Assembly: GCA_005222965.1 (NCBI GenBank)
Contig: NJBG01000001.1
Span: 208,323 to 272,322 of the forward strand
DNA from: Candidatus Woesearchaeota archaeon B3_Woes
GTDB lineage: Archaea > Nanobdellota > Nanobdellia > Woesearchaeales > B3-WOES
Direction: 5' to 3'
DNA: 64,000 bases
Part shown: piece after piece, positions 1 to 64,000 of the stretch
Layout of the letters: every line of letters starts with the position of its first letter
How positions within the stretch are numbered: the stretch's first letter is position 1
Position numbers and translations under genes: made by a program
The notes under the pieces: generated by a model
Told to the model about the DNA's origin: nothing
Database searches by the model: none
Seen by the model: the letters and a program-made list of their open reading frames with translations, nothing else

Positions 1-250
1 CAACTTTTTCCAATTTTGGTACTAATAATTGTAGTCTAAGCATAGACTGTGTTAAACAATTAATTATATAGTGATTTACAGCAACAATTGTTTGCTGATA
101 TGTAGAAACTACAGCATCTTCTCTTTCTTGTTTCACAGCTTTAGTTATTTCTTCCCTTATATCTTCTGGAAGATTCTCTAAAATTTCTAGAGTGTCATCT
201 GAAATTGAATATAGGCTATCTTTATTTGCATCCTTTTTTGTTCCTGTCAT
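1..250 (-). CDS. Partial protein, possible histidine-kinase-like H-box
   Basis: The gene starts at an ATG (complement of 248-250) and runs off the left edge, leaving 83 residues. The visible part is acidic and helical, ending in a stretch NHYIINCLT around residues 59-67, with His60 placed as in the H-box of dimerising histidine kinases (H-x-I-x-N-x-L). The likeness is short and the ATPase domain would lie outside the window, so this is a suggestion only. A CheY-like response regulator lies at 41139-41597, far away, so no operon link can be claimed. Confidence 0.6.
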   Translation of the reverse strand, partial: MTGTKKDANKDSLYSISDDTLEILENLPEDIREEITKAVKQEREDAVVSTYQQTIVAVNHYIINCLTQSMLRLQLLVPKLEKV

Positions 251-326
251 TTTTTAAATAATTAATCATACAGAGATTAAAATCTCTCTTTGTTTTGCTT
301 TTTTTCAAAATTAATAATTTTTGTTT

Positions 327-938
327 TTATTTATATCCAAGAAGTTCTTTAATTTCCCTGATATGCCTTTTTTTTCCTTCTTGTCTCAATTCCCTTGCTG
401 ATTGTGTGAAATAATGATGTCGCTCTAAAAAAACAATAAGACCTTCATACCATTCTTTTGGTGTTTTTTGAATACCATGTTTTGCTAACTCCAGTCTTAA
501 TAATTCTGTTTTAATATAGAAATCTTCTCTTCCAAGGTTGTCTAAATCTGCATCGCACATTATTTCTTCTAATTTTGTTTTTGGATTTTGAAGTATTCCT
601 GTTGCCATTATTTCTGTTGCCATTATAATACCAGAAATAACCTCTATGTCTTGCGGACTGTAACCAAAATTTGGCAATGACTTTCTTGCAATCTCTACTC
701 CAATTGGTTCATTATTTTGATATTGTTCCAAAAATCCCATATCATGACATAATCCACCTGTTTTTAGTAAAATAAGTTTTTCCCCTGATACGCCTTCTAA
801 TCTAGCATACCTCTCAATTGCTGGCAATACATCATCTCTGGTATGGGGTAAACCATGAAAAAAGAGATCTGGTGAAAGTTCTCTTTCTAATCTTCCAAAT
901 ACATATTTCTCTGCTGCAGCATAATCTGGTTTTATCAT
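327..938 (-). CDS. HD-domain metal-dependent phosphohydrolase
   Basis: This 203-residue protein has the HD superfamily signature: His28/His32 near the start (FFHGLPHT), the doublet His65-Asp66 (GLCHDMGF) and an Asp around residue 129-131 (CDADLDNLG). These are the expected divalent-metal ligands of HD phosphohydrolases, which cleave phosphate esters of nucleotides or cyclic nucleotides in the cytosol. The substrate cannot be read from the sequence. It stands alone, transcribed away from the metallopeptidase-like gene downstream on the plus strand. Confidence 0.8.
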   Translation of the reverse strand: MIKPDYAAAEKYVFGRLERELSPDLFFHGLPHTRDDVLPAIERYARLEGVSGEKLILLKTGGLCHDMGFLEQYQNNEPIGVEIARKSLPNFGYSPQDIEVISGIIMATEIMATGILQNPKTKLEEIMCDADLDNLGREDFYIKTELLRLELAKHGIQKTPKEWYEGLIVFLERHHYFTQSARELRQEGKKRHIREIKELLGYK

Positions 939-1187
939 GATATTGTAATTTATAACTACTGATAAATAGTATACTGTATTTAAATCTTACGAAATTATAG
1001 AACTTTCTTTAAATGCTTCTCATTAACACTATAACTCTTATTACTTTCATCTTTACTTTAAGTTTAAATATTCTTAATAATTTTATTGCATCCCTATTTT
1101 AAAATAATAAAAAACGAAAGGTTTAAATAGAACTTGTTATAATATTTGTCATTGATTAATGGTAACAGTATAGAAAAGGAAAGTAAA

Positions 1188-2150
1188 ATGGTTATGGAAA
1201 ATACAGAATACAAATTGCACCAATTAGGGCAACTTGTAGCTCAACCAACACAAAGCGGTATAGAACTTTCAAGCCAAGATTTGGAAGACTTAAATACATT
1301 ACTAGAGGATGGACTAAAACACCCCCTTCTTAGTGTAAATCAGCATGCTTTAGATTTAATAAGTAATGGCATAAAAAATGAAGTATTTGGAGATAGAAGT
1401 AATAGAGATCTATGGGGAAATTTAATAACTAGTCTTGAAGAAATAGCCCAGCATTCTCGTCATCTAAAATTAAGGGAAGATACATTAAGATGCCTAGCAC
1501 TTTTCCCATTAGAAATGCAGCAATACTTAGGCATTGATTTTCCAACTGATTTAAATGGAATGAGTTCTGAAATAATTAATGAAGTTTACAGAAGTAGTTA
1601 TGAGCCTAATATATTCTATACTGAAAGTGGTGAATTTAGGGAAAAAGCAAAAGAACATACTGAAAAAGAAGGAGGGAGTATTCATGACATTAATAGTAGA
1701 GGATGTTTTTATTCAGATGTTTTTAAACAGTGTTTAGTTCATCCTTATATTAACCAATTTTTTAAAGAACAAAGAGATAATACAATATATCCATTTATGA
1801 GATTAAGGTATTTTGAATATATATTACATGAAGTAACCCATGGATTAATTGATTCTGTTCAGAAAGATGAAAAAATTTTGTCCCCGGCTTTGGAAGAACA
1901 TGTCACTTCATTATCTGCACACCAAATAACAGCAGATTATGCATATAAAATAACTAGGGGAAGAATAATCCCAAAATTATATGATGCTTTTGTTAGAAAT
2001 AGTAGAGTAACTTCTTTACTGCCCAGCCAAGAAGCAAGAATGAGGCATATATTTAGTAGTGAAGACATGGGAACTAGTGAAAAAATAGCAAGATATTTTA
2101 TATCTAAATTAAATTCAAGGGAAGGAATGAAAGAGCTAACCTTTTTATAA
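1188..2150 (+). CDS. Putative gluzincin-type metallopeptidase, unknown family
   Basis: No family is recognised with certainty. The frame carries an HEVTHG zinc-binding motif about two thirds along (HExxH) and, 18 residues later, ALEEH, whose Glu could be the third zinc ligand as in gluzincins. There is no signal peptide or membrane segment, so a cytosolic protease or protease-fold protein is inferred. The open frame extends to a TTG at 1146. A TATA-like box at 1121-1129 puts transcription start near 1150, so the ATG at 1188, preceded by AAGGAAAG, is preferred; a leaderless TTG at 1152 is possible. Confidence 0.6.
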   Translation: MVMENTEYKLHQLGQLVAQPTQSGIELSSQDLEDLNTLLEDGLKHPLLSVNQHALDLISNGIKNEVFGDRSNRDLWGNLITSLEEIAQHSRHLKLREDTLRCLALFPLEMQQYLGIDFPTDLNGMSSEIINEVYRSSYEPNIFYTESGEFREKAKEHTEKEGGSIHDINSRGCFYSDVFKQCLVHPYINQFFKEQRDNTIYPFMRLRYFEYILHEVTHGLIDSVQKDEKILSPALEEHVTSLSAHQITADYAYKITRGRIIPKLYDAFVRNSRVTSLLPSQEARMRHIFSSEDMGTSEKIARYFISKLNSREGMKELTFL

Positions 2151-2170
2151 TTCACTATTTAGCATGTATG

Positions 2171-2293
2171 TTAAGGTGAAGTTTCTGTTTCTACAGCCTT
2201 TACATATATGGGAGCGTTATAATTGCTAGCTCTTTGGGTTTGTGGAATGCTAATCCAATAATATATTTTTTTATTTATAGTTAATATTTTCAA
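2171..2293 (-). CDS. Possible 40-residue small protein
   Basis: A short frame fills the otherwise empty stretch 2151-2354. It begins with TTG (complement of 2291-2293), has a TATA-like CAATATAAAAC at 2328-2338 roughly 40 nt upstream, and its second half has a polar, protein-like composition ending in ETETSP. The use of TTG and the small size leave it weak; it may be a fragment of a lost gene. Confidence 0.2.
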   Translation of the reverse strand: MKILTINKKIYYWISIPQTQRASNYNAPIYVKAVETETSP

Positions 2294-2354
2294 ATAAAAA
2301 ATTATCTAGTTGACTTAACTACAGAACAATATAAAACATTATTTTAAGTTCATC

Positions 2355-2687
2355 TTATACCATAATATCGATTGTTTTGCCCTTATCTTCAATTTTGATT
2401 TCTTCACCAGTATTCTCACTTGTACTGCATACTACATCAATATTATTACCAAGATTGTTTACATAAGGCAGTGTGCTTTCTGCAAAAATCTGTTCTCTCG
2501 TATAAAAAGGCCTTTGTTCTTTTGTTATATCACTATTAAACTCTGACCAATCTGTTTTCATTACCGGCCGAATTTCTGGTGGTGGTGGAGGTGCTTCTTT
2601 TCTCAATTTTCCCAGTAGATGCTCAAATAAACCAAATGGATAGCCTGCTTCAAAGCATCTTCTTAATTCATCTGTTGAATATATCAT
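2355..2687 (-). CDS. Hypothetical protein with proline run
   Basis: A 110-residue protein I do not recognise. It has a basic N-terminal half (cluster LGKLRKE), a short polyproline run (APPPPPEIRP, about residues 31-40) and an acidic C-terminal tail. There is no signal peptide, membrane span or known catalytic motif. The gene is single, ending about 180 nt before the small frame at 2171-2293. Confidence 0.5.
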   Translation of the reverse strand: MIYSTDELRRCFEAGYPFGLFEHLLGKLRKEAPPPPPEIRPVMKTDWSEFNSDITKEQRPFYTREQIFAESTLPYVNNLGNNIDVVCSTSENTGEEIKIEDKGKTIDIMV

Positions 2688-2807
2688 TTTTCAGCTCATT
2701 AATGTCATAAAGAAGATTAATAAAATATTGTTTATAAATCTTTTGATAATGTTACTACTATAAAATTAATATTTGTCTCTAAAATCCTACTAATATTAAA
2801 TATTTTT

Positions 2808-2987
2808 TCATTTTATATCTCCTTTTATGATTATCTTTCCATCTTTCATACTATGACCTAAGTTAATACAATGTGTTTAGTATTGGTGTTTGTCACTACA
2901 ATTTTCTTCCATTATAATTGTACCACCACTCATTTCTTCGCCAACACCACGAGCATTTCCTTCTATCTTTACTTCACCACCACTCAT
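2808..2987 (-). pseudogene. Decayed GXGXG beta-helix repeat protein
   Basis: Reading the minus strand from an ATG at 2987 gives MSGGEVKIEGNARGVGEEM followed by SGGTIIMEEN, then an in-frame TAA at 2877-2879, and after it, in the same frame, LGHSMKDGKIIIKGDIK and a stop. The recurring pattern (vG..M.gG.i.i.Gn) is that of the GXGXG right-handed beta-helix found at the C-terminus of glutamate synthase and in formylmethanofuran dehydrogenase subunit C. The family assignment comes from motif memory. The internal stop and the short length, about three turns, indicate a gene remnant. The rest of 2688-3106 holds nothing else that I can support. Confidence 0.5.
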
Positions 2988-3076
2988 ATATAATTTTCTA
3001 ATAAAGACAAAGTATTGCAAAGAGTATTAAAACTTTATTGTTTGATACTACTAATTAAGAGGAACAGAAAAGAAAA

Positions 3077-3089
3077 GTTTATATATTGG
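3077..3089 (+). promoter_or_regulatory. TATA box for leaderless gene at 3107
   Basis: The sequence GTTTATATATTGG is centred about 26 nt upstream of the ATG at 3107, so transcription would start at or next to the start codon. It supports the choice of that start. Confidence 0.6.
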
Positions 3090-3106
3090 TTATGATTAAC
3101 TAATTT

Positions 3107-3466
3107 ATGGATATCCCTATAATTCATGGAAAAAAAGAAAAAATAGCTGAATTAACAGGTACTGTCCAACGTCTAATCAAAAGATATAATAGAAACAATG
3201 TAGAAACTACAATATTTTTTCTTGGTGGTGATTCTCCTTATACAATACCAGTAGATTTAGAAGATTCTCTGGTTAGGACGCAAATATCAATAACAGAAGA
3301 AAGCCAAAGAGAATTTTTATGGCATATAAAAGAATATAGCATCTTAGGAACCTATTGTGATCAGCATCATACTCAAAGAGAATGGAGAAGGGAATATAAA
3401 CAACAGAGTATAGACAACCCTGCTCCATCTAAAACTCGCTCATCTTCTTCTGGTAACTTCCTTTAA
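3107..3466 (+). CDS. Hypothetical protein
   Basis: A 119-residue soluble protein not recognised. It is rich in charged residues and ends in a Ser-rich tail (KTRSSSSGNFL). The ATG at 3107 fits a leaderless transcript from the TATA box at 3077-3089. Its last 38 nt overlap the 3' end of the convergent RNase HII gene, so the tail is encoded antisense to rnhB, which suggests recent extension of the frame. Confidence 0.55.
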   Translation: MDIPIIHGKKEKIAELTGTVQRLIKRYNRNNVETTIFFLGGDSPYTIPVDLEDSLVRTQISITEESQREFLWHIKEYSILGTYCDQHHTQREWRREYKQQSIDNPAPSKTRSSSSGNFL

Positions 3467-4079
3467 CAACATTCTTATAAGAAGCCCAAGTCTTTCTGAA
3501 AATATCAGGATATTTATTCCAGTTTTTCTTTAAAAATTCCTGAGTCCTTGGGTCAGAAGGATACCCAGAACCGAAATTAATGTTTATTTTCTTTTTAATC
3601 TTCTCAATTTCACTATCTCTTGTAACCTTTGCTAAAATAGAAGCAGCACCAACAATAACATAATTCAAATCAGCTTTATGCTCTACAATTAATTTAACGT
3701 CTTTCTTTAAAAGATCTTTAACATAATTTGAATAAGCATTAACATTAGTACTAGGACAATCTAGAATTGCTTTATCTGGCTTTAAATTATTCACAATTTC
3801 AGCTGATGTTTTGCCCTCTAATAAATTAAGATTCATGTCCTTTGAATTAAGAACATCATCTACATCTTTAGAACTTAAAACAACTATTTCATAGGATTTG
3901 ACTATTTTCTTAACTTTATCAAAAAGGGAGTTTCTTTCATTAATTGTTAAAAGCTTTGAATCTTTTACACCAATAGACTCTAGTTTAGAAATATCTTTTT
4001 CTTCTATTACAACTCCTGCCATTACTAAAGGGCCTATAACAGGACCTCTTCCAGCTTCATCAATACCGCATAATAACAT
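3429..4079 (-). CDS. rnhB: Ribonuclease HII
   Basis: RNase HII removes RNA from RNA-DNA hybrids and excises misincorporated ribonucleotides. The 216-residue protein opens with the diagnostic GIDEAGRGPVIGP (Asp7, Glu8), followed by Asp107 (AILDCPS) and Asp137 (HKADLNY), the expected four metal-binding acids, and the conserved AASILAKVTRD segment. Length is normal for the archaeal enzyme. A TATA-like AGTTTAAAAGTT lies about 30 nt upstream of the ATG. The 3' end overlaps the convergent hypothetical gene by 38 nt. Confidence 0.95.
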   Translation of the reverse strand: MLLCGIDEAGRGPVIGPLVMAGVVIEEKDISKLESIGVKDSKLLTINERNSLFDKVKKIVKSYEIVVLSSKDVDDVLNSKDMNLNLLEGKTSAEIVNNLKPDKAILDCPSTNVNAYSNYVKDLLKKDVKLIVEHKADLNYVIVGAASILAKVTRDSEIEKIKKKININFGSGYPSDPRTQEFLKKNWNKYPDIFRKTWASYKNVVKGSYQKKMSEF

Positions 4080-4161
4080 TATTCTTATTAAAAAACATCA
4101 TTAACTTTTAAACTTTGTTAAATCACAAAGTATATAAGTTAGCTTTACTATAATTCCAAAT

Positions 4162-4470
4162 GTGATAAAAAATATTCAATTCATCGGATTGAATAAATTA
4201 GAAGATTTGGAAAAAGACACATTTCAGACACTAACATCTAAATATTACAATAAGATTAAAAGAATACCAAAAGAGATAACTTCTTTAACAATACACATAA
4301 AACAGCACAAAAAAAGCCACCATGTTTCTAGATATTCTTTACATATTAAACTAGTTGTACCTTCAAAGGTTTTTGAAGTCAAAAAAACAGAATGGGGCGT
4401 AACAAAGCTTTTGCATAAATCATTTACAGCATTAGAAAACGAACTTCTAAAATATTATAATATAAAATAG
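4162..4470 (+). CDS. HPF/S30AE-like ribosome-associated protein
   Basis: This 102-residue basic protein has the outline of ribosome hibernation-promoting factors: beta strand, helix, three strands (SLTIHIKQH, YSLHIKLVV, KVFEVKKTE) and a C-terminal helix (ALENELLKYY). Members bind the 30S decoding centre during inactivity. Overall similarity is modest and rests on pattern only. The frame begins with GTG at 4162, about 27 nt after the TATA-like TATATAAG at 4131-4138, which argues for a leaderless GTG start. The stop codon overlaps the last three bases of the convergent tRNA gene. Confidence 0.5.
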   Translation: MIKNIQFIGLNKLEDLEKDTFQTLTSKYYNKIKRIPKEITSLTIHIKQHKKSHHVSRYSLHIKLVVPSKVFEVKKTEWGVTKLLHKSFTALENELLKYYNIK

Positions 4471-4642
4471 CGGGAGGTGGACTTCCAAAAAAGATATATA
4501 AATATCCTTTTTTTGAACCACCGACCTTTGCCCAAAAAACATAAAATGTTTTTTTCCGGGTGCCTCAGGGAAATCCCTATGAGCCTTCCGCAGTCATGAG
4601 GTCCATGACTTCGACGGGCACTCCTGACTGCCCCATCCCGCT
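4468..4642 (-). tRNA. Initiator tRNA-Met(CAU) precursor with four introns
   Basis: Acceptor halves (4642-4636 with 4475-4469) pair perfectly; A73 is encoded at 4468. D-stem GGGCA/TGCCC encloses a GG-containing loop. Removing 4611-4586 (26 nt), 4577-4562 (16), 4556-4529 (28) and 4514-4485 (30) leaves a 75-nt tRNA with anticodon stem TCGGG/CCCGA, loop CTCATAA, variable loop AGGTC, T-stem GGTGG/CCACC and T-loop TTCAAGT. The three consecutive G:C pairs at 29-31:39-41 are the hallmark of initiators. Introns sit at about 29/30, 37/38, 42/43 and in the T-loop (56/57-58/59). Boundaries can slide by 1-2 nt; intron 3 could give CCCGG instead of CCCGA. Introns 1, 3 and 4 contain strong internal hairpins. 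A TATA box at 4665-4674 is centred 27 nt before the 5' end. Confidence 0.85.
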
Positions 4643-4737
4643 ATAGGCCATGTTAATTACAAACTATTTATAAGCTTTTTTATTTAAATAAAAAAATTGG
4701 TAATATTTATAAACTACTTATAGATACTTCAAAATAA
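4643..4737. promoter_or_regulatory. Divergent promoters of the two tRNA genes
   Basis: This 95-nt spacer carries two TATA boxes: CTTATAAATA on the minus strand (4674-4665), centred 27 nt before the first base of tRNA-Met, and TATTTATAAAC on the plus strand (4704-4714), centred about 29 nt before the first base of tRNA-Ser. The placement predicts transcripts that begin at, or within one or two bases of, the mature tRNA 5' ends. Confidence 0.65.
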
Positions 4738-4897
4738 GCCGCGGTCGCTTAGTCTGGCCATAGCGTCGGATTGCTAGGAACAATATTACCTAGAATCTTA
4801 ATAAAGTTCACAAAAATCCGATGTCCTTCGGGGCACGTGAGTTCAAATTGGTCAAAAGGTTTCAAAGCCTTTTGCTTTGAAAGTCTCACCCGCGGCG
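4738..4897 (+). tRNA. tRNA-Ser(GCU) precursor with two introns
   Basis: Acceptor stem GCCGCGG (4738-4744) pairs with CCGCGGC (4890-4896), discriminator G at 4897. The anticodon stem TCGGA/TCCGA and loop TTGCTAA form after removal of a 39-nt intron at 4777-4815 (position 37/38). Anticodon GCT is at 4773-4775. The long variable arm TGTCC-TTCG-GGGCA (4822-4835) marks a class II serine tRNA. T-stem GTGAG/CTCAC encloses a T-loop TTCAAAT interrupted by a second intron of 36 nt (about 4848-4883, sliding by a base), which folds with AAAAGG/CCTTTT. The mature length is 85 nt. The next gene begins 10 nt downstream. Confidence 0.9.
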
Positions 4898-4906
4898 TTT
4901 ATAAAA

Positions 4907-6118
4907 ATGAGAAAAATAAAACTTGAATCGTTTTTTGACGAAAAAACAATGTCAGTTCACCTTAGAGAGGGCTCTTTTCCTTTTGCTAAAAAAGGTTCAC
5001 CTGGAAACTGGGATTTTGTTAAAATAAAGAACAAGGAACTAACTCAGACAGAAATAGAGGAAATAAGCAAGGAAATAATTGAAATAGGAGAAGAAGGTGA
5101 GGAAGGATTTGTAGAAATAAATAGAACAGGTTCTACAATAGCTCAATTAGGGACGTTTAGAATTGTAATAACAAGACCTCCTTTTTCAGACGGATGGGAA
5201 ATTACAGCTGTAAGACCTGTAAAACACCTAAAATTAGAAGAGTATAATCTATCATCAAAACTATTGGAAAGATTAGACAAGCAGGCAGAAGGAATTTTAA
5301 TATCAGGAGCTCCTGGAATGGGAAAATCAACATTTGCTGCTGCTCTAATAGAGCACTATGCAGACAAAGGAAGAATTGTGAAGACAATTGAAGCTCCAAG
5401 GGATTTAGTATTGCCAGAGAGCATAACTCAATACGCCATTTCGCATGGTTCTCCTGAAGAAGTTCATGATATCTTATTATTATCAAGACCAGATTATACA
5501 CTATTTGATGAAATGCGTAATAAAGATGATTTTCATCTATTCTCAGATCTAAGACTATCAGGTATAGGTTTAGCAGGAGTTGTTCATGCAACAAATCCAG
5601 TAGATGCTATACAAAGATTTGTAGGTAAAATAGAGCTAGGAGTAATCCCTCATGTAATAGATACTGTAATTTTCATAAAAGATGGAAAAATAGATAAGGT
5701 TCTGGGCCTACAAATTGAAGTCAAGGTTCCATCAGGAATGACAGAAGCTGATTTAGCAAGACCCATTGTTACTGTAAAAGATTTTGAAACAAACAAGCTT
5801 GAATATGAATTATATTCTTATGGTGAAGAAACTGTTGTAGTGCCTGTTGCAGAACAAACAATAAAAAAAACAGGTGCAAAAAGATTAGCAGCACAAGCAA
5901 TAAAAGATTATTTCTTAAAATACTCAGACATGGTGGAAGTAGATGTTGTTTCTGAAAACAAAGCAGTTGTTAATGTTCCAGAATATGCTATTTCTGGAAT
6001 AATTGGAAAAGCAGGAAAACATATTAATGAGATTGAGAAAAATTTAGGAATTAGCATTGATGTAGGAGAAATACAAGGACATTTTACTAATAAGAATAAA
6101 AAGAAAAAACGAAGATAA
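4907..6118 (+). CDS. PilT/VirB11-like ATPase with C-terminal KH domain
   Basis: A P-loop NTPase of the secretion-ATPase class: Walker A GAPGMGKST, an Asp box (LLLSRPDYTLFDEMR), a His-containing segment GVVHATNP, then a C-terminal type I KH RNA-binding domain (IIGKAGKHINEIEK) and a very basic tail. Archaeal relatives usually carry an N-terminal PIN ribonuclease domain and are about 600 residues; here (403 residues) the PIN domain is missing. An RNA-related role is inferred from the KH domain. The frame stays open upstream into tRNA-Ser, but the ATG at 4907 is the first start outside it. The esterase gene follows after 10 nt. Confidence 0.8.
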   Translation: MRKIKLESFFDEKTMSVHLREGSFPFAKKGSPGNWDFVKIKNKELTQTEIEEISKEIIEIGEEGEEGFVEINRTGSTIAQLGTFRIVITRPPFSDGWEITAVRPVKHLKLEEYNLSSKLLERLDKQAEGILISGAPGMGKSTFAAALIEHYADKGRIVKTIEAPRDLVLPESITQYAISHGSPEEVHDILLLSRPDYTLFDEMRNKDDFHLFSDLRLSGIGLAGVVHATNPVDAIQRFVGKIELGVIPHVIDTVIFIKDGKIDKVLGLQIEVKVPSGMTEADLARPIVTVKDFETNKLEYELYSYGEETVVVPVAEQTIKKTGAKRLAAQAIKDYFLKYSDMVEVDVVSENKAVVNVPEYAISGIIGKAGKHINEIEKNLGISIDVGEIQGHFTNKNKKKKRR

Positions 6119-6128
6119 GTGATAATAA

Positions 6129-6968
6129 ATGTTAAAATTGATTATTATAGTGATTATTTTTGCTCTTCTTCAAAAAAAAATAAGATTTTATTTTGTAACA
6201 AAAAAGCACAAAAAAACATATCCTATAATGAAAGGTGCTGAACCCTATTTTATTAAAAAAGGAAAAACAGGTGTTTTGCTTCTGCACGGTTTGACTAGTA
6301 CACCGCAAGAATTAAGATTTCTTGCTAAATATCTTGCTTCAAAAAATTTTTCTGTTTACGCTCCTTTAATAAAAGGACACGGCACTAATGTAATAGACCT
6401 TGCAAGAACAAAAGAAAAAGATTGGGAAAATTCTGCTCTAAAAGGATTTGACAAACTATCTAAATCAACTAATAGAGTTTATGTTATAGGAAGCTCTATG
6501 GGCGGAAATTTATCTTTTAGAATAGCCACTAAAAGAAATGTTGAAGGAATTGTTGTTATGGGTACTGCAATGTTCTTCAAAAGACAACTTTTTAATAAAA
6601 TTCTATTTAAATTTATTAAGTTATTCAAGAATTTTGTAAGAAAGGAGTATCCTGATGAAAAGATAAAAAAGTTGGTAAAGAAGAAAACCCAGTATATGGA
6701 ATTTCCATTAAACTGCATTAGTGATTTAATTAAGCTTATCAGAATATCTGAGAAAGATTTGCCAAAAATAACAGCTCCTTCCTTAATTATGCAGTCTTCA
6801 ACAGATCATATCCTACCAAAAGAAAATGCACAATGGATTTACAAACATATTGGTTCAGTTAAAAAAAGAATTTTTATGGTTCCAAATTCTTATCATGTTT
6901 TCTGTATTGATAAAAACAGAAACATAGCTTTCAAAGAAATATATAGGTTTATTAAAGAAACTAGTTAA
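6129..6968 (+). CDS. Alpha/beta hydrolase (carboxylesterase/monoglyceride lipase-like)
   Basis: A 279-residue serine hydrolase. A hydrophobic N-terminal segment (residues 2-14) could anchor it to the membrane. The oxyanion region LLLHGLTSTP, nucleophile elbow GSSMGG (Ser123), Asp226 (SSTDHIL) and His256 (NSYHVF) form the expected triad. It resembles thermophilic carboxylesterase Est30 and monoacylglycerol lipases; the substrate is unknown. It lies 10 nt behind the PilT-KH ATPase gene, so the two are probably cotranscribed. Its 3' end overlaps the convergent GH130 gene by 4 nt. Confidence 0.85.
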   Translation: MLKLIIIVIIFALLQKKIRFYFVTKKHKKTYPIMKGAEPYFIKKGKTGVLLLHGLTSTPQELRFLAKYLASKNFSVYAPLIKGHGTNVIDLARTKEKDWENSALKGFDKLSKSTNRVYVIGSSMGGNLSFRIATKRNVEGIVVMGTAMFFKRQLFNKILFKFIKLFKNFVRKEYPDEKIKKLVKKKTQYMEFPLNCISDLIKLIRISEKDLPKITAPSLIMQSSTDHILPKENAQWIYKHIGSVKKRIFMVPNSYHVFCIDKNRNIAFKEIYRFIKETS

Positions 6969-8032
6969 GCAAAAGCGAGTGCTCTTTCTAATTTTTGGTT
7001 TAACCTATTTCTATTTACAACAGCTAAAGCAGTTACTGTATCTCCAGCACCATAAGAGATTTTTAGATTATAATTTTGAGGTATTGCTCCACAAGGATTT
7101 AGATTATCCTTTTGAGGTATTGCTCCACAAGGAAAAACAACATTATTAACAAGACCTATTTTTTCATAATGTGTTTCTGGTTGAAAAATCGGTCCAAGTC
7201 TAACTATTTCTTTAGAAGGGTCTTCTAAATTCAACAAAGCAACTCCTACCCTATATACATTATCCTTATCAACACCATGATAATACAGCTCCCATCCTTC
7301 TTCTGTTTTTATTGGAGAGAAGCATGCTCCAATCTTCAGTTTTTCCCACCACAATTTTGGTTTCATTATAATTCTATGACCATACCAATTTATTAAATCA
7401 TCAGAATAAGCCATCCATATATTTACCCCATCTCTCCTATGAAGCATAATGTAACTTCCACCTATCTTTTCAGGAAAAAGAGCAGCATCTTTGTTAGAGA
7501 CATCTTCATTATCTCTTAAAATTACACCATATCTTTTAAAGTTTCTAAAATCAGTTGTAGATGCTAAAGACACTCTCGCTTCAACACTCTTTTTTCCTTC
7601 TATCCTTTTAACAGCAGTATATGGTACATAGAACCTATCATCTATAAAAATAACTCTTGGATCTTCAACTCCGTGTTTTTCATCATCTCCTTCTGGCTTG
7701 AATACTGGTTCATCAGATGCTCTTTCAAAATGTAATTCATCTTGACTTGTTGCTAATCCAAAACTTGATGTTCCTTCTCTTCTCCATTTACAAGTCTCAT
7801 CCTCTCCAAAAGCCCTGTAAAGTAAACCAATAGAATCTTCTAATCTAAAAATAGGGCCATTAATAACAGCTTTGCTTTCCCAAGGTCGTCCATTTGGAGC
7901 TAGAACTATACCGTGTCTTGAAACAAGTTCTGGTAAACCCAAACCCATACGTCTTTCTAAATCACCCACAGAATTCTCTTCCCCACTTCCTTCATTACCC
8001 ATTGCTGGTTCTCCTACCAGCCCCCTTTTCAT
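6965..8032 (-). CDS. GH130 family glycoside phosphorylase-like protein
   Basis: The protein has the five-bladed propeller signatures of GH130 (beta-1,4-mannosyl phosphorylases): NGRPWESKAVINGPIF, HGVEDPRVIFIDDRFY, SNKDAALFPEKI, LYYHGVD and SYGAGDTV near the C-terminus. These enzymes phosphorolyse mannosides in the cytosol; the substrate here is unknown. An internal 12-residue tandem duplication (PCGAIPQ-x2-NL twice) sits just before the last blade. The N-terminal 30 residues are Gly/Glu-rich and unusual. ATG at 8032 is the first in frame. Confidence 0.85.
   Translation of the reverse strand: MKRGLVGEPAMGNEGSGEENSVGDLERRMGLGLPELVSRHGIVLAPNGRPWESKAVINGPIFRLEDSIGLLYRAFGEDETCKWRREGTSSFGLATSQDELHFERASDEPVFKPEGDDEKHGVEDPRVIFIDDRFYVPYTAVKRIEGKKSVEARVSLASTTDFRNFKRYGVILRDNEDVSNKDAALFPEKIGGSYIMLHRRDGVNIWMAYSDDLINWYGHRIIMKPKLWWEKLKIGACFSPIKTEEGWELYYHGVDKDNVYRVGVALLNLEDPSKEIVRLGPIFQPETHYEKIGLVNNVVFPCGAIPQKDNLNPCGAIPQNYNLKISYGAGDTVTALAVVNRNRLNQKLERALAFA
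7062..7133. repeat. 36-bp tandem duplication within the GH130 gene
   Basis: Positions 7062-7097 and 7098-7133 are two copies of one 36-bp unit differing at two bases. Because 36 is a multiple of three, the reading frame is kept and twelve residues are duplicated. Confidence 0.9.
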
Positions 8033-8124
8033 TATATAGTATTGAATAAATTACTTTATAAACTTTATGATTTTTTTATAAAAACTAGAAACCTTTTTAT
8101 AATAAAGGGCCTTTAAATAATAAA

Positions 8125-9405
8125 ATGCTTGACATCAAATTTATAAGGGAAAATCCTGAAAAAGTAAAAGAAAATATTAAAAAAAAGTTTCAGAATGAAA
8201 AACTGAAAAAAGTAGATGAGTTCTTAGAAAAAGAAAAAAAATACAGAGAACTTTTACAAAAATCTGAAAAACTAAGAGCATCCAGAAACAAAATAACTCA
8301 TGAAATAAATGAATTGAAAAAACAAGGCAAGAATATATCTAAGGTAGTAAAAGAAGCAAAAGAATTACCAGACAAAATAAGAAAAGTAGAAGAAGGTCTT
8401 AATAAAGTAAAAAAAGAGATTGTAGAAATTCTATATGTTATTCCAAACATGGTTCATAAATCAGTTCCTGTTGGCAAAAATGACAAAGATAACGTTGTGA
8501 AAGAAGTTATAGGAAAGCCAAAAAAGTTTGATTTCAATGTAAAAAATCATGTGGAGATTGCTGAAAAACTTGGAATAGCTGATTTTGAGACATCTGCAAA
8601 AACCTCTGGTAATGGTTTTTATTATCTTAAAGGAGATTTGGCTTTGTTAAATATGGCTCTGATTAATTTTTCCCGTGATTATATGATTGGTAAAGGCTAT
8701 GAATATGTAGAACCTCCTCTAATGATAAGGGGGGAAATACTAAAAGGTGTTTTTTCTAATGAAGAAATAGAACAAATGTCTTATAAAGTTGAAGATGAAG
8801 ATTTGTTTTTGATAGCTACTTCAGAACATCCAATGATTGGCATGTTTATCAACAAAATAATAAATAAAGAGGATTTGCCAATAAAACTAACTGGTTTTTC
8901 TCAATGCTTTAGAAAAGAAATCGGAAGCCATGGAATTGATCAAAAAGGATTATTCAGAACACACCAATTCAACAAACAGGAAATGATTGTTATTTGTGAA
9001 CCAGAAGATTCCTATAAATTCTATGATGAAATGCAAAACCATTCTAAAGCTATTTTTAAAAAATTAGGCTTGCCTATTCGTGAATTAGAGATATGTTCAG
9101 GAGATTTAGCTGATCTAAAATCAAAATCAGCTGATTTAGAAGTCTGGTCTCCAAGAAAAAAAGAGTATTTTGAAATTACTTCCTGCACAAATATGGAAGC
9201 TGCCCAAGCTAGAAGACTTAATATAAGAGTTACAGATGGAAAAGAAAAATGGTTTGCTCATACTCTAAATAATACTGTTATTGCTACCTCACGTGCAATT
9301 GTAGCTATCTTAGAAAACTATCAAAATAAAGATGGTTCTATAACAATTCCAAAGGCCTTAGTCCCTTATATGAACAACAAAACAAAGATCTCAGCAAAAG
9401 AATAA
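8125..9405 (+). CDS. serS: Seryl-tRNA synthetase
   Basis: Class II synthetase charging tRNA-Ser. The N-terminal arm (about residues 25-105) is a long charged coiled coil that grips the long variable arm of tRNA-Ser. The core has motif 2 (FRKEIGSHGIDQKGLFRTHQF) split over residues 260-285 and motif 3 with NTVIATSRAIVAILENY, then the usual C-terminal DGSITIPKALVPYM. It is the common bacterial/eukaryal-type enzyme, not the rare methanogen form. A TATA-like TTTTTATAAT about 27 nt upstream points to a leaderless transcript. A tRNA-Ser gene lies at 4738-4897. Confidence 0.97.
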   Translation: MLDIKFIRENPEKVKENIKKKFQNEKLKKVDEFLEKEKKYRELLQKSEKLRASRNKITHEINELKKQGKNISKVVKEAKELPDKIRKVEEGLNKVKKEIVEILYVIPNMVHKSVPVGKNDKDNVVKEVIGKPKKFDFNVKNHVEIAEKLGIADFETSAKTSGNGFYYLKGDLALLNMALINFSRDYMIGKGYEYVEPPLMIRGEILKGVFSNEEIEQMSYKVEDEDLFLIATSEHPMIGMFINKIINKEDLPIKLTGFSQCFRKEIGSHGIDQKGLFRTHQFNKQEMIVICEPEDSYKFYDEMQNHSKAIFKKLGLPIRELEICSGDLADLKSKSADLEVWSPRKKEYFEITSCTNMEAAQARRLNIRVTDGKEKWFAHTLNNTVIATSRAIVAILENYQNKDGSITIPKALVPYMNNKTKISAKE

Positions 9406-10149
9406 TTATTCTGAACAATTATCCCACATAAATTGAAAGAATTTTCTATAACCATCTGCTAATTTTCTGCTTTTCATGACAAACTGGGTTGGTTCTTCAT
9501 AAAGTTCTCCTGGTTTAACACCAACAAATGCAACAACATAATCTCCAAAAATATCAACTGCTGTTGGGCTTGAATAAGCCTTTGGCAAAAACTTATAAGG
9601 TTTTCCAACTAATTTTAAGATTTCTGGTTTTTGCTCTTTAACTTCATAGTCAAATATATGCATAAACTTAATTCCTAGTTCTTTTCTCTCTCTTTGAAAT
9701 CTTGGTAAAAAATGTTGCAATCTTTCATCCAACCAAAAAGCCTTTGCACCAATAAAGTAAACTGTTTCTTTTGTTTCCAGAATATCTTGCAAATAATTTT
9801 TAAAACCTTCAATACCTTTGTAGAAATAAGCTTCTTCTTTTTGTTCAACTGCTCCGTATTTTGCCTGCATCTCTGGCAAAACTTTGTTTACTTTTTCTTC
9901 TTTTTCTTTTATTAAGTCCAATAATCTTCTTGGATTTATAGCTTTGAAATGTTTTTCACCTTTAATAAATACTTCAGAAGCAAGGCCTTTTTCTATTAGT
10001 TTGTTTATAGAATCATAAACATTTCTTCTATGTACTTTTGATTTTAGAGAAATTTCTTGAACAGAAGCCTCTCCTGTTTGCAATAATGCTTCATATACTC
10101 TTGCTTCATTAGGACTTAATCCAATTTCCCTTAATAACTCTTCATACAT
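9406..10149 (-). CDS. TrmB-family transcriptional regulator
   Basis: A 247-residue regulator with an N-terminal winged helix (LSPNEARVYEALLQTG, then HRRNVYDSINKLIEKGL) followed by a helical linker (LLDLIKEKEEKVNKVLPE) and an effector domain like TrmB/phospholipase-D-fold regulators. The frame stays open to 10296, but a TATA box GATTTATATATG (complement of about 10172-10183) places transcription start at the ATG at 10149. The gene ends directly against serS (convergent) and is divergent from the three-gene operon at 10285; a palindrome lies between them. Confidence 0.85.
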   Translation of the reverse strand: MYEELLREIGLSPNEARVYEALLQTGEASVQEISLKSKVHRRNVYDSINKLIEKGLASEVFIKGEKHFKAINPRRLLDLIKEKEEKVNKVLPEMQAKYGAVEQKEEAYFYKGIEGFKNYLQDILETKETVYFIGAKAFWLDERLQHFLPRFQRERKELGIKFMHIFDYEVKEQKPEILKLVGKPYKFLPKAYSSPTAVDIFGDYVVAFVGVKPGELYEEPTQFVMKSRKLADGYRKFFQFMWDNCSE

Positions 10150-10192
10150 AATAACTAAATAACGTTTTTTCATATATAAATCTTTCTTATTT

Positions 10193-10210
10193 TGGTGGTA
10201 ATTGCCACCA
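10193..10210. promoter_or_regulatory. Palindromic operator between trmB-like gene and operon
   Basis: TGGTGGTAATTGCCACCA is an 18-bp near-perfect palindrome (one symmetric mismatch) with a further CCA repeat on the right. It lies between the TATA box of the TrmB-like gene (about 10172-10183) and that of the rightward operon (GTTTAAATA, 10217-10225), so a bound dimer would block both promoters. The TrmB product is the obvious candidate binder. Confidence 0.6.
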
Positions 10211-10284
10211 CCAAAGTTTAAATAGTCTCTGTATCTATTAGTAATTACACAACAGTAGTTACAAAAAGAGGGGGGGAAATAAAA

Positions 10285-10641
10285 ATGGAAAATCAAAGTT
10301 TATCGTTGAATGAAATGTTACAAATAGCAGAAAAAGTTCCAGAATGGGAAGGTAATGAGGCTAATCAGTTTGATACAAAATTTAAAGGAGTTATTGGTAG
10401 CGTAAACATTAGATTAAGTAGAGATTCATCAAAACGTGAAAATAGAGATATATATTACATTCAAGCCTACACAAATGAAAATGATTCAATATTAGGAAGA
10501 GAAGAAGGTGGTGAAGAATTAGTTCAATTATATACCAAAGTAAATTCTCACTATCATAATTTTAGTAATCAATTAGGATGGAAAGAAAGTATTCAGAGTG
10601 CAAGAAACTTAATAGATAATTTATATAATGGAGGGAAATAA
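10285..10641 (+). CDS. Hypothetical protein, first gene of a TrmB-controlled operon
   Basis: A 118-residue soluble protein not recognised; mixed alpha/beta composition, no signal peptide. The ATG is preceded by a strong Shine-Dalgarno sequence (GAGGGGGGAAATAAAA). The promoter is the TATA box at 10217-10225, giving a leader of about 35 nt. The next gene starts 1 nt after its stop, so the two are translationally coupled. Confidence 0.65.
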   Translation: MENQSLSLNEMLQIAEKVPEWEGNEANQFDTKFKGVIGSVNIRLSRDSSKRENRDIYYIQAYTNENDSILGREEGGEELVQLYTKVNSHYHNFSNQLGWKESIQSARNLIDNLYNGGK

Positions 10642-10642
10642 A

Positions 10643-11032
10643 ATGGAAACACAACAAAAAGAAATAATACCACTTGTACCAATAACAGAAAAAATGTATG
10701 AGGCAAGATTATGTGGGGCTTACGCAAGAGCTAATCCAACTGATAGCCTAATCTCCGATATAAAGATTAGACTTAAAGGAGAAGATCAAGAAGGAGGTTT
10801 AGCATTTCTCGCAAGACACCCTGATGGAGTTGTTAAGGTAGGGGACATCCCTGAATTTACTCAAATAGGTAGTAGATATGGACCAGAAGTTGAAGTAACT
10901 CTTTACAAAGTTAGATATGGTTCACCTGAAATATCCAAACCAGGTTTAGATGTTCCATACGATAAATTCGTAGAAGCGAATATGCCAACAAAAATTCAAG
11001 TAAAAGATACAAGATTAGTTGAATTAATTTAA
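10643..11032 (+). CDS. Hypothetical protein, second gene of the operon
   Basis: A 129-residue soluble protein not recognised. The frame is open five codons earlier, but the ATG at 10643 lies 1 nt after the upstream stop and is preceded by GGAGGGAAATAAA, the same ribosome-binding layout as its neighbours. Residues 60-95 suggest beta strands (VKVGDIPEF, EVEVTLYKVRYG). It is followed after 71 nt by the secreted protein gene. Confidence 0.65.
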   Translation: METQQKEIIPLVPITEKMYEARLCGAYARANPTDSLISDIKIRLKGEDQEGGLAFLARHPDGVVKVGDIPEFTQIGSRYGPEVEVTLYKVRYGSPEISKPGLDVPYDKFVEANMPTKIQVKDTRLVELI

Positions 11033-11103
11033 ACATTAAAAGATTCAGAATATACAAAAAGAGGTTTAATCTCTTTCCTTAAAAAAAGAGAGGGGGAAAT
11101 AAA

Positions 11104-11745
11104 ATGAAAAAAACAATGAAATATATCACAGGAATGTTTGTGGGATTGTCATTACCTGCTTTAGCCTTGGCTCAAGATTTTTATAATGGTTGCAGAGGTC
11201 CAAAAGCTGTTCAGATGGATACATATCTCAATCATTCAGGTGGGCAAACAAGTGGAATGGTTATACCTAAATTATTCACAAAAAATCTAGATACATCTTT
11301 AACAGACATTCTTATAGCTGCACCGTTCAGTGTGTCGGGAAATGGAGAGGTAGAGAATAAAGGAATTAACTTAGGTTATCTAACTGAAAGTAAATATGGA
11401 AATCTTATAGGGGCACTTGGTTTATTTAAAGGTAGTGAAGGAAAGTATAATGTGCTAAATCCTCAAATATATTTTACACACATGAATGGTCCTTTGACAT
11501 TTGATTTAGAAGGCAATTTACCAATTAATCTTAGAAGTCTTGAAACAGAAGGATCAGCTTCAGCAACTTTAGGTTATGGGGTTAATGATAGACTAAGAGT
11601 TGGAGGATCTATTACAAAAGGAAAAGGAAAGGATTTAGACTACAGAGCAAATGCAAGAATAGAATTAACTAAAGATCACAAATATTGGCTTCAAGGTTAT
11701 ATTGGAAAGGCTCATGCTGGAGCTAGATTAGCTATTAATTTTTAA
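11104..11745 (+). CDS. Secreted beta-rich protein, possible beta-barrel
   Basis: The 213-residue product has a clear Sec signal peptide (KKTMKY, hydrophobic core, ALALAQ cleavage near residue 24). The remainder consists of short amphipathic beta strands with Gly/Asn turns (SASATLGYGVNDRLRVGGSI, YRANARIELTKDHKYWLQGY) and ends in GARLAINF. The alternating pattern with a terminal aromatic residue recalls bacterial outer-membrane porins, unexpected in an archaeon; a secreted beta-sandwich is equally possible. The start has a strong GAGGGGGAAAT ribosome-binding site. It is the last gene of the TrmB-adjacent cluster. Confidence 0.7.
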   Translation: MKKTMKYITGMFVGLSLPALALAQDFYNGCRGPKAVQMDTYLNHSGGQTSGMVIPKLFTKNLDTSLTDILIAAPFSVSGNGEVENKGINLGYLTESKYGNLIGALGLFKGSEGKYNVLNPQIYFTHMNGPLTFDLEGNLPINLRSLETEGSASATLGYGVNDRLRVGGSITKGKGKDLDYRANARIELTKDHKYWLQGYIGKAHAGARLAINF

Positions 11746-11807
11746 TTTTTTTTTTATAACCCAAAACCTTTTTATATTCTAGTTTTTATCTTATTTTAGG
11801 GGTTTAA

Positions 11808-12881
11808 ATGGCGCTATTCAAAGATATTTTACACTCAGACCAAACTTTATTCAAGAATGATTCTGCTCTAGATACAGAGTTTATTCCTAAGAGATTGCCT
11901 TTTAGAGAATCTCAACAAAATTATATTGTTTCCTGCATCAAACCTTTACTTCAAGGAAGAACAGGAAAAAATCTGCTTGTCTATGGCTCACCAGGAATAG
12001 GTAAAACAGCCACAATTAAGTATATGTTTAGAGAACTAGAAGAAGAATCAGATGATGTTGTTCCAATCTATATTAATTGCTGGCAGAAAAATACAACATT
12101 TAAGATAATTGTCGCAATATGCGAAGAACTAGGTTATAATTTAACACATAATAAAAACACAGAAGAATTATTTGGAATTGTTAAAAACATGGTCAATAAA
12201 AAATCTGCTGTTTTCTGTTTTGACGAAATAGACAAAATAGAGGATTTTGATTTTTTATATTTCTTAATTGAAAGCGTATACAAAAAAACAATTTTATTAG
12301 TTACAAATTACCAGGAATGGTTATCAAAAGTAGACGAAAGAATAAGATCAAGACTAGGTGCAGATAATATTGGTTTTGAGCCATATAATCTAAAAGAGAC
12401 AAAAGAAATTCTAAAGCAAAGAGCAAATTATGCTTTTTTCCCTTCTGTTGTTGATTCTTCTGCATTAGATATTATTTCTAAAAGAACATTTGAAACACAA
12501 GATATTAGAACTGGGTTGCATTTATTAAGAGAAGCCGGTTTGGCAGCTGAAAATGAATCAAACAAAAAGATTTCAGTAGAGCATGCCAATAAAGCTCTTA
12601 AAAAAATAGATGATTTTAGCATTAAAAAAAGCACTGATTTAGAATCTCAAACAAAATTATTACTAGATGTTATTAAAGAGCATCCTGGAAAAAAGTCAGG
12701 TGAAATTTTTGAGTTGTATCATCAAAAAGGTGGTACAGATCCTTATAGAAGTTTTTATCGTAAACTAAAAACCTTAGAAACAGCCAGATTTATTACCATT
12801 AAAAAAATAGAAGGCGGAAAAGAAGGTAAAACATCAATAATTGAATATAATAAACCTTCTAAGAAATTAACTGACTTCTAA
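11808..12881 (+). CDS. cdc6: Orc1/Cdc6 replication initiator
   Basis: AAA+ ATPase of the Orc1/Cdc6 family, which binds origins and loads MCM. Walker A GSPGIGKTA (about residue 60), Walker B VFCFDEID, sensor 1 LLVTNYQEW, an RIRSRLG arginine-finger box, and a C-terminal winged helix (KKSGEIFELYHQKGGTDPYRS split across residues 295-320). Length (357) is slightly short for the family. A TATA-like TTTTTATATT lies at 11769-11778, about 30 nt upstream. I see no clear origin recognition box in the short upstream gap. Confidence 0.9.
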   Translation: MALFKDILHSDQTLFKNDSALDTEFIPKRLPFRESQQNYIVSCIKPLLQGRTGKNLLVYGSPGIGKTATIKYMFRELEEESDDVVPIYINCWQKNTTFKIIVAICEELGYNLTHNKNTEELFGIVKNMVNKKSAVFCFDEIDKIEDFDFLYFLIESVYKKTILLVTNYQEWLSKVDERIRSRLGADNIGFEPYNLKETKEILKQRANYAFFPSVVDSSALDIISKRTFETQDIRTGLHLLREAGLAAENESNKKISVEHANKALKKIDDFSIKKSTDLESQTKLLLDVIKEHPGKKSGEIFELYHQKGGTDPYRSFYRKLKTLETARFITIKKIEGGKEGKTSIIEYNKPSKKLTDF

Positions 12882-12915
12882 AAATTTATAAACCAATCTT
12901 CATTCTCATTAATTT

Positions 12916-14208
12916 ATGGGGGATACTATTGATTATCAATATCAAGAAACTGTTTTTGTTTATGGTGACTTGGAAGCATATCTAAAAAGTTTAGAGATGT
13001 ATTTTAGAGAAAGTATAGGTAATATAGATGAGAGTATTAGTAATATAAATAGAAATCTTGAAACTTTAACTAGAGATATTGAATTCCATGAAACAAAAGA
13101 TTGGCCTTTTATGTGGCGTCCTGATATGTTTAGACTTCCTTTTGAGGTAGATGAAAACAATTATCATGAAGCTAAAGAGTGGTTTGAAAAATATATAGAA
13201 TATACATTAGAATTAAGTACATCACAAAAAATCAATAGAGGACGAATTATAGAAATTCTTGATGGTAGAGAAGATATAAATTTGTTGAATCTAACTAATT
13301 ATGGGTATCCTGATCATATAACAAGAATTCAGTTCTCTGATTCAGATAGAGAAATCATAAGAATGAGAATCTTCTTTGATGAAAACGCATGGGATTCTTA
13401 TAATAAAGATCGTACTCATAGCTTTGCTCGAGGTGCTTGTTGTATTAAGGGAGTAGGAGCAGAAGTTGTTGATGAAGAGGGTATTAGTGAAAAAATACCT
13501 CCTCTAGATTTATTTATTGAAAACAACGAAATTAGAAGAAGCAGACTTAGGGTAAAATCTCCTGTTTTTACAGTAACTCAAGAAGGAGATCAAATAAAAT
13601 ATAGTGTTCAGCTTAGTGCTGCAGAAATAGAAATGTTAAGTCATTTTAGTATTGAGAGATATGATGATGGAAGGATATCTACATCTTTCGAACGTACAGA
13701 ATGGTTACATTATGCAAGTCAGACTTGGTCTCCTGGTCAGGCAAAAAAAATTCTTAGAAATCTATTAGGAATAATAGGGGTTGAAGATAGAGCTCGTAGA
13801 CATCAACATTGGTATTCTGGATTTCATATTGATAGTCAAAATTTTGATGCCTATCAAAATGCAATTAATAATGGTGGTGTTTTTGAAAAAACTGTTGATA
13901 GAGAAAGTATTCCAGTTCTACACTCAATTCATAACAGAACAACTGAACTAAAAGAAAGATATGGTAAGGGATTCTATCCTAGATTTAGTGTAGAAGAAGT
14001 TTCTAAAAGAACAGGTTTAAATAAGGAGGAAACAAGAGAGCATATGAATCATCTTACAGGAATTCTAGCTCCGGTTATTGAGCCATATATGCATGTAAGA
14101 GGAGATTATGATCATTTCTATAATGATTTAATACAAAAATGGATTATTCCAAAATCAAGAATAGGTCTAACATACCAAATTTTAGGTTTAAGTGGTATGA
14201 TAAAATAA
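12916..14208 (+). CDS. Large hypothetical protein with C-terminal HTH-like segment
   Basis: A 430-residue soluble protein I do not recognise. Residues 1-60 look like a charged coiled coil. The middle part is mixed alpha/beta with a CC pair (RGACCIKG). Around residues 355-380, FSVEEVSKRTGLNKEETREH resembles a helix-turn-helix. TATA box TTTATAAACC (12890-12899) is centred 22-25 nt upstream of the ATG, so the transcript is probably leaderless. It follows cdc6 after 34 nt but seems to have its own promoter. Confidence 0.6.
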   Translation: MGDTIDYQYQETVFVYGDLEAYLKSLEMYFRESIGNIDESISNINRNLETLTRDIEFHETKDWPFMWRPDMFRLPFEVDENNYHEAKEWFEKYIEYTLELSTSQKINRGRIIEILDGREDINLLNLTNYGYPDHITRIQFSDSDREIIRMRIFFDENAWDSYNKDRTHSFARGACCIKGVGAEVVDEEGISEKIPPLDLFIENNEIRRSRLRVKSPVFTVTQEGDQIKYSVQLSAAEIEMLSHFSIERYDDGRISTSFERTEWLHYASQTWSPGQAKKILRNLLGIIGVEDRARRHQHWYSGFHIDSQNFDAYQNAINNGGVFEKTVDRESIPVLHSIHNRTTELKERYGKGFYPRFSVEEVSKRTGLNKEETREHMNHLTGILAPVIEPYMHVRGDYDHFYNDLIQKWIIPKSRIGLTYQILGLSGMIK

Positions 14209-14220
14209 ATTTCTAAGAAA

Positions 14221-14328
14221 TTAACAGATTTTTGAAACTTTCTTTTTAGGTCTAGACCTAGGCCTTCTTCTTTTAGCTACTTTCTTTGCTTTATCTCTTT
14301 CCCTTTTTGAATATAATCTACTACTCAT
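14221..14328 (-). CDS. Small very basic protein (35 residues)
   Basis: A 35-codon gene with a KRRRPRSRPKKK core, starting at the ATG complementing 14326-14328. A strong promoter (ACCAAAATTTTATAAAG on the minus strand, 14367-14350) has its TATA centred 27 nt upstream of the ATG, the spacing seen for other leaderless genes here. Nearly half the residues are Lys or Arg, which suggests binding to RNA or DNA. I cannot assign a family. Confidence 0.5.
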   Translation of the reverse strand: MSSRLYSKRERDKAKKVAKRRRPRSRPKKKVSKIC

Positions 14329-14365
14329 GATTATTAGTGTTTATAATCCCTTTATAAAATTTTGG

Positions 14366-14743
14366 TTATTGTGATTTTTTTAGTTTATAAACTCCAATAA
14401 ATAAGAATACAAACCCCACTACAATATTTAGATAGGTTACAGGTGTTTTGCCAATCATAAATAATTGTAAAACATAAACGATCACCATTAAGCTTCCAAG
14501 TATGATAAAAACATAAGGTATTGTTTTAGATTTTTTTCTTATTTTAGGTTGATGTTTATACCCCATTATTCCACTTACAACCATTATTGGCACCATAATT
14601 GCCAAAGCTATTAACAAAGGTTTTACTGGAATTTTACCATATGCCAAAAACATAAAAATTACAGTAAAAGCAATAGCTCCTACAATCACTTTTAGAACTA
14701 TCTTTGTAGCTTCTTCTTTTGTTACAGGTTGCTGATTATTCAT
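14366..14743 (-). CDS. Four-helix integral membrane protein
   Basis: A 125-residue protein with four predicted membrane spans (about residues 18-35, 41-62, 76-95, 101-118) and a basic loop (KHQPKIRKKSK) between the second and third. Function is unknown. Its promoter shares an extended upstream element (ACAACCAAAATTTTATAAA) with several other genes; the TATA is centred 27 nt before the ATG. Confidence 0.65.
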   Translation of the reverse strand: MNNQQPVTKEEATKIVLKVIVGAIAFTVIFMFLAYGKIPVKPLLIALAIMVPIMVVSGIMGYKHQPKIRKKSKTIPYVFIILGSLMVIVYVLQLFMIGKTPVTYLNIVVGFVFLFIGVYKLKKSQ

Positions 14744-14804
14744 AAGATATATTTGATTGTCTGTCTTTATAAAATTTTGGTTGTTGATAAAAATTTCATA
14801 TGTT

Positions 14805-15554
14805 TTAGTGGGTTAACCATCCACCATCCACAACCAAGGTATGCCCTGTTACAAAATTTGAATCACCTGAAGCCAAAAAGACTGCTGCTTTGCCTATTTC
14901 TTCTGGTTGACCAACTCTGCCTAGAGGAGTATTTGCTAACAAACTCTCTTTTGTTTTTTTATCCTTTAACATATCCTCAGTCATCTTTGTAGCAATTATA
15001 CCAGGAGCTATTGCATTAACATTAATATTGTAAGGAGATAGTTCAATTGCAAGCTCTCTTGTTAAATTTATGATTCCTGCCTTGGAAGCACAATAAGCAG
15101 ATATATTCATAAATCCTACTTCTCCTGCTATAGAAGCTATTGAGATTATTTTACCACTTTTTTGTTTAATCATCTGTTTTGTGACAGAGTTTGTGCACAG
15201 AAATACCCCTTTTAAGTTTATATCCAAAGTAAAATCCCAATCTTTTTCTGTCATTTTGACAAAAGGTTTCATTGAAACAACACCAGCATTATTAACAAGA
15301 ATATCTATTCTTTTAAATTTTTGTATAGTCTTTCTTATCATAGCGTCTACATCTCTTTTTTTAGAAACATCACATTTTACAGCAATTGCATCTGAACCAA
15401 TCTTCCTTATTTCCTCACAAACATTTTGACATTCTTTTAAAGCAATATCAGAAATAACTACTTTGGCCCCTTCTTTTGCCAGCTCAAGTGCTATAGCTTT
15501 ACCAATACCTCTTCTTGAACCTGTAACAATAGCAACCTTGTTTTTTAGTTTCAT
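14805..15554 (-). CDS. SDR-family oxidoreductase (FabG-like)
   Basis: Classical short-chain dehydrogenase/reductase of 249 residues: nucleotide-binding TGSRRGIG, NNAG, catalytic Ser in SIASIAGEVG, Tyr/Lys in YCASKAG, and the C-terminal VDGGWLTH typical of 3-oxoacyl-ACP reductase-like enzymes. Substrate is not predictable. The open frame reaches 15572, but the ATG at 15554 has a good ribosome-binding site (GAGGTGATATT) and a TATA box GATTTAAATAG about 40 nt upstream. A decayed copy of the 3' end of a similar gene lies upstream at 15636-15722. Confidence 0.9.
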   Translation of the reverse strand: MKLKNKVAIVTGSRRGIGKAIALELAKEGAKVVISDIALKECQNVCEEIRKIGSDAIAVKCDVSKKRDVDAMIRKTIQKFKRIDILVNNAGVVSMKPFVKMTEKDWDFTLDINLKGVFLCTNSVTKQMIKQKSGKIISIASIAGEVGFMNISAYCASKAGIINLTRELAIELSPYNINVNAIAPGIIATKMTEDMLKDKKTKESLLANTPLGRVGQPEEIGKAAVFLASGDSNFVTGHTLVVDGGWLTH

Positions 15555-15635
15555 AATATCACCTCTTCCCATAATTATTTAAATAACTATTTAAATCTAA
15601 TCCTTTTAGAGTAGGTTCATGAATTGAATTCAACA

Positions 15636-15722
15636 TTTATAAAATTTGGTTGTTGATAAAAATTTCATATGTTCTGTTGGGTCAAGCATCAACAAACAAG
15701 ATATGCCTTATTACAATATTTA
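15636..15722. repeat. Vestige of a second SDR gene 3' end plus spacer
   Basis: This stretch aligns with 14765-14861, which covers the last codons of the SDR gene, the spacer and the promoter of the next gene. The shared core is TTTGGTTGTTGATAAAAATT followed by TCATATGTT, then TATGCC and TTACAA in order, with a 9-bp gap. The copies are about 870 bp apart, one SDR gene length, as expected if a tandem SDR copy was deleted leaving its 3' end. Confidence 0.6.
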
Positions 15723-15737
15723 AATATATTTATTATT

Positions 15738-16067
15738 TCAAGGTTGATTCATTCTTTCTTCAAGAGTTTTTGCAATCTCAAAAGATTCTTTAATGTCTTT
15801 TGTGAAAATCTTTCTTTCTTCTTCGTCAAATAAAGAGACTATCTCATACAAACCAGTAGTATTTCCCTTTCCTACATTAGTTTGAAGGATAACACATTTT
15901 CCATATGCATTAAGATCATCATCAACTAACAATATTGGTATTCTTAAAGGATAAATTCTCTCAATTGTTTTTGTAAATTCATAAACTACTCCTAATTGGG
16001 GATCTTTAGGAAGCCCCTGGCCTTCTCTTATCTTCAAAACATAATCCAGTTCTGTTGGATATCTCAT
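15738..16067 (-). CDS. Hypothetical protein, last gene of enolase-superfamily operon
   Basis: A 109-residue soluble protein not recognised, with strands such as IPILLVDDDL and CVILQTNVG and a helical acidic C-terminus. Its ATG overlaps the stop codon of the upstream enolase-superfamily gene by 4 nt, indicating translational coupling and a likely shared pathway or function. Confidence 0.6.
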   Translation of the reverse strand: MRYPTELDYVLKIREGQGLPKDPQLGVVYEFTKTIERIYPLRIPILLVDDDLNAYGKCVILQTNVGKGNTTGLYEIVSLFDEEERKIFTKDIKESFEIAKTLEERMNQP

Positions 16068-17161
16068 TTTATTGCCTCCGCTATTTTATTCATATCTATT
16101 TTGGGAAAATTATTAAAATTTACCTGATTATTTTTAATTTTAGGTCTTTCCACAAAATCATTTTCTTTAGATACATTATTCCAATAAATAACTTCATTCA
16201 ATTTAGATGTTACTGCTTCATGATTTGCTAAAAGACATGAATAGTATGAAGCTATTAAATAGCCAGCATGTGATCCTATCATCACAGGAAGATCAATTTT
16301 TTTGCAGTAATCTAAAATCTTTAATCCTTCGCTTATTCCTGTCCTTGGAACTTTTATATTTACCATTGATATAGTTGTTAAATCAACTTGTTTCTTAAGG
16401 TCTTCAAAAGTTTTACAACTATCATCTCCAACAATTTCTATATAAAGCTGATTTTCTTTAACATACTCCATTAATTTTTGCCTGCCTTTTATATTAGAAA
16501 CATCAATTGGTTCTTCTAAATATAATATGTTTGGGATGGAAGATACATGGTCCACCAACTTGACTGCGTTGTCAAGAGAATACATCTCATTTCCATCTAA
16601 ATAAAACATGCATCCAGTGAATTTATTCAGAATATCAAAAATATGAAAATCTCTTGAAATATCACCTGTAAGTTTTATTTTAAATCCAAAAATTCCTTGT
16701 GCAATTTTATCCTCTAATTGGTCAATATATTCGTTGTCGTTTTCAGGTTTAGGTAAAACATAGCAACTGTCTATTTTATTATTTGGTAAACCTATTAATT
16801 CATTTAAAGAAATTCCTTTAATTTTGGAAAGTAAATCGTAAAGTGCACAATTAACTGCTGCTTTTGCTGCTAAATTTTGATTTTTGGAAAATTCTAAATC
16901 AGAAAAATTATCAATGTTTTCTTCTGTCAAATCAAAAATTAATTTATTTGTTATTTGTTTGCAATAAGTAATTACACTTTCTTGTGTCTCATGTAATATG
17001 GAAGGTCTAGGAACCGCTTCAGCATAACCTACAAAACCCCCTGCTTTTACTTCTACTAACACATGGTCTAAGCTTTGTAATCCTTTTCCTATACCCCATG
17101 TTAGTTTATTCTGTATAGGAAGACTAAATGGATATGTGTTTAATTCATCTAGTTTCATCAT
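16064..17161 (-). CDS. Enolase-superfamily enzyme (muconate cycloisomerase/dipeptide epimerase-like)
   Basis: A 365-residue member of the mandelate racemase/muconate lactonising group. The barrel holds KIK (Lys161, Lys163), metal ligands Asp189 (YLDGNE), Glu216 (LEEP) and Asp246/247 (IVGDDS), and Lys270 (NIKVPRTG), matching the paired-lysine acid/base pattern of dipeptide epimerases and muconate cycloisomerases. The substrate is unknown. The start ATG lies within the 3' end of the kinase gene, preceded by TTAGGAG. Three overlapping genes (17783 to 15738) form one operon. Confidence 0.85.
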   Translation of the reverse strand: MMKLDELNTYPFSLPIQNKLTWGIGKGLQSLDHVLVEVKAGGFVGYAEAVPRPSILHETQESVITYCKQITNKLIFDLTEENIDNFSDLEFSKNQNLAAKAAVNCALYDLLSKIKGISLNELIGLPNNKIDSCYVLPKPENDNEYIDQLEDKIAQGIFGFKIKLTGDISRDFHIFDILNKFTGCMFYLDGNEMYSLDNAVKLVDHVSSIPNILYLEEPIDVSNIKGRQKLMEYVKENQLYIEIVGDDSCKTFEDLKKQVDLTTISMVNIKVPRTGISEGLKILDYCKKIDLPVMIGSHAGYLIASYYSCLLANHEAVTSKLNEVIYWNNVSKENDFVERPKIKNNQVNFNNFPKIDMNKIAEAIK

Positions 17162-17783
17162 TAACTCCTAACCTATGTAAAACAAAATCAAGAGTTATTC
17201 TTAGGCATTCCTCTGGGTATTTGTCTTTTGTATCTATGTAAATAGCTCTGGATTTTAAGAATCTTAGCATCTCAAAAGTTTCCGCTAAATTGTAATTTTT
17301 ACTCTCTTTTTCAATAACTGCTTTTGCTTCTAGATATCTTTCTCTCTGGTTTCCTTTTAAACCATCGTAATCAGAATTTCTCCCAAGAAGTCTTTTGATT
17401 CTAACTTCATCCGGAGCATCAAGAGCAACAAACAAAGAATCAGGGATATTATCTATTGTATATTTTATTTCTAAAGGTCCTCTTAAGTTATCTACTAACA
17501 ACAAATTTCCATTATTAATTGAAAGTTCTCTTTCCACTAACTTTGCCAATCCTGGATTTCCTTGGTTTTTATACCATGCAGTTGAATCAAAACGATGTTC
17601 CCTATCTCTCTTAAATTCAATACCATTATCCTTTAAATATTGCTCATAAGCAGGAAGAACATATTTATCAACTAAGGAGCGTCTATCAACTAAATAAAAA
17701 TCAAAACTTTCTCTTAGTCCTTCAACTAAAGTAGACTTTCCTACACCTGTACCCCCTACAAGTATTATGCTTTGATCATTCAT
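17145..17783 (-). CDS. P-loop kinase-like protein
   Basis: A 212-residue P-loop protein with Walker A GGTGVGKSTL at residues 9-18, a LLLVDNLRGP strand and an arginine-rich lid region (RIKRLLGRNSD). The architecture resembles small nucleoside or cofactor kinases (AAA_33 or adenylate-kinase type). Being first in an operon with an enolase-superfamily enzyme, it may phosphorylate a small metabolite; that is inference. A TATA-like run (ATTTTAAAAA) is centred near 17811, which fits a leaderless ATG at 17783. Confidence 0.7.
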   Translation of the reverse strand: MNDQSIILVGGTGVGKSTLVEGLRESFDFYLVDRRSLVDKYVLPAYEQYLKDNGIEFKRDREHRFDSTAWYKNQGNPGLAKLVERELSINNGNLLLVDNLRGPLEIKYTIDNIPDSLFVALDAPDEVRIKRLLGRNSDYDGLKGNQRERYLEAKAVIEKESKNYNLAETFEMLRFLKSRAIYIDTKDKYPEECLRITLDFVLHRLGVNDETR

Positions 17784-17993
17784 AACAGTAAATAACCCCT
17801 AAATTTTTTTAAAATAATTAGTGATTTGTTTTATTATCTGTAAATGCTGGTGGGTTGTGTTAAATATAAAAATCTTTTGATTTTGTAATAACTTAGCAAA
17901 GGTATGATTAACGAGATTTATGTTTCTTATATATAAAAGTTTGGTTGTTGATAACAGAAAGATTTAAAGATGAGTTATTATATTTATAGGTTT

Positions 17994-18257
17994 ATGAAAA
18001 AACAATTTACAGAAGAAGAAGCAAAAGAAATTGGAGAAAAATTAAGAATTACTTGGGACAAATTTGATGTTGACCAGTTTAGAAGAGGCATGGACATAGA
18101 ATTAGAGCACGGAAGTGTAGATCCAGAAACAAATGTTACAGATGATGATGCACTAATAACTGGAAAGATTGCCTTAGCTCATCTAAACGAATTTCCAGAT
18201 TACTATGACAGACTGGAAAAAATGGAAAAAGAAGCAGAAGAGTTTTGGGAAAAATAG
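17994..18257 (+). CDS. DUF5661-like small protein
   Basis: An 87-residue acidic helical protein with FTEEEAKEIGEKLRITWDKF and DVDQFRRGMDIELEHG, a pattern I associate with the small DUF5661-type proteins that are common in archaea and environmental genomes. Function is unknown. The frame opens at 17970, but the box GATTTAAAG (17961-17969) is centred about 28 nt before the ATG at 17994, supporting that start. Ends 9 nt before the convergent TrmB-like gene. Confidence 0.65.
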   Translation: MKKQFTEEEAKEIGEKLRITWDKFDVDQFRRGMDIELEHGSVDPETNVTDDDALITGKIALAHLNEFPDYYDRLEKMEKEAEEFWEK

Positions 18258-18266
18258 TTTAATATC

Positions 18267-18959
18267 TTAATCCAAATTTTTCCATAATAAATCAAACATT
18301 ATTTTTTGTGTTTCATAGAAATTCTTTTCGTTGATTAAGATCCCTATTGGCTCTTTTTCTTCTAAAGAAACCATTGCTATTTTTCCATTATACAACCAAG
18401 TTGCAGTTTTAATTTTCTCTTTAATTAGTTTGTATGGTGCTTTTTTATCAACTGGTTGTGTTTCACTGATTATTCTTACTTTGATTCCTTTCTTTTTTCT
18501 TCTCTCTACAAAATGAGGCATGTAATATTGGAATAGTTTTAACAACTGATTCTTGGATGCTATGCAGGAAAAAGATTTTGCTTCAGCAAGAATGTTTTCA
18601 AATATTGATTTTAACCCATTTTTGCCAGTATACACTTCAACATTCGGTCTTTTGTCAACACTCTCTGTCAAAAAATTTAACTCAGGAAGTATCTTTTTCA
18701 CCAACTCTTCTCTTTCTTTTAACATATCAAGGAGTTTGTTTGGTTTTGTTGCCTGATAGAATTTCTTTCCTGACTGTATAGTATAACTAACAAATCCTTT
18801 TTTTTCAAGAGATTTTAATAAATCATAAGCAGAAGTTCTGTTTAATTCTGCAAAGTTTGCTATTTCCTGAACTAGATTACTGCCTAACTGAAGATTTGCT
18901 AAATAAATTTTAATTTCTTTATCGCTTAATCCTAAGGACTTGAGTATTTCTTCTTTCAT
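18267..18959 (-). CDS. TrmB-family transcriptional regulator, second paralogue
   Basis: A 230-residue paralogue of the regulator at 9406-10149: winged helix (LSDKEIKIYLANLQLG, then NRTSAYDLLKSLEKKGFV), linker (LLDMLKEREELVKKILPE) and C-terminal ligand domain with the same order of motifs. The TATA box ATTTAAATATT (complement of about 18979-18989) is centred 25 nt before the ATG. It is divergent from the radical SAM gene at 19048, its likely target. Confidence 0.85.
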   Translation of the reverse strand: MKEEILKSLGLSDKEIKIYLANLQLGSNLVQEIANFAELNRTSAYDLLKSLEKKGFVSYTIQSGKKFYQATKPNKLLDMLKEREELVKKILPELNFLTESVDKRPNVEVYTGKNGLKSIFENILAEAKSFSCIASKNQLLKLFQYYMPHFVERRKKKGIKVRIISETQPVDKKAPYKLIKEKIKTATWLYNGKIAMVSLEEKEPIGILINEKNFYETQKIMFDLLWKNLD

Positions 18960-19047
18960 ACACTATAAAAATATGATGGAATATTTAAATCTGTCGTTTA
19001 TTTTCCACAACATAATTTCATATAACTAATAGTAACTACTCTATAGT

Positions 19048-20040
19048 ATGGAAAAAGAACTTCAATTGTTTAAAGGATATGATTATTCTATGAGTGTTTA
19101 TATGGATAATCACCAAAGAGGGGGTTTTACTCAGTTATCCTTAGATTTATCTTCACGATGTAACTATTCTTGTGATTGGTGTTTCAATAAAGACTTAATT
19201 GGAAAAGATAACCAAGACTTGCTTAGTCTAGTTGAAAAGAAAGACCTATTAGATGAATCTATAGAAATGGGTGCTAAAACTTTGGTTATACCTGGAACAG
19301 GCGAACCAACTTTAGATCCTGATTTTTATCCACTTATCGAACATGCACATAGGTTGGGTTTGACAACAGTTATATACTCAAATTTAACTGGAAATCTTGA
19401 TAAAGAGAAAATTGACTATTTATTTTCAAGAGATGTTTCAATAGGTATTAAATTGGATGCATTATATTCAGGATATTTTACAAAAAGATATCATGCAAAT
19501 GAAAATATGTTTAAAAAGTTCTCAGAGAATTTAGGATTAGTTATTTCAACATATAAAGGATCTGAAGAATCTACACATCAAGGAGTAGTTCATAGAATAA
19601 TAGCAAACATGGTTTTAACACATGATAATAGAGATGAACTTCCAGATATTGCAAGACTCTGCAAAAATAGAGATATACCTTTATTTGTTCGCCCTGTTAA
19701 ACCAGTAACCTGGGCAGGAAATAATCCAGAACTATGGAAACAAATTGGAAATAGAACAGGAGAATATGTTTTTGATAGTGAATTAGTTAAATTATCTCAG
19801 GGATATAATACTTTATTTTCCCCATCTAGTACTTTGGAAAATCACTGTGCACTTTATGCTTTTGGATTAACTATCAAAAATAATGGAGATATTCAATTCT
19901 GTCCTGATCACCATGCATCAAGAGGAAATTGGGGTAACATAAGGGATGTTAATTTAAGGGATGTTATGGAAAGATTAAATTCAATAAGAACAATAAAACC
20001 TGGTTTTTGTGTGATGTCACCAGAAGTTGAACATGATTAA
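19048..20040 (+). CDS. Radical SAM protein with SPASM-like C-terminus
   Basis: A 330-residue radical SAM enzyme: the cluster motif is CNYSCDWC (Cys38, Cys42, Cys45), followed by a GTGEPTLDP segment that binds SAM and a TIM-barrel core. The C-terminal third contains extra cysteines (NHCALY, IQFCPDHH, GFCVMS) and the SPASM-like NNGDIQFCPD...GNWGNIRDVN order, so at least one auxiliary Fe-S cluster is likely, as in peptide-modifying or dehydrogenase members. No peptide substrate gene is evident nearby. The divergent TrmB-like gene may control it. Confidence 0.85.
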   Translation: MEKELQLFKGYDYSMSVYMDNHQRGGFTQLSLDLSSRCNYSCDWCFNKDLIGKDNQDLLSLVEKKDLLDESIEMGAKTLVIPGTGEPTLDPDFYPLIEHAHRLGLTTVIYSNLTGNLDKEKIDYLFSRDVSIGIKLDALYSGYFTKRYHANENMFKKFSENLGLVISTYKGSEESTHQGVVHRIIANMVLTHDNRDELPDIARLCKNRDIPLFVRPVKPVTWAGNNPELWKQIGNRTGEYVFDSELVKLSQGYNTLFSPSSTLENHCALYAFGLTIKNNGDIQFCPDHHASRGNWGNIRDVNLRDVMERLNSIRTIKPGFCVMSPEVEHD

Positions 20041-20046
20041 CTAAGT

Positions 20047-20274
20047 TTATTCAGTAATTTTATCTACAATTTTCTTAACAAATGGCATAAGTACTAAAGC
20101 TATTGGAAAACCTATTGGGAAGCTTATAATAAAAGCTCTCGCCCACATTTGAAAAAAATTATTTACAAATCCTAAATTAAGATATGTAACAACTAATGAC
20201 ATAAAAAAACTCATAAATAAACCTGTTATTGCTCCCATCAAAATCCCGCTATACTTTTTAGATATCTTTTTCAT
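20047..20274 (-). CDS. DUF2798-like two-helix membrane protein
   Basis: A 75-residue protein with two membrane spans (about residues 10-30 and 45-65) separated by a short loop with WARAFIISFPIGFP, the pattern of the small DUF2798 proteins. Function is unknown. Its start overlaps the 3' end of the Nudix gene by 17 nt, so they are cotranscribed. Confidence 0.7.
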   Translation of the reverse strand: MKKISKKYSGILMGAITGLFMSFFMSLVVTYLNLGFVNNFFQMWARAFIISFPIGFPIALVLMPFVKKIVDKITE

Positions 20275-20776
20275 AATTACCTTTTCTTGTTTTTTCTAAT
20301 TTTTTTAGAAATAATAAATCTCTTTTTTGAATAAAAGAACCCTCGTAATTTTCAGGTTTATCATTTTCAACTTTGGAAATTGCATCTTTAAGAGATAGCC
20401 ATACAATTTTGAAACCTTGACTTAATTCCTTTTCTGTAAAATCAGGTTCTCCCTTGGAAATAATTTTTCCATAATAACAATAGGATATTTGTTTTAAATT
20501 CAATTTTGATCTAAATTCAATGATTTTACCAACTTCACCACCAACTTCAATTTCACTACCTACTTCCTCTAGGCATTCTCTAACTAAAGCTTTTTCTTTA
20601 TCTTCTCCTTCATCAATACCACCACCAGGAAGTTTATGGTAATTAAATTTTGAAACAAATAGTAAAGGTATCAATTCATTTTCGTCAAAAAGAATAGCTC
20701 TTGATGCTTCTCTAATTCTCAAAGTTGATTCATCATCTGGAAATTCCTTGTCTTTTATTTCTTTTAATATTTCCAT
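20258..20776 (-). CDS. Nudix hydrolase
   Basis: A 172-residue hydrolase of nucleoside diphosphate-linked compounds. The Nudix box is complete: GGGIDEGEDKEKALVRECLEEVG (given in two overlapping parts: GGIDEGEDKEK and LVRECLEEVG), with the REcLEE metal-binding core. Substrate is not predictable. ATG at 20776. It forms a unit with the downstream membrane protein. Confidence 0.85.
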   Translation of the reverse strand: MEILKEIKDKEFPDDESTLRIREASRAILFDENELIPLLFVSKFNYHKLPGGGIDEGEDKEKALVRECLEEVGSEIEVGGEVGKIIEFRSKLNLKQISYCYYGKIISKGEPDFTEKELSQGFKIVWLSLKDAISKVENDKPENYEGSFIQKRDLLFLKKLEKTRKGNYEKDI

Positions 20777-20808
20777 AGATTATAGATGTTTTTGGTTTTA
20801 TATAAAGT

Positions 20809-21093
20809 TTACTCACTTTTTCTATCTTCAAGAATTTCAATATCTGAAAGAGCAACTAATTTATGATGAGTTTTTTCTGGAATTTCAATTTTAACTGGTG
20901 CTTCTACAGTTTTAGTTTCATCACCTATTGTTAATTCTGCTTCTCCTTTAACTAAATAAAGAATTTCAGGGACATTATGAGAATGATCAGCATTAGTAGT
21001 TCCTTTTTTTCTTGAAATAAAATTTAGTTTATCACAATCATACATAAAGCCTCTTTCATCAGATTTTATTATTCTAAGTTTTTCAATATTCAT
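20809..21093 (-). CDS. Small cupin-domain protein
   Basis: A 94-residue single-domain cupin. The first motif gives His ligands (NADHSHNVPEILYLVKGE) and the second ends in IEIPEKTHHKL, so a metal-binding jelly roll is likely. Such proteins serve as sugar or hydroxy-acid isomerases or as sensors. It follows the CYTH gene by 8 nt and is probably cotranscribed with it. Confidence 0.8.
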   Translation of the reverse strand: MNIEKLRIIKSDERGFMYDCDKLNFISRKKGTTNADHSHNVPEILYLVKGEAELTIGDETKTVEAPVKIEIPEKTHHKLVALSDIEILEDRKSE

Positions 21094-21101
21094 ATTATCT
21101 A

Positions 21102-21623
21102 TTACTCCATAAACAATTTTAAGTAATTAAATCTTTTTAAATTTTCTTCAATATCTTCATATGATTTTCCGCAAATCATTCCGCCTGCAATAAAAAGCTC
21201 TTGTGTTATTTCTTTTAGACAAAAATCAGGCATTTCAAAAGAATCTTTTTCCTCTTTTGAATCAAACTCAAAATCAGCTAGAATTAAACCTTTTAAAGGT
21301 CCTTGAAAAACATCAATTTCAGCTTGTCTTCCATTATGATTGTAGTAGTATCTTCTCTTATGTACTTTTTTTCCATCAAAATTCATAAAAGCATCAAATT
21401 CAGATTTGCTTAGGATAATTGTTTGTTCTTTTTGTATTGAAGAATCTCCTAAATCTACAGGCTCTTTTTTAGTCATCTCTAGTTTATCTCCGTTTTTTCT
21501 AACTCTTAGAGTTGGATGTTCACTAGTTTTAGGAATATAGATGTCTATAACCTCTTTAGATTTGCATTCTTTTAGGCCAGAAGGAATTTCCTTCAAAAGA
21601 TATGTTTTTTCTAATTCTATCAT
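21102..21623 (-). CDS. CYTH-domain protein (triphosphate tunnel metalloenzyme family)
   Basis: A 173-residue CYTH protein: N-terminal ELEKTYLL acid/basic signature, TLRVRKNGDKLEMTKK and a later RYYYNHNGRQAEIDVF and LADFEFDSKEE, the alternating charged strands of the tunnel fold. Members hydrolyse inorganic triphosphate or thiamine triphosphate, or act as class IV adenylate cyclases. The TATA box (TTTATAAAC on the minus strand near 21647-21655) is centred 28 nt upstream and carries the same upstream ACAACAAAA element as other promoters here. Confidence 0.8.
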   Translation of the reverse strand: MIELEKTYLLKEIPSGLKECKSKEVIDIYIPKTSEHPTLRVRKNGDKLEMTKKEPVDLGDSSIQKEQTIILSKSEFDAFMNFDGKKVHKRRYYYNHNGRQAEIDVFQGPLKGLILADFEFDSKEEKDSFEMPDFCLKEITQELFIAGGMICGKSYEDIEENLKRFNYLKLFME

Positions 21624-21719
21624 AATAAGAAAAGAATTGTGGGAAGTTTATAAATTTTGTTGTGTAATAAATATAAGCAAAAAATATTTTAAGAACTAAA
21701 ATTAATAGGACATATTTAG

Positions 21720-22517
21720 TTAAATTACATATTCTCCATTATGTAGTTTCTTAGATTCGCCTGAAGTAGCAGTGAATACGTTTGTACCTTTTCTTAATAA
21801 AACCTTACCAGAGAAATGATAAACGTCATTTTTATCCCAAGGAGGGACTACGATGAGTAAAATATCTTGACCCATAACTTTTTTTGGTATTAATTTTATT
21901 ATAGGTGAAGGGTCAATATTATCTTTAACACAATTTTGAAGTGGTTGATCCATCTGTTGACTTGTTTTATCAGTCCCTGATATTGCTCCATCATCATCCA
22001 CACCATATAATATAATCCCCCCCATTTTAGTATTAAGCATAGCAGCAATTTCTTTTGTAAGTTTTTTAACTTCAGTTCCAGCAGCCTTAAATTCATAGAG
22101 TTGGTTTTCTCCTGATTTACATATATCAAGAATACCAGTCTCAAAAGGAACACTTATTGTAGTTATTCTTTTATTTTCTTTTGTAATTTTTTTCTTGAGA
22201 TGTTGTTTCAACTGTTTTTGTTTTTTAATAGGATTTTCAAAATATGAAATTGAAATTTGTTTAGCTAAAGGTATTTTTTCATAAATAATTGAATTATTCT
22301 TCTGCAACTGCTTACCTCCTACATCTTTCTTCGGTTTGATAAGCCCTATATCTTTTATCTTCTGTAAATCATTAAGTGTTGGAACCAAAGGCTTCCCTAC
22401 TTTTTTTGCAATATCTTTTGCACTCTGTCGTCCATTAATTTGTTTGTATACTTCAAGTCTTTTGGGTGCATTATTGAAAATAAATCTTCCTCTTACAATA
22501 ATCTCTTGGAGTTCCAT
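21720..22517 (-). CDS. HTH plus AlbA_2/Schlafen-type domain protein
   Basis: 265 residues in two parts. The N-terminal 60 residues resemble a winged-helix segment (GRQSAKDIAKKVGKPL, then LQKIKDIGLIKPKK). Residues 115-240 match the Schlafen AlbA_2 domain: YEFKAAGTEVKKLTKEIAAM, GGIILYGVDDDGAISG and ILLIVVPPW. Such domains bind nucleic acid and some Schlafen proteins cleave tRNA; both occur in defence islands. The start is 1 nt after the stop of the small HTH gene, itself overlapping the DNA methyltransferase, so all three form one operon. Confidence 0.75.
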   Translation of the reverse strand: MELQEIIVRGRFIFNNAPKRLEVYKQINGRQSAKDIAKKVGKPLVPTLNDLQKIKDIGLIKPKKDVGGKQLQKNNSIIYEKIPLAKQISISYFENPIKKQKQLKQHLKKKITKENKRITTISVPFETGILDICKSGENQLYEFKAAGTEVKKLTKEIAAMLNTKMGGIILYGVDDDGAISGTDKTSQQMDQPLQNCVKDNIDPSPIIKLIPKKVMGQDILLIVVPPWDKNDVYHFSGKVLLRKGTNVFTATSGESKKLHNGEYVI

Positions 22518-22518
22518 T

Positions 22519-22686
22519 TTATTTAGTTTCTTTCTTTTTGGCCTTATGGTCCCAAGTTTTTAATGTACCTTTAGCAATTCCAGTTAATTCGCTTATTTCT
22601 CTATATGTAAAACCAAGAGATTTGAGAATTTTAGCTTGAACTTTATCTTCTTCTCCATTGATATGCTGTATTTCTTTTTTTAACAT
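22519..22686 (-). CDS. Small HTH protein (55 residues)
   Basis: The ATG complements 22684-22686 and the product contains a clean helix-turn-helix (ILKSLGFTYREISELTGIAK) followed by GTLKTW and a Lys-rich tail. The first 15 codons lie out of frame within the 3' end of the methyltransferase gene, so the start may be new; a larger HTH gene may have lost its 5' part. The next gene begins 1 nt after its stop. Confidence 0.6.
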   Translation of the reverse strand: MLKKEIQHINGEEDKVQAKILKSLGFTYREISELTGIAKGTLKTWDHKAKKKETK

Positions 22687-23320
22687 CTTGTTTTAATCTA
22701 TCATAAAGAGGTTTACCCTTATAATAATACTTTTCATCAACCTTAATTTTTAAAAGATCTTTAATTTTTTTAGTTAATTTTATTTCTTTTGGAAATGAGA
22801 ATTTATCAGCGACTTCTTCGTCTAAAAAACCAACAATCAAAATTCTTTCACGATTTTGTGGCAAATCACCATGAATCATGCTATTAACTATTTTTGACTT
22901 CACAAAATAACCTGCTTCTTTAAGGGTTTCTTTAATAATTTTGAAAGTTTTTCCATTATCATGGGTCTTAAGATTTTTAACATTTTCTAAAAAAATTACT
23001 TTGGGTCTTTTTTGTTCTATAATTTCTACAATACGAAAGAACAAATTACCTCTTCCTTTAGAATCTTTAAAACCTTGTCTATGACCTGCAATACTAAAAG
23101 GTTGGCATGGAAATCCCGCTAATAGAATATCAAAATCAGGAATAGAATCAATATCAACTTTGTTAATATCTTCAATTATTAAAGGTGAATTATCAAAGTT
23201 TAAATCAAATGTTTCTTTACAAGCAGGCTCAAAATCATTAGAAAATACAGTATTAAATCCAGCATTTTCAAATCCTAATCTTATTCCTCCAATTCCCGCA
23301 AATAAATCTATACACCTCAT
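22643..23320 (-). CDS. C5-cytosine DNA methyltransferase, truncated
   Basis: 225 residues with motif I DLFAGIGGIRLGFENAG, catalytic motif IV GFPCQPFSIAG (Cys72), motif VI ENVKNL and motif VIII QNRERILIVGF. The enzyme should continue past KRNTAYQWRR into the target-recognition domain and motifs IX-X, giving 310-400 residues; here it stops three codons later. Without the recognition domain it should not methylate a specific site unless complemented. The TATA box GATTTATATATG (minus, 23353-23342) is centred 27 nt before the ATG. Confidence 0.85.
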   Translation of the reverse strand: MRCIDLFAGIGGIRLGFENAGFNTVFSNDFEPACKETFDLNFDNSPLIIEDINKVDIDSIPDFDILLAGFPCQPFSIAGHRQGFKDSKGRGNLFFRIVEIIEQKRPKVIFLENVKNLKTHDNGKTFKIIKETLKEAGYFVKSKIVNSMIHGDLPQNRERILIVGFLDEEVADKFSFPKEIKLTKKIKDLLKIKVDEKYYYKGKPLYDRLKQDVKKRNTAYQWRRR

Positions 23321-23354
23321 GATATTACTTAATATAATTAATTCATATATAAAT

Positions 23355-23523
23355 CTTACGAGAGAGCATGTCTAATGGCAAGTGGCTAAAAATCTCCCTA
23401 AATAAATATCAAACAAAAAAGGAATAATAACTGTTGGCAAATGCCAAACCCGTTCTAACAACCCATTTCTAACATTTCAGGCATTCTAACTATCCCATTT
23501 GCCACTTGCCATCCTCGCGTGAG
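23355..23523. repeat. Long imperfect inverted repeat, possible structured RNA or MITE-like element
   Basis: ATGGCAAGTGGC at 23375-23386 is complementary to GCCACTTGCCAT at 23501-23512. Outside it, CTTACGAGAG (23355-23364) pairs with CTCGCGTGAG (23514-23523) at nine of ten positions. The 114-nt interior holds a smaller palindrome TTGGCAAATGCCAA (23434-23447) and three TTCTAAC/TCTAAC copies. There is no sizeable frame. It lies between the methyltransferase promoter and another TATA box, and may be an RNA gene or a small mobile element remnant. Confidence 0.45.
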
Positions 23524-23554
23524 ATATATAAACAACCTAGTCCATCTAATATTG

Positions 23555-23737
23555 TTGGTTATAAACCCCAACAAATTAAAGAAAGCAGTTTTTTTGCTTT
23601 CAATAAACGAGGTGATTAAAATCGACTTAAGCAATAAAACAATTAAAAATTTATTTTACAATCAAATTAAAGGATTAACTATAAGATCTATAGAAGATTC
23701 ATTTGATTTACAGTTTTCTGGCACCAACCCTTTGTAA
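23555..23737 (+). CDS. Possible small protein (60 residues), leaderless TTG start
   Basis: The TATA box GATATATAAAC (23523-23532) is centred 27 nt before an in-frame TTG at 23555. The frame ends at 23737 with a protein-like stretch (KIDLSNKTIKNLFYNQIKGL). It contains an eight-base anti-SD match, GAGGTGAT at 23609-23616, but no ATG, GTG or TTG at the right spacing follows it in this frame; a GTG overlaps it at 23612. Either a short protein or a regulatory leader is possible. A hairpin GAAAGCA/TGCTTTC at about 23581-23601 lies inside. Confidence 0.3.
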   Translation: MVINPNKLKKAVFLLSINEVIKIDLSNKTIKNLFYNQIKGLTIRSIEDSFDLQFSGTNPL

Positions 23738-23745
23738 AACACCTC

Positions 23746-23766
23746 CCCCTTCTGAATAAGAAGGGG
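23746..23766 (+). terminator. GC-rich hairpin, probable terminator
   Basis: CCCCTTCT and AGAAGGGG form a perfect 8-bp stem around GAATA, followed by CTCTTTCTATATT. It closes the small transcription unit starting at 23523 and precedes the Sua5 gene. Confidence 0.5.
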
Positions 23767-23832
23767 TGCTCTTTCTATATTATATTCTAAACAACATAAA
23801 GTTTTTTAAACAAAAAAAACATACATATAGGT

Positions 23833-24405
23833 ATGGAGATAATAAATAGAGATGAATACAACCTAAAAAAGGACCAATTTTTAGAAAGAATAGAACAAGG
23901 CGCTGTATTTATCTATCCAACAGACACGATCTATGGTATAGGATCAAGTGCCCTAAACCAAGAAGCAGTAAGAACAATAAGAAAAGCAAAAAACAGAAGG
24001 AAAATGCCTTTCTCTATTATTGCGCCTTCTAAAAAATGGATAAGAAAAAACTGTGAAGTAAGTGAAGAAGCAGAAAAATGGATAAGAAAACTCCCAGGAC
24101 AATTTACATTAATCCTAAAACTAAAAACACCAAATGCAGTTGATAAAGCAGTAAACAAAAGATTAAACACATTGGGTGTTAGAATACCAAAACACTGGAC
24201 AAGTGAGATTGCAAAAGACTTAGACATACCAATTGTAACAACATCTGCAAATGTCGCAGGAAGAGAATTTATGACATCTATAGATGATTTAGATAATAGA
24301 ATAAAATCTAAAACAGATTTTATGATTAATGTTGGAGAAATCAAAGGAAAACCTTCTAAACTAATAGACCTGACAAAAAAAGGTTTTGAAATAAAAGAAA
24401 GATAA
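23833..24405 (+). CDS. tsaC: L-threonylcarbamoyladenylate synthase (Sua5/YrdC/TsaC)
   Basis: A 190-residue YrdC-domain enzyme making threonylcarbamoyl-AMP, the first step of t6A37 modification of ANN-decoding tRNAs. Visible motifs are FIYPTDTIYGIG, KRRKMPFSII-like NRRKMPFSII, LPGQFTLILK, LGVRIPKH and VTTSANVAG. It is the short form without the C-terminal Sua5 domain. The initiator tRNA-Met at 4468-4642 has A37 and is not usually a t6A substrate in all archaea, so no direct link is claimed. Ends 4 nt from the convergent gene. Confidence 0.93.
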   Translation: MEIINRDEYNLKKDQFLERIEQGAVFIYPTDTIYGIGSSALNQEAVRTIRKAKNRRKMPFSIIAPSKKWIRKNCEVSEEAEKWIRKLPGQFTLILKLKTPNAVDKAVNKRLNTLGVRIPKHWTSEIAKDLDIPIVTTSANVAGREFMTSIDDLDNRIKSKTDFMINVGEIKGKPSKLIDLTKKGFEIKER

Positions 24406-24409
24406 TTCT

Positions 24410-25333
24410 CTATCCATAAACACTTGAAGAGAATAAAGGTTCTCTTAACCTTCTAAATTCTGCACGGCTCATAATCATAAAATGACCTTCAATATCTGAA
24501 AAACGGCTATGTCTTGCAGGACCATCTTCTAAATGACCTTCTTTAAAAGGATGGAATTTCATCTTATGTTTAAGAGGAGGCATTTCTGTTGTTGCACATC
24601 TTAAACTTCCTCCCCTTCTATTATGTTCTTCTAATGGAACCGGTGTAGGAAGAATTTTATATCCAATTTGTTCTAATATTCCCATGGTTTGTTCTGCTCT
24701 GCAGTCAACAACCATATGATCTCCAAGTTCTATAAAACCAATAGCAGCATATTTTGCTTCATCCATAGGAAGAGTTATTAATTCATAACCAAATTCTTTA
24801 GCCAATTCTGTACCTATAGGAACTAGTAAAGAAGTATCCCATGTAAACAAAGTTCTTTTAAAATTACCAAGATTATAATAAGGATCTATATGATTAGAAT
24901 ATGAAGCATAATATTCACTATATCCACTTACAGGAATCTCTCCGAATTCCCTAATCCCTGCAAGTATATTTATATATATTGCTCTTTCAACACCCAACAC
25001 CCGCTGGGTTTCTTTTCTTGCAGAAGGAATCCCATTGTCATCACCAATCATAAATCCATCTCCTATTAAATAAGCCCCTCCATGCCATGCATAATTAGTA
25101 CAATCTCTCTCTTGTCTAGGGTCTCTACGATTAATTTCAGTAAATGTTTCATCATCATGAAAAAATAACCTGTCTCTTGCCCAAGGTACTTGAGTTAAGA
25201 TTGTATTTACTCCATTTTCCTGTATCATCTTTGCAAGAGGATAACTTTCTCTTGCCAATCCTGGAGTTGTAAATCCATGAGAAAGGACTAATTCATGATT
25301 ACAATATTGTATTTTTGATTCTATGTTATCCAT
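24410..25333 (-). CDS. Arginine deiminase/amidinotransferase superfamily protein
   Basis: A 307-residue protein with features of the guanidino-group modifying (pentein) fold: an early GDGFMIGDDN segment where substrate-binding acids occur, and near the C-terminus NRRGGSLRCATTEMPPL, matching the GGS-x-x-C-x-T box that holds the nucleophilic Cys in arginine deiminases and dimethylargininases. The catalytic His cannot be placed with confidence. Its role could be agmatine or arginine deimination; no partner gene adjoins. Confidence 0.6.
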   Translation of the reverse strand: MDNIESKIQYCNHELVLSHGFTTPGLARESYPLAKMIQENGVNTILTQVPWARDRLFFHDDETFTEINRRDPRQERDCTNYAWHGGAYLIGDGFMIGDDNGIPSARKETQRVLGVERAIYINILAGIREFGEIPVSGYSEYYASYSNHIDPYYNLGNFKRTLFTWDTSLLVPIGTELAKEFGYELITLPMDEAKYAAIGFIELGDHMVVDCRAEQTMGILEQIGYKILPTPVPLEEHNRRGGSLRCATTEMPPLKHKMKFHPFKEGHLEDGPARHSRFSDIEGHFMIMSRAEFRRLREPLFSSSVYG

Positions 25334-25468
25334 TTTAATTTTCTCTCAGAATAAGATTCTGAGGTATCAACACCTCTAAAATTAAGATTTATTAAGAATA
25401 TTTAAAGTTTTTTATATTATCTTTTAAAGAAAGATAATTTTTTAAACAAGAGCGTCTTTTTCTCTATT

Positions 25469-26086
25469 ATGCCTGAAAAGAAACTAAGGATTTTAGCAGC
25501 AGGAGACATTCATGGAGATGTTGACCTAGCTGAAAAACTAGCAAAAAAAGCAAAAAAAGAACATGTTGATTTAGTTGTTTTATGTGGAGATATAACCTAT
25601 GCAGATCAATCAACAGCTAATTTGATTAAACCTTTCAAAAAACTGCATGAAAAAGTTCTACTAATACCAGGAAATCACGAGCCTGTTGCAACAGCAGATT
25701 TCCTAGCTGAATTTTATGAAATAAAAAACATTCATGGCTATTCTGTTAAGTATAAAGACGTAGGAATATTTGGAGCAGGGGGAGCAAACATAGGTTTATT
25801 CCAACTAAAAGAAAAAGAAATTTACGATTTACTAAAAAAAGGATTTGACAAGATAAAATATCTAAAAAAGAATATAATGGTAACTCATGTCCATCCTTCT
25901 GGAACAAAGATGGAAAAATTTACAAAGATATTTCCAGGATCAGAAGGTGTAAAAAGAGCAGTAGAAAAACTAAAACCAGATATATTACTCTGCAGTCATG
26001 TGCATGAAGCAGAAGGCATAGAAGAAAAAATAGGCAAGACAAAAGTTATTAATGTTGGTAGAAGAGGAAAAATAATAGAAATCTAA
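25469..26086 (+). CDS. Calcineurin-like metallophosphoesterase
   Basis: 205 residues with all metallophosphoesterase motifs in order: GDIHGD, LCGDIT, GNHEP, MVTHVHPSG and CSHVHEAEG, which bind two metal ions. The single-domain cytosolic form resembles archaeal cyclic nucleotide or phosphoester hydrolases. The substrate is unknown. The 3' end overlaps the convergent rtcB gene by 4 nt. Confidence 0.88.
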   Translation: MPEKKLRILAAGDIHGDVDLAEKLAKKAKKEHVDLVVLCGDITYADQSTANLIKPFKKLHEKVLLIPGNHEPVATADFLAEFYEIKNIHGYSVKYKDVGIFGAGGANIGLFQLKEKEIYDLLKKGFDKIKYLKKNIMVTHVHPSGTKMEKFTKIFPGSEGVKRAVEKLKPDILLCSHVHEAEGIEEKIGKTKVINVGRRGKIIEI

Positions 26087-27483
26087 CCTTTACAAACACC
26101 CATAGGCTCTAATCTAACAACTTTAGGAGAAATTCCAGACTTATCAACACTTTCTATAACATCTGAAACATTTTTATAAGCTTCAGGGGCTTCTTCAGAT
26201 AAAATTTTAGGATGAGTTGATTTTGCAATTATACCACGAGAAGCTAATCCTTTACGAATATCTTCTCCATCAAACTTTCTTATTGCGGCATGCCTTGACA
26301 TAGAACGTCCAGCACCATGACAAGTACTTCCAAATGTCTTTTCCATAGCTTTAGAACTTCCTTTACAAATAAAAGAAGCAGTTCCCATTGAGCCTGCAAC
26401 TAAAACAGGATTTCCAGGAAAAGCTCTTGTAGCGCCTTTTCTATGAACATAAACCTCTTTTTCAACACCATCAACTAAATGCTTCTCTAATTTAACAACA
26501 TTATGACATAATCCATAGATAGTATGCATATCCATCTCCTGCCAAGTTCTACCAAATACCTTTTCAAAAGTTTCCCTTATCCATTGCGTCATAACAAGGC
26601 GATTTGTAAAAGAATAATTAACAGCGCACTTCATTGCTTTAAAATAATCCTGACCTTCTGAAGAATTTACAGGAGCACAAGCCAATTGTCTATCAGCTAA
26701 TTTAATCTTATACTTTTGAACAGCTTTTTCCTGAATTCTCAAATAATCTGTAGCAACCTGGTGACCTAAACCTCTAGAACCGCAATGAAGCATAATAACT
26801 ACTTGATTTTTATCTGTTATTCCTAACTTAGAAGCAAATTCTTTATCATAAATATCACTTACTTTTTGTATTTCCAAGAAATGATTACCAGCACCTAAAG
26901 TCCCAAGCTGTGGTTTTCCTCTTTTTTTTGCTAAATCACTGACTTTAGAAGGATCAGCACCAGACATACATCCATTTTCTTCTAATGATGCTAAATCTTC
27001 TTTAACACCATAACCATTCTCAACAGCCCATTTACATCCTTTAACCAAAACTTCATCTAATTCAGAATCACTAAGCCTAAGCTTTCCTTTAGAACCAACT
27101 CCACAAGGAATAGTTTTGAATAATTCAGTAATAAGTTCTTCCATCTTAGAATTAACTTCATCATAAGTTAAATTCGTACGAATAGAATTTATCCCGCAGT
27201 TAATATCAAAACCACATAAGCCAGCGCTTATAACACCGTCGACAGCATCAAAAGCAGCAACACTTCCCATAGGCAATCCATAACCAAAATGAGCATCAGA
27301 AAGTGCTACAACAGGATCAATCACACCAGGCATCTGAGTTACATTCATAATCTGTCCAACAGTTCCATCTTCTAATTCATCGATTATAGCTTTATTTCCT
27401 ATAACTAGCCCATTTACATTCATAGAGCCTTCTCTAGGTAACTGCCATTCAAATTCATTTAATTTTTTTAATTTTTCTTTCAT
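26083..27483 (-). CDS. rtcB: tRNA-splicing ligase RtcB
   Basis: RtcB joins tRNA exon halves with 2',3'-cyclic phosphate and 5'-OH ends, using GTP and Mn. The 466-residue protein has Asp93 and Cys96 (FDINCGI), His201 (GAGNHFLE), His233 (LHCGSRGLGH) and the CHGAGRSMSR loop (His389) equivalent to the guanylated histidine of the Pyrococcus enzyme. There is no intein. The start has a strong GAGGAGAT ribosome-binding site and a TATA box AGTATATAAAT near 27521-27531. Archease is 1 kb upstream on the same strand, and two intron-rich tRNA genes lie in this window. Confidence 0.97.
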   Translation of the reverse strand: MKEKLKKLNEFEWQLPREGSMNVNGLVIGNKAIIDELEDGTVGQIMNVTQMPGVIDPVVALSDAHFGYGLPMGSVAAFDAVDGVISAGLCGFDINCGINSIRTNLTYDEVNSKMEELITELFKTIPCGVGSKGKLRLSDSELDEVLVKGCKWAVENGYGVKEDLASLEENGCMSGADPSKVSDLAKKRGKPQLGTLGAGNHFLEIQKVSDIYDKEFASKLGITDKNQVVIMLHCGSRGLGHQVATDYLRIQEKAVQKYKIKLADRQLACAPVNSSEGQDYFKAMKCAVNYSFTNRLVMTQWIRETFEKVFGRTWQEMDMHTIYGLCHNVVKLEKHLVDGVEKEVYVHRKGATRAFPGNPVLVAGSMGTASFICKGSSKAMEKTFGSTCHGAGRSMSRHAAIRKFDGEDIRKGLASRGIIAKSTHPKILSEEAPEAYKNVSDVIESVDKSGISPKVVRLEPMGVCKG

Positions 27484-27582
27484 TATAATCTCCTCGTTGT
27501 ATTATTGTACAAAAATATATTTATTTATATACTTTTCCACTTGCCTTTTTTTCATCTAGATCAAAATCTGTAGATAACAACT

Positions 27583-27975
27583 TTAACCAACAATTAAGAA
27601 AGGTGTTAGGTAATAGCCCATTGTCATACTTATAACTCCAAATAATACTCCTTTAACTATTTCCTTACTTTTAACTTTCAAATAGAATAAGGAGAATATC
27701 ATAAAAAGCCATAGTAAAGATGCAAAAATCGTGAACAGTATATCTTTGTAAAACAATGAAGTAAAAAAAACCAAAATAAGACCTCGCGCAATATGCTGAT
27801 TAGAATTTTTGAATATTAAAGATAAAATAACTAAAACAACCAAAGTAATCACTAACTGATAAACAAAAGGAGAATATTTGCCAATTATGGCTCTTATTAA
27901 AACAATAAAATAAAATGGAATTCCTCCTAAAGCTAAAAGATCTCTTGCAATTTCTTTTTTCCAGTTTTTAATCAT
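27583..27975 (-). CDS. Membrane protein with about four spans
   Basis: A 130-residue hydrophobic protein with spans at roughly residues 14-33, 40-58, 67-96 and 105-125. Function is unknown. The frame opens at 27996, but the ATG at 27975 comes 1 nt after the stop of the PEBP lipoprotein gene, which fits coupled translation. It belongs to the archease-PEBP-membrane protein run preceding rtcB. Confidence 0.6.
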   Translation of the reverse strand: MIKNWKKEIARDLLALGGIPFYFIVLIRAIIGKYSPFVYQLVITLVVLVILSLIFKNSNQHIARGLILVFFTSLFYKDILFTIFASLLWLFMIFSLFYLKVKSKEIVKGVLFGVISMTMGYYLTPFLIVG

Positions 27976-27976
27976 T

Positions 27977-28513
27977 TCATTTAGTATACGATCCAACTAG
28001 GTTTGTTTCAGCAAGTATATGTCCTTTCATTGCAGTTTCTACATCTATTTTTTTAGCACTTGCATCTAAATTTAAAGTTATGCCAAGTGCATATAACTTA
28101 AACATATATCTGTGTGTCCCTTGTGGTGGACAAGGTCCTCCATATGAATTCCTTCCAAAATCATTTACACCTTGGACAGCTCCTTCTGGTACACTGTTCT
28201 CTTCAATCCTTGAAACGGGTTTTATATTAAAAACTATCCAATGATCCCAGTTTCCCATTGGTGCATCAGGGTCATCTATAATCAAAACCAAACTTCTTGT
28301 ATACTCTGGAATACCTATAATATCAAAAGGAGGATTTATATCCTCTCCCATACAAGTGTACTTGTCAGGAATATCCCCTTCATTCTCAAAAGCATTACTT
28401 CTCAATTTTAATTCACTCATTGGTATCACCTCATCTTGTTTTTCAACACAACCAATAAAAAAAATAACAATAAACAAACTATATATCAAGACTAACTGTA
28501 ACTTTATAATCAT
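27977..28513 (-). CDS. YbhB/YbcL-type PEBP lipoprotein
   Basis: A 178-residue phosphatidylethanolamine-binding-like protein (Raf kinase inhibitor-like). The N-terminal hydrophobic stretch ends in FFIGC, a lipobox, so it is probably anchored outside the cell. Conserved family segments follow: YTCMGEDINPP, IIDDPDAPMGNWDHWIVFNI, NDFGRNSYGGPCPP and HRYMFKLYAL. Its start lies 35 nt inside the 3' end of the archease gene. Ligand is unknown. Confidence 0.85.
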   Translation of the reverse strand: MIIKLQLVLIYSLFIVIFFIGCVEKQDEVIPMSELKLRSNAFENEGDIPDKYTCMGEDINPPFDIIGIPEYTRSLVLIIDDPDAPMGNWDHWIVFNIKPVSRIEENSVPEGAVQGVNDFGRNSYGGPCPPQGTHRYMFKLYALGITLNLDASAKKIDVETAMKGHILAETNLVGSYTK

Positions 28514-28892
28514 TTTTATTTTTTTCTATTTTATACTTGTGCATTGTAAGTGATTTTACAACTGTTTCACCAATTTCTGGTCTAATTGATTCACCAGAAA
28601 GCTTTGCTTTAACATGAGTTTCGTCAACTTCAATAATTTCAAACTTTGAAAAAAACATCTGTTCTGTATCAACAATCGCAATCAAGCCAGATAACCAATT
28701 CCATAATGTATCTTCTAACTCGGTTCCTTTTATCTCAAACTCTTCTGTTTTGGAAGCTTTAACCTTGTCAATTTGGCAAATAACTGAAAACAAAGCTTCA
28801 GCAGCATTACTAAATAGTTCTTTCAAATCTTTTCCATACGCTTCAAAAAGAACATCTGAAGTCAAAGCATCTATAAACTTATATTTTGCCAT
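28479..28892 (-). CDS. Archease, RtcB cofactor
   Basis: A 137-residue archease, the protein that speeds RtcB guanylation and turnover. Visible: early acidic ligand region FIDALTSDVLFEAYG, the helix LKELFSNAAEALFSVI, LEDTLWNWLSGLIAI and the C-terminal VKSLTMHKYKIEK with Thr-x-His near metal-binding Asp at the end (SLDI). The frame opens at 28901; the TATA TTTTATATATT (28911-28921) is centred 25-27 nt before the ATG at 28892. Sharing a gene run with rtcB supports the pairing. Confidence 0.93.
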   Translation of the reverse strand: MAKYKFIDALTSDVLFEAYGKDLKELFSNAAEALFSVICQIDKVKASKTEEFEIKGTELEDTLWNWLSGLIAIVDTEQMFFSKFEIIEVDETHVKAKLSGESIRPEIGETVVKSLTMHKYKIEKNKNDYKVTVSLDI

Positions 28893-28927
28893 AAGGGGCA
28901 ATAAAGAAAGAAAATATATAAAACTTC

Positions 28928-29221
28928 CTAATATGGTATAATCTCAGATTCCTGCATATCTTTAAAGCTCTTAGGCTTTTCCTCTTCTATTTCTTCATTA
29001 GAAGGAACATCAGGCAAAGGAGGACTATCATCACCAAACATTGCACTAAAAGCATTAGTTCCCTCATCACTACTATCACTTGAATCTAAACTAGGAGGAT
29101 CATCATTAAATAGGCTTCCTTGATTAGAAAAAGCACTATCACCAACAAAATTCTGCAGCATTTTTATAATTTTTCGAATATCTTCGTGACTATCCTCTTT
29201 TGTATCAACAGATATCTTCAT
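28928..29221 (-). CDS. Acidic low-complexity protein
   Basis: A 97-residue protein not recognised. The N-terminal 35 residues could form helices (HEDIRKIIKMLQNF); the rest is rich in Asp, Ser, Pro and Glu (DDPPSLDSSDSSDEG, PPLPDVPSNEEIEEEKP) and probably disordered. It stops before the archease promoter and is divergent from the orphan gene at 29351. Confidence 0.55.
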   Translation of the reverse strand: MKISVDTKEDSHEDIRKIIKMLQNFVGDSAFSNQGSLFNDDPPSLDSSDSSDEGTNAFSAMFGDDSPPLPDVPSNEEIEEEKPKSFKDMQESEIIPY

Positions 29222-29350
29222 AAAAATATTATAAACGTAAGAGAATATAAATTTTACTATTTTTATATTGAAATATTGTTACTGAAAAATAGGAAATTTT
29301 TTAAAGAAAAACAACATTCCCTTTGTTTTTGGATATATAAATTATATAAA

Positions 29351-30334
29351 ATGACAGAAGCTTTAATTGATACAGCAAAGAGTGTAGCAGAAGAGATAGC
29401 AGGGAAACAGGAAATTGGAGTATATCTAAGTATATTAGACAATGCGGGGGGAACACTGGAAGATTTTGTTTTAGGCACTTGTAAGTTTTGTGTTGAGAAG
29501 AGCCCTGTTAAGAACGGACATCAAAAAAAAGTTGATGATAGTGCAAGAGATAGATGTCGTGATTTAGTAGAAAGTGTAATTGATTACGGCACAAACTTGG
29601 TTTTTGGATATGATAATCATAATCGTTTTGAGTTATTCTCCACAACATTAAAAGCTTTAGAACCTTTAGATTGTAATGATAAACAAAAATATATTAACCA
29701 ATTTAATGGATTTATTGAAATAGAAAAACAGATCAATACCCCGCCTATACTGCATCTTATTATTCAGAGAGTATTAGGAGGATTAGTAGGAAAATATCAA
29801 CCAAAATTTGAAAATTTAGAAGGACACAATATTAAGAGGGATAATTCTTTATATCAGACATTAGTAGAACAATTAAAAACAGACCTGGGAATTTTTGTTC
29901 AATATACTTTAGATAAACTTCAACAAAATGCACAATTTAACAATAATGTAGATGGCATAGGATATTGTCATTGCTTCCCAACTCAGGAAGAGTGTGATAA
30001 ATTAACTCCTGATTATGTTCATGCGTTAATAGAACAAGATGAAAAACCAGAACAATTAATTAGGCCATTAATAGGAGAGGTTGGAGTTCCTCTTGGAATG
30101 GGTATGAGAGGTAATAGAAAAACAGACCCAACAACAATAATTATTTACTATGGTCTTCCTGCTAGTCCTCAAAATGTAAGATTAGAGCACTCAAATGGAT
30201 TAAGTAACACAGACGCAGAATTTTATCTAGCTTTATCATGTCAAATAACTAAGCCTCTTCTCCAATTTAATGAAGAAACAAAAAAAGTTAGAAATTCTTT
30301 ATCACGTATGTTAGGTTATAGAAAAACCTGCTGA
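29351..30334 (+). CDS. Hypothetical protein
   Basis: A 327-residue soluble protein not recognised. Early cysteines (TCKFCVEKS) and CHCFPTQEEC in the middle could bind metal. The frame is open to 29120 but that part lies over the divergent gene and its codons are AT-biased and Phe/Tyr-rich, so the ATG at 29351 is chosen. A TATA box at about 29332-29341 is too close for this start; TTTTTTAAAGAA near 29300 fits better. It overlaps convergent tatD by 19 nt. Confidence 0.55.
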   Translation: MTEALIDTAKSVAEEIAGKQEIGVYLSILDNAGGTLEDFVLGTCKFCVEKSPVKNGHQKKVDDSARDRCRDLVESVIDYGTNLVFGYDNHNRFELFSTTLKALEPLDCNDKQKYINQFNGFIEIEKQINTPPILHLIIQRVLGGLVGKYQPKFENLEGHNIKRDNSLYQTLVEQLKTDLGIFVQYTLDKLQQNAQFNNNVDGIGYCHCFPTQEECDKLTPDYVHALIEQDEKPEQLIRPLIGEVGVPLGMGMRGNRKTDPTTIIIYYGLPASPQNVRLEHSNGLSNTDAEFYLALSCQITKPLLQFNEETKKVRNSLSRMLGYRKTC

Positions 30335-31077
30335 TAGTTCATCCAGATGTTTTTCTCAACATCCTCTTTTGTCATATTTTTGATTTCAGCAATCTTTTTA
30401 ATGGTTTCAACAACAAAAGCTGGTTCATTTTTCTTATCTTTATATGGACTCAAAAAAGGAGCATCTGTCTCAGTCAGTAAATGGTTTATATCAACTAAAC
30501 TAACCATATCTTGAAATTGCTGTAATCTAACAATATTTGTAGGAACAGAAAAATAATAACCAAGATCATAAGCTCTTTTTACTAAATGTTTTCTTCCACA
30601 AAAACAATGCATAACAACCTTTTTCATTGAACAAGATTCAAGAACATCGAGTGCTTCTGATTCGGCTTTACGAGAATGTATTAAAACTGTTTTGTCTAGT
30701 TTTTTGGCCATTTCTAAAATCTTAACAAAAGCTTTTTTCTGTGCTTCTAAATCTTTACCACTATGCAAATCAAGACCAATTTCCCCGACACAAACAAATT
30801 TATCTTTATTCTGCTCTAAAAACTTAAGCTGTTCATCAATATCTATTTTCTCTTTAAGTAACCCTTCCCTTTCTAAAGCATCTATTGGGTAAATTCCAAA
30901 AGAAGGGTGTACAATATCATATTTAGAAGCAAATTCTAAAGCCAATTTGTTAGTCTTAGGATCAACACCAGATGTAATAATAGCCTTAACACCTGCTTTA
31001 CGAGCATTCTCAATAACAGAATCTAATCTTTCAACTAATCCTGGAAAATCCAAATGACAATGTACATCTACTAACAT
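30316..31077 (-). CDS. tatD: TatD family metal-dependent deoxyribonuclease
   Basis: 253-residue TIM-barrel hydrolase. Metal-binding residues are in VDVHCHLD, VGEIGLDLH, LIHSRKAE, MHCFCG and TETDAPFLSP. TatD enzymes act as 3'-5' exonucleases on DNA and RNA and remove damaged ends. The gene is single. Its 3' end overlaps the convergent orphan. Confidence 0.9.
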   Translation of the reverse strand: MLVDVHCHLDFPGLVERLDSVIENARKAGVKAIITSGVDPKTNKLALEFASKYDIVHPSFGIYPIDALEREGLLKEKIDIDEQLKFLEQNKDKFVCVGEIGLDLHSGKDLEAQKKAFVKILEMAKKLDKTVLIHSRKAESEALDVLESCSMKKVVMHCFCGRKHLVKRAYDLGYYFSVPTNIVRLQQFQDMVSLVDINHLLTETDAPFLSPYKDKKNEPAFVVETIKKIAEIKNMTKEDVEKNIWMNYQQVFL

Positions 31078-31193
31078 TCTAGAAATAAAAACAATAATCT
31101 TTATAAAGCTTATTCTATTCTAAAACAATATGAACTCAGTTAGAAAATTTGGTTCTTAAGTATTCTTTCTAGTTAGATTGTTATTAAAGTAAA

Positions 31194-32195
31194 ATGTATA
31201 TTAAAGATTTTATATGGAAAAAAGGAATGCGTGTCAAAGAGTTGGTTAGTGAATACCAGCATCTAGGCTACCAAAGTATTGAACTAAAAAAAGCTTCTGA
31301 TATTTTTGTAAAGATGAAAAAAAACAATGCAAAAATTTTCCTGACTTTCACATCAAATATGGTTACTTCTGGTTTAAGAGGATTTTTCGCCCAAATAATA
31401 AAAAATGGAATGGCAGATATAATAGTAACAACAGTAGGGGGATTAGAAGAAGATATTATGAAAGCATCTGGAGAAAAGTTTAGTATTGGAAATTTTGCAG
31501 CAGATGATGTAGAGCTTCATGAAAAAGGAATAAACAGGATAGGGAATATTCTGATAAATAATGAAAGTTATATGCATTTTGAAGATATGATATTAGAAAT
31601 CCTGGATAAACTATACAAAAAACAAAAAAGATGGGCTGTTTCAGATTTATTAAGAGAGATTGGATTAATGATTAAGGATGAATCATCAATACTCTATCAA
31701 GCAGCAAAAAACAATGTGCCAATTTTCTGCCCAGCAATTACAGATGGTGCTTTTGGATTTCACTTATACCTTTTCCAGCAAAAACACAATGATTTTATCG
31801 TAGATGTTGTAAAAGATTTTGGAAATATTTTATTTTCAACAAGTCATGATGAAAAAAAAGGGATTATTGCATTAGGTGGAAGCATTTCAAAACACCACGC
31901 AATATTAAGCACACTACTAAACGGCGGAGCAGATTATGCTGTCTACATGACCACTGCACATAAAACCTCTGGTTCAATGAGTGGAGCAACAACAGAAGAA
32001 GCAAAATCATGGGGAAAAGTAAAAGATGAGTCAGATGTTGCAACGGTTATAGGAGATGTAACAATAACATTCCCATTAGCAATGATAAACGCAATGGAAC
32101 AACTAGATGATGAAGGATTACTAAAACCAAAAGAACATGAAAAGAATGAAGAGAAAGAAATAACAAAACAAATGAAAAAAGATGCAAAAAGCTAG
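31194..32195 (+). CDS. dys: Deoxyhypusine synthase
   Basis: 333-residue enzyme that transfers an aminobutyl group to a lysine of aIF5A. NAD-binding segments LTFTSNMVTSGLRG and TTVGGLEEDI, the AITDGAFGFH box, HKTSGSMSG and the catalytic lysine in SWGKV (Lys275) are present. The operon continues with a PLP decarboxylase (14-nt overlap), an alpha/beta hydrolase and an agmatinase-like enzyme, each with overlapping start and stop, so the whole unit serves hypusine or polyamine formation. The aIF5A gene itself is not in the window. Confidence 0.95.
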   Translation: MYIKDFIWKKGMRVKELVSEYQHLGYQSIELKKASDIFVKMKKNNAKIFLTFTSNMVTSGLRGFFAQIIKNGMADIIVTTVGGLEEDIMKASGEKFSIGNFAADDVELHEKGINRIGNILINNESYMHFEDMILEILDKLYKKQKRWAVSDLLREIGLMIKDESSILYQAAKNNVPIFCPAITDGAFGFHLYLFQQKHNDFIVDVVKDFGNILFSTSHDEKKGIIALGGSISKHHAILSTLLNGGADYAVYMTTAHKTSGSMSGATTEEAKSWGKVKDESDVATVIGDVTITFPLAMINAMEQLDDEGLLKPKEHEKNEEKEITKQMKKDAKS

Positions 32196-33207
32196 ATTTA
32201 TTCTATCCAAAAGCAAAGCACTAGAACAATACAATAAAGTAAACCAATTAGCAGATAAAGTTTCTTATAGTTCTAAAACAAATCAAGAAGTAACTAAAAT
32301 TTTAGAAAAAGAAACAGATTGTTGGTTTAGTGTTCACCTGATCAACGAACTAAAACATATAAAAGACGTGTCAAGAGTTTTATTTCTTGCACAAGCATGG
32401 GATCAAAAATTTATAAAAGAACTTATTGACTTAAAAATAAACTCTTTTGTTGTTGATAACGAATCTGATTTAGATGAACTAATAAAATTTCTAAATAATA
32501 ATGAAGTTAAAATAAACCTTTTCCTAAGGATTAAATTAAAAGAGAACACAATCAAAACAGAAAAGTTTTTTGTGTTTGGTATGAAATCAGACATAGTGAA
32601 TAAAAGAATAAAAGAACTAAAAAACAATAAAAATATAAAATTAGGAATCCATTTTCACAGAAAAACACAAAATATGTCTGAATGGAATCTTAAATATGAA
32701 ATATCAAGTATTCTTACTGAAGAAACACTAAACACAATTGAATATATCAATATAGGAGGAGGAATCCCTTCTGATTATGCCAACACAAACAAAGATGTTA
32801 TTCAATCTATATTCGATAAAATAAAAGAATTCAAAGATTTCCTTAATAAAAGAAATATTAAAATGATTGTTGAGCCAGGAAGATTCTTAGCAGCTCCAGC
32901 AGTAAAATTAGAAACAAAGATCATAGGAATCTATGAAAATAATATAATTGTTAACGCTTCTATTTACAATTCAGACATGGACGCTTTGGTTGTGCCTGTA
33001 AAACTTTTAGTAGAAGGAGAACAAGAAAAAGGAAAGCCGTATGTAATCAAAGGAGTAACGCCATGTTCAATGGATCTATTTAGATACAGGGTTTATTTAG
33101 AAAACCCAAAAGTTGGAGACAAACTAACATTTCTAAACGCAGGAGCATACAACTTTACTTCAGATTTTTGTGATTTAGAAAAGCTTGAAACAGAGGTGAT
33201 TAAATGA
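32182..33207 (+). CDS. Group IV PLP-dependent decarboxylase (ornithine/arginine/DAP type)
   Basis: 341-residue fold-III decarboxylase. The PLP lysine is in VSYSSKTNQ (Lys32), followed by HFHRK, INIGGGIPSDY, VEPGRFLAAP and the catalytic-Cys box TPCSMDLF, with NAGAYN near the end. These are family features of ornithine, lysine, arginine and carboxynorspermidine decarboxylases. With an agmatinase-like gene in the same operon, arginine decarboxylation to agmatine is the best guess, but the substrate is not proven. It starts within the end of the deoxyhypusine synthase gene. Confidence 0.8.
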   Translation: MQKARFILSKSKALEQYNKVNQLADKVSYSSKTNQEVTKILEKETDCWFSVHLINELKHIKDVSRVLFLAQAWDQKFIKELIDLKINSFVVDNESDLDELIKFLNNNEVKINLFLRIKLKENTIKTEKFFVFGMKSDIVNKRIKELKNNKNIKLGIHFHRKTQNMSEWNLKYEISSILTEETLNTIEYINIGGGIPSDYANTNKDVIQSIFDKIKEFKDFLNKRNIKMIVEPGRFLAAPAVKLETKIIGIYENNIIVNASIYNSDMDALVVPVKLLVEGEQEKGKPYVIKGVTPCSMDLFRYRVYLENPKVGDKLTFLNAGAYNFTSDFCDLEKLETEVIK

Positions 33208-33761
33208 GATTTTTTATTATTCATGGTGCACATGGACACTCAAAAGAGAATTGGTTTCCATGGTTAAAAGAAAAATTAATTCAATTAGGACACGAAGTTA
33301 TAATTCCAGATTTTCCTACACCAGAAAATCAAACATTAGGAAATTGGATAAATGTATTTAAAGAAAATTTTAATAAAATTGATTCAGATACAGTGTTAAT
33401 AGGACATAGCCTTGGTGTTGCATTCATTCTTTCAGTACTTGAAAAAATTAATGTAAAAATAAAAGCTTGTTTTTTGGTTGCTGGATTCATTGGAAGTCTT
33501 GAAGAACGTTCAGAACTTAATGAAATAAACAAGACCTTCGCACAAAAAGAGTTTAATTTTAATAAAATAAAAGAAAACTGTGATAAATTTTTTCTATTCC
33601 ATTCTTTGAACGACCCTTATGTTAAAATAGGAAAAGGAGAAGAGCTCAAAGAAAAACTACATAGTGAACTAATCATAATTGAAGATGCAGGCCATTTTGG
33701 CACAAAAGCAGGATATAGTGAATTTCCACAGCTATTTGAAAAAATAAAAGAATTAAAATGA
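33204..33761 (+). CDS. RBBP9/YdeN-like serine hydrolase
   Basis: A compact 185-residue alpha/beta hydrolase: HGAHGHSKENWFPWL near the start, nucleophile GHSLG, Asp in LNDPYVKIG and His in AGHFGTKAGY. This is the order seen in RBBP9/YdeN hydrolases. Substrate is unknown. It overlaps both neighbours by 4 nt (ATGA), so it is tightly coupled to the decarboxylase and the agmatinase-like gene; a deacylase or amidase step in the polyamine unit is possible. Confidence 0.8.
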   Translation: MRFFIIHGAHGHSKENWFPWLKEKLIQLGHEVIIPDFPTPENQTLGNWINVFKENFNKIDSDTVLIGHSLGVAFILSVLEKINVKIKACFLVAGFIGSLEERSELNEINKTFAQKEFNFNKIKENCDKFFLFHSLNDPYVKIGKGEELKEKLHSELIIIEDAGHFGTKAGYSEFPQLFEKIKELK

Positions 33762-34555
33762 ATTTCATGAATCTACCAGAGAAATATAGAAAGAACGCAT
33801 TTTTTCAAATATTGCCAATTGAATATGAAAATAACCCAACATATGGTAAGGGAGCTAAAAAAGGCCCAAAAGAAATAATAAAAGCTTCTAAACATCTAGA
33901 ATACTATGATGAACAATTTGATAATGAACCATTTGCAAAAGGAATCAAAACTATAAAAAATAAAAAAGAAGTAAATAGTAAATTCACAATAAGTTTAGGT
34001 GGAGACCATTCAATAACAATTGGGGTTGTAAAAGATTTAGAAAAAAAATATAAAGATTTCTCTGTAATTATCCTAGACGCCCATCCTGATATGTTCCACT
34101 CATGGAACAATTCTCAATACAACCATAGATGTGTTTCACAAAGAATCTCTGAAAACCATAATATTTTACAAATTGGAATAAGATCTATGGATATTGATGA
34201 AAAAGAGATAATAGATTCTAAAAAAAACATAAACATAATAAAAGCTTATGATTTCAACAAAGAAAAACTAAAACAAGAACTAAAAAAACTAAAAAATAAA
34301 GTTTACATTTCAATTGATGTTGATGTTTTTGATATAAGTTTCATAAGAAACACAGGAACACCAGAACCAGGGGGATTTTCCTGGAATCAAGTTATAGAAA
34401 TTCTAGAAGAAATATTCAAAAACAAAGAAGTTATCGGAGCAGACATAAATGAATTTGCACCAAGGTATAATTTCAAAGCAGAAGCATTCTCCCTAGCCAA
34501 ACTAGCATATAAAATAATGGCTTTAAAGATATTAAACAAAAACCTTATAAAATAG
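33758..34555 (+). CDS. speB: Agmatinase/arginase family ureohydrolase
   Basis: 265 residues with the binuclear manganese motifs SLGGDHSI, ILDAHPDM and SIDVDVFD, plus GTPEPGGFSW and GADINEFAP typical of agmatinases. It would release urea from agmatine to give putrescine or, as shown for a haloarchaeal pathway, convert an agmatine-derived side chain on IF5A to deoxyhypusine. No spermidine synthase is encoded nearby. It is last in the operon, 17 nt before valS. Confidence 0.85.
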   Translation: MNFMNLPEKYRKNAFFQILPIEYENNPTYGKGAKKGPKEIIKASKHLEYYDEQFDNEPFAKGIKTIKNKKEVNSKFTISLGGDHSITIGVVKDLEKKYKDFSVIILDAHPDMFHSWNNSQYNHRCVSQRISENHNILQIGIRSMDIDEKEIIDSKKNINIIKAYDFNKEKLKQELKKLKNKVYISIDVDVFDISFIRNTGTPEPGGFSWNQVIEILEEIFKNKEVIGADINEFAPRYNFKAEAFSLAKLAYKIMALKILNKNLIK

Positions 34556-34572
34556 CTAAATATTTATTTTCT

Positions 34573-36996
34573 ATGGACATGCCAAAGCATTATGATTCAA
34601 AAAAATCAGAAGAAAAATGGAGAAAGTTTTGGGAAAAAAACAAAACATATCATTTTGACTCAAACTCATCTAAAAATATTTATTCTATAGATACTCCTCC
34701 GCCAACTGTTTCTGGAAAAATGCATATGGGACATGCGTTTGGCAATAGCCAGCAGGATTTTATTGCAAGATTCAAAAGAATGCAGGGATTCAATGTACTA
34801 CAGCCATTTGGAACAGATGACAATGGCCTGCCAACTCAAACACTAATTCAAAAATTAAAAAATGTTAGAGCCAGTCAAATGGATAGAAAAGAGTTCAGAA
34901 AATTATGCCTAGAAACTCTAGAAAAAGAATTAAAACCAAGATATAGTCAGGATTGGAAAAATCTGGGAATAAGCTGTGATTTTGATGTTACATATTCTAC
35001 AATTGATAAACACTGTCAAAAAATATCACAAAAATCATTTTTAGATTTATATAAACAAGGAAGAGAATACAGAAAAAAATCACCTGCAATGTTCTGTCCA
35101 AAATGTCAGACAGCCATCTCACAAGTTGAATGTGAAGATAAAGACATTCCTTCATTTTTCAATGATGTTGTTTTCAAAGTAAGGGATAAGGAATTAATAA
35201 TAGCAACAACAAGACCAGAGCTATTACCTTCCTGTGTTGCTGTTTTCTACCATCCAGATGATAAACGCTATCAAAAGCTTAAAGGAAAAACAGCAAAAGT
35301 TCCTATATTTGATTTTGAAGTTCCAATTCTGGAAGATGATAGAGCAGACCCGGAAAAAGGAACAGGAATTGTAATGTGCTGCACCTTTGGTGATTCAACA
35401 GACGCAGAATGGCAAAAAGCACATAATCTGCCAATCAAAGAATCCATTGGAAAAGATGGTAAGATGACTAAAATTACAGGAAAGTATAAAGGGTTAAAAA
35501 TAGAAGATGCAAGAAAACAGATAATTAAAGATATGCAAGAAAAGAAATTACTAAAATCCCAAAAACCAATAACTCATCCTATAAATGTTCATGAAAGATG
35601 TGGAACTCCTATTGAATTTATTAATTCTAAACAATGGTTTATAAAATATCTTGACCTAAAAGAAGACATGCTTAAATGGGGAAACGAACTAAATTGGTTT
35701 CCTAAACATATGAAAAACAGATACGACAATTGGGTTAAAGGTTTGCAATGGGATTGGTGTATCTCAAGACAAATCTATTTTGGAATCCCATTCCCGGTCT
35801 GGTATTGTGAAGATTGTGATGAGATTATCCTAGCAAATGAAAAAGATTTACCAGTTGACCCAGTTGAAGACAAACCACCAGTAAAAGAATGCCCAAAATG
35901 TAAAAGCAAGAAAATTATAGGAGAAAAAGATATTATAAACACATGGGCAACTTCTTCCTTAACCCCAACACTTGTAAAAGAATTGTTCAAAGGAAAACCC
36001 GTTTACAATACTCTAATCAAAAATCCTATAAGTTTAAGGCCTCAAGGCCACGACATAATTTCTTTCTGGTTATTCAATACAGTTGTAAAAAGCAAATTGC
36101 ATTTCAATATGAAACCATGGAATGACTGTTTCATAAATGGCTGGATGCTTGACCCAAAAGGGAAAAAGATGTCCAAATCAAAAGGAAATATTATTGAACC
36201 AGGAGATATGATTGAAAAATATTCAGTAGACGCCCTAAGATTCATGGCTGGAAGCACAAAGCTTGGTGATGATTTATCTTTCCCTGAAAAAGAATTAGTA
36301 ACAGGACAAAAATTCATAACAAAATTCTGGAATGCCTCTAAATTTGCAATAATGCACTTAGAAGATTATGATCTAAAAAAACCTAAACAACTAGAAGGAT
36401 TTGACAGATGGATTCTAAGCAAATTAAACAATTTAATCAAAACTTCTACAGAAACCTTTGAAAAATATGAGTTTTCAAAAACAAAAGCAGAAACAGAAAA
36501 ATTCTTTTGGCAGCTTTTATGCGACAATTACTTAGAAATCGCAAAAGACAGATTATACAACCCAGATACAAGAGGAAAAGAACAAAGAAAATCAGCACAA
36601 TACTCATTATACACATCAGTACTAGCATGCCTGAAATTAATAGCACCAATAACACCTTTTTTCACAGAAGAAATACATCATCTATACTTTGCAGACAAAG
36701 AAAAAACAAAATCTATTCACATTTCTAAATGGCCTGAATACAATAAAAAACTAGAAGATAAAAAAGCAGAAAAAGCAGGAGATGTTGCAATTGAAATCAT
36801 TGCTGCTGTACGCCAGCATAAAACACAAAAACAAAAATCACTAAAAGAACCTGTAAAAGTTTTAACAATCCAGACAAAAGAAAAACTAGATGATTTTGTA
36901 GATGACATAAGAGCAACAATAAAAGCAGAAAAAATAGAATTTGGCAAAGGTAATATAAAAATTGATGAAGATTTAAGTATAAAAATTGAATTTTAG
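34573..36996 (+). CDS. valS: Valyl-tRNA synthetase
   Basis: Class Ia synthetase of 807 residues. The ATP motifs are HMGHAFG (HIGH) and KKMSKSKGN (KMSKS); the editing domain (about residues 200-345) contains TTRPELLPSC and the zinc-like clusters CPKCQTAISQVEC and CEDCDE/CPKCKSKK are present. It is of the archaeal/eukaryal-like type and slightly short at the C-terminus. It starts 17 nt after the agmatinase-like gene and overlaps convergent rtcA by 4 nt. Confidence 0.97.
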   Translation: MDMPKHYDSKKSEEKWRKFWEKNKTYHFDSNSSKNIYSIDTPPPTVSGKMHMGHAFGNSQQDFIARFKRMQGFNVLQPFGTDDNGLPTQTLIQKLKNVRASQMDRKEFRKLCLETLEKELKPRYSQDWKNLGISCDFDVTYSTIDKHCQKISQKSFLDLYKQGREYRKKSPAMFCPKCQTAISQVECEDKDIPSFFNDVVFKVRDKELIIATTRPELLPSCVAVFYHPDDKRYQKLKGKTAKVPIFDFEVPILEDDRADPEKGTGIVMCCTFGDSTDAEWQKAHNLPIKESIGKDGKMTKITGKYKGLKIEDARKQIIKDMQEKKLLKSQKPITHPINVHERCGTPIEFINSKQWFIKYLDLKEDMLKWGNELNWFPKHMKNRYDNWVKGLQWDWCISRQIYFGIPFPVWYCEDCDEIILANEKDLPVDPVEDKPPVKECPKCKSKKIIGEKDIINTWATSSLTPTLVKELFKGKPVYNTLIKNPISLRPQGHDIISFWLFNTVVKSKLHFNMKPWNDCFINGWMLDPKGKKMSKSKGNIIEPGDMIEKYSVDALRFMAGSTKLGDDLSFPEKELVTGQKFITKFWNASKFAIMHLEDYDLKKPKQLEGFDRWILSKLNNLIKTSTETFEKYEFSKTKAETEKFFWQLLCDNYLEIAKDRLYNPDTRGKEQRKSAQYSLYTSVLACLKLIAPITPFFTEEIHHLYFADKEKTKSIHISKWPEYNKKLEDKKAEKAGDVAIEIIAAVRQHKTQKQKSLKEPVKVLTIQTKEKLDDFVDDIRATIKAEKIEFGKGNIKIDEDLSIKIEF

Positions 36997-38051
36997 ATTG
37001 ATTTAATGGTATTTCCTTCTACTTTAAATTTTTTCCCAAGAAATTGTTCTACAACATAGATATTTGTTAGAGTATGGTTAGTTATTTTAGAAGTTTTTAT
37101 TTCACTTCCAGGAATTAAACCCATAAATGGAATTAGATTATCTGCTAAATGCTGATCAACTGGTGCTTTAGAATTTATTTCATCTATTAATTTTTGAGCA
37201 GCCTCTTTTCCAACATCTCCAGAAGGTTTTCCTTTTTCTCCAAGAGCATCAGAACCAATTTTAATTGGGTTCAAATAACCTAGTTCTTCTTCTTCCTTTG
37301 AAAAAACAGCCCACAAGGTTATTCCAGAGCCAGTTGATAATGTATCTGAATATTGTGCATCAATTGTTATAGGAACTTTTAATTGACTTAAATTTATTTT
37401 AGCTGATTTTAATTGTCTTTCTGCTACTTCTATCTCCTGTAAATCATGTGAAGCATGACTTATTCCTTTTATCTGAATTAGGCCTCCTTGTTCTGTTAAA
37501 TCTATTTTAGGAGAATCTTCAAGATTTTCTAAGTTGTATTTTGGCCTTATTGTCAATATTATTTTTCCTCCTCCTTTTGGATAATAACCCCTTTTCTCTA
37601 ATTTTAATTCTATTTTTTCTGCATATTTATTTAGCTGAGGTAGAATTATTTCCTTAAGATAATCTATTTGGGGACTATACTTAACATCTGTTCCGCCAAC
37701 TATTTCTATTTTTTTTGCTTTTTGTGAGAATAAACAAGGCAAAAGCAAAGACTGCAATAATAAAGTTATAGAACCTGCTGTTTCTATATCCACTTTTATT
37801 TTTGTAGAACTAATTTTATTTGGAAAATATCTTAATTTTTCAGAACCAAGTTCATCTCCACCAACCTTAGCATTGCATAATTGCTGTAAAGCCTTAATAC
37901 AATACAAATGCTGATTTTTCAAGCCTGGCTTAGGTCTTCCTTTTCTTATATTTATTATTTCAAATGGTTTTTGAAACAAAGTAGAATAAGCCAAAGCAGT
38001 ACGTAATATCTGTCCTCCGCCTTCGTTGTAAGATCCATCTATTTGTAGCAT
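36993..38051 (-). CDS. rtcA: RNA 3'-terminal phosphate cyclase
   Basis: RtcA converts RNA 3'-phosphates to 2',3'-cyclic phosphates using ATP; RtcB can then ligate such ends. 352 residues, with the family signatures DGSYNEGGGQILRTALA, IRKGRPKPGLKNQH, RGYYPKGGGKI and HLADNLIPFMGL. The TATA box AAATATATAAAC (38077-38087, minus) is centred 27-29 nt before the ATG. It is 9.5 kb from rtcB but in the same window as archease and two multi-intron tRNAs. Confidence 0.95.
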   Translation of the reverse strand: MLQIDGSYNEGGGQILRTALAYSTLFQKPFEIINIRKGRPKPGLKNQHLYCIKALQQLCNAKVGGDELGSEKLRYFPNKISSTKIKVDIETAGSITLLLQSLLLPCLFSQKAKKIEIVGGTDVKYSPQIDYLKEIILPQLNKYAEKIELKLEKRGYYPKGGGKIILTIRPKYNLENLEDSPKIDLTEQGGLIQIKGISHASHDLQEIEVAERQLKSAKINLSQLKVPITIDAQYSDTLSTGSGITLWAVFSKEEEELGYLNPIKIGSDALGEKGKPSGDVGKEAAQKLIDEINSKAPVDQHLADNLIPFMGLIPGSEIKTSKITNHTLTNIYVVEQFLGKKFKVEGNTIKSI

Positions 38052-38104
38052 AATTAATGAAAAAAACAGTAGTTTATATATTTAGCTCAAAATACCCGAA
38101 ATCT

Positions 38105-38145
38105 TTATATACTAGTAATAAGTGTGTATAATATATACTAGTATA
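38105..38145 (+). promoter_or_regulatory. Two TATACTAGTA repeats at the wHTH gene promoter
   Basis: TTATATACTAGTA (38105-38117) and ATATATACTAGTATA (38131-38145) are direct copies 26-28 bp apart; the second contains the perfect palindrome TATACTAGTATA. The first overlaps the TATA box, the second the expected start site, an arrangement suited to autorepression by the gene product at 38151. Confidence 0.5.
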
Positions 38146-38150
38146 AAGGA

Positions 38151-38357
38151 ATGGCAAAGCTAGAAAGAGTTATTGCGGAAACAAAAGAAATTCTTAGAAA
38201 AGATACTAGAGGATTGACTATTAGAGAGATTTCTGAAAAAACTAAAGTTTCTAGGATAACTGCTGCAATGGCTTTAATGAAACTAGAAGGAGCTGAATTA
38301 ATTGATGTAAGAGTTATTGGAAATTGTAAATTACATTATTTGAAATATGGTAAATAA
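38151..38357 (+). CDS. Small winged-helix transcriptional regulator
   Basis: A 68-residue DNA-binding protein: an N-terminal helix (MAKLERVIAETKEIL), a helix-turn-helix (LTIREISEKTKVSRITAAMA) and a wing (ELIDVRVIGNCKLHYLKY). It ends 1 nt before the convergent coiled-coil gene. Repeats in its own promoter suggest self-control. Confidence 0.75.
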   Translation: MAKLERVIAETKEILRKDTRGLTIREISEKTKVSRITAAMALMKLEGAELIDVRVIGNCKLHYLKYGK

Positions 38358-38358
38358 A

Positions 38359-40539
38359 TTACAAAGAAGCTATTTTAAGATCTGTTTCTAATTCTATCAA
38401 ATCATAATTTATTCCTTTCTTCTCTTTATCTCCAGCTCTAATTTTTCTCTGCATTGATTGTATTTGTTTTATCAAAGAAGTTGCTTCAGCTATCTGATTA
38501 GAATTTATTAATTTCCTAGCTTCCTCTATAGATGAATGGATATCTTCATATTTGGTTTTATCTTCTGCTTTTTTAGGAGTTTTAGGAACAGCATCTTTTA
38601 ATTGTTCAACAAATTCTTTTTCTTCAATTTTAGCTAATTTCTCTTCAATAATTCCTTCTTTGTCCCATAATTTTCTTTCTCTTGATTCAACACCTTTTAT
38701 TTTATCTTCAGTACGAATCATATCTAATTCTTTCATCACACTTTTTTCTTCTATTGCTTTTAACTCTTCTAAATCCTGTCTCTTTTGTTCACTCAAAAGA
38801 TTCTCCTCATCATCTAACTCTCTTAAGAATCTGTTTTTATCTTCAATCTTTCTGTTTAATGAATTATAAACATCAGTTAAGATAGCTATCCTGCGGTTTA
38901 AATCTTCTGCTTTATCTACTAGCTCTTTAGATCTCCTTATTTTTGCTTCCCTCTCTGATACTATTTTTTCCCTTTTATCAAGATTAGAAACATGACTTTT
39001 AACATATTTTTCTTTTTTACTTATTGAATCTTTAGATTTCTCAATCTTTTCTAAAGTTTTATTATATTTATCAGCATTTTTCAAAGAATTATCTAATTCT
39101 TTTTTACTATCAATAAATACTTTCTTGCTGTCCTCTAATAAGCCTTCTATAGTATCCCATTCTTCTTTTAAACCGTCTACTTTATTTTCTTTTTCAGCTA
39201 ATTTAAAATCTATTTCATCTTTTATTTTAAATATAATAGAAGCATTTGCTCTTAACACATCTTTCTTCTTTTTTAACTCTTTTAATCTGGCTGTTACTTG
39301 ATCTTCTTCATTAAGCAGTAAAGCTCTGTTATCTTCAACTTCTTTTAATTTAGCATTAACATCTTTTTCTCTTTGTGATAAATCCTTTTGTTGATCTTCT
39401 AATCCTTTAGTTTTACTCATATTTTGATTTTGTAAAGAACTTATCTCTTTTTTTGCCATTTCTAATTCTTTATTTTTACTAAAATGCTCCTTGCCTAAAA
39501 CATCAAGTTCCAATTTTTTCTTTTTTATTTCTTCTTCAATTGGTTTTTTACTATCTTTTAATTTTTTTACCTCTTTTTCCCATTTCACCCTGTCTTTAAT
39601 AATGTTAGAAGCTTGTTTTTCGAGGTCTTTTTGTTTATTTTTCATTAAACTTTCCTGAACACTTACTAACCTCTCTCTTTCAGAAATCTTTTTCAAAACA
39701 TCTTCACGTTTCTTCATAAGTTCAAGTTTTCTATTAATTTCATCTTCTTTTTTTACAAGGCGAAGTTTTTCAAGAGCTCCTTCTTTGCTTTTACGAACAA
39801 ATTCATTTCTAATATTCTGAAGTTCTTTTTTCATTCCTAATAAATTTGATTCAATAGATTTTTTCTCGTTTGATAATATTGTTACCTCTTTTCCCAGTTG
39901 TAATTTTTTCTTCAAACTCTTGTTTAATGATTCCTCTATTTTCCTCTCTCTATTTTTCATTAAATCTTCTCTGGAATTAATCAATATCTCTCTATCAGAA
40001 ACCTTTCTTTCTCTTAGATTAATTTCATTTGCCGCTTCTTTTAATTTTTCAAATTCTTTTAAACCAGCTAAAATCTCTTTTTCTTTCTCCAACAATATTT
40101 TTTTATCGTCGTTTGTTATTTTTTGTCTTTTTCTAAATTCTTGTTCAACTAATTTTAATTTTTTTCCCTTTTCGGTTAATTGATTGTCAAGTAATCTGTC
40201 TTTTTTAGTAAATTCTTTTTCTAAATAATCTTTCTTTCTATTAAGCAAGAATATCTTCCTTTCAAGATATGCTTTATCTTTTTTCCATTTGTGTTGATCA
40301 CGGCTTAGTTGTTTATGCCCTGCCATAATTTCCATTTCTTGTTCATTAAGTTGTGTTGATTTAACACTAGCATATTTCTCAACTTCAAGCTTTTTTTGTT
40401 CAAGTTCTTTTTTTAACCTATTGATTTTGGTAACTTTCCTACTCTTCACTTTTTTCTTAGAAACAGGTTTTGGAGGAGAGGGAGCCTTATCTAACACTTT
40501 ATTTTTATCCTTCTTGCCAAATCCCAACCCCATACCCAA
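38359..40539 (-). CDS. Long coiled-coil protein (726 residues)
   Basis: Apart from a Lys/Pro-rich N-terminus (SPPKPVSKKKVKSRK) and about 80 C-terminal residues (EEARKLINSNQIAEATSLIK), the whole protein is a charged coiled coil dominated by Lys, Glu and Leu. There is no Walker motif, so it is not an SMC or Rad50 ATPase, and no membrane segment. A structural or scaffolding role is plausible. The helical C-terminal segment resembles those found in archaeal coiled-coil proteins of unknown role. Confidence 0.75.
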   Translation of the reverse strand: MGMGLGFGKKDKNKVLDKAPSPPKPVSKKKVKSRKVTKINRLKKELEQKKLEVEKYASVKSTQLNEQEMEIMAGHKQLSRDQHKWKKDKAYLERKIFLLNRKKDYLEKEFTKKDRLLDNQLTEKGKKLKLVEQEFRKRQKITNDDKKILLEKEKEILAGLKEFEKLKEAANEINLRERKVSDREILINSREDLMKNRERKIEESLNKSLKKKLQLGKEVTILSNEKKSIESNLLGMKKELQNIRNEFVRKSKEGALEKLRLVKKEDEINRKLELMKKREDVLKKISERERLVSVQESLMKNKQKDLEKQASNIIKDRVKWEKEVKKLKDSKKPIEEEIKKKKLELDVLGKEHFSKNKELEMAKKEISSLQNQNMSKTKGLEDQQKDLSQREKDVNAKLKEVEDNRALLLNEEDQVTARLKELKKKKDVLRANASIIFKIKDEIDFKLAEKENKVDGLKEEWDTIEGLLEDSKKVFIDSKKELDNSLKNADKYNKTLEKIEKSKDSISKKEKYVKSHVSNLDKREKIVSEREAKIRRSKELVDKAEDLNRRIAILTDVYNSLNRKIEDKNRFLRELDDEENLLSEQKRQDLEELKAIEEKSVMKELDMIRTEDKIKGVESRERKLWDKEGIIEEKLAKIEEKEFVEQLKDAVPKTPKKAEDKTKYEDIHSSIEEARKLINSNQIAEATSLIKQIQSMQRKIRAGDKEKKGINYDLIELETDLKIASL

Positions 40540-40638
40540 AAAACGTCACTAGTCCTTTATTAATCTTTATTACCCTTTTGGAATGGTATAAAGAGCTGCA
40601 ATCGTAATATTTATAAAGGCATCTTTAATCCATAGGTC

Positions 40639-40815
40639 ATGGAAGACCAAAAATTAATATGTTCATCTTGTAAAAAAAGAATAACAAACAAACAAGGAGT
40701 AGTTAGATTTATGTGTCCTAACTGCGAAAAACAAGAGATAGTTAGATGTAAATCATGCAGACAAAACGCTGCAAAATACAAATGTCAATCCTGTGATTTT
40801 GCTGGTCCTAATTGA
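40639..40815 (+). CDS. HVO_2753-like zinc-ribbon protein
   Basis: A 58-residue protein with four CxxC pairs: CSSC, CPNC, CKSC and CQSC, spaced to hold two zinc ions. It matches the small archaeal zinc-finger protein typically encoded directly before elongation factor 1-beta, as here (next start 1 nt after this stop). It is presumed RNA- or ribosome-associated. The TATA box ATATTTATAAAGG (40608-40620) is centred about 25-27 nt before the ATG. Confidence 0.85.
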   Translation: MEDQKLICSSCKKRITNKQGVVRFMCPNCEKQEIVRCKSCRQNAAKYKCQSCDFAGPN

Positions 40816-40816
40816 A

Positions 40817-41095
40817 ATGACAAACGTAATTATTACACTAAAGATAATGCCTGAATCTCCTGAAGTAGATTTAACTAAACTTAAAGAAGAAACACTAAAA
40901 CTAATAAAAGAGTTTGCAGGAGAAGGTGAAACAAAAACAGAGGAAAAACCAATTGCATTTGGTTTAAAATCACTGGATATAATCTTTATTATGGATGAAT
41001 CACAAGGTTCAACAGATTCATTAGAAGAAAGCATAAAATCAATTTCTGGAGTTCAATCAGTAGAAGTTATTGATGTTAGAAGAGCTATTGGTTAA
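40817..41095 (+). CDS. ef1b: Elongation factor 1-beta (aEF-1beta)
   Basis: 92-residue guanine nucleotide exchange factor for aEF-1A. NVIITLKIMPESPEVDL at the start, FGLKSLDIIFIMDES in the middle and SISGVQSVEVIDVRRAIG at the end are diagnostic. The frame is open to 40793, but the ATG at 40817 comes 1 nt after the zinc-finger gene stop, giving the usual two-gene translation operon. Confidence 0.93.
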   Translation: MTNVIITLKIMPESPEVDLTKLKEETLKLIKEFAGEGETKTEEKPIAFGLKSLDIIFIMDESQGSTDSLEESIKSISGVQSVEVIDVRRAIG

Positions 41096-41138
41096 TTATT
41101 ATCTAAAAAATAATTAACACACAAAAAATTGTGAAGTT

Positions 41139-41597
41139 CTAAACTGGGTATTGCCTATCTTGAATTGGATTAGTATGTTGCGTTGAATGACCTAAATTTG
41201 ATTCTAAACCTTGAGAATGCTGTAATGCATCTTCAACTACACTTAATAGTTGTGTTAATTCAAATGGTTTATCTAAAACAGCAACAGGATTTAATTCATT
41301 TATTCTATCCTTTTGACTATCATCCATTCCACCACTCATAAATATAATAGAAGAGCCATTTATTCCTTCTTCTTCAATTTGTTTATAAAATCCAGGACCG
41401 TCTAAATTAGGCATGCAAACATCACTAATATAAAGATCAAAAGGGGTTTCTTCTTCATATGCTTCTCTTACAGCATCCACTCCTTTTAACCCATCTTCTA
41501 CGGTAACAACATTATAGCCTTTTCCTTGTAGTATCATTAAACAGAAATCTCTACATTGTTTAGTATCATCTAAAACTAAAATTTTTTCTCCAGCCAT
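41139..41597 (-). CDS. CheY-like response regulator receiver protein
   Basis: 152 residues: receiver domain with Asp10/Asp11 (LVLDDTK), phospho-acceptor Asp in LYISDVCMPNLDGP, a Ser in FMSGG and Lys in LDKPFE. The last 25 residues form a Gln/His/Asn-rich tail without a known output domain, so signalling is by protein contact. No kinase gene is adjacent; the truncated frame at 1-250 with an H-box-like stretch is the only hint in the window. Confidence 0.9.
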   Translation of the reverse strand: MAGEKILVLDDTKQCRDFCLMILQGKGYNVVTVEDGLKGVDAVREAYEEETPFDLYISDVCMPNLDGPGFYKQIEEEGINGSSIIFMSGGMDDSQKDRINELNPVAVLDKPFELTQLLSVVEDALQHSQGLESNLGHSTQHTNPIQDRQYPV

Positions 41598-41661
41598 TTT
41601 TTATAATACCTATATTTATTTACTACTTAAAAATAATAACATATATTTAAAACTTTGCATT

Positions 41662-43119
41662 TTAAACATTAATATCTTCAATTGCTTTTTCTGCTTCTTT
41701 TCCTGATTTCATATTTTTGATTTTTATTTTTCCTTTTTTTAATTCATCAGGACCAATTACAATTACATTTTTTGCTTTAATTTTGTTTGCATAATCAAAT
41801 TGATTGCCTAAATTTCTCTGCATTAGATCAATATCTACTCTATATTTTTTTCTTAGATTAAAAGCAATTTCAAAAGCTTTTTCTTTAACATCTTTATTTA
41901 CAATTGCAATATAATAATCAACACCAATATCTTCTTTTGGTAATAGTCCCTTTTCTTTTAATAATAATCTTAAGGTAGAATATCCCATCCCAAAACCAGT
42001 AGAAGGTGTTTTATCCCCTTTAAATAATTCAATCATGTTGTCATATCTCCCACCACCAGCAATGCTTCTAAATTTTTCTTTTGTGTCGGATATTTCAAAA
42101 ACAGTTCCTGTATAATATGCTAAACCCCTAACAACACTAAAATCAACTTTTATAAATTTTTTATCTACTAATTTTAAGATTTCTTTTAGTTCTTTTAGGC
42201 CTTGTTTTGCTAATTCGTTTTTTGGATTTAGATTATTTATTTTAGAATCAAGAAAAATTTTTATTTTTTTTATCTGATCAAGAGTTATATCTATTTTTTC
42301 AAGCTCAGAATTAAATTCATCTTCACTAATCTTTTTTCTTTTGTCAATAATCCTCATCACATCTTCTAATTGTTTTTCTTCAACAATTTCTGATAGCAAC
42401 CCCTGTATAAGTTTACGATTATTTATTTTAACAAAAAAATCTTTTTCATTTAAACCAAGAGATTTTAATGATTCTATTGATAAATTAATTATTTCTGCAT
42501 CTGCTTCAGGTTTAGAGCAGCCATAGATTTCAACATTAAACTGAAAAAATTCTCTTTGGCGTCCTGCTTGCGGTTTTTCATATCTAAAAACCCTGTTAAT
42601 ACAAAACCATTTAACTGGTTTTGGTATTGCTTTTTGTTTTGCAATAAACATTCTGGCCAAAGAAGGGGTAAATTCAGCTCTTAAAGCAAGTTCTTCGTCT
42701 CCTTTTTTTTCAGTAATAAATATTTGTTTTATGATTTCATCTCCTTGTTTCGCCTTTAATAAATCTAGATCTTCAATTACAGGACTATCTACCTCTAGAA
42801 AACCAAATTTTAAAGCATTTTTTCTTAGTACATCAAATACTTTATTTCTAATAGACATCTCTTCAGGGTAATAATCTTCAGTGCCTTTTGGATTTTGAAA
42901 TTGTTCTTTTACTTCTTTTTGAATTTTTTCCTGTATTGTTTTTATTTCTTCTTCTCTTGCAGGAGGTATCCCCTTAGGGGTTTCTTTAGAAGTAACCAAC
43001 ATTCTGACAGAATCCCTAACAGCCTCAGAAACATTAGGATATATTCCTAAGTCTACTAAAATCTTTATTTCATTGATTAATCCATTAGTTAGCCTTATTT
43101 GCATAGTTTGCATTACCAT
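41662..43119 (-). CDS. hisS: Histidyl-tRNA synthetase fused to an N-terminal ribbon-helix-helix domain
   Basis: 485 residues. Residues 4-45 (MQIRLTNGLINEIKILVDLG, YPNVSEAVRDSVRMLV) match the archaeal CopG/NikR ribbon-helix-helix DNA-binding fold; residues 55-75 form a charged linker. From residue 77 the HisRS core follows: NPKGTEDYYPEEM, motif 2 FRYEKPQAGRQREFFQF, GLAYYTGTVFE, GGGRYD and a C-terminal anticodon domain. There is no Met between the RHH and the catalytic core except Met40, so a separate HisRS start is unlikely. The TATA box AGATTTATATAG (43145-43156) is centred near 43150, ahead of the RHH. Confidence 0.9.
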   Translation of the reverse strand: MVMQTMQIRLTNGLINEIKILVDLGIYPNVSEAVRDSVRMLVTSKETPKGIPPAREEEIKTIQEKIQKEVKEQFQNPKGTEDYYPEEMSIRNKVFDVLRKNALKFGFLEVDSPVIEDLDLLKAKQGDEIIKQIFITEKKGDEELALRAEFTPSLARMFIAKQKAIPKPVKWFCINRVFRYEKPQAGRQREFFQFNVEIYGCSKPEADAEIINLSIESLKSLGLNEKDFFVKINNRKLIQGLLSEIVEEKQLEDVMRIIDKRKKISEDEFNSELEKIDITLDQIKKIKIFLDSKINNLNPKNELAKQGLKELKEILKLVDKKFIKVDFSVVRGLAYYTGTVFEISDTKEKFRSIAGGGRYDNMIELFKGDKTPSTGFGMGYSTLRLLLKEKGLLPKEDIGVDYYIAIVNKDVKEKAFEIAFNLRKKYRVDIDLMQRNLGNQFDYANKIKAKNVIVIGPDELKKGKIKIKNMKSGKEAEKAIEDINV

Positions 43120-43270
43120 AGTGATGTATTCGTAATGCTTTTTACTATATAAATCTTGCTATTTTGAGCTAAAATATCTTAAAAATAAAGAAAAGAGCAA
43201 TTAAATACATTATAAACAGGAAATTATTTAAATCATTATTTTCCATAAATTAATATTAAGGAGGTAAAAG

Positions 43271-43552
43271 ATGAAAACAATAAAAAAATTAGGGGTTTTG
43301 TCTGTTGCAAAGATACAAGGAGTCATAATGGCTTTTATAGGATTGTTATACGGAATAGTCTACACTATATTTGGTAACCTATCAGATGTCCTTGCAGAAG
43401 CAGGTGCAGTTGGTGTTGGTCTAGGTTATGCTGGGATTATCATTCTACCATTTTTTTACGGGATATTTGGATTTATAGGGGGAGCTTTTGTAGCTTTCTT
43501 ATACAATAACGTTGCTGATAGAGTTGGAGGAATCCAGATAGAATTAAAATAA
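43271..43552 (+). CDS. Small membrane protein
   Basis: 93 residues with two predicted membrane spans (about 14-38 and 52-80) separated by a Gly/Ala-rich segment; the start KKLGVLSVAKIQGVIMAFIG recalls small archaeal membrane proteins related to DUF3566. It has one of the strongest ribosome-binding sites in the window (AAGGAGGTAAAAG). Function is unknown. Confidence 0.65.
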   Translation: MKTIKKLGVLSVAKIQGVIMAFIGLLYGIVYTIFGNLSDVLAEAGAVGVGLGYAGIIILPFFYGIFGFIGGAFVAFLYNNVADRVGGIQIELK

Positions 43553-43554
43553 AC

Positions 43555-44433
43555 TTATATTTTAGTTAAACAAACAACTTTATCATCAATTAAAAAAGAA
43601 TTTTCAGCTTGACTAACTAATCCTCCTTGTTTCTCAACCAAAGGGGGATACTCATGTAATATTTTCAATAGCTTTAATTGATTTAAAGAATATCTTACTT
43701 GAGCTTCTGAAAATTTGTTTGTCAGCCATCTTGTTGTAAAAGGCAAACCATTTAATTTTTCAATCTCTTTTTGTATATTTCTGACAAATCCTACTCTAAC
43801 AGATTTTTTTCCTGTTAAACCAAAAACAGATGGATCTCCTTTTTCTTCTATCAAACCAATTCCATTTGTTGCAAATGGTTCGATTGCAATTGTCATTCCT
43901 TTTGTTAATGTGGTTTCATCTTTATTATCAAAATTAGGAATTGTTGGAATATCATGTATATTCCATTGAGACAATCCATGTCCAGATAGATTTCTTACAG
44001 GCTTAAAACCAAAACTCTCAATAGTTTGTTGAATTGTTTTTCCAATATCCTTTAATTTTGTTCCAATCTGTAATATTTTTGTTGCTTCTTTTAGTGCTTC
44101 TTCGCTTGCCTTAACTAACTCAGAATTTTGACCAGACAAATCAACAGAACATGCACAATCTCCTATAAACCCATTAATATGAACTCCAATATCTAAACAA
44201 ACTAATTGATTTTCTAAAACTATTTTATCATCTTTTTCAGGACAGAAATGTGCTGCAATATCATCACAACTTATTTGAGGCGGAAATGCAAAATCACCAC
44301 CAGAACTTTTAATTTTTTCTTCTACTTTCTCAATAACATCCAATAGATATGAACCTTTTTTTATTAATGATTTTCCATATTCTCTGGCTTCTGCTGCTAA
44401 TCTTCCTGCTTTAATATAATCTTCTCGTAACAT
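43555..44433 (-). CDS. map: Methionine aminopeptidase, type II
   Basis: Removes N-terminal Met from nascent proteins. The 292-residue enzyme carries the five metal ligands Asp81 (CLDIG), Asp92 (GDCACS), His152 (SGHGL), Glu185 (AIEPFA) and Glu277 (QAENSF), and His62. The insert of about 60 residues between Glu185 and Glu277 marks the archaeal/eukaryal type II. It ends 2 nt from the convergent membrane protein gene. Confidence 0.95.
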   Translation of the reverse strand: MLREDYIKAGRLAAEAREYGKSLIKKGSYLLDVIEKVEEKIKSSGGDFAFPPQISCDDIAAHFCPEKDDKIVLENQLVCLDIGVHINGFIGDCACSVDLSGQNSELVKASEEALKEATKILQIGTKLKDIGKTIQQTIESFGFKPVRNLSGHGLSQWNIHDIPTIPNFDNKDETTLTKGMTIAIEPFATNGIGLIEEKGDPSVFGLTGKKSVRVGFVRNIQKEIEKLNGLPFTTRWLTNKFSEAQVRYSLNQLKLLKILHEYPPLVEKQGGLVSQAENSFLIDDKVVCLTKI

Positions 44434-44466
44434 AATACAAAATAAAAGAACTTGTTTATTTAAATC

Positions 44467-44952
44467 TTAGTATATTATAGCAACAACAACTCTTTTTATA
44501 TTCTCAAACCTTATCTTATATGGGTCTGTTTTTTTTAAATTATCTCCTTTTGTTATCGCATACCATCCTTCTTCATCAAAACCAACTTCAACAACCCTAT
44601 GTATAATTGTACCATCTACTTCATCAATTTCATAAGAAATAATATCGCCTGGGTTAATCATTCTATAATTTTTTGGTATGATTTCTATTGTATTAGTATC
44701 TTTATCTAATATAGGATCCATTGAATTAGTATCTGTAAATTTGGCCCATTCAGCTCCTTCAATTTCAATTATAACTTTATTCCCATAAACCTTAATTTGG
44801 CTTTCCTTTATCCAGTTTGAAGGAGATAATTTGTCTGTAACAGCATTATTCAATAAAGAAGGCTGTTCAATATTATAATCATAGCTATAGCTGGAAAAAA
44901 CCATTACAAAAAAAACTAAGACTAATAATAATTTTTTAATTTTAACCCCCAA
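44467..44952 (-). CDS. S26 signal-peptidase-like secreted protein
   Basis: 161 residues with a signal sequence (KIKKLLLVLVFFVMVFSSYS). The body has the S24/S26 order: TNSMDPILDKDT with the nucleophile Ser, NPGDIISYE, IIHRVVEV and YAITKGDN, as in type I signal peptidases, where the basic residue is His in archaeal enzymes. It is small and may be an inactive or specialised relative. Divergent from lysC. Confidence 0.65.
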   Translation of the reverse strand: MGVKIKKLLLVLVFFVMVFSSYSYDYNIEQPSLLNNAVTDKLSPSNWIKESQIKVYGNKVIIEIEGAEWAKFTDTNSMDPILDKDTNTIEIIPKNYRMINPGDIISYEIDEVDGTIIHRVVEVGFDEEGWYAITKGDNLKKTDPYKIRFENIKRVVVAIIY

Positions 44953-45046
44953 AATAAAAAAAGAATGAATCCTTTATAAATTTTAGTATTTTAAAGTAGT
45001 TACAAAAGAAAAGTTTATAAACAGATGGCACATCCATTAACACAAA

Positions 45047-46456
45047 ATGTATAATGGTAAAGTGTGTAAATTCGGAGGCAGTTCACTTGCTGATGCAGAT
45101 AAAATTAAGCAGGCAGCAGGTATTATTCTAGGAGATGATGACAGGCGAATTGTTGTTGTATCTGCATTTGGAGGGGTAACAAACCAATTAATAGAATTAG
45201 TAGAAACACAACATAGGAACCATAGGGTTGATTTCCAGCCCATGCAACATTTAGAGAAAAAATTACTCTCTATTTCTCAGGGATTAGGAATTGATGATAA
45301 TACAAATAGATTTATGCATGATTTAGATACTAGATTAAGAGAAGAATATTCAAATCCAAAACAACATTCTGACAATGTAAAAGCATGGGGTGAATATGCA
45401 ACTGGTCTTTTTATGACTGAATATCTTAATAAGATGGGGGCTAATGCAAAATTTATTGATTCTAAAGAAATGATAGTTGTATCTGATGATTTTGGCAATG
45501 CAATAATCTTGCCTGAATCTGATGAAAAAATAATAGCTGAATTAGGGAATTTAGAAGAAATCGCAGTTACTTCAGGGTTTTATGGATCTACAAAAAATGG
45601 AGTAATCGCAGCACTCCCTAGGGGTGGTTCAGACACAGTAGGTGGCAAAATAGCAGGAGTTTTAAGAGCTGAAATATATGAAAATTTTACAGATGTTGAC
45701 AACATTAGGAGAGTAAGCTGTATAGAAGATGCTCTTCCAATAGATGTTATGACATATGATGAAGCAATGGGGCTTTCATATCTTGGATTTAGTGTTTTAA
45801 AAGTTGATGCAATTAAGCCCTGCCTGGAAGCAGATGTTCCAATCCATGTCAGAAACACATTTAATCCGGATAAAGAGGGCACATGGATTGTAAAGCACAG
45901 GAAAAGTGATGATCATGCGATTACTGGAATTGCATTCAAGCCAGGTTATTGCAGTTTGAACATAAGAAAGGTATTGTTTTCAAGAGATCCAAATCATATT
46001 TTGGCAACCTACCTCCTTCATACTGAAGTAGGAGTTACTAGTTTTGGTGAATTTCCAATAGAACATGCGCCAACAGATGTCTCAAATATTTCCTTTATAA
46101 TTCCCCAAGAATATTTTACAAATATGACTGTTAACAGAGTAACCCGTCATCTTGCGGATTATTTTAAAATTCCGAGTGATGATATAACACCAGATTATAA
46201 TCCAATTTCATTAATATCGGTAGTTGGTCAGGGCATGAAAGAAAAACCAGGTGTCTCAGCAAGAATTGCAGGAGCAATTGCATTAGAAGGAGTTAATATA
46301 AAGTTTATAACACAAGGAGCTTCAGAGCTAAGTATCATCTATGGGGTTAATGAAACAAATAATGAGCCAGTAAATGCCAGAAAAGCTGTTGAAGCAATTT
46401 ATAATGAGTTTTTTGTTGAACCAAAAATAGGTAGGGCATTGAACTTGGTTAAATAA
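45047..46456 (+). CDS. lysC: Aspartate kinase
   Basis: Phosphorylates aspartate at the head of the Lys/Thr/Met pathway. KFGGSSLADADKI at the start, a GFYG/RGGSDT segment, and two C-terminal ACT domains (ISVVGQGMKEKPGVSARI marks the second) over 469 residues. Residues 55-130 are longer than in short forms, as in archaeal and eukaryal enzymes. The TATA box GTTTATAAAC (45013-45022) is centred about 29 nt before the ATG. No other pathway gene is in the window. Confidence 0.92.
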   Translation: MYNGKVCKFGGSSLADADKIKQAAGIILGDDDRRIVVVSAFGGVTNQLIELVETQHRNHRVDFQPMQHLEKKLLSISQGLGIDDNTNRFMHDLDTRLREEYSNPKQHSDNVKAWGEYATGLFMTEYLNKMGANAKFIDSKEMIVVSDDFGNAIILPESDEKIIAELGNLEEIAVTSGFYGSTKNGVIAALPRGGSDTVGGKIAGVLRAEIYENFTDVDNIRRVSCIEDALPIDVMTYDEAMGLSYLGFSVLKVDAIKPCLEADVPIHVRNTFNPDKEGTWIVKHRKSDDHAITGIAFKPGYCSLNIRKVLFSRDPNHILATYLLHTEVGVTSFGEFPIEHAPTDVSNISFIIPQEYFTNMTVNRVTRHLADYFKIPSDDITPDYNPISLISVVGQGMKEKPGVSARIAGAIALEGVNIKFITQGASELSIIYGVNETNNEPVNARKAVEAIYNEFFVEPKIGRALNLVK

Positions 46457-46476
46457 ATTATATGGGTGAAGATTAA

Positions 46477-46764
46477 ATGAACAAACAAGCAATGATACAA
46501 GAACTCACAGACAAAGTAAATATAGAGTTTGATGACACTAGGCAACCAATAGTAACTGAAGTAGTTCTTGACAGAGTTGCAGCCTTTCTCTTTGAACAGA
46601 TTGAAAAAGTGCATAAGGCAAAACAAAGATTACCTAACTATTCATTTCTTTATGATGTTATATCTGCGGTTGTTGGCCGGGAACACTTCTCAGAATGCAT
46701 CCACTACATGAGACAAACTTATCCAGATGAGCTGAAAGAAATGGGATTCCCTGATATGACCTAA
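46477..46764 (+). CDS. Hypothetical protein downstream of aspartate kinase
   Basis: 95 residues, predicted helical, not recognised. It starts 20 nt after lysC and has a ribosome-binding site (GGGTGA), so it is likely in the same transcript. Contains FFEQIEKVHKAKQ-like helices (FLFEQIEKVHKAKQ) and an isolated Cys. Confidence 0.6.
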   Translation: MNKQAMIQELTDKVNIEFDDTRQPIVTEVVLDRVAAFLFEQIEKVHKAKQRLPNYSFLYDVISAVVGREHFSECIHYMRQTYPDELKEMGFPDMT

Positions 46765-46818
46765 AAGAAATGGGATGCAAAGCTTTCGATGATTAATGGG
46801 TTTTATTTCTTATGAATA

Positions 46819-48714
46819 TTATTTCAGCCTTAAAGCATCAAGATTTCTGGGTGCAACAGTCTCTACCCTGTTTTGTTTATGTATAGAAGAAGCCAAATCC
46901 AAGCACTTTGAACTCTCGCCATGATTTATAATTACTTTTTTAGGTTTAGGGTCACATTTATGAACAAAATTCATTAATTGTTTCCTGCCAGAATGACCTG
47001 TCAATCCTTCTATTGTATGAACTTCCATCTTAATAGGGTTTAATTCTTGTTTTTGGCCAAAAATTGTAATAAATTCTGTTGCTCCTCTTTGTATTTTTCT
47101 ACCTAAAGAACCCTCTCCCTGATAACATACAAACACCAAGCTGTTATTAGGATTATCAGATAAATGTTTCAAGTATTCAACAGAAGGTCCTCCAACTAAC
47201 ATACCAGATGTTGCCAAAATAACACAAGGACCTTTATCCTCAATAACCTCTTTTCTTTCTTTTTGGCTTCCTATCCTCTTAAAATAAGGAGCCAAGAAAG
47301 GATTATTATCCTTATGAAAAATTAATTTTTTTATAAAATTGTTGAGGAATTCTGGATATGCTGTGTGTATGGCTGTTATATCCCACACCATTCCATCAAT
47401 ATAAACAGGAACATCTTTTAATTTATTGTTTCTTATAGCATCCTCAATAATCAATAAAACCTCCTGAGCACGACCAGAACCAAGTACAGGAACTAAAACC
47501 TTTCCTTTTCTTTCGATTGTTTTCTTTATTAAATTTATTAACTCCTCATCACTATCTTTTTTAGGAGGCAGGATGTTTTCTCTTCCACCATATGTACCTT
47601 CCATCATTAAAGTTTCTAATCTTGGGAATGATGTTACAGCAGGCTCTAATAAAGCAGTTTTTCCATATTTCATATCTCCTGTATAAAGAATGTTATGCAG
47701 ACCATTTCCTACATGTAAATGAACCATAGCGCTTCCAATGATATGACCAGCATTGTACAATGTAATCCTTACATCTGGAGTTATATCAGTAACCTCTTCA
47801 AAATCTAAACACACTGTATGCCTAACCATCTCTCTAACATCATCAGATCCAAAAATTGGTTCTTTATCACTATTTGCTTTCATTATTTTAATATAATCTA
47901 ATAACAACAAAGACATAACATCTCTAGTTGGTTCAGTACAATAAACAGGACCCCTGTAACCATACTTAAATAAATAAGGTATAAACCCGCAATGATCAAG
48001 ATGAGAATGTGAAACAATTACAGCATCTAACTGATTTATATCAAATTCAGGCGCTTCTAAGATAGGATATGCTTCATTATTGCTTGCAACATTAACACCA
48101 CAATCAAGCAAAATTTTACTTTCAGGTGTTTGCAACAATATACAACTTCTTCCAACCTGCCTGCCGCTTCCTAAATAACTTATCCTTACCCATTCCTCTT
48201 TTTTCTCACGCACCCATGAATCATATATTCTATGGCCTATTTTATCTAAAAATTTTCTTCTATAATCAGAATGTTGATACAAAACAGATCTTACGTTTTC
48301 TATAAGCTTTGATCTTATTGCAGGAGTTCTCCTTATCAAAGGTACCCAGAATGTTTTTTCTCTTATTTCTTTTAGAATAGCCCCTTGTTTGCCGATAACC
48401 AGCCCTGGTTTTTCAGCTTCAACAACAACAATGCTTCTCTGAGGATCAAATAAGATATTTCCAACAAAAGCTTCTTTTGGCAATAATTTTTTTATTTCTT
48501 TTTCAGCCTTTTCCAAATCCATTGTAACACTTGGATCTGGTCTTAACTCTATTCTTTTCTTTATATTATTGACTATCTCTCTTATTAATCCATTATTATT
48601 AAGAAAAAAATCTTTATTCTTTGTATATAATACAATATTTGCTCCTTCAAAACAAGCATCAGATATTTTTTCTTTAGGTAATTGCTTCAAAACTTCTTCA
48701 ATTATATTCGCCAT
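46819..48714 (-). CDS. fttA: KH-beta-CASP ribonuclease, transcription termination factor FttA (aCPSF1)
   Basis: 631 residues: N-terminal KH domains (VIGKQGAILKEIREKT), a metallo-beta-lactamase core with HSHLDHCGFIPYL, an Asp/His pair in LYNAGHIIGSA and YTGDMKYG, a beta-CASP insert and the C-terminal HTIEGLTGHSGRKQL with final VIINHGES. Archaeal homologues cut nascent RNA and terminate transcription. It lies 40 nt downstream of the proteasome beta gene and may share its transcript. Confidence 0.96.
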   Translation of the reverse strand: MANIIEEVLKQLPKEKISDACFEGANIVLYTKNKDFFLNNNGLIREIVNNIKKRIELRPDPSVTMDLEKAEKEIKKLLPKEAFVGNILFDPQRSIVVVEAEKPGLVIGKQGAILKEIREKTFWVPLIRRTPAIRSKLIENVRSVLYQHSDYRRKFLDKIGHRIYDSWVREKKEEWVRISYLGSGRQVGRSCILLQTPESKILLDCGVNVASNNEAYPILEAPEFDINQLDAVIVSHSHLDHCGFIPYLFKYGYRGPVYCTEPTRDVMSLLLLDYIKIMKANSDKEPIFGSDDVREMVRHTVCLDFEEVTDITPDVRITLYNAGHIIGSAMVHLHVGNGLHNILYTGDMKYGKTALLEPAVTSFPRLETLMMEGTYGGRENILPPKKDSDEELINLIKKTIERKGKVLVPVLGSGRAQEVLLIIEDAIRNNKLKDVPVYIDGMVWDITAIHTAYPEFLNNFIKKLIFHKDNNPFLAPYFKRIGSQKERKEVIEDKGPCVILATSGMLVGGPSVEYLKHLSDNPNNSLVFVCYQGEGSLGRKIQRGATEFITIFGQKQELNPIKMEVHTIEGLTGHSGRKQLMNFVHKCDPKPKKVIINHGESSKCLDLASSIHKQNRVETVAPRNLDALRLK

Positions 48715-48754
48715 TTTTAATAAAATATCTTAATAAAAAGAACCACCAACAAAT

Positions 48755-49405
48755 TTAAGCACTTATTTGTGTATTAATTTCTTCTTCTAAAACCTTTTTA
48801 AACCCTTTTTCAGTTATTGTTATAACATCATAACCAGAACCAGATGCAGAATCCCTTTGCAATGCAGCATTCAAAGCTTTTACAGCTAATTTAATGCCTT
48901 CTTCAACAGTTATATCTTTTTTGTATAATGTTTCTAAAACACCATAAGCAGTTATTGAACCAGAACCGCTTGAAACATAATCCTGACATTTTGTTATAGA
49001 ACCATCAACAAAGATATCATATAAATGAAAACCTTGTGGGTCTTTTCCACCCATTAAAAACTGAGTAATCCCAGGTATCATTGACATCTGTCTTATATTA
49101 TTATATACAAATCTAGCTGAAAGATTAGCAACTTCTTTAACAAAAATTTCTTTCCTTGTTCTTATATGCTTAAGTCTAATCTCTGATTGAATTAATTTTA
49201 TCAATAATTGTGCATCAGAAACAGTTCCTGCAATTGTCATAGCAAGAGTATCACTAATTTGGTGTATTTTTTGAGCTCTTTTATCAGCTATGATATTCCC
49301 CATAGTCGCTCTTCTATCTGCCGCTAACACAACACCATCTTTACACAACAAACCAATTGTTGTAGTACCTGTTTTCAATACATTGTCTTTAACTTCTGTT
49401 TTCAT
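48755..49405 (-). CDS. psmB: Proteasome beta subunit
   Basis: 216 residues of the 20S core particle catalytic subunit. A 13-residue propeptide precedes Thr14 (KTG then TTTIGLL), which becomes the N-terminal nucleophile; Asp and Lys partners lie in AADRRATMG and DKRAQKI. SGSGSITAYGVLE and SASGSGYDV are further family markers. The alpha subunit is not in the window. Confidence 0.96.
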   Translation of the reverse strand: MKTEVKDNVLKTGTTTIGLLCKDGVVLAADRRATMGNIIADKRAQKIHQISDTLAMTIAGTVSDAQLLIKLIQSEIRLKHIRTRKEIFVKEVANLSARFVYNNIRQMSMIPGITQFLMGGKDPQGFHLYDIFVDGSITKCQDYVSSGSGSITAYGVLETLYKKDITVEEGIKLAVKALNAALQRDSASGSGYDVITITEKGFKKVLEEEINTQISA

Positions 49406-49476
49406 TTTAGAACTAATTCATCCATAAGAATTAATAATTAGAATATGTAGTTTTATATTTAAAGCTTTCGGTTTTA

Positions 49477-50229
49477 CTACTTTAAAGAACTCTTTAGCTC
49501 AATTTCATCATAACTATCGCATAAATCTACTTTGTTATCCCATATATCATAAATATCTTCGTGTTCTAATTTTATTTTAGTAATGTTTTTACATTCTTTT
49601 CTTAATATAGATACAGTTCCTTTTACTTTTTGTACAAAAACATCATCAAAATACAGATTTCCGGGAATATAAAAAGACCCTGTACTATCTAAAAACTTAA
49701 AAACCAAGTAAATAGATGGTTGAACTTGTGTATGGTCTACATAAAAAATAACCTTTTTTGATTTACAATCTATAGGATAAGTCTGCCATTCAAAAGCATC
49801 TTTTTCGGATTCTAATCTAACAAAATGAGTCTCATTACAATATTCAATAGGAAAATCCTTAAATTCTATACCATCTGTATCTCCAACAAGATCTCCATCA
49901 AAATACACATAACCATATATATTCTTCCTGCTTAAGGTATCAATAAAACTTGCAGTAGGAGGAGGGGGTGAATAAATAAAAGCAACCAAATACCCTATAA
50001 GAATTAAAAAAATTAATATTACAATCACACCAATATAATGCTTAAATTTAGATAAAAATTCTTTTGTTTTTCGAGGAAATGCTAAATAAAAAGGTTTTTT
50101 TACACCTTTACGTTTAAGTTCAATAAGTTCTTCTTCTTTATATTTCCTAAAAACTCTGTGTACAAGGTGTTTTTTTGGATCTAATTGTTTTAATTCGTCG
50201 CTTTCCTCATTTTTCTTATCTTCTTCCAT
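49477..50229 (-). CDS. Single-span membrane protein, last gene of surface operon
   Basis: 250 residues: a charged cytosolic N-terminus (about 1-65), one membrane span (VIVILIFLILIGYLVAFIYS), a PPPPTASF hinge and an external beta-rich part with six Cys. Function is unknown. It is 7 nt downstream of the pilin-like gene, so the four genes from 52654 to 49477 look like one operon. Confidence 0.65.
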   Translation of the reverse strand: MEEDKKNEESDELKQLDPKKHLVHRVFRKYKEEELIELKRKGVKKPFYLAFPRKTKEFLSKFKHYIGVIVILIFLILIGYLVAFIYSPPPPTASFIDTLSRKNIYGYVYFDGDLVGDTDGIEFKDFPIEYCNETHFVRLESEKDAFEWQTYPIDCKSKKVIFYVDHTQVQPSIYLVFKFLDSTGSFYIPGNLYFDDVFVQKVKGTVSILRKECKNITKIKLEHEDIYDIWDNKVDLCDSYDEIELKSSLK

Positions 50230-50236
50230 CTTTAAA

Positions 50237-51427
50237 TTAACTTACTAAATCCACTATAACTGCTCTTGAATAAAGCTTTATAAAATTAGAAATACTTCCT
50301 TCAGATCTTAAGAAACTCTCTGGAATTAATTGATAACGTGTAGAATAATCTCTAACAAATTGGTAGATATTATCATCCAAAATTATAGAGCCATACGTAA
50401 CTATAAAAATTTCTTTATCACGAATTAATTCTTCATAGTCTCCACCATTATTATCATCTATAAAAATCAAAGGGGTATTTACATAAGATGCTAACAAAGT
50501 ACCAACTAAACCAGCATATTCATTATCATAATCAACTAATATTAAACTAGAGTAGTTTATCCAATAATCAAAATAATCAGAAGTTTTTGTTGATTTAGTT
50601 TCAATAGTATAACCAGAAGGAGAACCTCCACTATAAGTACTATTAAAAAGATAGGTTTTATTTGTTGAATAATTATCCATCAGAAAAACCATGTCACTAG
50701 AATTTATATCTCCATATATATCATTTTTATAAGCTACAGAATAGTTATAAATATAAATGGTTTGATTTTCCTTAAATAAGGTTAGAGAAACTATTTCTAG
50801 TATTTCTCTCCAATTTTTGACATCTCCACTCTCATTTTTTTCTTGTATTAAAAATAAAGGGTTATCACTATATAGACTAAAATCTCTATTATTGGTTGGA
50901 AACATGCTCCAATTAAAATATATTGTTGTACATCCTGCTCTTCCTTCAAACCAAACATCCAATACATTATTTGGTGTTGATAAACACGAATAAAAAGGAT
51001 AATAATCAAAACATACATTTCCTACATATAATTCTTCTACAACATTAAAATCATCAATAAAAAATAAATTTTTATTATTTCCTGCACTTAAACTCTCATT
51101 TATCATAGGATAGTCTCTAACTAAAGTTGTATTGTATATTATAACACTAGACTTATTCAAATCAACAAAACAAGCAGTATCAACCACTTCTGGAAGATAA
51201 AATGTATATTTTTTTATATTTCCATATTTAGATGACAAAAAATCTATACCAGATCTTATATCTGCTTCTAAATCTGCTTTTATTAACTGCCTTGTCTTTT
51301 CCTGAATCATATTTCCTGCTTTAATAACAAACACAACTAATGCGAAAATAAAAATAATAAAGAGTATTGTAATTACAAGCTGTTGTGTTAATTCCACCCC
51401 TTTTTTGTTTTTTATTAAATTAGTCAT
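50237..51427 (-). CDS. Pilin-like surface protein with class III signal peptide
   Basis: 396 residues. The N-terminus NKKGVELTQQLVITILFIIF is a class III (type IV pilin) signal: basic residues, Gly, then a hydrophobic helix. Residues 75-135 (FYLPEVVDTACFVDLN, NLFFIDDF) match the same region of the M64 peptidase gene at 54009-55163, so the two share an N-terminal module. The C-terminal half is Asn/Tyr/Ser-rich and unlike known domains, ending in YSRAVIVDLVS. It overlaps the upstream gene by 4 nt. Confidence 0.7.
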   Translation of the reverse strand: MTNLIKNKKGVELTQQLVITILFIIFIFALVVFVIKAGNMIQEKTRQLIKADLEADIRSGIDFLSSKYGNIKKYTFYLPEVVDTACFVDLNKSSVIIYNTTLVRDYPMINESLSAGNNKNLFFIDDFNVVEELYVGNVCFDYYPFYSCLSTPNNVLDVWFEGRAGCTTIYFNWSMFPTNNRDFSLYSDNPLFLIQEKNESGDVKNWREILEIVSLTLFKENQTIYIYNYSVAYKNDIYGDINSSDMVFLMDNYSTNKTYLFNSTYSGGSPSGYTIETKSTKTSDYFDYWINYSSLILVDYDNEYAGLVGTLLASYVNTPLIFIDDNNGGDYEELIRDKEIFIVTYGSIILDDNIYQFVRDYSTRYQLIPESFLRSEGSISNFIKLYSRAVIVDLVS

Positions 51428-52140
51428 ATTTTTTTTAACTTATCAAAAACCTCTTTTTTATTTGAACTTTTTAATTTATTTTCAGAAGCGTTTCCAAAAA
51501 CGCCATGTATCTTGTTTATATCCTCTTTCTTTGCTTTTTTACCATACAATTGAGTAGATTTTTTCAAAACAGATTGTAATTTTTCATCTTCAGTAATATA
51601 TTTTCTTGAAGAAGTTGGTTTTATCTGTTGTTGATTTGATGGTTGTGGAATCGAAATTTTTTTGTTTTCTTTTGTCCTAGAAAATAATTTTTCAAATTTT
51701 TCTTTAAGTATTATATCTAATTTATATTTTTCAAATAAAAAGATAACAAACACCAAAAAAATAATTAGAACAGGTATGTAAATAAGGGGCCATATAATTC
51801 TATTTTTCTTTAAAGGGTCTGACCCAAGACTGTTTATCTCCTTAAAATCGTTTATGCCGTCTCCATCAGAATCAGCAGAACTAGGGTCTGTTCCTTGCAT
51901 AAATTCCTCAAAGTTTGACAAACCATCTCTATCTTTATCATATTTATTATCTACAACATCAAATCTCAAACCATTTCTTATTTCCCAATCGTCTGGCATT
52001 CCATCATTATCAAAATCATATGGATAAGAATCTTCTTCATCAACTAGTCCATCTCCATCAGAATCCAAAGAAAAAACAATAGGCAACACTAGTGAAAAAA
52101 CAACTAATAATATCACCTCTTTTTTTAAAATATTACTCAT
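51424..52140 (-). CDS. Calcium-binding (thrombospondin type-3-like) membrane protein
   Basis: 238 residues: signal peptide (ILLVVFSLVLPIVFS), then Asp-rich calcium loops (DSDGDGLVDEEDSYPYDFD, DKDRDGLSNFEEF, DSDGDGINDFKEI), a membrane span (LIYIPVLIIFLVFVIFLF) and a cytosolic Lys/Ser-rich tail. The loops should lie outside the cell. Overlaps both neighbours (8 nt and 4 nt). A surface sensor or anchoring role is inferred. Confidence 0.75.
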   Translation of the reverse strand: MSNILKKEVILLVVFSLVLPIVFSLDSDGDGLVDEEDSYPYDFDNDGMPDDWEIRNGLRFDVVDNKYDKDRDGLSNFEEFMQGTDPSSADSDGDGINDFKEINSLGSDPLKKNRIIWPLIYIPVLIIFLVFVIFLFEKYKLDIILKEKFEKLFSRTKENKKISIPQPSNQQQIKPTSSRKYITEDEKLQSVLKKSTQLYGKKAKKEDINKIHGVFGNASENKLKSSNKKEVFDKLKKI

Positions 52141-52654
52141 TTTTTTCTTTAATAATGTCTTTTAATTGTTTTACTCTACTCATCATTTGGTCTATCTCTT
52201 TTTTTTTCTTTAATTCTACATCTTTTTCTTCTAAAATAAGTTTTAAGTTAGGAATCAAACAATAATAAGCTTTAGCTTTTTTATTGTTAGTTTTTCTTTT
52301 TACAATAAATCCAGCATCTTTTAAATTCTCTAAAACTCTTGTTACAGTTCGGTTTGTTGGTACTTTAATTTTATTCTGTCTAGCAAAGCTTGCTTTTATT
52401 TCTAGTGGTTTTTTGTTCTTTGTATTAAGCAAAGATTTTAAATCATCAATTTTCTTTTTCAAAGAAGGGTCTTCATTTATTATTTTATCAATATAATAAT
52501 CATAAACTTGCGTTGCTGTCAAAGCATCATCACTAAATTTTAGAAGATTAAACACCTTTTTTTCTTCTTTAGAAAGCATACTTAAAATAACGTCTATCTG
52601 TTTTTCTTTAAACTCCTCTTTCTTAAAATCAAAAACATCTAAAACATTTCCCAA
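52133..52654 (-). CDS. Winged-helix regulator, first gene of surface operon
   Basis: 173 residues with a wHTH around residues 60-140: LTATQVYDYYIDKI, VPTNRTVTRVLENLKDAGFI and a basic wing (VKRKTNNKKAKAYYC), then a C-terminal coiled coil. It heads the operon of surface genes (overlap 8 nt), so it may control them. The divergent region carries 22-bp direct repeats. Confidence 0.7.
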   Translation of the reverse strand: MGNVLDVFDFKKEEFKEKQIDVILSMLSKEEKKVFNLLKFSDDALTATQVYDYYIDKIINEDPSLKKKIDDLKSLLNTKNKKPLEIKASFARQNKIKVPTNRTVTRVLENLKDAGFIVKRKTNNKKAKAYYCLIPNLKLILEEKDVELKKKKEIDQMMSRVKQLKDIIKEKNE

Positions 52655-52813
52655 AATTCCACCTCTTCTAATATTTAATAAAACTAATATTTAAATCTTT
52701 TTAATTGTTCTTGGAAATATGAGATTTCCAGAACACCAGAAAATTATTAATCTAGTTTTTTACACGACAAATCTAATTAAAGAACAGTGCATTAAAATCA
52801 AGAATTTTTTGAA

Positions 52814-52894
52814 GTGAAAACCAATGAAACCATATAACAAGAATTTTTTATAATCAGAAAGGTTTAAATAACGTGAAAACCAATAAAACTATAT
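52814..52894. promoter_or_regulatory. Two 22-bp direct repeats in a divergent promoter region
   Basis: GTGAAAACCAATGAAACCATAT (in two parts: GTGAAAACCAATGAAACC and ATAT) at 52814-52835 recurs as GTGAAAACCAATAAAACTATAT (GTGAAAACCAATAAAACT then ATAT) at 52873-52894, 59 bp apart. AAGAATTTTTT also occurs twice (about 52800 and 52839). They flank the TATA box GGTTTAAATAA (52861-52871) of the gene at 52893 and suggest regulator binding sites. Confidence 0.45.
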
Positions 52895-53513
52895 GGATCC
52901 GGATTTACATAAACCAATACATGATAAAAAAGAAAGAAAACAAATTCAACCGCATCATCGTCATATAAGCCTGCTTCTAATTATAGTTATTTTTCTTATA
53001 ATTCTTTTATTAATTATGATTAAACCTGCTTTGTTAGGTTATAAAGTATCATCACAATTTGAAGAAATAGAACTAGAAGTAGCTGAATTTATCAAAGAAC
53101 TGGAATTAACTAAATCGAATCTGATTATTACACAAACAAATTTAGATAGCTGCAAAAGCTTAAATCAAGAATATTTAGAAAACCTTGCTGAAGAAAAAAA
53201 CACAGGTTTTCGATGTGGTCAGGAAAAAAACGAATTAGAATCAAAATATAGACAACTTCAAAGCGAATATATATTTAATATAAGTAAAATTAAATCTGAA
53301 TTTGAACAAAAAAAGAATGAAATACAGATTAACCTAACACAATACCAAACTAAATATAATGAACTTGAAACAATTCATAATCAAATTGTGAGTAACGCAG
53401 CTAATAACCTTTGTTGTAAAGCAAAGGTGGATAATAAAGATATTGATTCGTATATCCTATTAAATGGTGTTATTATGTGTTTAGTAGGAGAAGAAAATAA
53501 AATTAATTGTTAA
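52893..53513 (+). CDS. Single-span membrane coiled-coil protein
   Basis: 206 residues: a basic, His-rich cytosolic N-terminus (about 1-25), one membrane span (LLLIIVIFLIILLLIMI), and an external region of coiled coil with several Cys and a C-terminal CLVGEENKINC. TATA box GGTTTAAATAA is centred about 27 nt before the ATG. Function is unknown. Overlaps the convergent gene by 11 nt. Confidence 0.65.
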   Translation: MDPDLHKPIHDKKERKQIQPHHRHISLLLIIVIFLIILLLIMIKPALLGYKVSSQFEEIELEVAEFIKELELTKSNLIITQTNLDSCKSLNQEYLENLAEEKNTGFRCGQEKNELESKYRQLQSEYIFNISKIKSEFEQKKNEIQINLTQYQTKYNELETIHNQIVSNAANNLCCKAKVDNKDIDSYILLNGVIMCLVGEENKINC

Positions 53514-54012
53514 GTTTCCTTTTTCTTAGGATTAGTATAAGAACAAAAAGCAAAACTAATCCTATTACACTATAAAACCACAACCATTTATTATATTTCT
53601 CATAGCTCAGAGCTATATGAAGGGTCTGTTCATTTAATATTTCATATCCTCTTGGATTAGAGCATACAATATTACTTGATTCAAGAAAATAAGGAGTTAT
53701 AAAACTAAAATCTGTTTCATTTAAAATTATAACAGCTCCAACTAATTTATGATTATCTATAACATCAGTATACAACTTCATTGGTAATTCAAATCTAAAA
53801 GAATAAATATTATTGTTATTTTTATCAACAAGTCTACAATTATAACCTTCCTTAACTTGGATATTTCTATCAGGATAATAACCTTCTTTGATTAATTGTT
53901 CTTTTAAAATTATTTCACCATTATTATAATTAAAATTAAAAATAGAAACCTTATCTGCATAAACAGAGCTAATTAAAACTAAAAACATTATAAGATAAAT
54001 TCCTTTTCTCAT
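53503..54012 (-). CDS. Type I membrane surface protein
   Basis: 169 residues: signal peptide (LIMFLVLISSVYA), a beta-rich external part with two Cys, and a C-terminal span (FYSVIGLVLLFVLILILR) with a short basic tail. It overlaps the upstream M64 peptidase gene by 4 nt, so the pair is cotranscribed and may act together at the surface. Confidence 0.65.
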   Translation of the reverse strand: MRKGIYLIMFLVLISSVYADKVSIFNFNYNNGEIILKEQLIKEGYYPDRNIQVKEGYNCRLVDKNNNNIYSFRFELPMKLYTDVIDNHKLVGAVIILNETDFSFITPYFLESSNIVCSNPRGYEILNEQTLHIALSYEKYNKWLWFYSVIGLVLLFVLILILRKRKLNN

Positions 54013-55163
54013 TTATATTCCTCTAGTCTTTCTTTAATAATTCCTTCATTTAAAATACCATACTCCTCACTTTTATCATAATTTCTCATAATTGAAACAT
54101 CTATTGATCTATAAAATTCATTTGTTGAACATCCCCTAATACAGTCAGTATTATCTACAGAAGACCAGGAAGAACATCCTTCATAATCACAATTAGGATA
54201 ATCTTCTGCATCAAACCAACTTTCATAATAATCATCTGTATATTCATCAGCAAGATTTGCAAAAGAATGTCCAAACTCATGAACTAAAACTAAAGGATTA
54301 TCTCTCGTATTTATTTTTACCATATTTGACAAAGCACTTGACCTAACATTTATATCTAAAAGTCCTCTATCAACTAAAACAAATATGTAATCATTTGGGC
54401 AATTAGAAACCAATTTATTTACACTCAAACTATCGCAAAAAATATAATCAGTTATAGAACAGTCTGGTTCTCCTTTATCTATCATCCATATATTAAATTT
54501 GTTTTTGTTGCCTAAAAAAGGTTCTATCTGTAAAAGAGAATCACTTACATACCATTCAATATCTTGTGTAAAAAAAGTTTTATTTTTATAACCAAACCCT
54601 AAAAAGACTATATCTATTTTTTCATCAGGATTCCCAACCCCACTTCCTGGAACAATAACGCAGTTTTGAATTATATCATTATCATTAATAGCCTCTACCA
54701 AAACTTCATTTGTTAATGTTGTTAATCTTAAATTTAATTTATTATTTGCAACATTCACACATAAAGGATTTTCTGATTCATTTAATTTAACATAATTAAT
54801 TCTAGCAGGACTAAATTTACCAGATGGAAAAAAGAAAAGATTTTTGTCTTTGTAAATTTCTTTATCTTTTGTTAAATCTAAAAAACTATGTGGGCTAAAT
54901 TGCTCATTAGAATCTATAAAACATATCTTATCAACATCAGAAGGCAAAGAGAAAGAAACAGTATCGATACCTCCCCTTCCTTTAGTATTTTGATGTTTCA
55001 AAGTATTTTCAAGTGTTACAACAAAACTTTGTATTTCTGCTTTTTTTTCACTTTGGCGAAAATCCCTCATTCCTCCAAAAGATAAAAGCAAGGTAAACAC
55101 TATTATAATAACGATTAATATATAAATAAATACATTTGAAGTAAACTGTGATTTTTTAAACAT
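54009..55163 (-). CDS. M64-like metallopeptidase with pilin-like N-terminal module
   Basis: 384 residues. The N-terminus KKSQFTSNVFIYILIVIIIV resembles an archaeal class III signal, and residues 65-150 (FSLPSDVDKICFIDSN, NLFFFPSGKF) match the protein at 50237-51427. The C-terminal half carries LVHEFGHSFANLADEYTDD, the zinc-binding HExGHxxxxLxDEY signature of M64 (IgA-peptidase-like) enzymes. It should be a surface-anchored protease. The TATA (AAATTTATATAC on the minus strand) is centred 27-28 nt before the ATG. Confidence 0.8.
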   Translation of the reverse strand: MFKKSQFTSNVFIYILIVIIIVFTLLLSFGGMRDFRQSEKKAEIQSFVVTLENTLKHQNTKGRGGIDTVSFSLPSDVDKICFIDSNEQFSPHSFLDLTKDKEIYKDKNLFFFPSGKFSPARINYVKLNESENPLCVNVANNKLNLRLTTLTNEVLVEAINDNDIIQNCVIVPGSGVGNPDEKIDIVFLGFGYKNKTFFTQDIEWYVSDSLLQIEPFLGNKNKFNIWMIDKGEPDCSITDYIFCDSLSVNKLVSNCPNDYIFVLVDRGLLDINVRSSALSNMVKINTRDNPLVLVHEFGHSFANLADEYTDDYYESWFDAEDYPNCDYEGCSSWSSVDNTDCIRGCSTNEFYRSIDVSIMRNYDKSEEYGILNEGIIKERLEEYK

Positions 55164-55208
55164 ATAAAATACAAATAGGAGATTTGTATATAAATTTTGT
55201 TGTTAAAT

Positions 55209-55583
55209 CTAACTTAATTTAGAACTCTTATATTTATGAGGTTCATATGCTCTTAATCTTTTTATTGAAATCTCAAATTTTTTCAAATCTTTCAAAGAAG
55301 CTTCTTGATCATAACCCAGGCATATCAAATCTGGTTTGAATTTTCTAATAACATTATATCTATCCTTGATACAACCCAAAACAGTTTTATCAGCATATTT
55401 TCTAACGGTTTCCAGTCTTTTTTTCTCATTATTCATAGGAAGTCTTCCTTTAATTTTTTTAACTGTTTTATCTCTAGCAACAACTAAAATAAGATAATCT
55501 CCATACTTTTTGGCCTGTTCAAAAAAATTTAAATGCCCTTTATGTAAAATATCAAATGTTCCAAAAATCATTACTTTTTTCAT
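55209..55583 (-). CDS. ribL: FAD synthetase (cytidylyltransferase-like)
   Basis: 124-residue nucleotidyltransferase: GTFDILHKGHLNFFEQAK holds the HxGH motif, followed by ARDKTVKKIKGR and LGYDQEASLKDLKK. Archaeal RibL adenylylates FMN to FAD. It is short compared with the usual 145-150 residues but ends with a SSK element (KSSKLS). Its position beside ribA/ribH/ribC/ribK genes supports the role; a glycerol-phosphate cytidylyltransferase is the alternative. Confidence 0.85.
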   Translation of the reverse strand: MKKVMIFGTFDILHKGHLNFFEQAKKYGDYLILVVARDKTVKKIKGRLPMNNEKKRLETVRKYADKTVLGCIKDRYNVIRKFKPDLICLGYDQEASLKDLKKFEISIKRLRAYEPHKYKSSKLS

Positions 55584-55631
55584 TTGTTCTTAAACCAAAA
55601 AGTTTTTATCTTATTTAAATATATATTTTAT

Positions 55632-55775
55632 ATGCAGGAAGAATTTGAAGAAATTGAGTTTAAATGCTCTAATTGTGGTAAAAAAATCAAAATGTTAAAA
55701 AGAAAAAATTATTCTATAGAGGGATTACTATGTCAAAGATGTGGTTTAGGAGAAGAAAAGCCTGATCAAGACTAA
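55632..55775 (+). CDS. Small zinc-finger protein
   Basis: 47 residues with CSNCGKKIKMLKRKN and CQRCG, a two-CxxC zinc ribbon. The frame stays open upstream to 55584; the ATG at 55632 follows AT-rich promoter sequence and begins the conserved part. Probably a nucleic-acid or ribosome-binding protein; function unknown. Confidence 0.6.
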   Translation: MQEEFEEIEFKCSNCGKKIKMLKRKNYSIEGLLCQRCGLGEEKPDQD

Positions 55776-55831
55776 AATTATAGTAAGATTATTATATAAC
55801 AAAGATATTTGCAATATAAAGGGTATAAAAT

Positions 55832-56098
55832 ATGGTTGAAGAAGAAAAACCTGAAGGAAAAGAAATTGGTAAAGTAACACACTATTTTTCGCATATAAGT
55901 GTTGCTGTAATAAAACTAAACAAACCACTAAAAGTAGGAGATACAATACATATAAAAGGAGCGACAACTGACTTTACACAACCAATTGATTCAATGCAAG
56001 TAGAGCATAAAAACATTGAAGAAGCCAAAGCAAAGGACGACGTTGGATTAAAAGTCCAAGATAAAGTCAGAGAACATGATATTGTATACAGAGTTTGA
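55832..56098 (+). CDS. EF-Tu domain 2-like protein
   Basis: 88 residues with the beta-barrel of translation-factor domain 2: GKVTHYFSHISVAVIKL, LKVGDTIHIKG, FTQPIDSMQVEHK and GLKVQDKVREHDIVYRV. Stand-alone copies are common in archaea and of unknown role. It stands alone between the zinc-finger gene and the ribA gene. Confidence 0.85.
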   Translation: MVEEEKPEGKEIGKVTHYFSHISVAVIKLNKPLKVGDTIHIKGATTDFTQPIDSMQVEHKNIEEAKAKDDVGLKVQDKVREHDIVYRV

Positions 56099-56216
56099 TT
56101 GTTATTATATCCATTGGAATAACTTTCAGAAATAAAAAAAGTATAACTTACCAATAATAAAATTTAAGTAAAGAAACTTATCTTCAAAAATTTTATTTGC
56201 ATTGTAATTTAAAATT

Positions 56217-56846
56217 CTATAATTTATGATTAAATTTAATTTTCTTGGTTTTCAAATAATTATGGTTATTAATGTTTGATTTTATTTTAACTGGAATTTT
56301 TTGGCTAACTTCTATTCCGTATTTTTTTAGTTGAAATTCTTTATCTGGATTATTTGTTATTAATCTAACTTTGGTAATGCCTAAATCAAACAATATCTTA
56401 GAAGCTGGCCAGTAATCTCTCCCATCTGGATTATGCCCAAGTTTAACATTTGCATCATATGTATCAAAACCATCTTCCTGAAGTTTATATGCTTTAATTT
56501 TTTCTAATAATCCAATTCCTCTTCCTTCTTGAGGTAGATATATGATAATTCCTTCTTTTTCATCTCTAATCATAGACATTGCTTTGTCTAATTGATATCT
56601 ACAATCACATTTTTTTGATAAGAAAGTCTCACCTGTAAAGCATTGAGAGTGAACTCTGACTAAAGATTCATTTTTTGGATTACCTTTAACCAATACACTT
56701 ATCAAACTATTGTCAACAAGATTTGTATATAATAATAATTTAAATTCACCTTTTTGTGTAGGTAATTTTATTGACGTTTCTCTTTTTATCATATTTTTTT
56801 GATAAGGGACATTATATAATTTATTTTTTTCAATAATAGTTTCCAT
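56217..56846 (-). CDS. ribA: GTP cyclohydrolase II
   Basis: 209-residue zinc enzyme opening GTP, the first step of riboflavin synthesis. Zinc cysteines are Cys69, Cys80 and Cys82 (SQCFTGETFLSKKCDC); active-site segments are YLPQEGRGIGLLEKIKAY and LGHNPDGRDYWPASKIL. This is the bacterial-type enzyme rather than archaeal GCYH III. It begins 1 nt after ribH, in an operon with ribC and ribH. Confidence 0.95.
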   Translation of the reverse strand: METIIEKNKLYNVPYQKNMIKRETSIKLPTQKGEFKLLLYTNLVDNSLISVLVKGNPKNESLVRVHSQCFTGETFLSKKCDCRYQLDKAMSMIRDEKEGIIIYLPQEGRGIGLLEKIKAYKLQEDGFDTYDANVKLGHNPDGRDYWPASKILFDLGITKVRLITNNPDKEFQLKKYGIEVSQKIPVKIKSNINNHNYLKTKKIKFNHKL

Positions 56847-56847
56847 T

Positions 56848-57264
56848 TTATTTTAATCCTTCAATTTCTTTAATCATTTTAAATGCTGCTTCAACAGAAC
56901 GTTTAGTATATCCAGAGATGCGTTTGACAGCATCTGCATGGGTCATTTTGGGTCCAGATATACCAAGTGATACTGGTTTATCATATTCAAGGCTCAAATC
57001 GGTAATCTTTCTGGCGGAATTTCCTGCAACAATTATATCATGATCAGTATTTCCTTCAATAACTGCTCCGAGTGTAACTATAGCATCTACATCTGATTTT
57101 AAAATTGTTTTGACTGCTAAAGGCATATCAAACGCACCTGGAACTTTTGCTATCTTTGTAACAGTCCCTCCTAAAAAACTAACATGCTCTTTTGCTATCT
57201 CAAACATTGGCAATGTTATGTCTGAATTAAATTCAGTATATACTATTCCTATTTTATAATTCAT
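56848..57264 (-). CDS. ribH: 6,7-dimethyl-8-ribityllumazine synthase
   Basis: 138 residues forming the lumazine ring from the pyrimidine intermediate and dihydroxybutanone phosphate. Substrate-binding segments: YTEFNSDI, VPGAFDMPLAVK, AIVTLGAVIEGNTDHD and GNSARK. Separated from ribC by 14 nt and from ribA by 1 nt. Confidence 0.93.
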   Translation of the reverse strand: MNYKIGIVYTEFNSDITLPMFEIAKEHVSFLGGTVTKIAKVPGAFDMPLAVKTILKSDVDAIVTLGAVIEGNTDHDIIVAGNSARKITDLSLEYDKPVSLGISGPKMTHADAVKRISGYTKRSVEAAFKMIKEIEGLK

Positions 57265-57278
57265 TTTTTATCCTCCTA

Positions 57279-57770
<492 letters not shown>

Positions 57771-57785
57771 TTATAAATGTTTTGA

Positions 57786-57801
57786 TACTCAAAAAAGAGT
57801 A
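57786..57801. promoter_or_regulatory. Palindrome TACTC-N6-GAGTA, probable RbkR operator
   Basis: A perfect 5+5 bp inverted repeat with an A6 spacer lies in the 91-bp divergent region between ribC and rbkR. It abuts the rbkR TATA box (57801-57813) and sits about 8 bp upstream of the ribC TATA box. RbkR proteins in other archaea regulate riboflavin genes, so binding here would control both units. Confidence 0.55.
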
Positions 57802-57837
57802 ATATTTAAATATAAGTTGTTAATTTTAATATAATGT

Positions 57838-58608
57838 ATGGATAAAAACACCTTATCAAAAAAACTATACAAGACTGACATTATTATGCTAATGTACATT
57901 GCTTCTAAATCGGAGTTTTATAATGAATTTAAAACATCTACAATGAATATTGCAGAAGATTTAGGGATATCACAGCAAAGCGCATCAAGGAAACTTTCTG
58001 AACTAAAAAGTCAGGATTTATTAGATGTAAAGCCAACTAACAAAGGCTCAATAATTAGGTTAACGCAGGAAGGGGTTTTAATGTTAAAGAATATTAAAAG
58101 TGAGTTTTTTGAAGAGCTCAAGCCTAATGTCATATTTAATGGTTCTTTAGTTAAAGGATTTGGTGAAGGAAAATATTATATGGAACAAAAAGGCTATAAA
58201 CAACAGTTCAACAAAAAATTAAACTATATACCATGGCCAGGTACTTTCAACATTAAATTAAATTCAGGAAAATTAAAAGATATGCTAAGCAATATTAAAC
58301 CAATAACAATTAAAGGATTTAATGAAAAAAACAGAAACTTTGGAAGCATATATTGTTATCCTTGTACAATAATTGACAATAAACTATTAAACAAAAACCT
58401 TTACAATAAGTTAAAACAAAATGGATTCATGGGTTTTGATAATATTCCACCGGATATTGAAAAAGATATTAAGACTAATCTTATAATTCCAAAACGTTCA
58501 GGACATTCAGATGATATAATTGAGATCATTGCTCCTGTTTATTTAAGAAAATCATTAAATGTAAAAGAAAATGATGAAATAATTGTTACATTACAACAAA
58601 ATGATTAA
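57838..58608 (+). CDS. ribK: Bifunctional regulator/CTP-dependent riboflavin kinase RbkR
   Basis: 256 residues: an N-terminal winged helix (NIAEDLGISQQSASRKLSEL) and a C-terminal archaeal riboflavin kinase that uses CTP (GSLVKGFGEGKYYMEQKGY, PGTFNIKLNS, GSIYCYPCTI, IIAPVYLRKSL). Homologues are both FMN-forming enzymes and DNA-binding regulators. TATA AATATTTAAAT is centred about 29 nt before the ATG. The transporter gene overlaps its end by 8 nt. Confidence 0.93.
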   Translation: MDKNTLSKKLYKTDIIMLMYIASKSEFYNEFKTSTMNIAEDLGISQQSASRKLSELKSQDLLDVKPTNKGSIIRLTQEGVLMLKNIKSEFFEELKPNVIFNGSLVKGFGEGKYYMEQKGYKQQFNKKLNYIPWPGTFNIKLNSGKLKDMLSNIKPITIKGFNEKNRNFGSIYCYPCTIIDNKLLNKNLYNKLKQNGFMGFDNIPPDIEKDIKTNLIIPKRSGHSDDIIEIIAPVYLRKSLNVKENDEIIVTLQQND

Positions 58609-59539
58609 AAAAACAAATAAATGGTGGCCAGCACTTTTAATTATTATTGCTGCAATGATGTGGGGTATAGATGGAAGTGTACTAAGACCAGCACTATACT
58701 CTCTTCAGGCAAAAGTTGTTGTATTTACAGAACACGCTATCGCATTCACTATAATGCTTATTTTAATCATAATAACATTAATCACTAATAAAAAATCTTC
58801 TTGGCTTCAAAAAGATATTAAAAGTATTAAAAAACTCTCTTTCAAAAGATGGCTTTCTGTCGGATGGGTTGCTTTTTTCGGAGGTATGATCGGAACAATA
58901 GCAATAACAAAGGCATTGTTTTATGTTGGATTTGTACCTTTATCAGTCCCTATACTACTACAAAAACTTCAGCCTATTTTCGCAATCTTACTTGCTAGAA
59001 TTGTTTTAAAAGAAAAACCAAAAAAGAAATTTTACTTTTGGGCTTTCTTAGCTTTAATTGGAAGTTATTTTGTAACTTTTGGTTTGAATAAACCATTTAT
59101 AAGTTTTGAAAACAAAACATTAATGGCAGCAATACTTGGATTAATAGCTGCATTTTCATGGGGTTCTTCAACAGTTTTTGGTAAGAATATCTTGAAAAGT
59201 CTAAGTTTTAGAGCAGCAACATTCTTAAGATTTGGAGTAACATCTATTTTGGTTTTTTTGCTGTTAATACTAACCTCTTCTTTGTCAGGACTAAGTAATA
59301 TACAACCAACCCATATTATGATATTAATTATTATAGCACTAACAACAGGGGGATTAGCAATATTCATCTACTATAAAGGATTACAAAAAGTAAAAGCCTC
59401 TTCAGCAACAATCTATGAACTTGCATTTCCCATTACTGTATTAATTTTAGATTACCTACTTCACGGAAAAATATTATCAATACATCAATTTATAGGAGCA
59501 ACACTAATCATAATATCATTTATTAAGATTACTAAATAG
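58601..59539 (+). CDS. EamA/DMT-family transporter
   Basis: 312 residues with ten predicted membrane spans in two EamA halves (first LLIIIAAMMWGIDGSV, second ALTTGGLAIFIYYKGLQ). The ATG at 58601 overlaps the end of rbkR, indicating coupling. DMT transporters include the riboflavin carrier RibN, so flavin transport is a reasonable inference from context only. Ends 2 nt from convergent alaS. Confidence 0.8.
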   Translation: MIKKTNKWWPALLIIIAAMMWGIDGSVLRPALYSLQAKVVVFTEHAIAFTIMLILIIITLITNKKSSWLQKDIKSIKKLSFKRWLSVGWVAFFGGMIGTIAITKALFYVGFVPLSVPILLQKLQPIFAILLARIVLKEKPKKKFYFWAFLALIGSYFVTFGLNKPFISFENKTLMAAILGLIAAFSWGSSTVFGKNILKSLSFRAATFLRFGVTSILVFLLLILTSSLSGLSNIQPTHIMILIIIALTTGGLAIFIYYKGLQKVKASSATIYELAFPITVLILDYLLHGKILSIHQFIGATLIIISFIKITK

Positions 59540-59541
59540 AA

Positions 59542-61305
59542 TTATTCTAAAACAGCTTTAATTCTTCTAATACCTGCAGCAGAACTCTCTTCTTTTTTTA
59601 TCTTAAAATGACCTAATTCAGAAATATTTTTTATATGGGGACCCATACAAATCTCTTTTGAATAATCTCCAATAGAATAAACAGTTACTTTCGAAGGATA
59701 CTTTGCGCCAAACTCTGATTGTGCACCTGATTTCAATGCCTTGTCTAATTTCATTTCCTCACTTGTAACTTTTAATTTTTTCTGAATAACTTTATTCACT
59801 TCATCCTCAACAGCTTTCTTCTCTTCTGGTGTTAATTTTCTATCAAAATTAAAATCATATCTAAGTCTTTCAGGAGTTATGTTACTCCCTTTTTGTTTTA
59901 TATTTGGATTTTTCAAAACTTTTCTTAATGCTTCTCCAAGCAAATGCGTTGCAGTATGAAGCTTAGCAGTTATTTCAGATGATTCACTTAAGCCGCCTTT
60001 AAATCTCTTCTCTGCTCCTACCCTCGACAATTCCTGATGTTTCTCAAACTCTTTATCAAAACATTTTACATCAACAGTTTGTTTTCTTTCTTTAGCAAGC
60101 TCTTCAGTCATTTCTATTGGAAACCCATAACTTTGGAATAAAAAGAATGCATCTTTTCCAGAAATCTTTCCTTTACTATTAATTTTTTCAAATTGTCTTA
60201 AACCTTTTTCTAAAGTATCTCTAAATTTCTCCTCTTCTTTTGATAATTCATCCAAAATAAATTTTTTATTTTTATTAAGCTCTGGATAATCAGTTTTATA
60301 CATATCAATTACACTCTTTGCAAGAGGTTCGCATAATCCCTTTTCAATTCCTAAAAGTTTTCCATGTCTAATAGCTCTTCTAATAAACCTTCTAAGAATA
60401 TAACCTTGATCAAGATTACTAGGCACAACTCCCCTCTCATCTCCAAGAATAAATGTTGATGCTTTCACATGATCTGATATAATCATAACACTATTCATTT
60501 GTTCTTTATTGAATTTTTTAATATTAGATAATTTTTTTATTTCATCAATAATAGGAATAAAGATTTCTGTTTCATAAACATTGTTTTTGCCTTGTAACAT
60601 GGCAATTGTTCTTTCAACACCCATTCCAGTATCAACATTTTGTTGTTTTAACTTAACAAATTTATCTTCTCCTACTTTATCATACTCCATAAAAACATCG
60701 TTCCATATTTCAAAATATTTCCCGCAGTTACAACCAGGTTTACAATCTGAACCGCATGATTTTTTCCCAGTATCTATAAACATCTCTGTACAAGGACCAC
60801 AGGGGCCTGTTTTTCCAGCAGGACCCCACCAATTATCTTTCTTAGGCAAAAAAAAGATTCTCTCCTTAGGTATTCCTAATGATTCCCATATTCCAGCAGA
60901 TTCAATATCTTTAGGAGCATCTTTATCTCCTTTAAAACAAGTGATATATAATTTAGAAACATCAAACATTAAAACTTCTGTCAAAAATTCAAAACTCCAT
61001 TCAATTGCATCTTTTTTAAAATAATCTCCAAAACTCCAGTTTCCAAGCATCTCAAAAAAAGTTAAATGAGTAGAATCGCCAACTTCATCTATATCCCCTG
61101 TTCTAATGCACTTCTGAACATCAACTATCCTTTTTCCTAAAGGATGGGGTTGTCCTGTTAAAAAAGGGACTAAAGGATGCATTCCAGCTGTTGTAAACAA
61201 CACAGTCGGATCATGCTCTGGAATAAGAGAAGCAGAATCTATTAGAGCATGGTGTTTGCTCTTAAAAAATTCAATATATTTCTTTTTTAGTTCTAAAGCA
61301 TTCAT
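59542..61305 (-). CDS. alaS: Alanyl-tRNA synthetase without C-Ala domain
   Basis: 587 residues, against about 870-900 for most AlaRS. The aminoacylation core (FTTAGMHPLVPFLTGQPHPL, TFFEMLGNWSFGDYF, GPCGPCTEM) is bacterial-type with a CGSDCKPGCNCGKYFE zinc-like cluster. The editing domain HTATHLL and the CMGPH pair are present; the protein ends right after it (AAGIRRIKAVLE), so the C-terminal C-Ala domain is absent. The core should still charge and edit. Confidence 0.95.
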   Translation of the reverse strand: MNALELKKKYIEFFKSKHHALIDSASLIPEHDPTVLFTTAGMHPLVPFLTGQPHPLGKRIVDVQKCIRTGDIDEVGDSTHLTFFEMLGNWSFGDYFKKDAIEWSFEFLTEVLMFDVSKLYITCFKGDKDAPKDIESAGIWESLGIPKERIFFLPKKDNWWGPAGKTGPCGPCTEMFIDTGKKSCGSDCKPGCNCGKYFEIWNDVFMEYDKVGEDKFVKLKQQNVDTGMGVERTIAMLQGKNNVYETEIFIPIIDEIKKLSNIKKFNKEQMNSVMIISDHVKASTFILGDERGVVPSNLDQGYILRRFIRRAIRHGKLLGIEKGLCEPLAKSVIDMYKTDYPELNKNKKFILDELSKEEEKFRDTLEKGLRQFEKINSKGKISGKDAFFLFQSYGFPIEMTEELAKERKQTVDVKCFDKEFEKHQELSRVGAEKRFKGGLSESSEITAKLHTATHLLGEALRKVLKNPNIKQKGSNITPERLRYDFNFDRKLTPEEKKAVEDEVNKVIQKKLKVTSEEMKLDKALKSGAQSEFGAKYPSKVTVYSIGDYSKEICMGPHIKNISELGHFKIKKEESSAAGIRRIKAVLE

Positions 61306-61351
61306 AGAAATAAGAATAAACTTAATTCTTTTAAAGGTTACTATATTATAT

Positions 61352-61798
61352 TTATCCTTTTCTGATGATTATATTTGCTTGTTTATTTTTTATAGAGATG
61401 AGTTCTATATATAATTGTTCATCTCCAAGATATAATGTTTTTGATTTTTGAGGTTGAACACGAATTGGTAAAGGGTTTCCAAAGAAAGATATTGTTCTAA
61501 CATCAAAGTCTAATGCAAAATATTGCTGAAAATAATCTGTATTAGAAGAAAAAGGGTTAGATTTTAGAGAAAACTTGGCTCTTTTTCTATCTTTGGTTAA
61601 ATCATAAAGTGAAAGTATATATGATCCTCCATCTGTTATAATATCAACTTTACCATATTCATCAATAGTAATCTGTTCTGTGTTTAATGTTGCAAACGCA
61701 ACTATTTGATTACTGCTATCAACACTAGGGAAAACTGCTATAAGAGCTATTAATAATACTAAAACAAATCCAAGACTTAATACTTCTTTATTATTCAT
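61352..61798 (-). CDS. Secreted or membrane-anchored hypothetical protein
   Basis: 148 residues with an N-terminal hydrophobic segment (EVLSLGFVLVLLIALIAVF) acting as signal or anchor. The remainder is beta-rich (IVAFATLNTEQITIDEYG, LYLGDEQLYIELISI). Not recognised. Single gene between alaS and the HEPN gene. Confidence 0.6.
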   Translation of the reverse strand: MNNKEVLSLGFVLVLLIALIAVFPSVDSSNQIVAFATLNTEQITIDEYGKVDIITDGGSYILSLYDLTKDRKRAKFSLKSNPFSSNTDYFQQYFALDFDVRTISFFGNPLPIRVQPQKSKTLYLGDEQLYIELISIKNKQANIIIRKG

Positions 61799-61884
61799 AA
61801 TTTCACCTCTAATACCTTATTTATTTTCAAAGTTTAAAAATATTACTATATTAACAAAGATTAGAATAATCTTTCTAGAACATA

Positions 61885-61938
61885 AGAAAAGCTTTTCGCT
61901 TTTCTGGGCTCTAGAAAAACTAGAACAGTTTTTCTAGA
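61885..61938. terminator. Two hairpins at the 3' end of the HEPN gene
   Basis: AGAAAAGC/GCTTTTCT (61885-61905) and TCTAGAAAAACT/AGTTTTTCTAGA (61910-61921 with 61927-61938) are perfect stems of 8 and 12 bp. The larger one straddles the stop codon of the HEPN gene (61920-61922), so it is part of that mRNA's 3' end and probably a terminator or stability element for genes on either strand. Confidence 0.55.
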
Positions 61939-62666
61939 ATATCTAAGGTATACAAAATCATTGCCTGAGTCTGTTGTTCAGAAGGGCTAAATGCTTCTTT
62001 CTTTTTATGCACAGAAAAAACTCTAACCTGATTAACAAGGTGAATCTGATTAGTCAAAGCTGGGTCCAAAGCAACATTTTTTTCTTTTAGTTTTGCAATT
62101 AAATTACCTAATCCAATACCAGGGCTTTTCTCTAAAATGTCTTGGCCAGTAACATCATAATACTTTCTATGTAAAGCAGCCTCTAAAACCCTTCCGCATA
62201 ATATAACAGAACTTCTATAGCATTCATTTTTATAACATTTTTCTAATTCTTTCAAATCCAAAACAACATCCGATCTAATATCAGATGGAATATTCTTTGG
62301 AATCTTAATAAAAGATTCTTTCCTTTCAGAAGGAAAAGTTATATATTTTATCAACAAATCAATCTTTTTAATAAATTTCTGTAATTCCTCAATATTTGTT
62401 GTATCTAATTGAGGCAGAATTTCCATAAGGTGATTAAGTTTTTCCTGTCCAACAGCACTATCCTGTACAATAGTCTGTAATTGTAATGGGGCATTTTTTA
62501 CCTTCTTTATGGCCTTTTGTAATGCTTGTTGATAGTATTTTCTTTGATTTAAATCATAATCCAACATTGCCTTATTAGGGTCTATATGTTTGTCTAACTG
62601 AACATTATGTTTAACAGCAGTTTCTAATGCGAATTTTAATTGTTGAAAATCTTTTTTGAAACTCAT
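61920..62666 (-). CDS. HEPN (DUF4145-like) protein with R-x4-H motif
   Basis: 248 residues. The N-terminal part is helical and Gln/Lys-rich. Residues 135-245 resemble the DUF4145/HEPN domain: LKELEKCYKNECYRSSVIL, GRVLEAALHRKYYD and RVFSVHKKK, containing R215-x4-H220, the HEPN ribonuclease signature. Such domains can cleave RNA in defence or stress, or be structural. The ATG is preceded by GAGGTATTAAA. Its 5' region is partly duplicated upstream. Confidence 0.65.
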   Translation of the reverse strand: MSFKKDFQQLKFALETAVKHNVQLDKHIDPNKAMLDYDLNQRKYYQQALQKAIKKVKNAPLQLQTIVQDSAVGQEKLNHLMEILPQLDTTNIEELQKFIKKIDLLIKYITFPSERKESFIKIPKNIPSDIRSDVVLDLKELEKCYKNECYRSSVILCGRVLEAALHRKYYDVTGQDILEKSPGIGLGNLIAKLKEKNVALDPALTNQIHLVNQVRVFSVHKKKEAFSPSEQQTQAMILYTLDILEKLF

Positions 62667-62760
62667 TTTAATACCTCAAGATTTCAACCTTGAAAACTTT
62701 AATTTTCATTGGTTGAAAATCTTTTTTAAATCCCATATTTATACCTTAAAATTCAAAACT
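62667..62760 (-). repeat. Imperfect 5' duplication with a short upstream ORF
   Basis: The segment GGTTGAAAATCTTTTTTAAA with following TCCCAT and TATACC (about 62711-62745) repeats the start region of the HEPN gene (TGTTGAAAATCTTTTTTGAA, 62641-62660). On the minus strand it encodes a 22-codon upstream ORF (62736-62668) opening MGFKKDFQ, compared with MSFKKDFQ in the gene. The uORF stop overlaps the gene's leader, 1 nt before its start. Confidence 0.6.
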
Positions 62761-62778
62761 TTTATAGTTTTCTATCAA

Positions 62779-63969
62779 TTAAGCTAAAAAATACTTTAAT
62801 TTTCTTTGTGTTTTCAATTTATTCAATATAACACTATTAGATAAAACCTTGTCTAAATCAAATCTAAAATTTTTTTGGACCATTGTCCGCGCATAATCAA
62901 TCATCTCTTCTTTAGATGAAAATATTATAGGTTTATTTTGCATGGCCTTTCTCGTTGCTTCTCTAACAACCCATACACCTAAAGGAGCATAATACTCATT
63001 TGTTATAAATCTTAAACATAATACAGTTGATTTTCTTTTTATATTCTTTAATTTCTTTAAAATAGGCAACCTAGAAGCGTAATAACCACCAGCAGTTTCT
63101 CCAGCATAAGATTTTCTGCCATAAACATCTTCATAATCCGTTGCATAAAATTTCTTGTGTTTGCTCCAGGGATTTATTTGTAAAGGAACTCCCATCTCAA
63201 ATAACTCAAAATTCCAAACATCTGGAAACATCAAAACCAGATAATAATTTCCTAAATACCCTCCAAAAAAAACCATATAATCTGTTTCAGAATAATACTT
63301 AATCTCATTAATAATTCTTTTACTTAACATATCATCAGTAGCTGTAATGCTCCACTTTGTTGGAACAAGCTTTCTATTATTCTTAATCCCTATATTTCCA
63401 ATAGATAGTAATTTACTTAAAAAATTCTCATCAAATCCTTTATCATATAAATAATTTAAAGCTCCTTCTGCTTTCAAATCATAATCATCAACAACTTTTT
63501 CAACTTTAGAACTAACAAAAGAGTTAGATGTTATTTTTGCCTGTTTAAGCTGTGCTTTAGGACCAGTGGGTGTCATAATTCTATCAGTATAAAGGCCAAA
63601 AACAGGTTTATCCTTAAGATGAATTTCAACATCAACTGGTTTAGAAGCCATACCTACTTCCTGTGCAATTTCTAAAAATTTTGTAGAGTTTTTTACATGA
63701 GTTTTGAATCTAGAATTTATTAACGCGCTTCTATAATCTACAATATCAGGAATCTTAAATTGATTATCAGCCCAGTATCTCGGTGCATCATAAATCCACG
63801 CCTTTTCTTTAACTTCAACAGGGCTCAATAAGCCAACATTAAGATTAGGATATCCTACATGTCCAACAAAAGGAGCAGGAGAACTTCCCTCAAAATCTCT
63901 TTTAGTAAGCTTAGGCTTTACTCTAAACATAGCTTCCTGTGCAATATTACGAGAGAATTTTACATTCAT
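62779..63969 (-). CDS. nreA: NreA DNA repair protein
   Basis: 396-residue archaeal Nre protein: SSPAPFVGHVGYPNLNVG and DAPRYWADNQFKIPDIV at the N-terminus, GYLGNYYLVLMFPDVWNFEL in the middle and LGVWVVREATRKAM near the end are the conserved blocks. The C-terminal TQRKLKYFLA fits a PCNA-interacting (PIP) motif Q-x-x-L-x-x-F-L. Nre proteins protect against mitomycin C damage. The TATA box GATTTAAATATG (63988-64000) is centred about 25 nt before the ATG. Confidence 0.92.
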   Translation of the reverse strand: MNVKFSRNIAQEAMFRVKPKLTKRDFEGSSPAPFVGHVGYPNLNVGLLSPVEVKEKAWIYDAPRYWADNQFKIPDIVDYRSALINSRFKTHVKNSTKFLEIAQEVGMASKPVDVEIHLKDKPVFGLYTDRIMTPTGPKAQLKQAKITSNSFVSSKVEKVVDDYDLKAEGALNYLYDKGFDENFLSKLLSIGNIGIKNNRKLVPTKWSITATDDMLSKRIINEIKYYSETDYMVFFGGYLGNYYLVLMFPDVWNFELFEMGVPLQINPWSKHKKFYATDYEDVYGRKSYAGETAGGYYASRLPILKKLKNIKRKSTVLCLRFITNEYYAPLGVWVVREATRKAMQNKPIIFSSKEEMIDYARTMVQKNFRFDLDKVLSNSVILNKLKTQRKLKYFLA

Positions 63970-64000
63970 GTTAAGAGTATGTTTTCCTCATATTTAAATC

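Follow-up and report, generated by a model that had tools for sequence, protein, structure and literature searches.

An initiator tRNA-Met gene with four predicted introns in a DPANN-type archaeon, and its multi-intron relatives

The window analyzed here is a stretch of 64,000 nucleotides (C1:208323-272322) from a genome assembly of 1,021,708 bases (30% G+C, four contigs, 96% complete). Analysis of its sequence confirmed that the minus strand carries an initiator tRNA-Met (iMet) gene predicted to be interrupted by four introns, at 29/30, 37/38, 43/44 and 59/60 (Table 1), and agreed with the position and strand given in an earlier annotation made without database searches (the sequence-only reading). 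A TATA-like element precedes the gene at about the spacing found at most tRNA genes of the genome. The final three bases of the gene (4468-4470) overlap, on the opposite strand, the stop codon of a plus-strand 102-aa ORF (4162-4470). A tRNA-Ser(GCU) gene (4738-4897, plus strand) lies 95 bp away in divergent orientation and has introns at 37/38 (4777-4815) and in the T-loop at 59/60 (4848-4883). A generic ORF call from 4877 overlaps this tRNA-Ser gene, and the true start of the protein is therefore probably downstream of 4877.

Table 1. Window positions of the iMet gene, its predicted exons and introns, its upstream element and the RtcB gene (^, cut within a bulge)
Feature	Position	Strand	Details
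iMet gene, unspliced	4468..4642	(-)	175 nt including A73
TATA-like element	4665..4673	(-)	TTATAAATA; 23-31 nt upstream of tRNA position 1
Exon 1	4612..4642	(-)	tRNA positions 1-29: AGCGGGATGGGGCAGTCAGGAGTGCCCGTCG; agrees with relatives
Intron 1 (29/30)	4586..4611	(-)	26 nt; BHB helix CCGT:GCGG; bulges CG^A, AA^G; hairpin loop GACCT
Exon 2	4578..4585	(-)	positions 30-37: GGCTCATA; anticodon CAT
Intron 2 (37/38, canonical)	4562..4577	(-)	16 nt; BHB helix CTCA:TGAG; bulges TA^G, GC^A
Exon 3	4556..4561	(-)	positions 38-43: ACCCGG
Intron 3 (43/44)	4528..4555	(-)	28 nt; helix ACCC:GGGC, one A.C mismatch; bulges GG^A, AA^A
Exon 4	4512..4527	(-)	positions 44-59: AGGTCGGTGGTTCAAA
Intron 4 (59/60, T-loop)	4482..4511	(-)	30 nt; helix TTCA:TGGA; bulges AA^A, AG^T
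Exon 5	4468..4481	(-)	positions 60-73: TCCACCTCCCGCTA
RtcB-type RNA ligase gene	26086..27354 (C1:234408-235676)	(-)	PF01139, E=1e-159; only RtcB found

Joining the five exons gives a 75-nt iMet in which every stem is paired (AGCGGGATGGGGCAGTCAGGAGTGCCCGTCGGGCTCATAACCCGGAGGTCGGTGGTTCAAATCCACCTCCCGCTA). As the sequence-only reading had claimed, the traits of the initiator class are present, namely the A1-U72 pair, the CAU anticodon, three G:C pairs at 29-31:39-41 and a 75-nt class I body, and 61 intronless relatives show the same consensus. A permuted or trans-split organization was ruled against, as the five exons lie in order and in cis inside 175 nt.

In the standard bulge-helix-bulge (BHB) motif, a 4-bp helix lies between two 3-nt bulges, and both strands are cut after the second bulge base. 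This geometry, which the sequence-only reading had proposed to look for, was found at every junction of the iMet gene; it is full at introns 1, 2 and 4 and relaxed at intron 3, where three of the four pairs form, the fourth is an A.C mismatch and an outer helix is lacking. A BHB-based parser, given no initiator-specific input, returned the four introns as its best solution, and a consensus-based fit recovered the identical set, with the intron lengths originally proposed. An earlier alignment, in which pairing of the exon ACCCGG was not scored, had favored a single 44-nt intron in place of introns 2 and 3; this solution was rejected, as it leaves no anticodon stem. The proposed pairing of the GGG of intron 2 with the exon CCC was not needed either, since the fold has GGG-ATTT-CCC within the intron.

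The borders originally drawn for introns 1 and 2 were retained, and those of introns 3 and 4 were shifted by one or two bases. Intron 3 is read as AAAAAAACATTTTATGTTTTTTGGGCAA, after which the mature exon has CCCGG with T27.G43, and intron 4 as AAAAGGATATTTATATATCTTTTTTGGAAG, which gives a mature T-loop of TTCAAAT and not TTCAAGT as first proposed. We consider these boundaries settled because of the BHB geometry and because the same introns occur in relatives. The 43/44 introns of L116, L214 and L225 are the same as intron 3; L225, L214 and L237 read ...ACCCGG[...GGGTAA]AGGTC, the L116 intron ends in GGGCAA like that of the window gene, and fitted relatives with an intron at this site typically end in GGGYAA^AGGTC. 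Relatives with a 59/60 intron typically have the 3' end GAAAG^T or GGAAG^T, leaving TTCAAAT, with one loop exception (L248). The borders of the sequence-only reading, with mature CCCGA and T-loop TTCAAGT, would restore T27-A43 and pair the stems slightly better on a generic score (32.3 vs 31.9), but they cost introns 3 and 4 their symmetric BHB and depart from these ends in relatives, and T27.G43 is common among intronless relatives (e.g., L089 and L098). We regard the earlier borders as quite unlikely.

Standard searches passed over the gene. ARAGORN reported no tRNA on the window, Rfam found none there at its cut-off, and the iMet locus was absent from the matches of a genome-wide tRNA covariance search with E up to 10. 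The covariance-model check that had been proposed thus did not recover the locus, suggesting that simple tRNA finders overlook iMet genes in genomes of this kind.

The window locus gave the only good intron-tolerant iMet fit in the genome. The sequence-only reading had named a second, intact initiator as the finding that would count against it; none was found by a consensus scan of all contigs of the 96%-complete assembly on both strands, in which the best score (17.6 of 61.2) belonged to the window gene in its unspliced form, and neither end of the iMet gene has a second copy in the assembly. The other CAT tRNA found is an elongator with two introns, and a three-intron tRNA-Ile(UAU) appears to serve the isoleucine codon AUA. 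With about 4% of the genome lying outside the assembly, we consider it highly probable that this gene is the sole and functional initiator of the genome and that it is spliced four times by the splicing endonuclease and RtcB; we infer its expression, its splicing and their order from the DNA. The incompleteness of the assembly leaves room for a decaying pseudogene, with initiation served by another gene in the unassembled part, but the stems and initiator identity bases are all perfect, the promoter is kept, no other initiator copy was found in the genome, and relatives of other families retain multi-intron iMet genes with perfect exons, which makes a pseudogene very unlikely. An origin by chance or assembly artefact is vanishingly improbable, since the mature score of the real gene (74.8) was never approached in 300 shuffles of the 130-nt interior enclosed by the outer exons (maximum 57.2), shuffling of single introns matched their own BHB scores with a probability of 0.0001-0.0008 each, and relatives assembled independently have these introns as well.

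In the proposed route, a precursor of ~175 nt would be transcribed from the gene's own TATA promoter, the archaeal splicing endonuclease would cut each intron at the BHB made by exon and intron, and RtcB would join the exons, four times, to give the normal 75-nt iMet. The search for endonuclease subunits that had been suggested earlier recovered one gene in the genome, which encodes a 194-aa protein with PF01974 and PF02778 domains and has the Nanoarchaeum equitans subunit 3IEY_A as its closest PDB entry. Nearly all relatives likewise have one clear full-score endonuclease match per genome. No separate beta subunit was recognized among the genes of the genome, only one of which has PF01974, in a search that a very divergent beta could escape. 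Among the endonuclease types covered by an earlier review, those with broad specificity are heteromeric or of a three-unit form (PMC6379350). The window organism may have a beta subunit too divergent to recognize, or else its enzyme may be homomeric and tolerate relaxed sites. The RtcB gene in the window is the candidate ligase for the iMet exons. The one named match of a neighboring ATPase is from a Candidatus Aenigmatarchaeota genome (55% identity), which, together with the N. equitans endonuclease match, marks the host as an archaeon.

The introns would compete for the same exon bases, as intron 3 would need C39-C41, which the anticodon stem would take back once intron 1 is gone, and the intron 1 motif would form only if the lower end of the D-stem opened. 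We folded all 16 partly spliced states as bare RNA, a weak test, since it contains no protein or tertiary contacts. The central helix of intron 3 had a pair probability of 0.64 with intron 1 present and 0.98 once intron 2 was out; after removal of intron 1 the value was 0.01-0.05, because C39-C41 then pair with G29-G31. Since the intron 3 helix depends on the presence of intron 1, the model predicts that removal of intron 3 probably precedes that of intron 1. For intron 1 itself, pairing of the central helix had a probability near 0 in every predicted fold, because the D-stem wins by 2.7-4.8 kcal/mol. Formation of this helix, which draws on C24, C25, G26 and T27, would require opening of the lower D-stem, and on this model the same would apply to the many relatives with a comparable 3' end (CGGAA or CGGAT) on their 29/30 intron.

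Relatives were surveyed twice. The order comprises at least 88 families among 353 genomes, a breadth that would fit Woesearchaeales in the DPANN group. In these 353 genomes, the iMet 5' end served as query and loci were then retrieved, yielding 139 distinct fitted iMet genes, 61 without introns and 42, 16, 11, 8 and 1 with one, two, three, four and five, respectively. An intron-aware pattern, run against 371 genomes from the phylum, brought in L237, L238, L250 and L262, each with four introns, and the five-intron L258. Altogether, 14 iMet genes including that of the window have at least four introns, two of them five (L185 and L258); since the genes were found by patterns, the fractions with each intron number are not a census. 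The sequence-only reading was correct that four introns exceed the published maximum of three, but the gene is not unique, as 11 other iMet genes have four. Genes with at least four introns span at least two orders within a single archaeal class, L237 and L238 coming from the class of the window organism and a different order. Recurring sites are 15/16, 20a/21, 29/30, 37/38, 43/44, 45/46, 53/54 and 59/60, plus a few rarer ones; an acceptor-stem intron (4/5) occurs in L238 (G514), and the five of L258 (G285) lie at 15/16, 29/30, 37/38, 45/46 and 59/60. A parser allowing a wide range of positions called six introns in L258, an overcall that returns to five when the D-arm insert is read as one 27-nt intron. 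Among relatives from other families, L159 and L225 match the window gene at all four sites and L214 and L116 at three of them, all on the same exon background. Within genus g107 the number of introns per iMet gene ranges from one to four, and gain or loss is therefore quick. In the same-family genome G001 no iMet was found, the best match being a tRNA-Ile(UAU) with introns.

The GACCT hairpin loop of intron 1 recurs in 15 of 35 introns at 29/30 (shuffles: mean 0.6, maximum 4), namely in the window gene and 14 relatives; the 15 together come from six families. The loop is constant while the pairs of its stem change with compensation, and from these sequences it is likely to be under selection; common descent may account for part of the set. 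GACCU is complementary to AGGUC, exon bases 44-48, and we hypothesize that it pairs with the variable arm. The loop occurs in 12 of 18 genes with a variable-loop intron and in 3 of 17 without one (Fisher p 0.006, among genes related by descent). A strict rule joining the two was rejected, as L257, L260 and L262 combine the hairpin loop with an intron-free variable loop; here, too, the genes share descent. A broader and rather doubtful possibility is that iMet in this class is often multiply spliced, with up to five introns that cooperate, that GACCU:AGGUC pairing in the precursor and competition for exon bases enforce an order of removal, and that the precursor thereby serves as a checkpoint on assembly of the tRNA that begins translation.

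Previous studies put the maximum at three introns per archaeal tRNA gene (PMC8450103; PMC4390854), and up to three are known in some algal tRNA genes (PMC4090602), including tRNA-Ile(UAU) of Cyanidioschyzon (PMC9602550). The Thermoproteales, with which the sequence-only reading had compared the gene, do not include the window host, a DPANN-type archaeon. Pyrobaculum calidifontis tRNA-Glu(UUC) and P. islandicum tRNA-Pro(UGG) likewise have several short BHB introns per gene, at canonical and non-canonical sites, with stepwise removal as proposed for the window gene (PMC4390854, PMC8450103), but they belong to a different lineage with at most three, whereas the window iMet has four, two relatives have five, and the affected gene is the only initiator. 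The red-algal tRNA-Ile(UAU) (PMC9602550) and nucleomorph tRNAs (PMC4090602) resemble the window gene in having introns across the D-, anticodon and T-arms; in contrast, they are eukaryotic, have three introns, and the named examples are not initiators. N. equitans is also a DPANN archaeon, and its subunit 3IEY_A is the nearest PDB entry to the endonuclease here, but it has split tRNAs and a heteromeric endonuclease, whereas the window gene has all exons in cis and no beta subunit was recognized. A parallel with its lack of RNase P and leaderless tRNAs was rejected, as RNase P RNA was found in the genome of the window organism. We found no published report of a tRNA gene with four introns in a search that left most subscription journals and tRNA databases outside, so priority is not certain. 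The introns are of a known kind; what is new, as far as checked, is how many there are, that they interrupt the only initiator, and how widely they occur.

These genes would raise the maximum in one tRNA gene from three introns to four and five, in a tRNA that the cell cannot replace, such that repeated cutting and joining would be needed before any protein is made. The many related species, with none to five introns in many combinations of sites, form a natural series that bears on how tRNA introns are gained, why they persist in reduced genomes, whether their order of removal is fixed, and how a genome with one recognized endonuclease gene handles relaxed sites.

Introns are common in the other tRNA genes of the genome. 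We read the parses as showing introns in about 21 of the 37 archaeal-type tRNA genes, ~35 in total and close to one per gene; reported means are 0.84 in Thermoproteales and 0.21 in archaea (PMC8450103). By hand reading, tRNA-Ile(UAU) (G000:C1:929646-929948) has three introns, including a D-loop insert of ~110 nt, and tRNA-Ser(UGA) (G000:C1:661902-662075) also has three. A proline tRNA gene and several other isoacceptors were not found in this genome by three search methods, perhaps because they are split or even more heavily disrupted, or because they lie outside the assembly. Finally, four intronless, bacterial-looking tRNA genes lie in a row at 5815-6162 of the 6.3-kb contig C4 (L082), which may be a contaminant.

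Follow-up and report, generated by a model that had tools for sequence, protein, structure and literature searches.

The tRNA-Ser(GCU) gene at positions 4738-4897 (+) of the window (the whole 64,000-nt stretch of DNA analysed here) carries two introns, one of 39 nt at the canonical 37/38 site and one of 36 nt in the T-loop, at site 59/60, and it belongs to a set of nine tRNA genes of its genome that are interrupted at the latter site. Judging from gene sequences and gene content, we estimate a probability of about 0.92 that these T-loop inserts are archaeal bulge-helix-bulge (BHB) tRNA introns that would be spliced by the endonuclease EndA and the RNA ligase RtcB. The class of archaeal BHB tRNA introns, including site 59/60, is already known (PMC4090602); the abundance of T-loop introns, their common design, a gene with four introns and a loop-less splicing enzyme, all in an order of DPANN archaea, are new.

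In the Ser(GCU) gene, GCCGCGG (4738-4744) pairs with CCGCGGC (4890-4896) to form the acceptor, followed by G73 at 4897; the anticodon arm reads TCGGA-TTGCTA^39 nt^A-TCCGA, with anticodon GCT, and the T arm reads GTGAG-TTCAAA^36 nt^T-CTCAC (the other features are listed in Table 1). The first intron has three of four central-helix pairs when judged by eye, which makes it a relaxed BHB. The tail of the second, TGAA (4878-4881), pairs with TTCA of the T-loop (4842-4845) and is followed by an AG^T bulge. Both intron lengths given by the sequence-only reading proved exact. ARAGORN, as well as Rfam at gathering threshold, detected no tRNA anywhere in the unspliced window; once both inserts were removed from the Ser(GCU) gene, ARAGORN returned a complete tRNA-Ser(GCT) with a long variable arm. 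The closest relative (G001) was excluded from the comparison of this gene because its contig starts within the adjacent gene. That adjacent gene (4907-6118, +) begins about 10 nt 3' of the tRNA and encodes a PilT-like ATPase with a KH domain; relatives encode a frame of 605-624 aa whose first 140 or so residues form a PIN-like N-terminal part, which is absent from the ATPase in the window and did not turn up in the rest of the genome.

The neighbouring gene on the opposite strand encodes the initiator tRNA-Met(CAU), and the claim that two adjacent genes carry T-loop introns held, the neighbour having a 30-nt one plus three further introns. Four cuts reduce its 174 nt to a mature body of 74 nt, which shows the A1-U72 end and the GGG/CCC anticodon stem found in archaeal initiators. 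These four introns exceed the archaeal maximum of three per tRNA gene stated in the tRNAscan-SE 2.0 paper (PMC8450103).

Table 1 Features of the window.
Feature	Coordinates	Strand	Remarks
tRNA-Ser(GCU) exon 1, positions 1-37	4738..4776	+	acceptor, D arm, anticodon TTGCTA
tRNA-Ser(GCU) intron 1, 39 nt, canonical 37/38 site	4777..4815	+	excision restores anticodon arm
tRNA-Ser(GCU) exon 2, 38 to 59	4816..4847	+	anticodon stem 3' strand, long variable arm, T-stem 5' strand GTGAG (4837-4841), T-loop TTCAAA
tRNA-Ser(GCU) intron 2, 36 nt, T-loop site 59/60	4848..4883	+	
tRNA-Ser(GCU) exon 3	4884..4897	+	T60, T-stem CTCAC, acceptor CCGCGGC, G73
Initiator tRNA-Met(CAU), four introns	4468..4642	-	base 73 at 4468; splicing yields a complete tRNA-Met
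Initiator Met intron at 29/30, 26 nt	4586..4611	-	pairing of CCGT (exon) with GCGG (intron)
Initiator Met intron at 37/38, 16 nt	4562..4577	-	CTCA pairs with TGAG
Initiator Met intron at 43/44, 28 nt	4528..4555	-	boundaries may be off by one base
Initiator Met T-loop intron at 59/60, 30 nt	4482..4511	-	
RtcB RNA ligase, expected tRNA exon ligase	26086..27354	-	PF01139, E 1e-159; G000:C1:234408-235676

We surveyed the whole genome that contains the window (1.02 Mb, 96% complete, closest among named genomes to Woesearchaeota) with a purpose-written tRNA scan allowing T-loop introns, at a score cut-off of at least 27. The sequence-only reading would have been refuted by a lack of such introns in other tRNAs; the scan found nine genes with an intron at 59/60, those for Asp(GTC), Val(TAC), Ser(GCT), initiator Met, Ala(GGC), Ala(TGC), Ser(TGA), Ile(TAT), and Pro(TGG), which together hold 21 introns. 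Ten dinucleotide-preserving shuffles of the contig gave no gene at a score of 27 or more (best shuffled score 26.7), and we rejected chance hairpins as the origin of the inserts on this ground. ARAGORN recognised none of the nine genes before splicing and all nine after splicing, indicating that intron removal restores a canonical tRNA. The unspliced genes were missed by ARAGORN even with introns of up to 150 nt allowed (0/9) and by Rfam at gathering threshold (0/9); a genome search with RF00005 gave 29 matches, which among the T-loop cases included only part of Val(UAC). Because the nine genes missed by ARAGORN include the only initiator tRNA found, genomes of this kind can seem to lack part of their tRNA set.

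This failure of ARAGORN and Rfam to call the genes would also be expected if they were decaying pseudogenes or assembly errors, which we regard as the least probable of the explanations considered, with a negligible likelihood. The exons are intact in all nine genes, the arrangement recurs in more than 100 independent assemblies, and the interrupted genes include the sole copies found of essential tRNAs: no second copy of Ser(GCU), initiator Met, Asp, Ala, or Val(UAC) was found in this 96% complete genome, so the interrupted genes must work.

The T-loop introns share a design, which we examined in an alignment of 15 arms (eight of the nine own arms and seven from relatives). The invariant core consists of the T-stem, TTCR (positions 54-57), two bases, the intron ending in (Y)GAA-A(G/A), a T, and the other strand of the T-stem. 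Across all pairings 98.5% of the cells pair, and in the central helix, with its four pairs between exon and intron, 96.7% do, both counts being inflated because the model candidates were picked partly by T-stem and central-helix pairing, a bias from which the acceptor test described below is free. The five pairs of the T-stem, the outer helix, are present in 15/15 arms, with both sides changing in four of the five pairs. The pair between base 57 and the intron covaries, being A-U in 10 arms and G-C in 3 and mismatched in 2; G-A mismatches of the central helix occur in Val(TAC) and Ala(TGC). The inner, second helix is more variable among the nine own introns: it is near-regular in initiator Met, Val, Ala(TGC), and Pro, offset or uncertain in Ser(GCT), Ser(TGA), and Ile(TAT), and absent in Asp and Ala(GGC). 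Strict and relaxed BHB motifs thus coexist among the nine T-loop introns.

Sequence and covariation show that in the precursor the five-pair T-stem acts as the outer helix, while T-loop bases 54-57 (TTCR) and the complementary YGAA at the intron's 3' end form the four-pair central helix. The 5' bulge comprises bases 58-59 and the first intron base, and the 3' bulge the intron AG and base 60. From gene content and knowledge of the enzyme families, a single alpha-type EndA would cut both bulges, and RtcB would join the exons, restoring the seven-base T-loop.

Several inserts fold into stable hairpins, and an alternative is that the inserts persist in the mature tRNA and turn its T-loop into a larger hairpin. 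We consider this very unlikely, since retention would destroy the universal seven-base T-loop and its contacts with the D-loop, and the tails of the inserts complement TTCR, as a BHB requires. Moreover, relatives have the Ser(GCU) gene both with and without the insert, the insert-free form being found in L080, L109, and L129 of the same order.

The T-loop introns are widespread in this order. A covariance model (R1) built from the arm with the T-loop intron matched 114/145 genomes of the same order (E<=0.01), and in a broader sample of 193 genomes from the phylum it matched 112 (E<=0.001), of which 15 belong to other orders of the class. Ten chosen genomes had between 8 and 20 matches each. 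A perfect seven-pair acceptor and an upstream D arm, neither of which is used by the model, accompany 38 of 40 matches checked, compared with about one for shuffled acceptors. We considered whether R1 detects intact tRNAs and rejected this, given that in the own genome 8/8 matches are true and about 30 intact tRNAs are unmatched.

In order to compare introns between genes, we used the core of the Ser(GCU) T-loop intron without its last six bases and calculated z against shuffles. It is identical at 26/30 positions (~87%, z 9.0) to the T-loop intron of Pro(UGG) in G001, a genome of the same family, at 24/30 (80%, z 7.8) to that of Tyr(GUA) in G001, and at 23/30 (z 5.6) to that of a tRNA-Cys in G053; the Pro and Tyr cores agree at 25/29. 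In the own genome the T-loop of Tyr is intact and the Pro T-loop intron is a different one. An intron sequence common to Ser, Pro, Tyr, and Cys demonstrates, at the level of sequence comparison, that introns have moved between tRNAs of different isoacceptor type. The earlier suggestion that this lineage was invaded by, or maintains, introns at this site is thus strongly supported by the nine genes, the 114/145 genomes, and the near-identical introns across isotypes in a genome of the same family. Near-identical T-loop introns also occur in different tRNA genes of the same genome (L205/L206 in G005, L233/L234 in G082), and these pairs could be the result of gene duplication or of intron copying.

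The design of the T-loop intron suggests a route for such movement among tRNA genes. TTCR is almost invariant among tRNAs, so that one intron with a YGAA-AG tail fits nearly any of them, which would make the T-loop a general landing site for introns. Archaeal tRNA transcription is independent of an internal B box; such a dependence would otherwise keep the T-loop free of insertions. Copying of introns between isoacceptors has been reported in Thermoproteales (PMC4033280, PMC4090602) and accounts for the intron similarities seen here. The sharing of near-identical introns among unrelated tRNA genes is known; here it concerns introns of the T-loop with a tail complementary to an exon sequence that is conserved universally.

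The enzyme predicted to cut these introns is encoded by one gene for a 194-aa alpha-type EndA with N and C domains. A sensitive profile search of the genome found no second EndA-like protein (next match E 0.52), and nearly all relatives that have EndA possess a single copy. The insertion with the key lysine of the Crenarchaea-specific loop (CSL) is absent, as shown by a nine-column gap relative to the Aeropyrum pernix alpha subunit in 30/30 EndAs (the own one and 29 other Woesearchaeal ones), whose length in this region is similar to that of the Methanocaldococcus jannaschii alpha4 enzyme. The ARMAN-specific loop (ASL) is also lacking, its site, placed from match coordinates only, being the same as that of the CSL. 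T-loop introns are present in 24 of the 30 genomes whose loop-less EndA was examined. The sequence-only reading had anticipated an epsilon2 or alpha2beta2 enzyme, and this typing was not borne out: there is one alpha-type gene, with neither a second subunit nor a three-unit fusion and with no CSL or ASL. RtcB is present once in the genome, inside the window.

Such a combination is unexpected from the established relation between EndA type and introns, in which alpha4 and alpha2 enzymes are strict and found in intron-poor archaea, (alpha-beta)2 and epsilon2 enzymes are lenient and found in intron-rich ones, and a lysine-bearing loop is the cause of the difference. According to reviews, cutting by alpha4 and alpha2 enzymes is confined to canonical BHB motifs (PMC4033280, PMC4090602), and a CSL or ASL loop confers broad EndA specificity (PMC6379350, PMC12397907). 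A strict BHB at an unusual position might still suit a narrow enzyme, so it is the relaxed introns that conflict most with this view, and the imperfect introns of the own genome, in Val(TAC), Ala(TGC), Asp, and Ala(GGC), count against splicing by the alpha-type EndA, given this description of published alpha-type enzymes. From this set of presumed substrates, a broad-specificity endonuclease is a fair deduction.

The introns could also be real and be cut by something other than EndA alone, such as a second subunit that escaped recognition, a different nuclease, or an enzyme that a host cell provides. Woesearchaeota are generally considered host-associated, which would leave room for the last of these, and the sole EndA lacks the CSL and ASL loops that have been tied to broad specificity (PMC6379350, PMC12397907). 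Nevertheless, we judge this explanation improbable, considering that the profile search revealed no second homologue, that EndA is single-copy in nearly all relatives bearing it, and that several T-loop introns are near regular BHB motifs that a loop-less enzyme could cut at any position. It is reasonably likely, from the sequences compared here, that Woesearchaeota splice many relaxed or non-canonical introns with a loop-less, single-gene alpha EndA, so that the CSL/ASL rule would not be general, and that the introns of the T-loop act as cassettes that can replace one another, their YGAA-AG tail taking advantage of the universal TTCR, which would make the T-loop a landing site for mobile tRNA introns genome-wide. 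The order combines a strict-type enzyme with lenient-type introns, and the rule linking the type of endonuclease to the set of introns is thereby directly testable.

Comparison with known systems shows both likenesses and differences. Non-canonical BHB tRNA introns, including ones at 59/60, were described in Thermoproteales and other archaea (Sugahara 2008, as relayed in PMC4090602). To judge from that review, these introns share with those of the present genome the 59/60 site, the BHB logic, the presence of several introns per gene, an acceptor-stem intron at 3/4 (here in Pro), and similar introns across isoacceptors; the present case differs in concerning Woesearchaeota, in the unusually favoured T-loop site (up to 20 model matches per genome), and in the single alpha EndA without CSL. 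The alpha4 EndA of Methanocaldococcus jannaschii (1A79) resembles ours in having one gene, N- and C-domains, no CSL/ASL insertion, and a loop region of nearly equal length, but organisms with alpha4 enzymes are described as having few, single, canonical introns (PMC4090602), whereas Woesearchaeota have many non-canonical ones. The best PDB match is the alpha subunit of Nanoarchaeum equitans EndA (3IEY, E 4.9e-36), with KW-(V/I)-YP-like and KNRVAHST motifs in common; in contrast to our enzyme, for which none was found, the N. equitans one needs a beta subunit. Intron-rich tRNA sets with non-canonical positions and several introns in more than half of the genes are also described for Atabeyarchaeia and Freyarchaeia, which, unlike Woesearchaeota, are Asgard archaea (PMC11291895). 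In the open literature, where Sugahara 2008 and Fujishima 2010 were represented through reviews, we found no earlier report of T-loop introns in Woesearchaeota.

Many other genes of the genome are interrupted at 37/38 or elsewhere, e.g. those for elongator Met (introns of 19 and 51 nt) and Leu(CAA) (31 and 49 nt). The tRNA-Ile(UAU) gene (G000:C1:929646-929947, +) spans 302 nt, with introns of 111 nt in the D-loop, 26 nt at 37/38, and 91 nt in the T-loop; it suggests that AUA is read by its UAU anticodon rather than by a modified CAU, and Ile(UAU) is also found in the relatives L177 and L244. The tRNA-Pro(UGG) gene (G000:C1:157097-157255, -) has a 29-nt acceptor-stem intron at 3/4, with the 5' leader apparently contributing to its central helix, in addition to introns at 37/38 and 59/60. 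The 6.3-kb contig G000:C4 carries four tRNAs without introns (Lys CTT, Glu, Val, and Thr), three of them followed by ACCA or TCCA, and is probably a bacterial or phage contaminant. A 5' tRNA half (GCCCCTGTAGTAGAATGG...; G000:C1:197723-197755, +) lies 88 nt upstream of a complete tRNA-Arg(GCG) with the same acceptor sequence and is possibly a duplication remnant.
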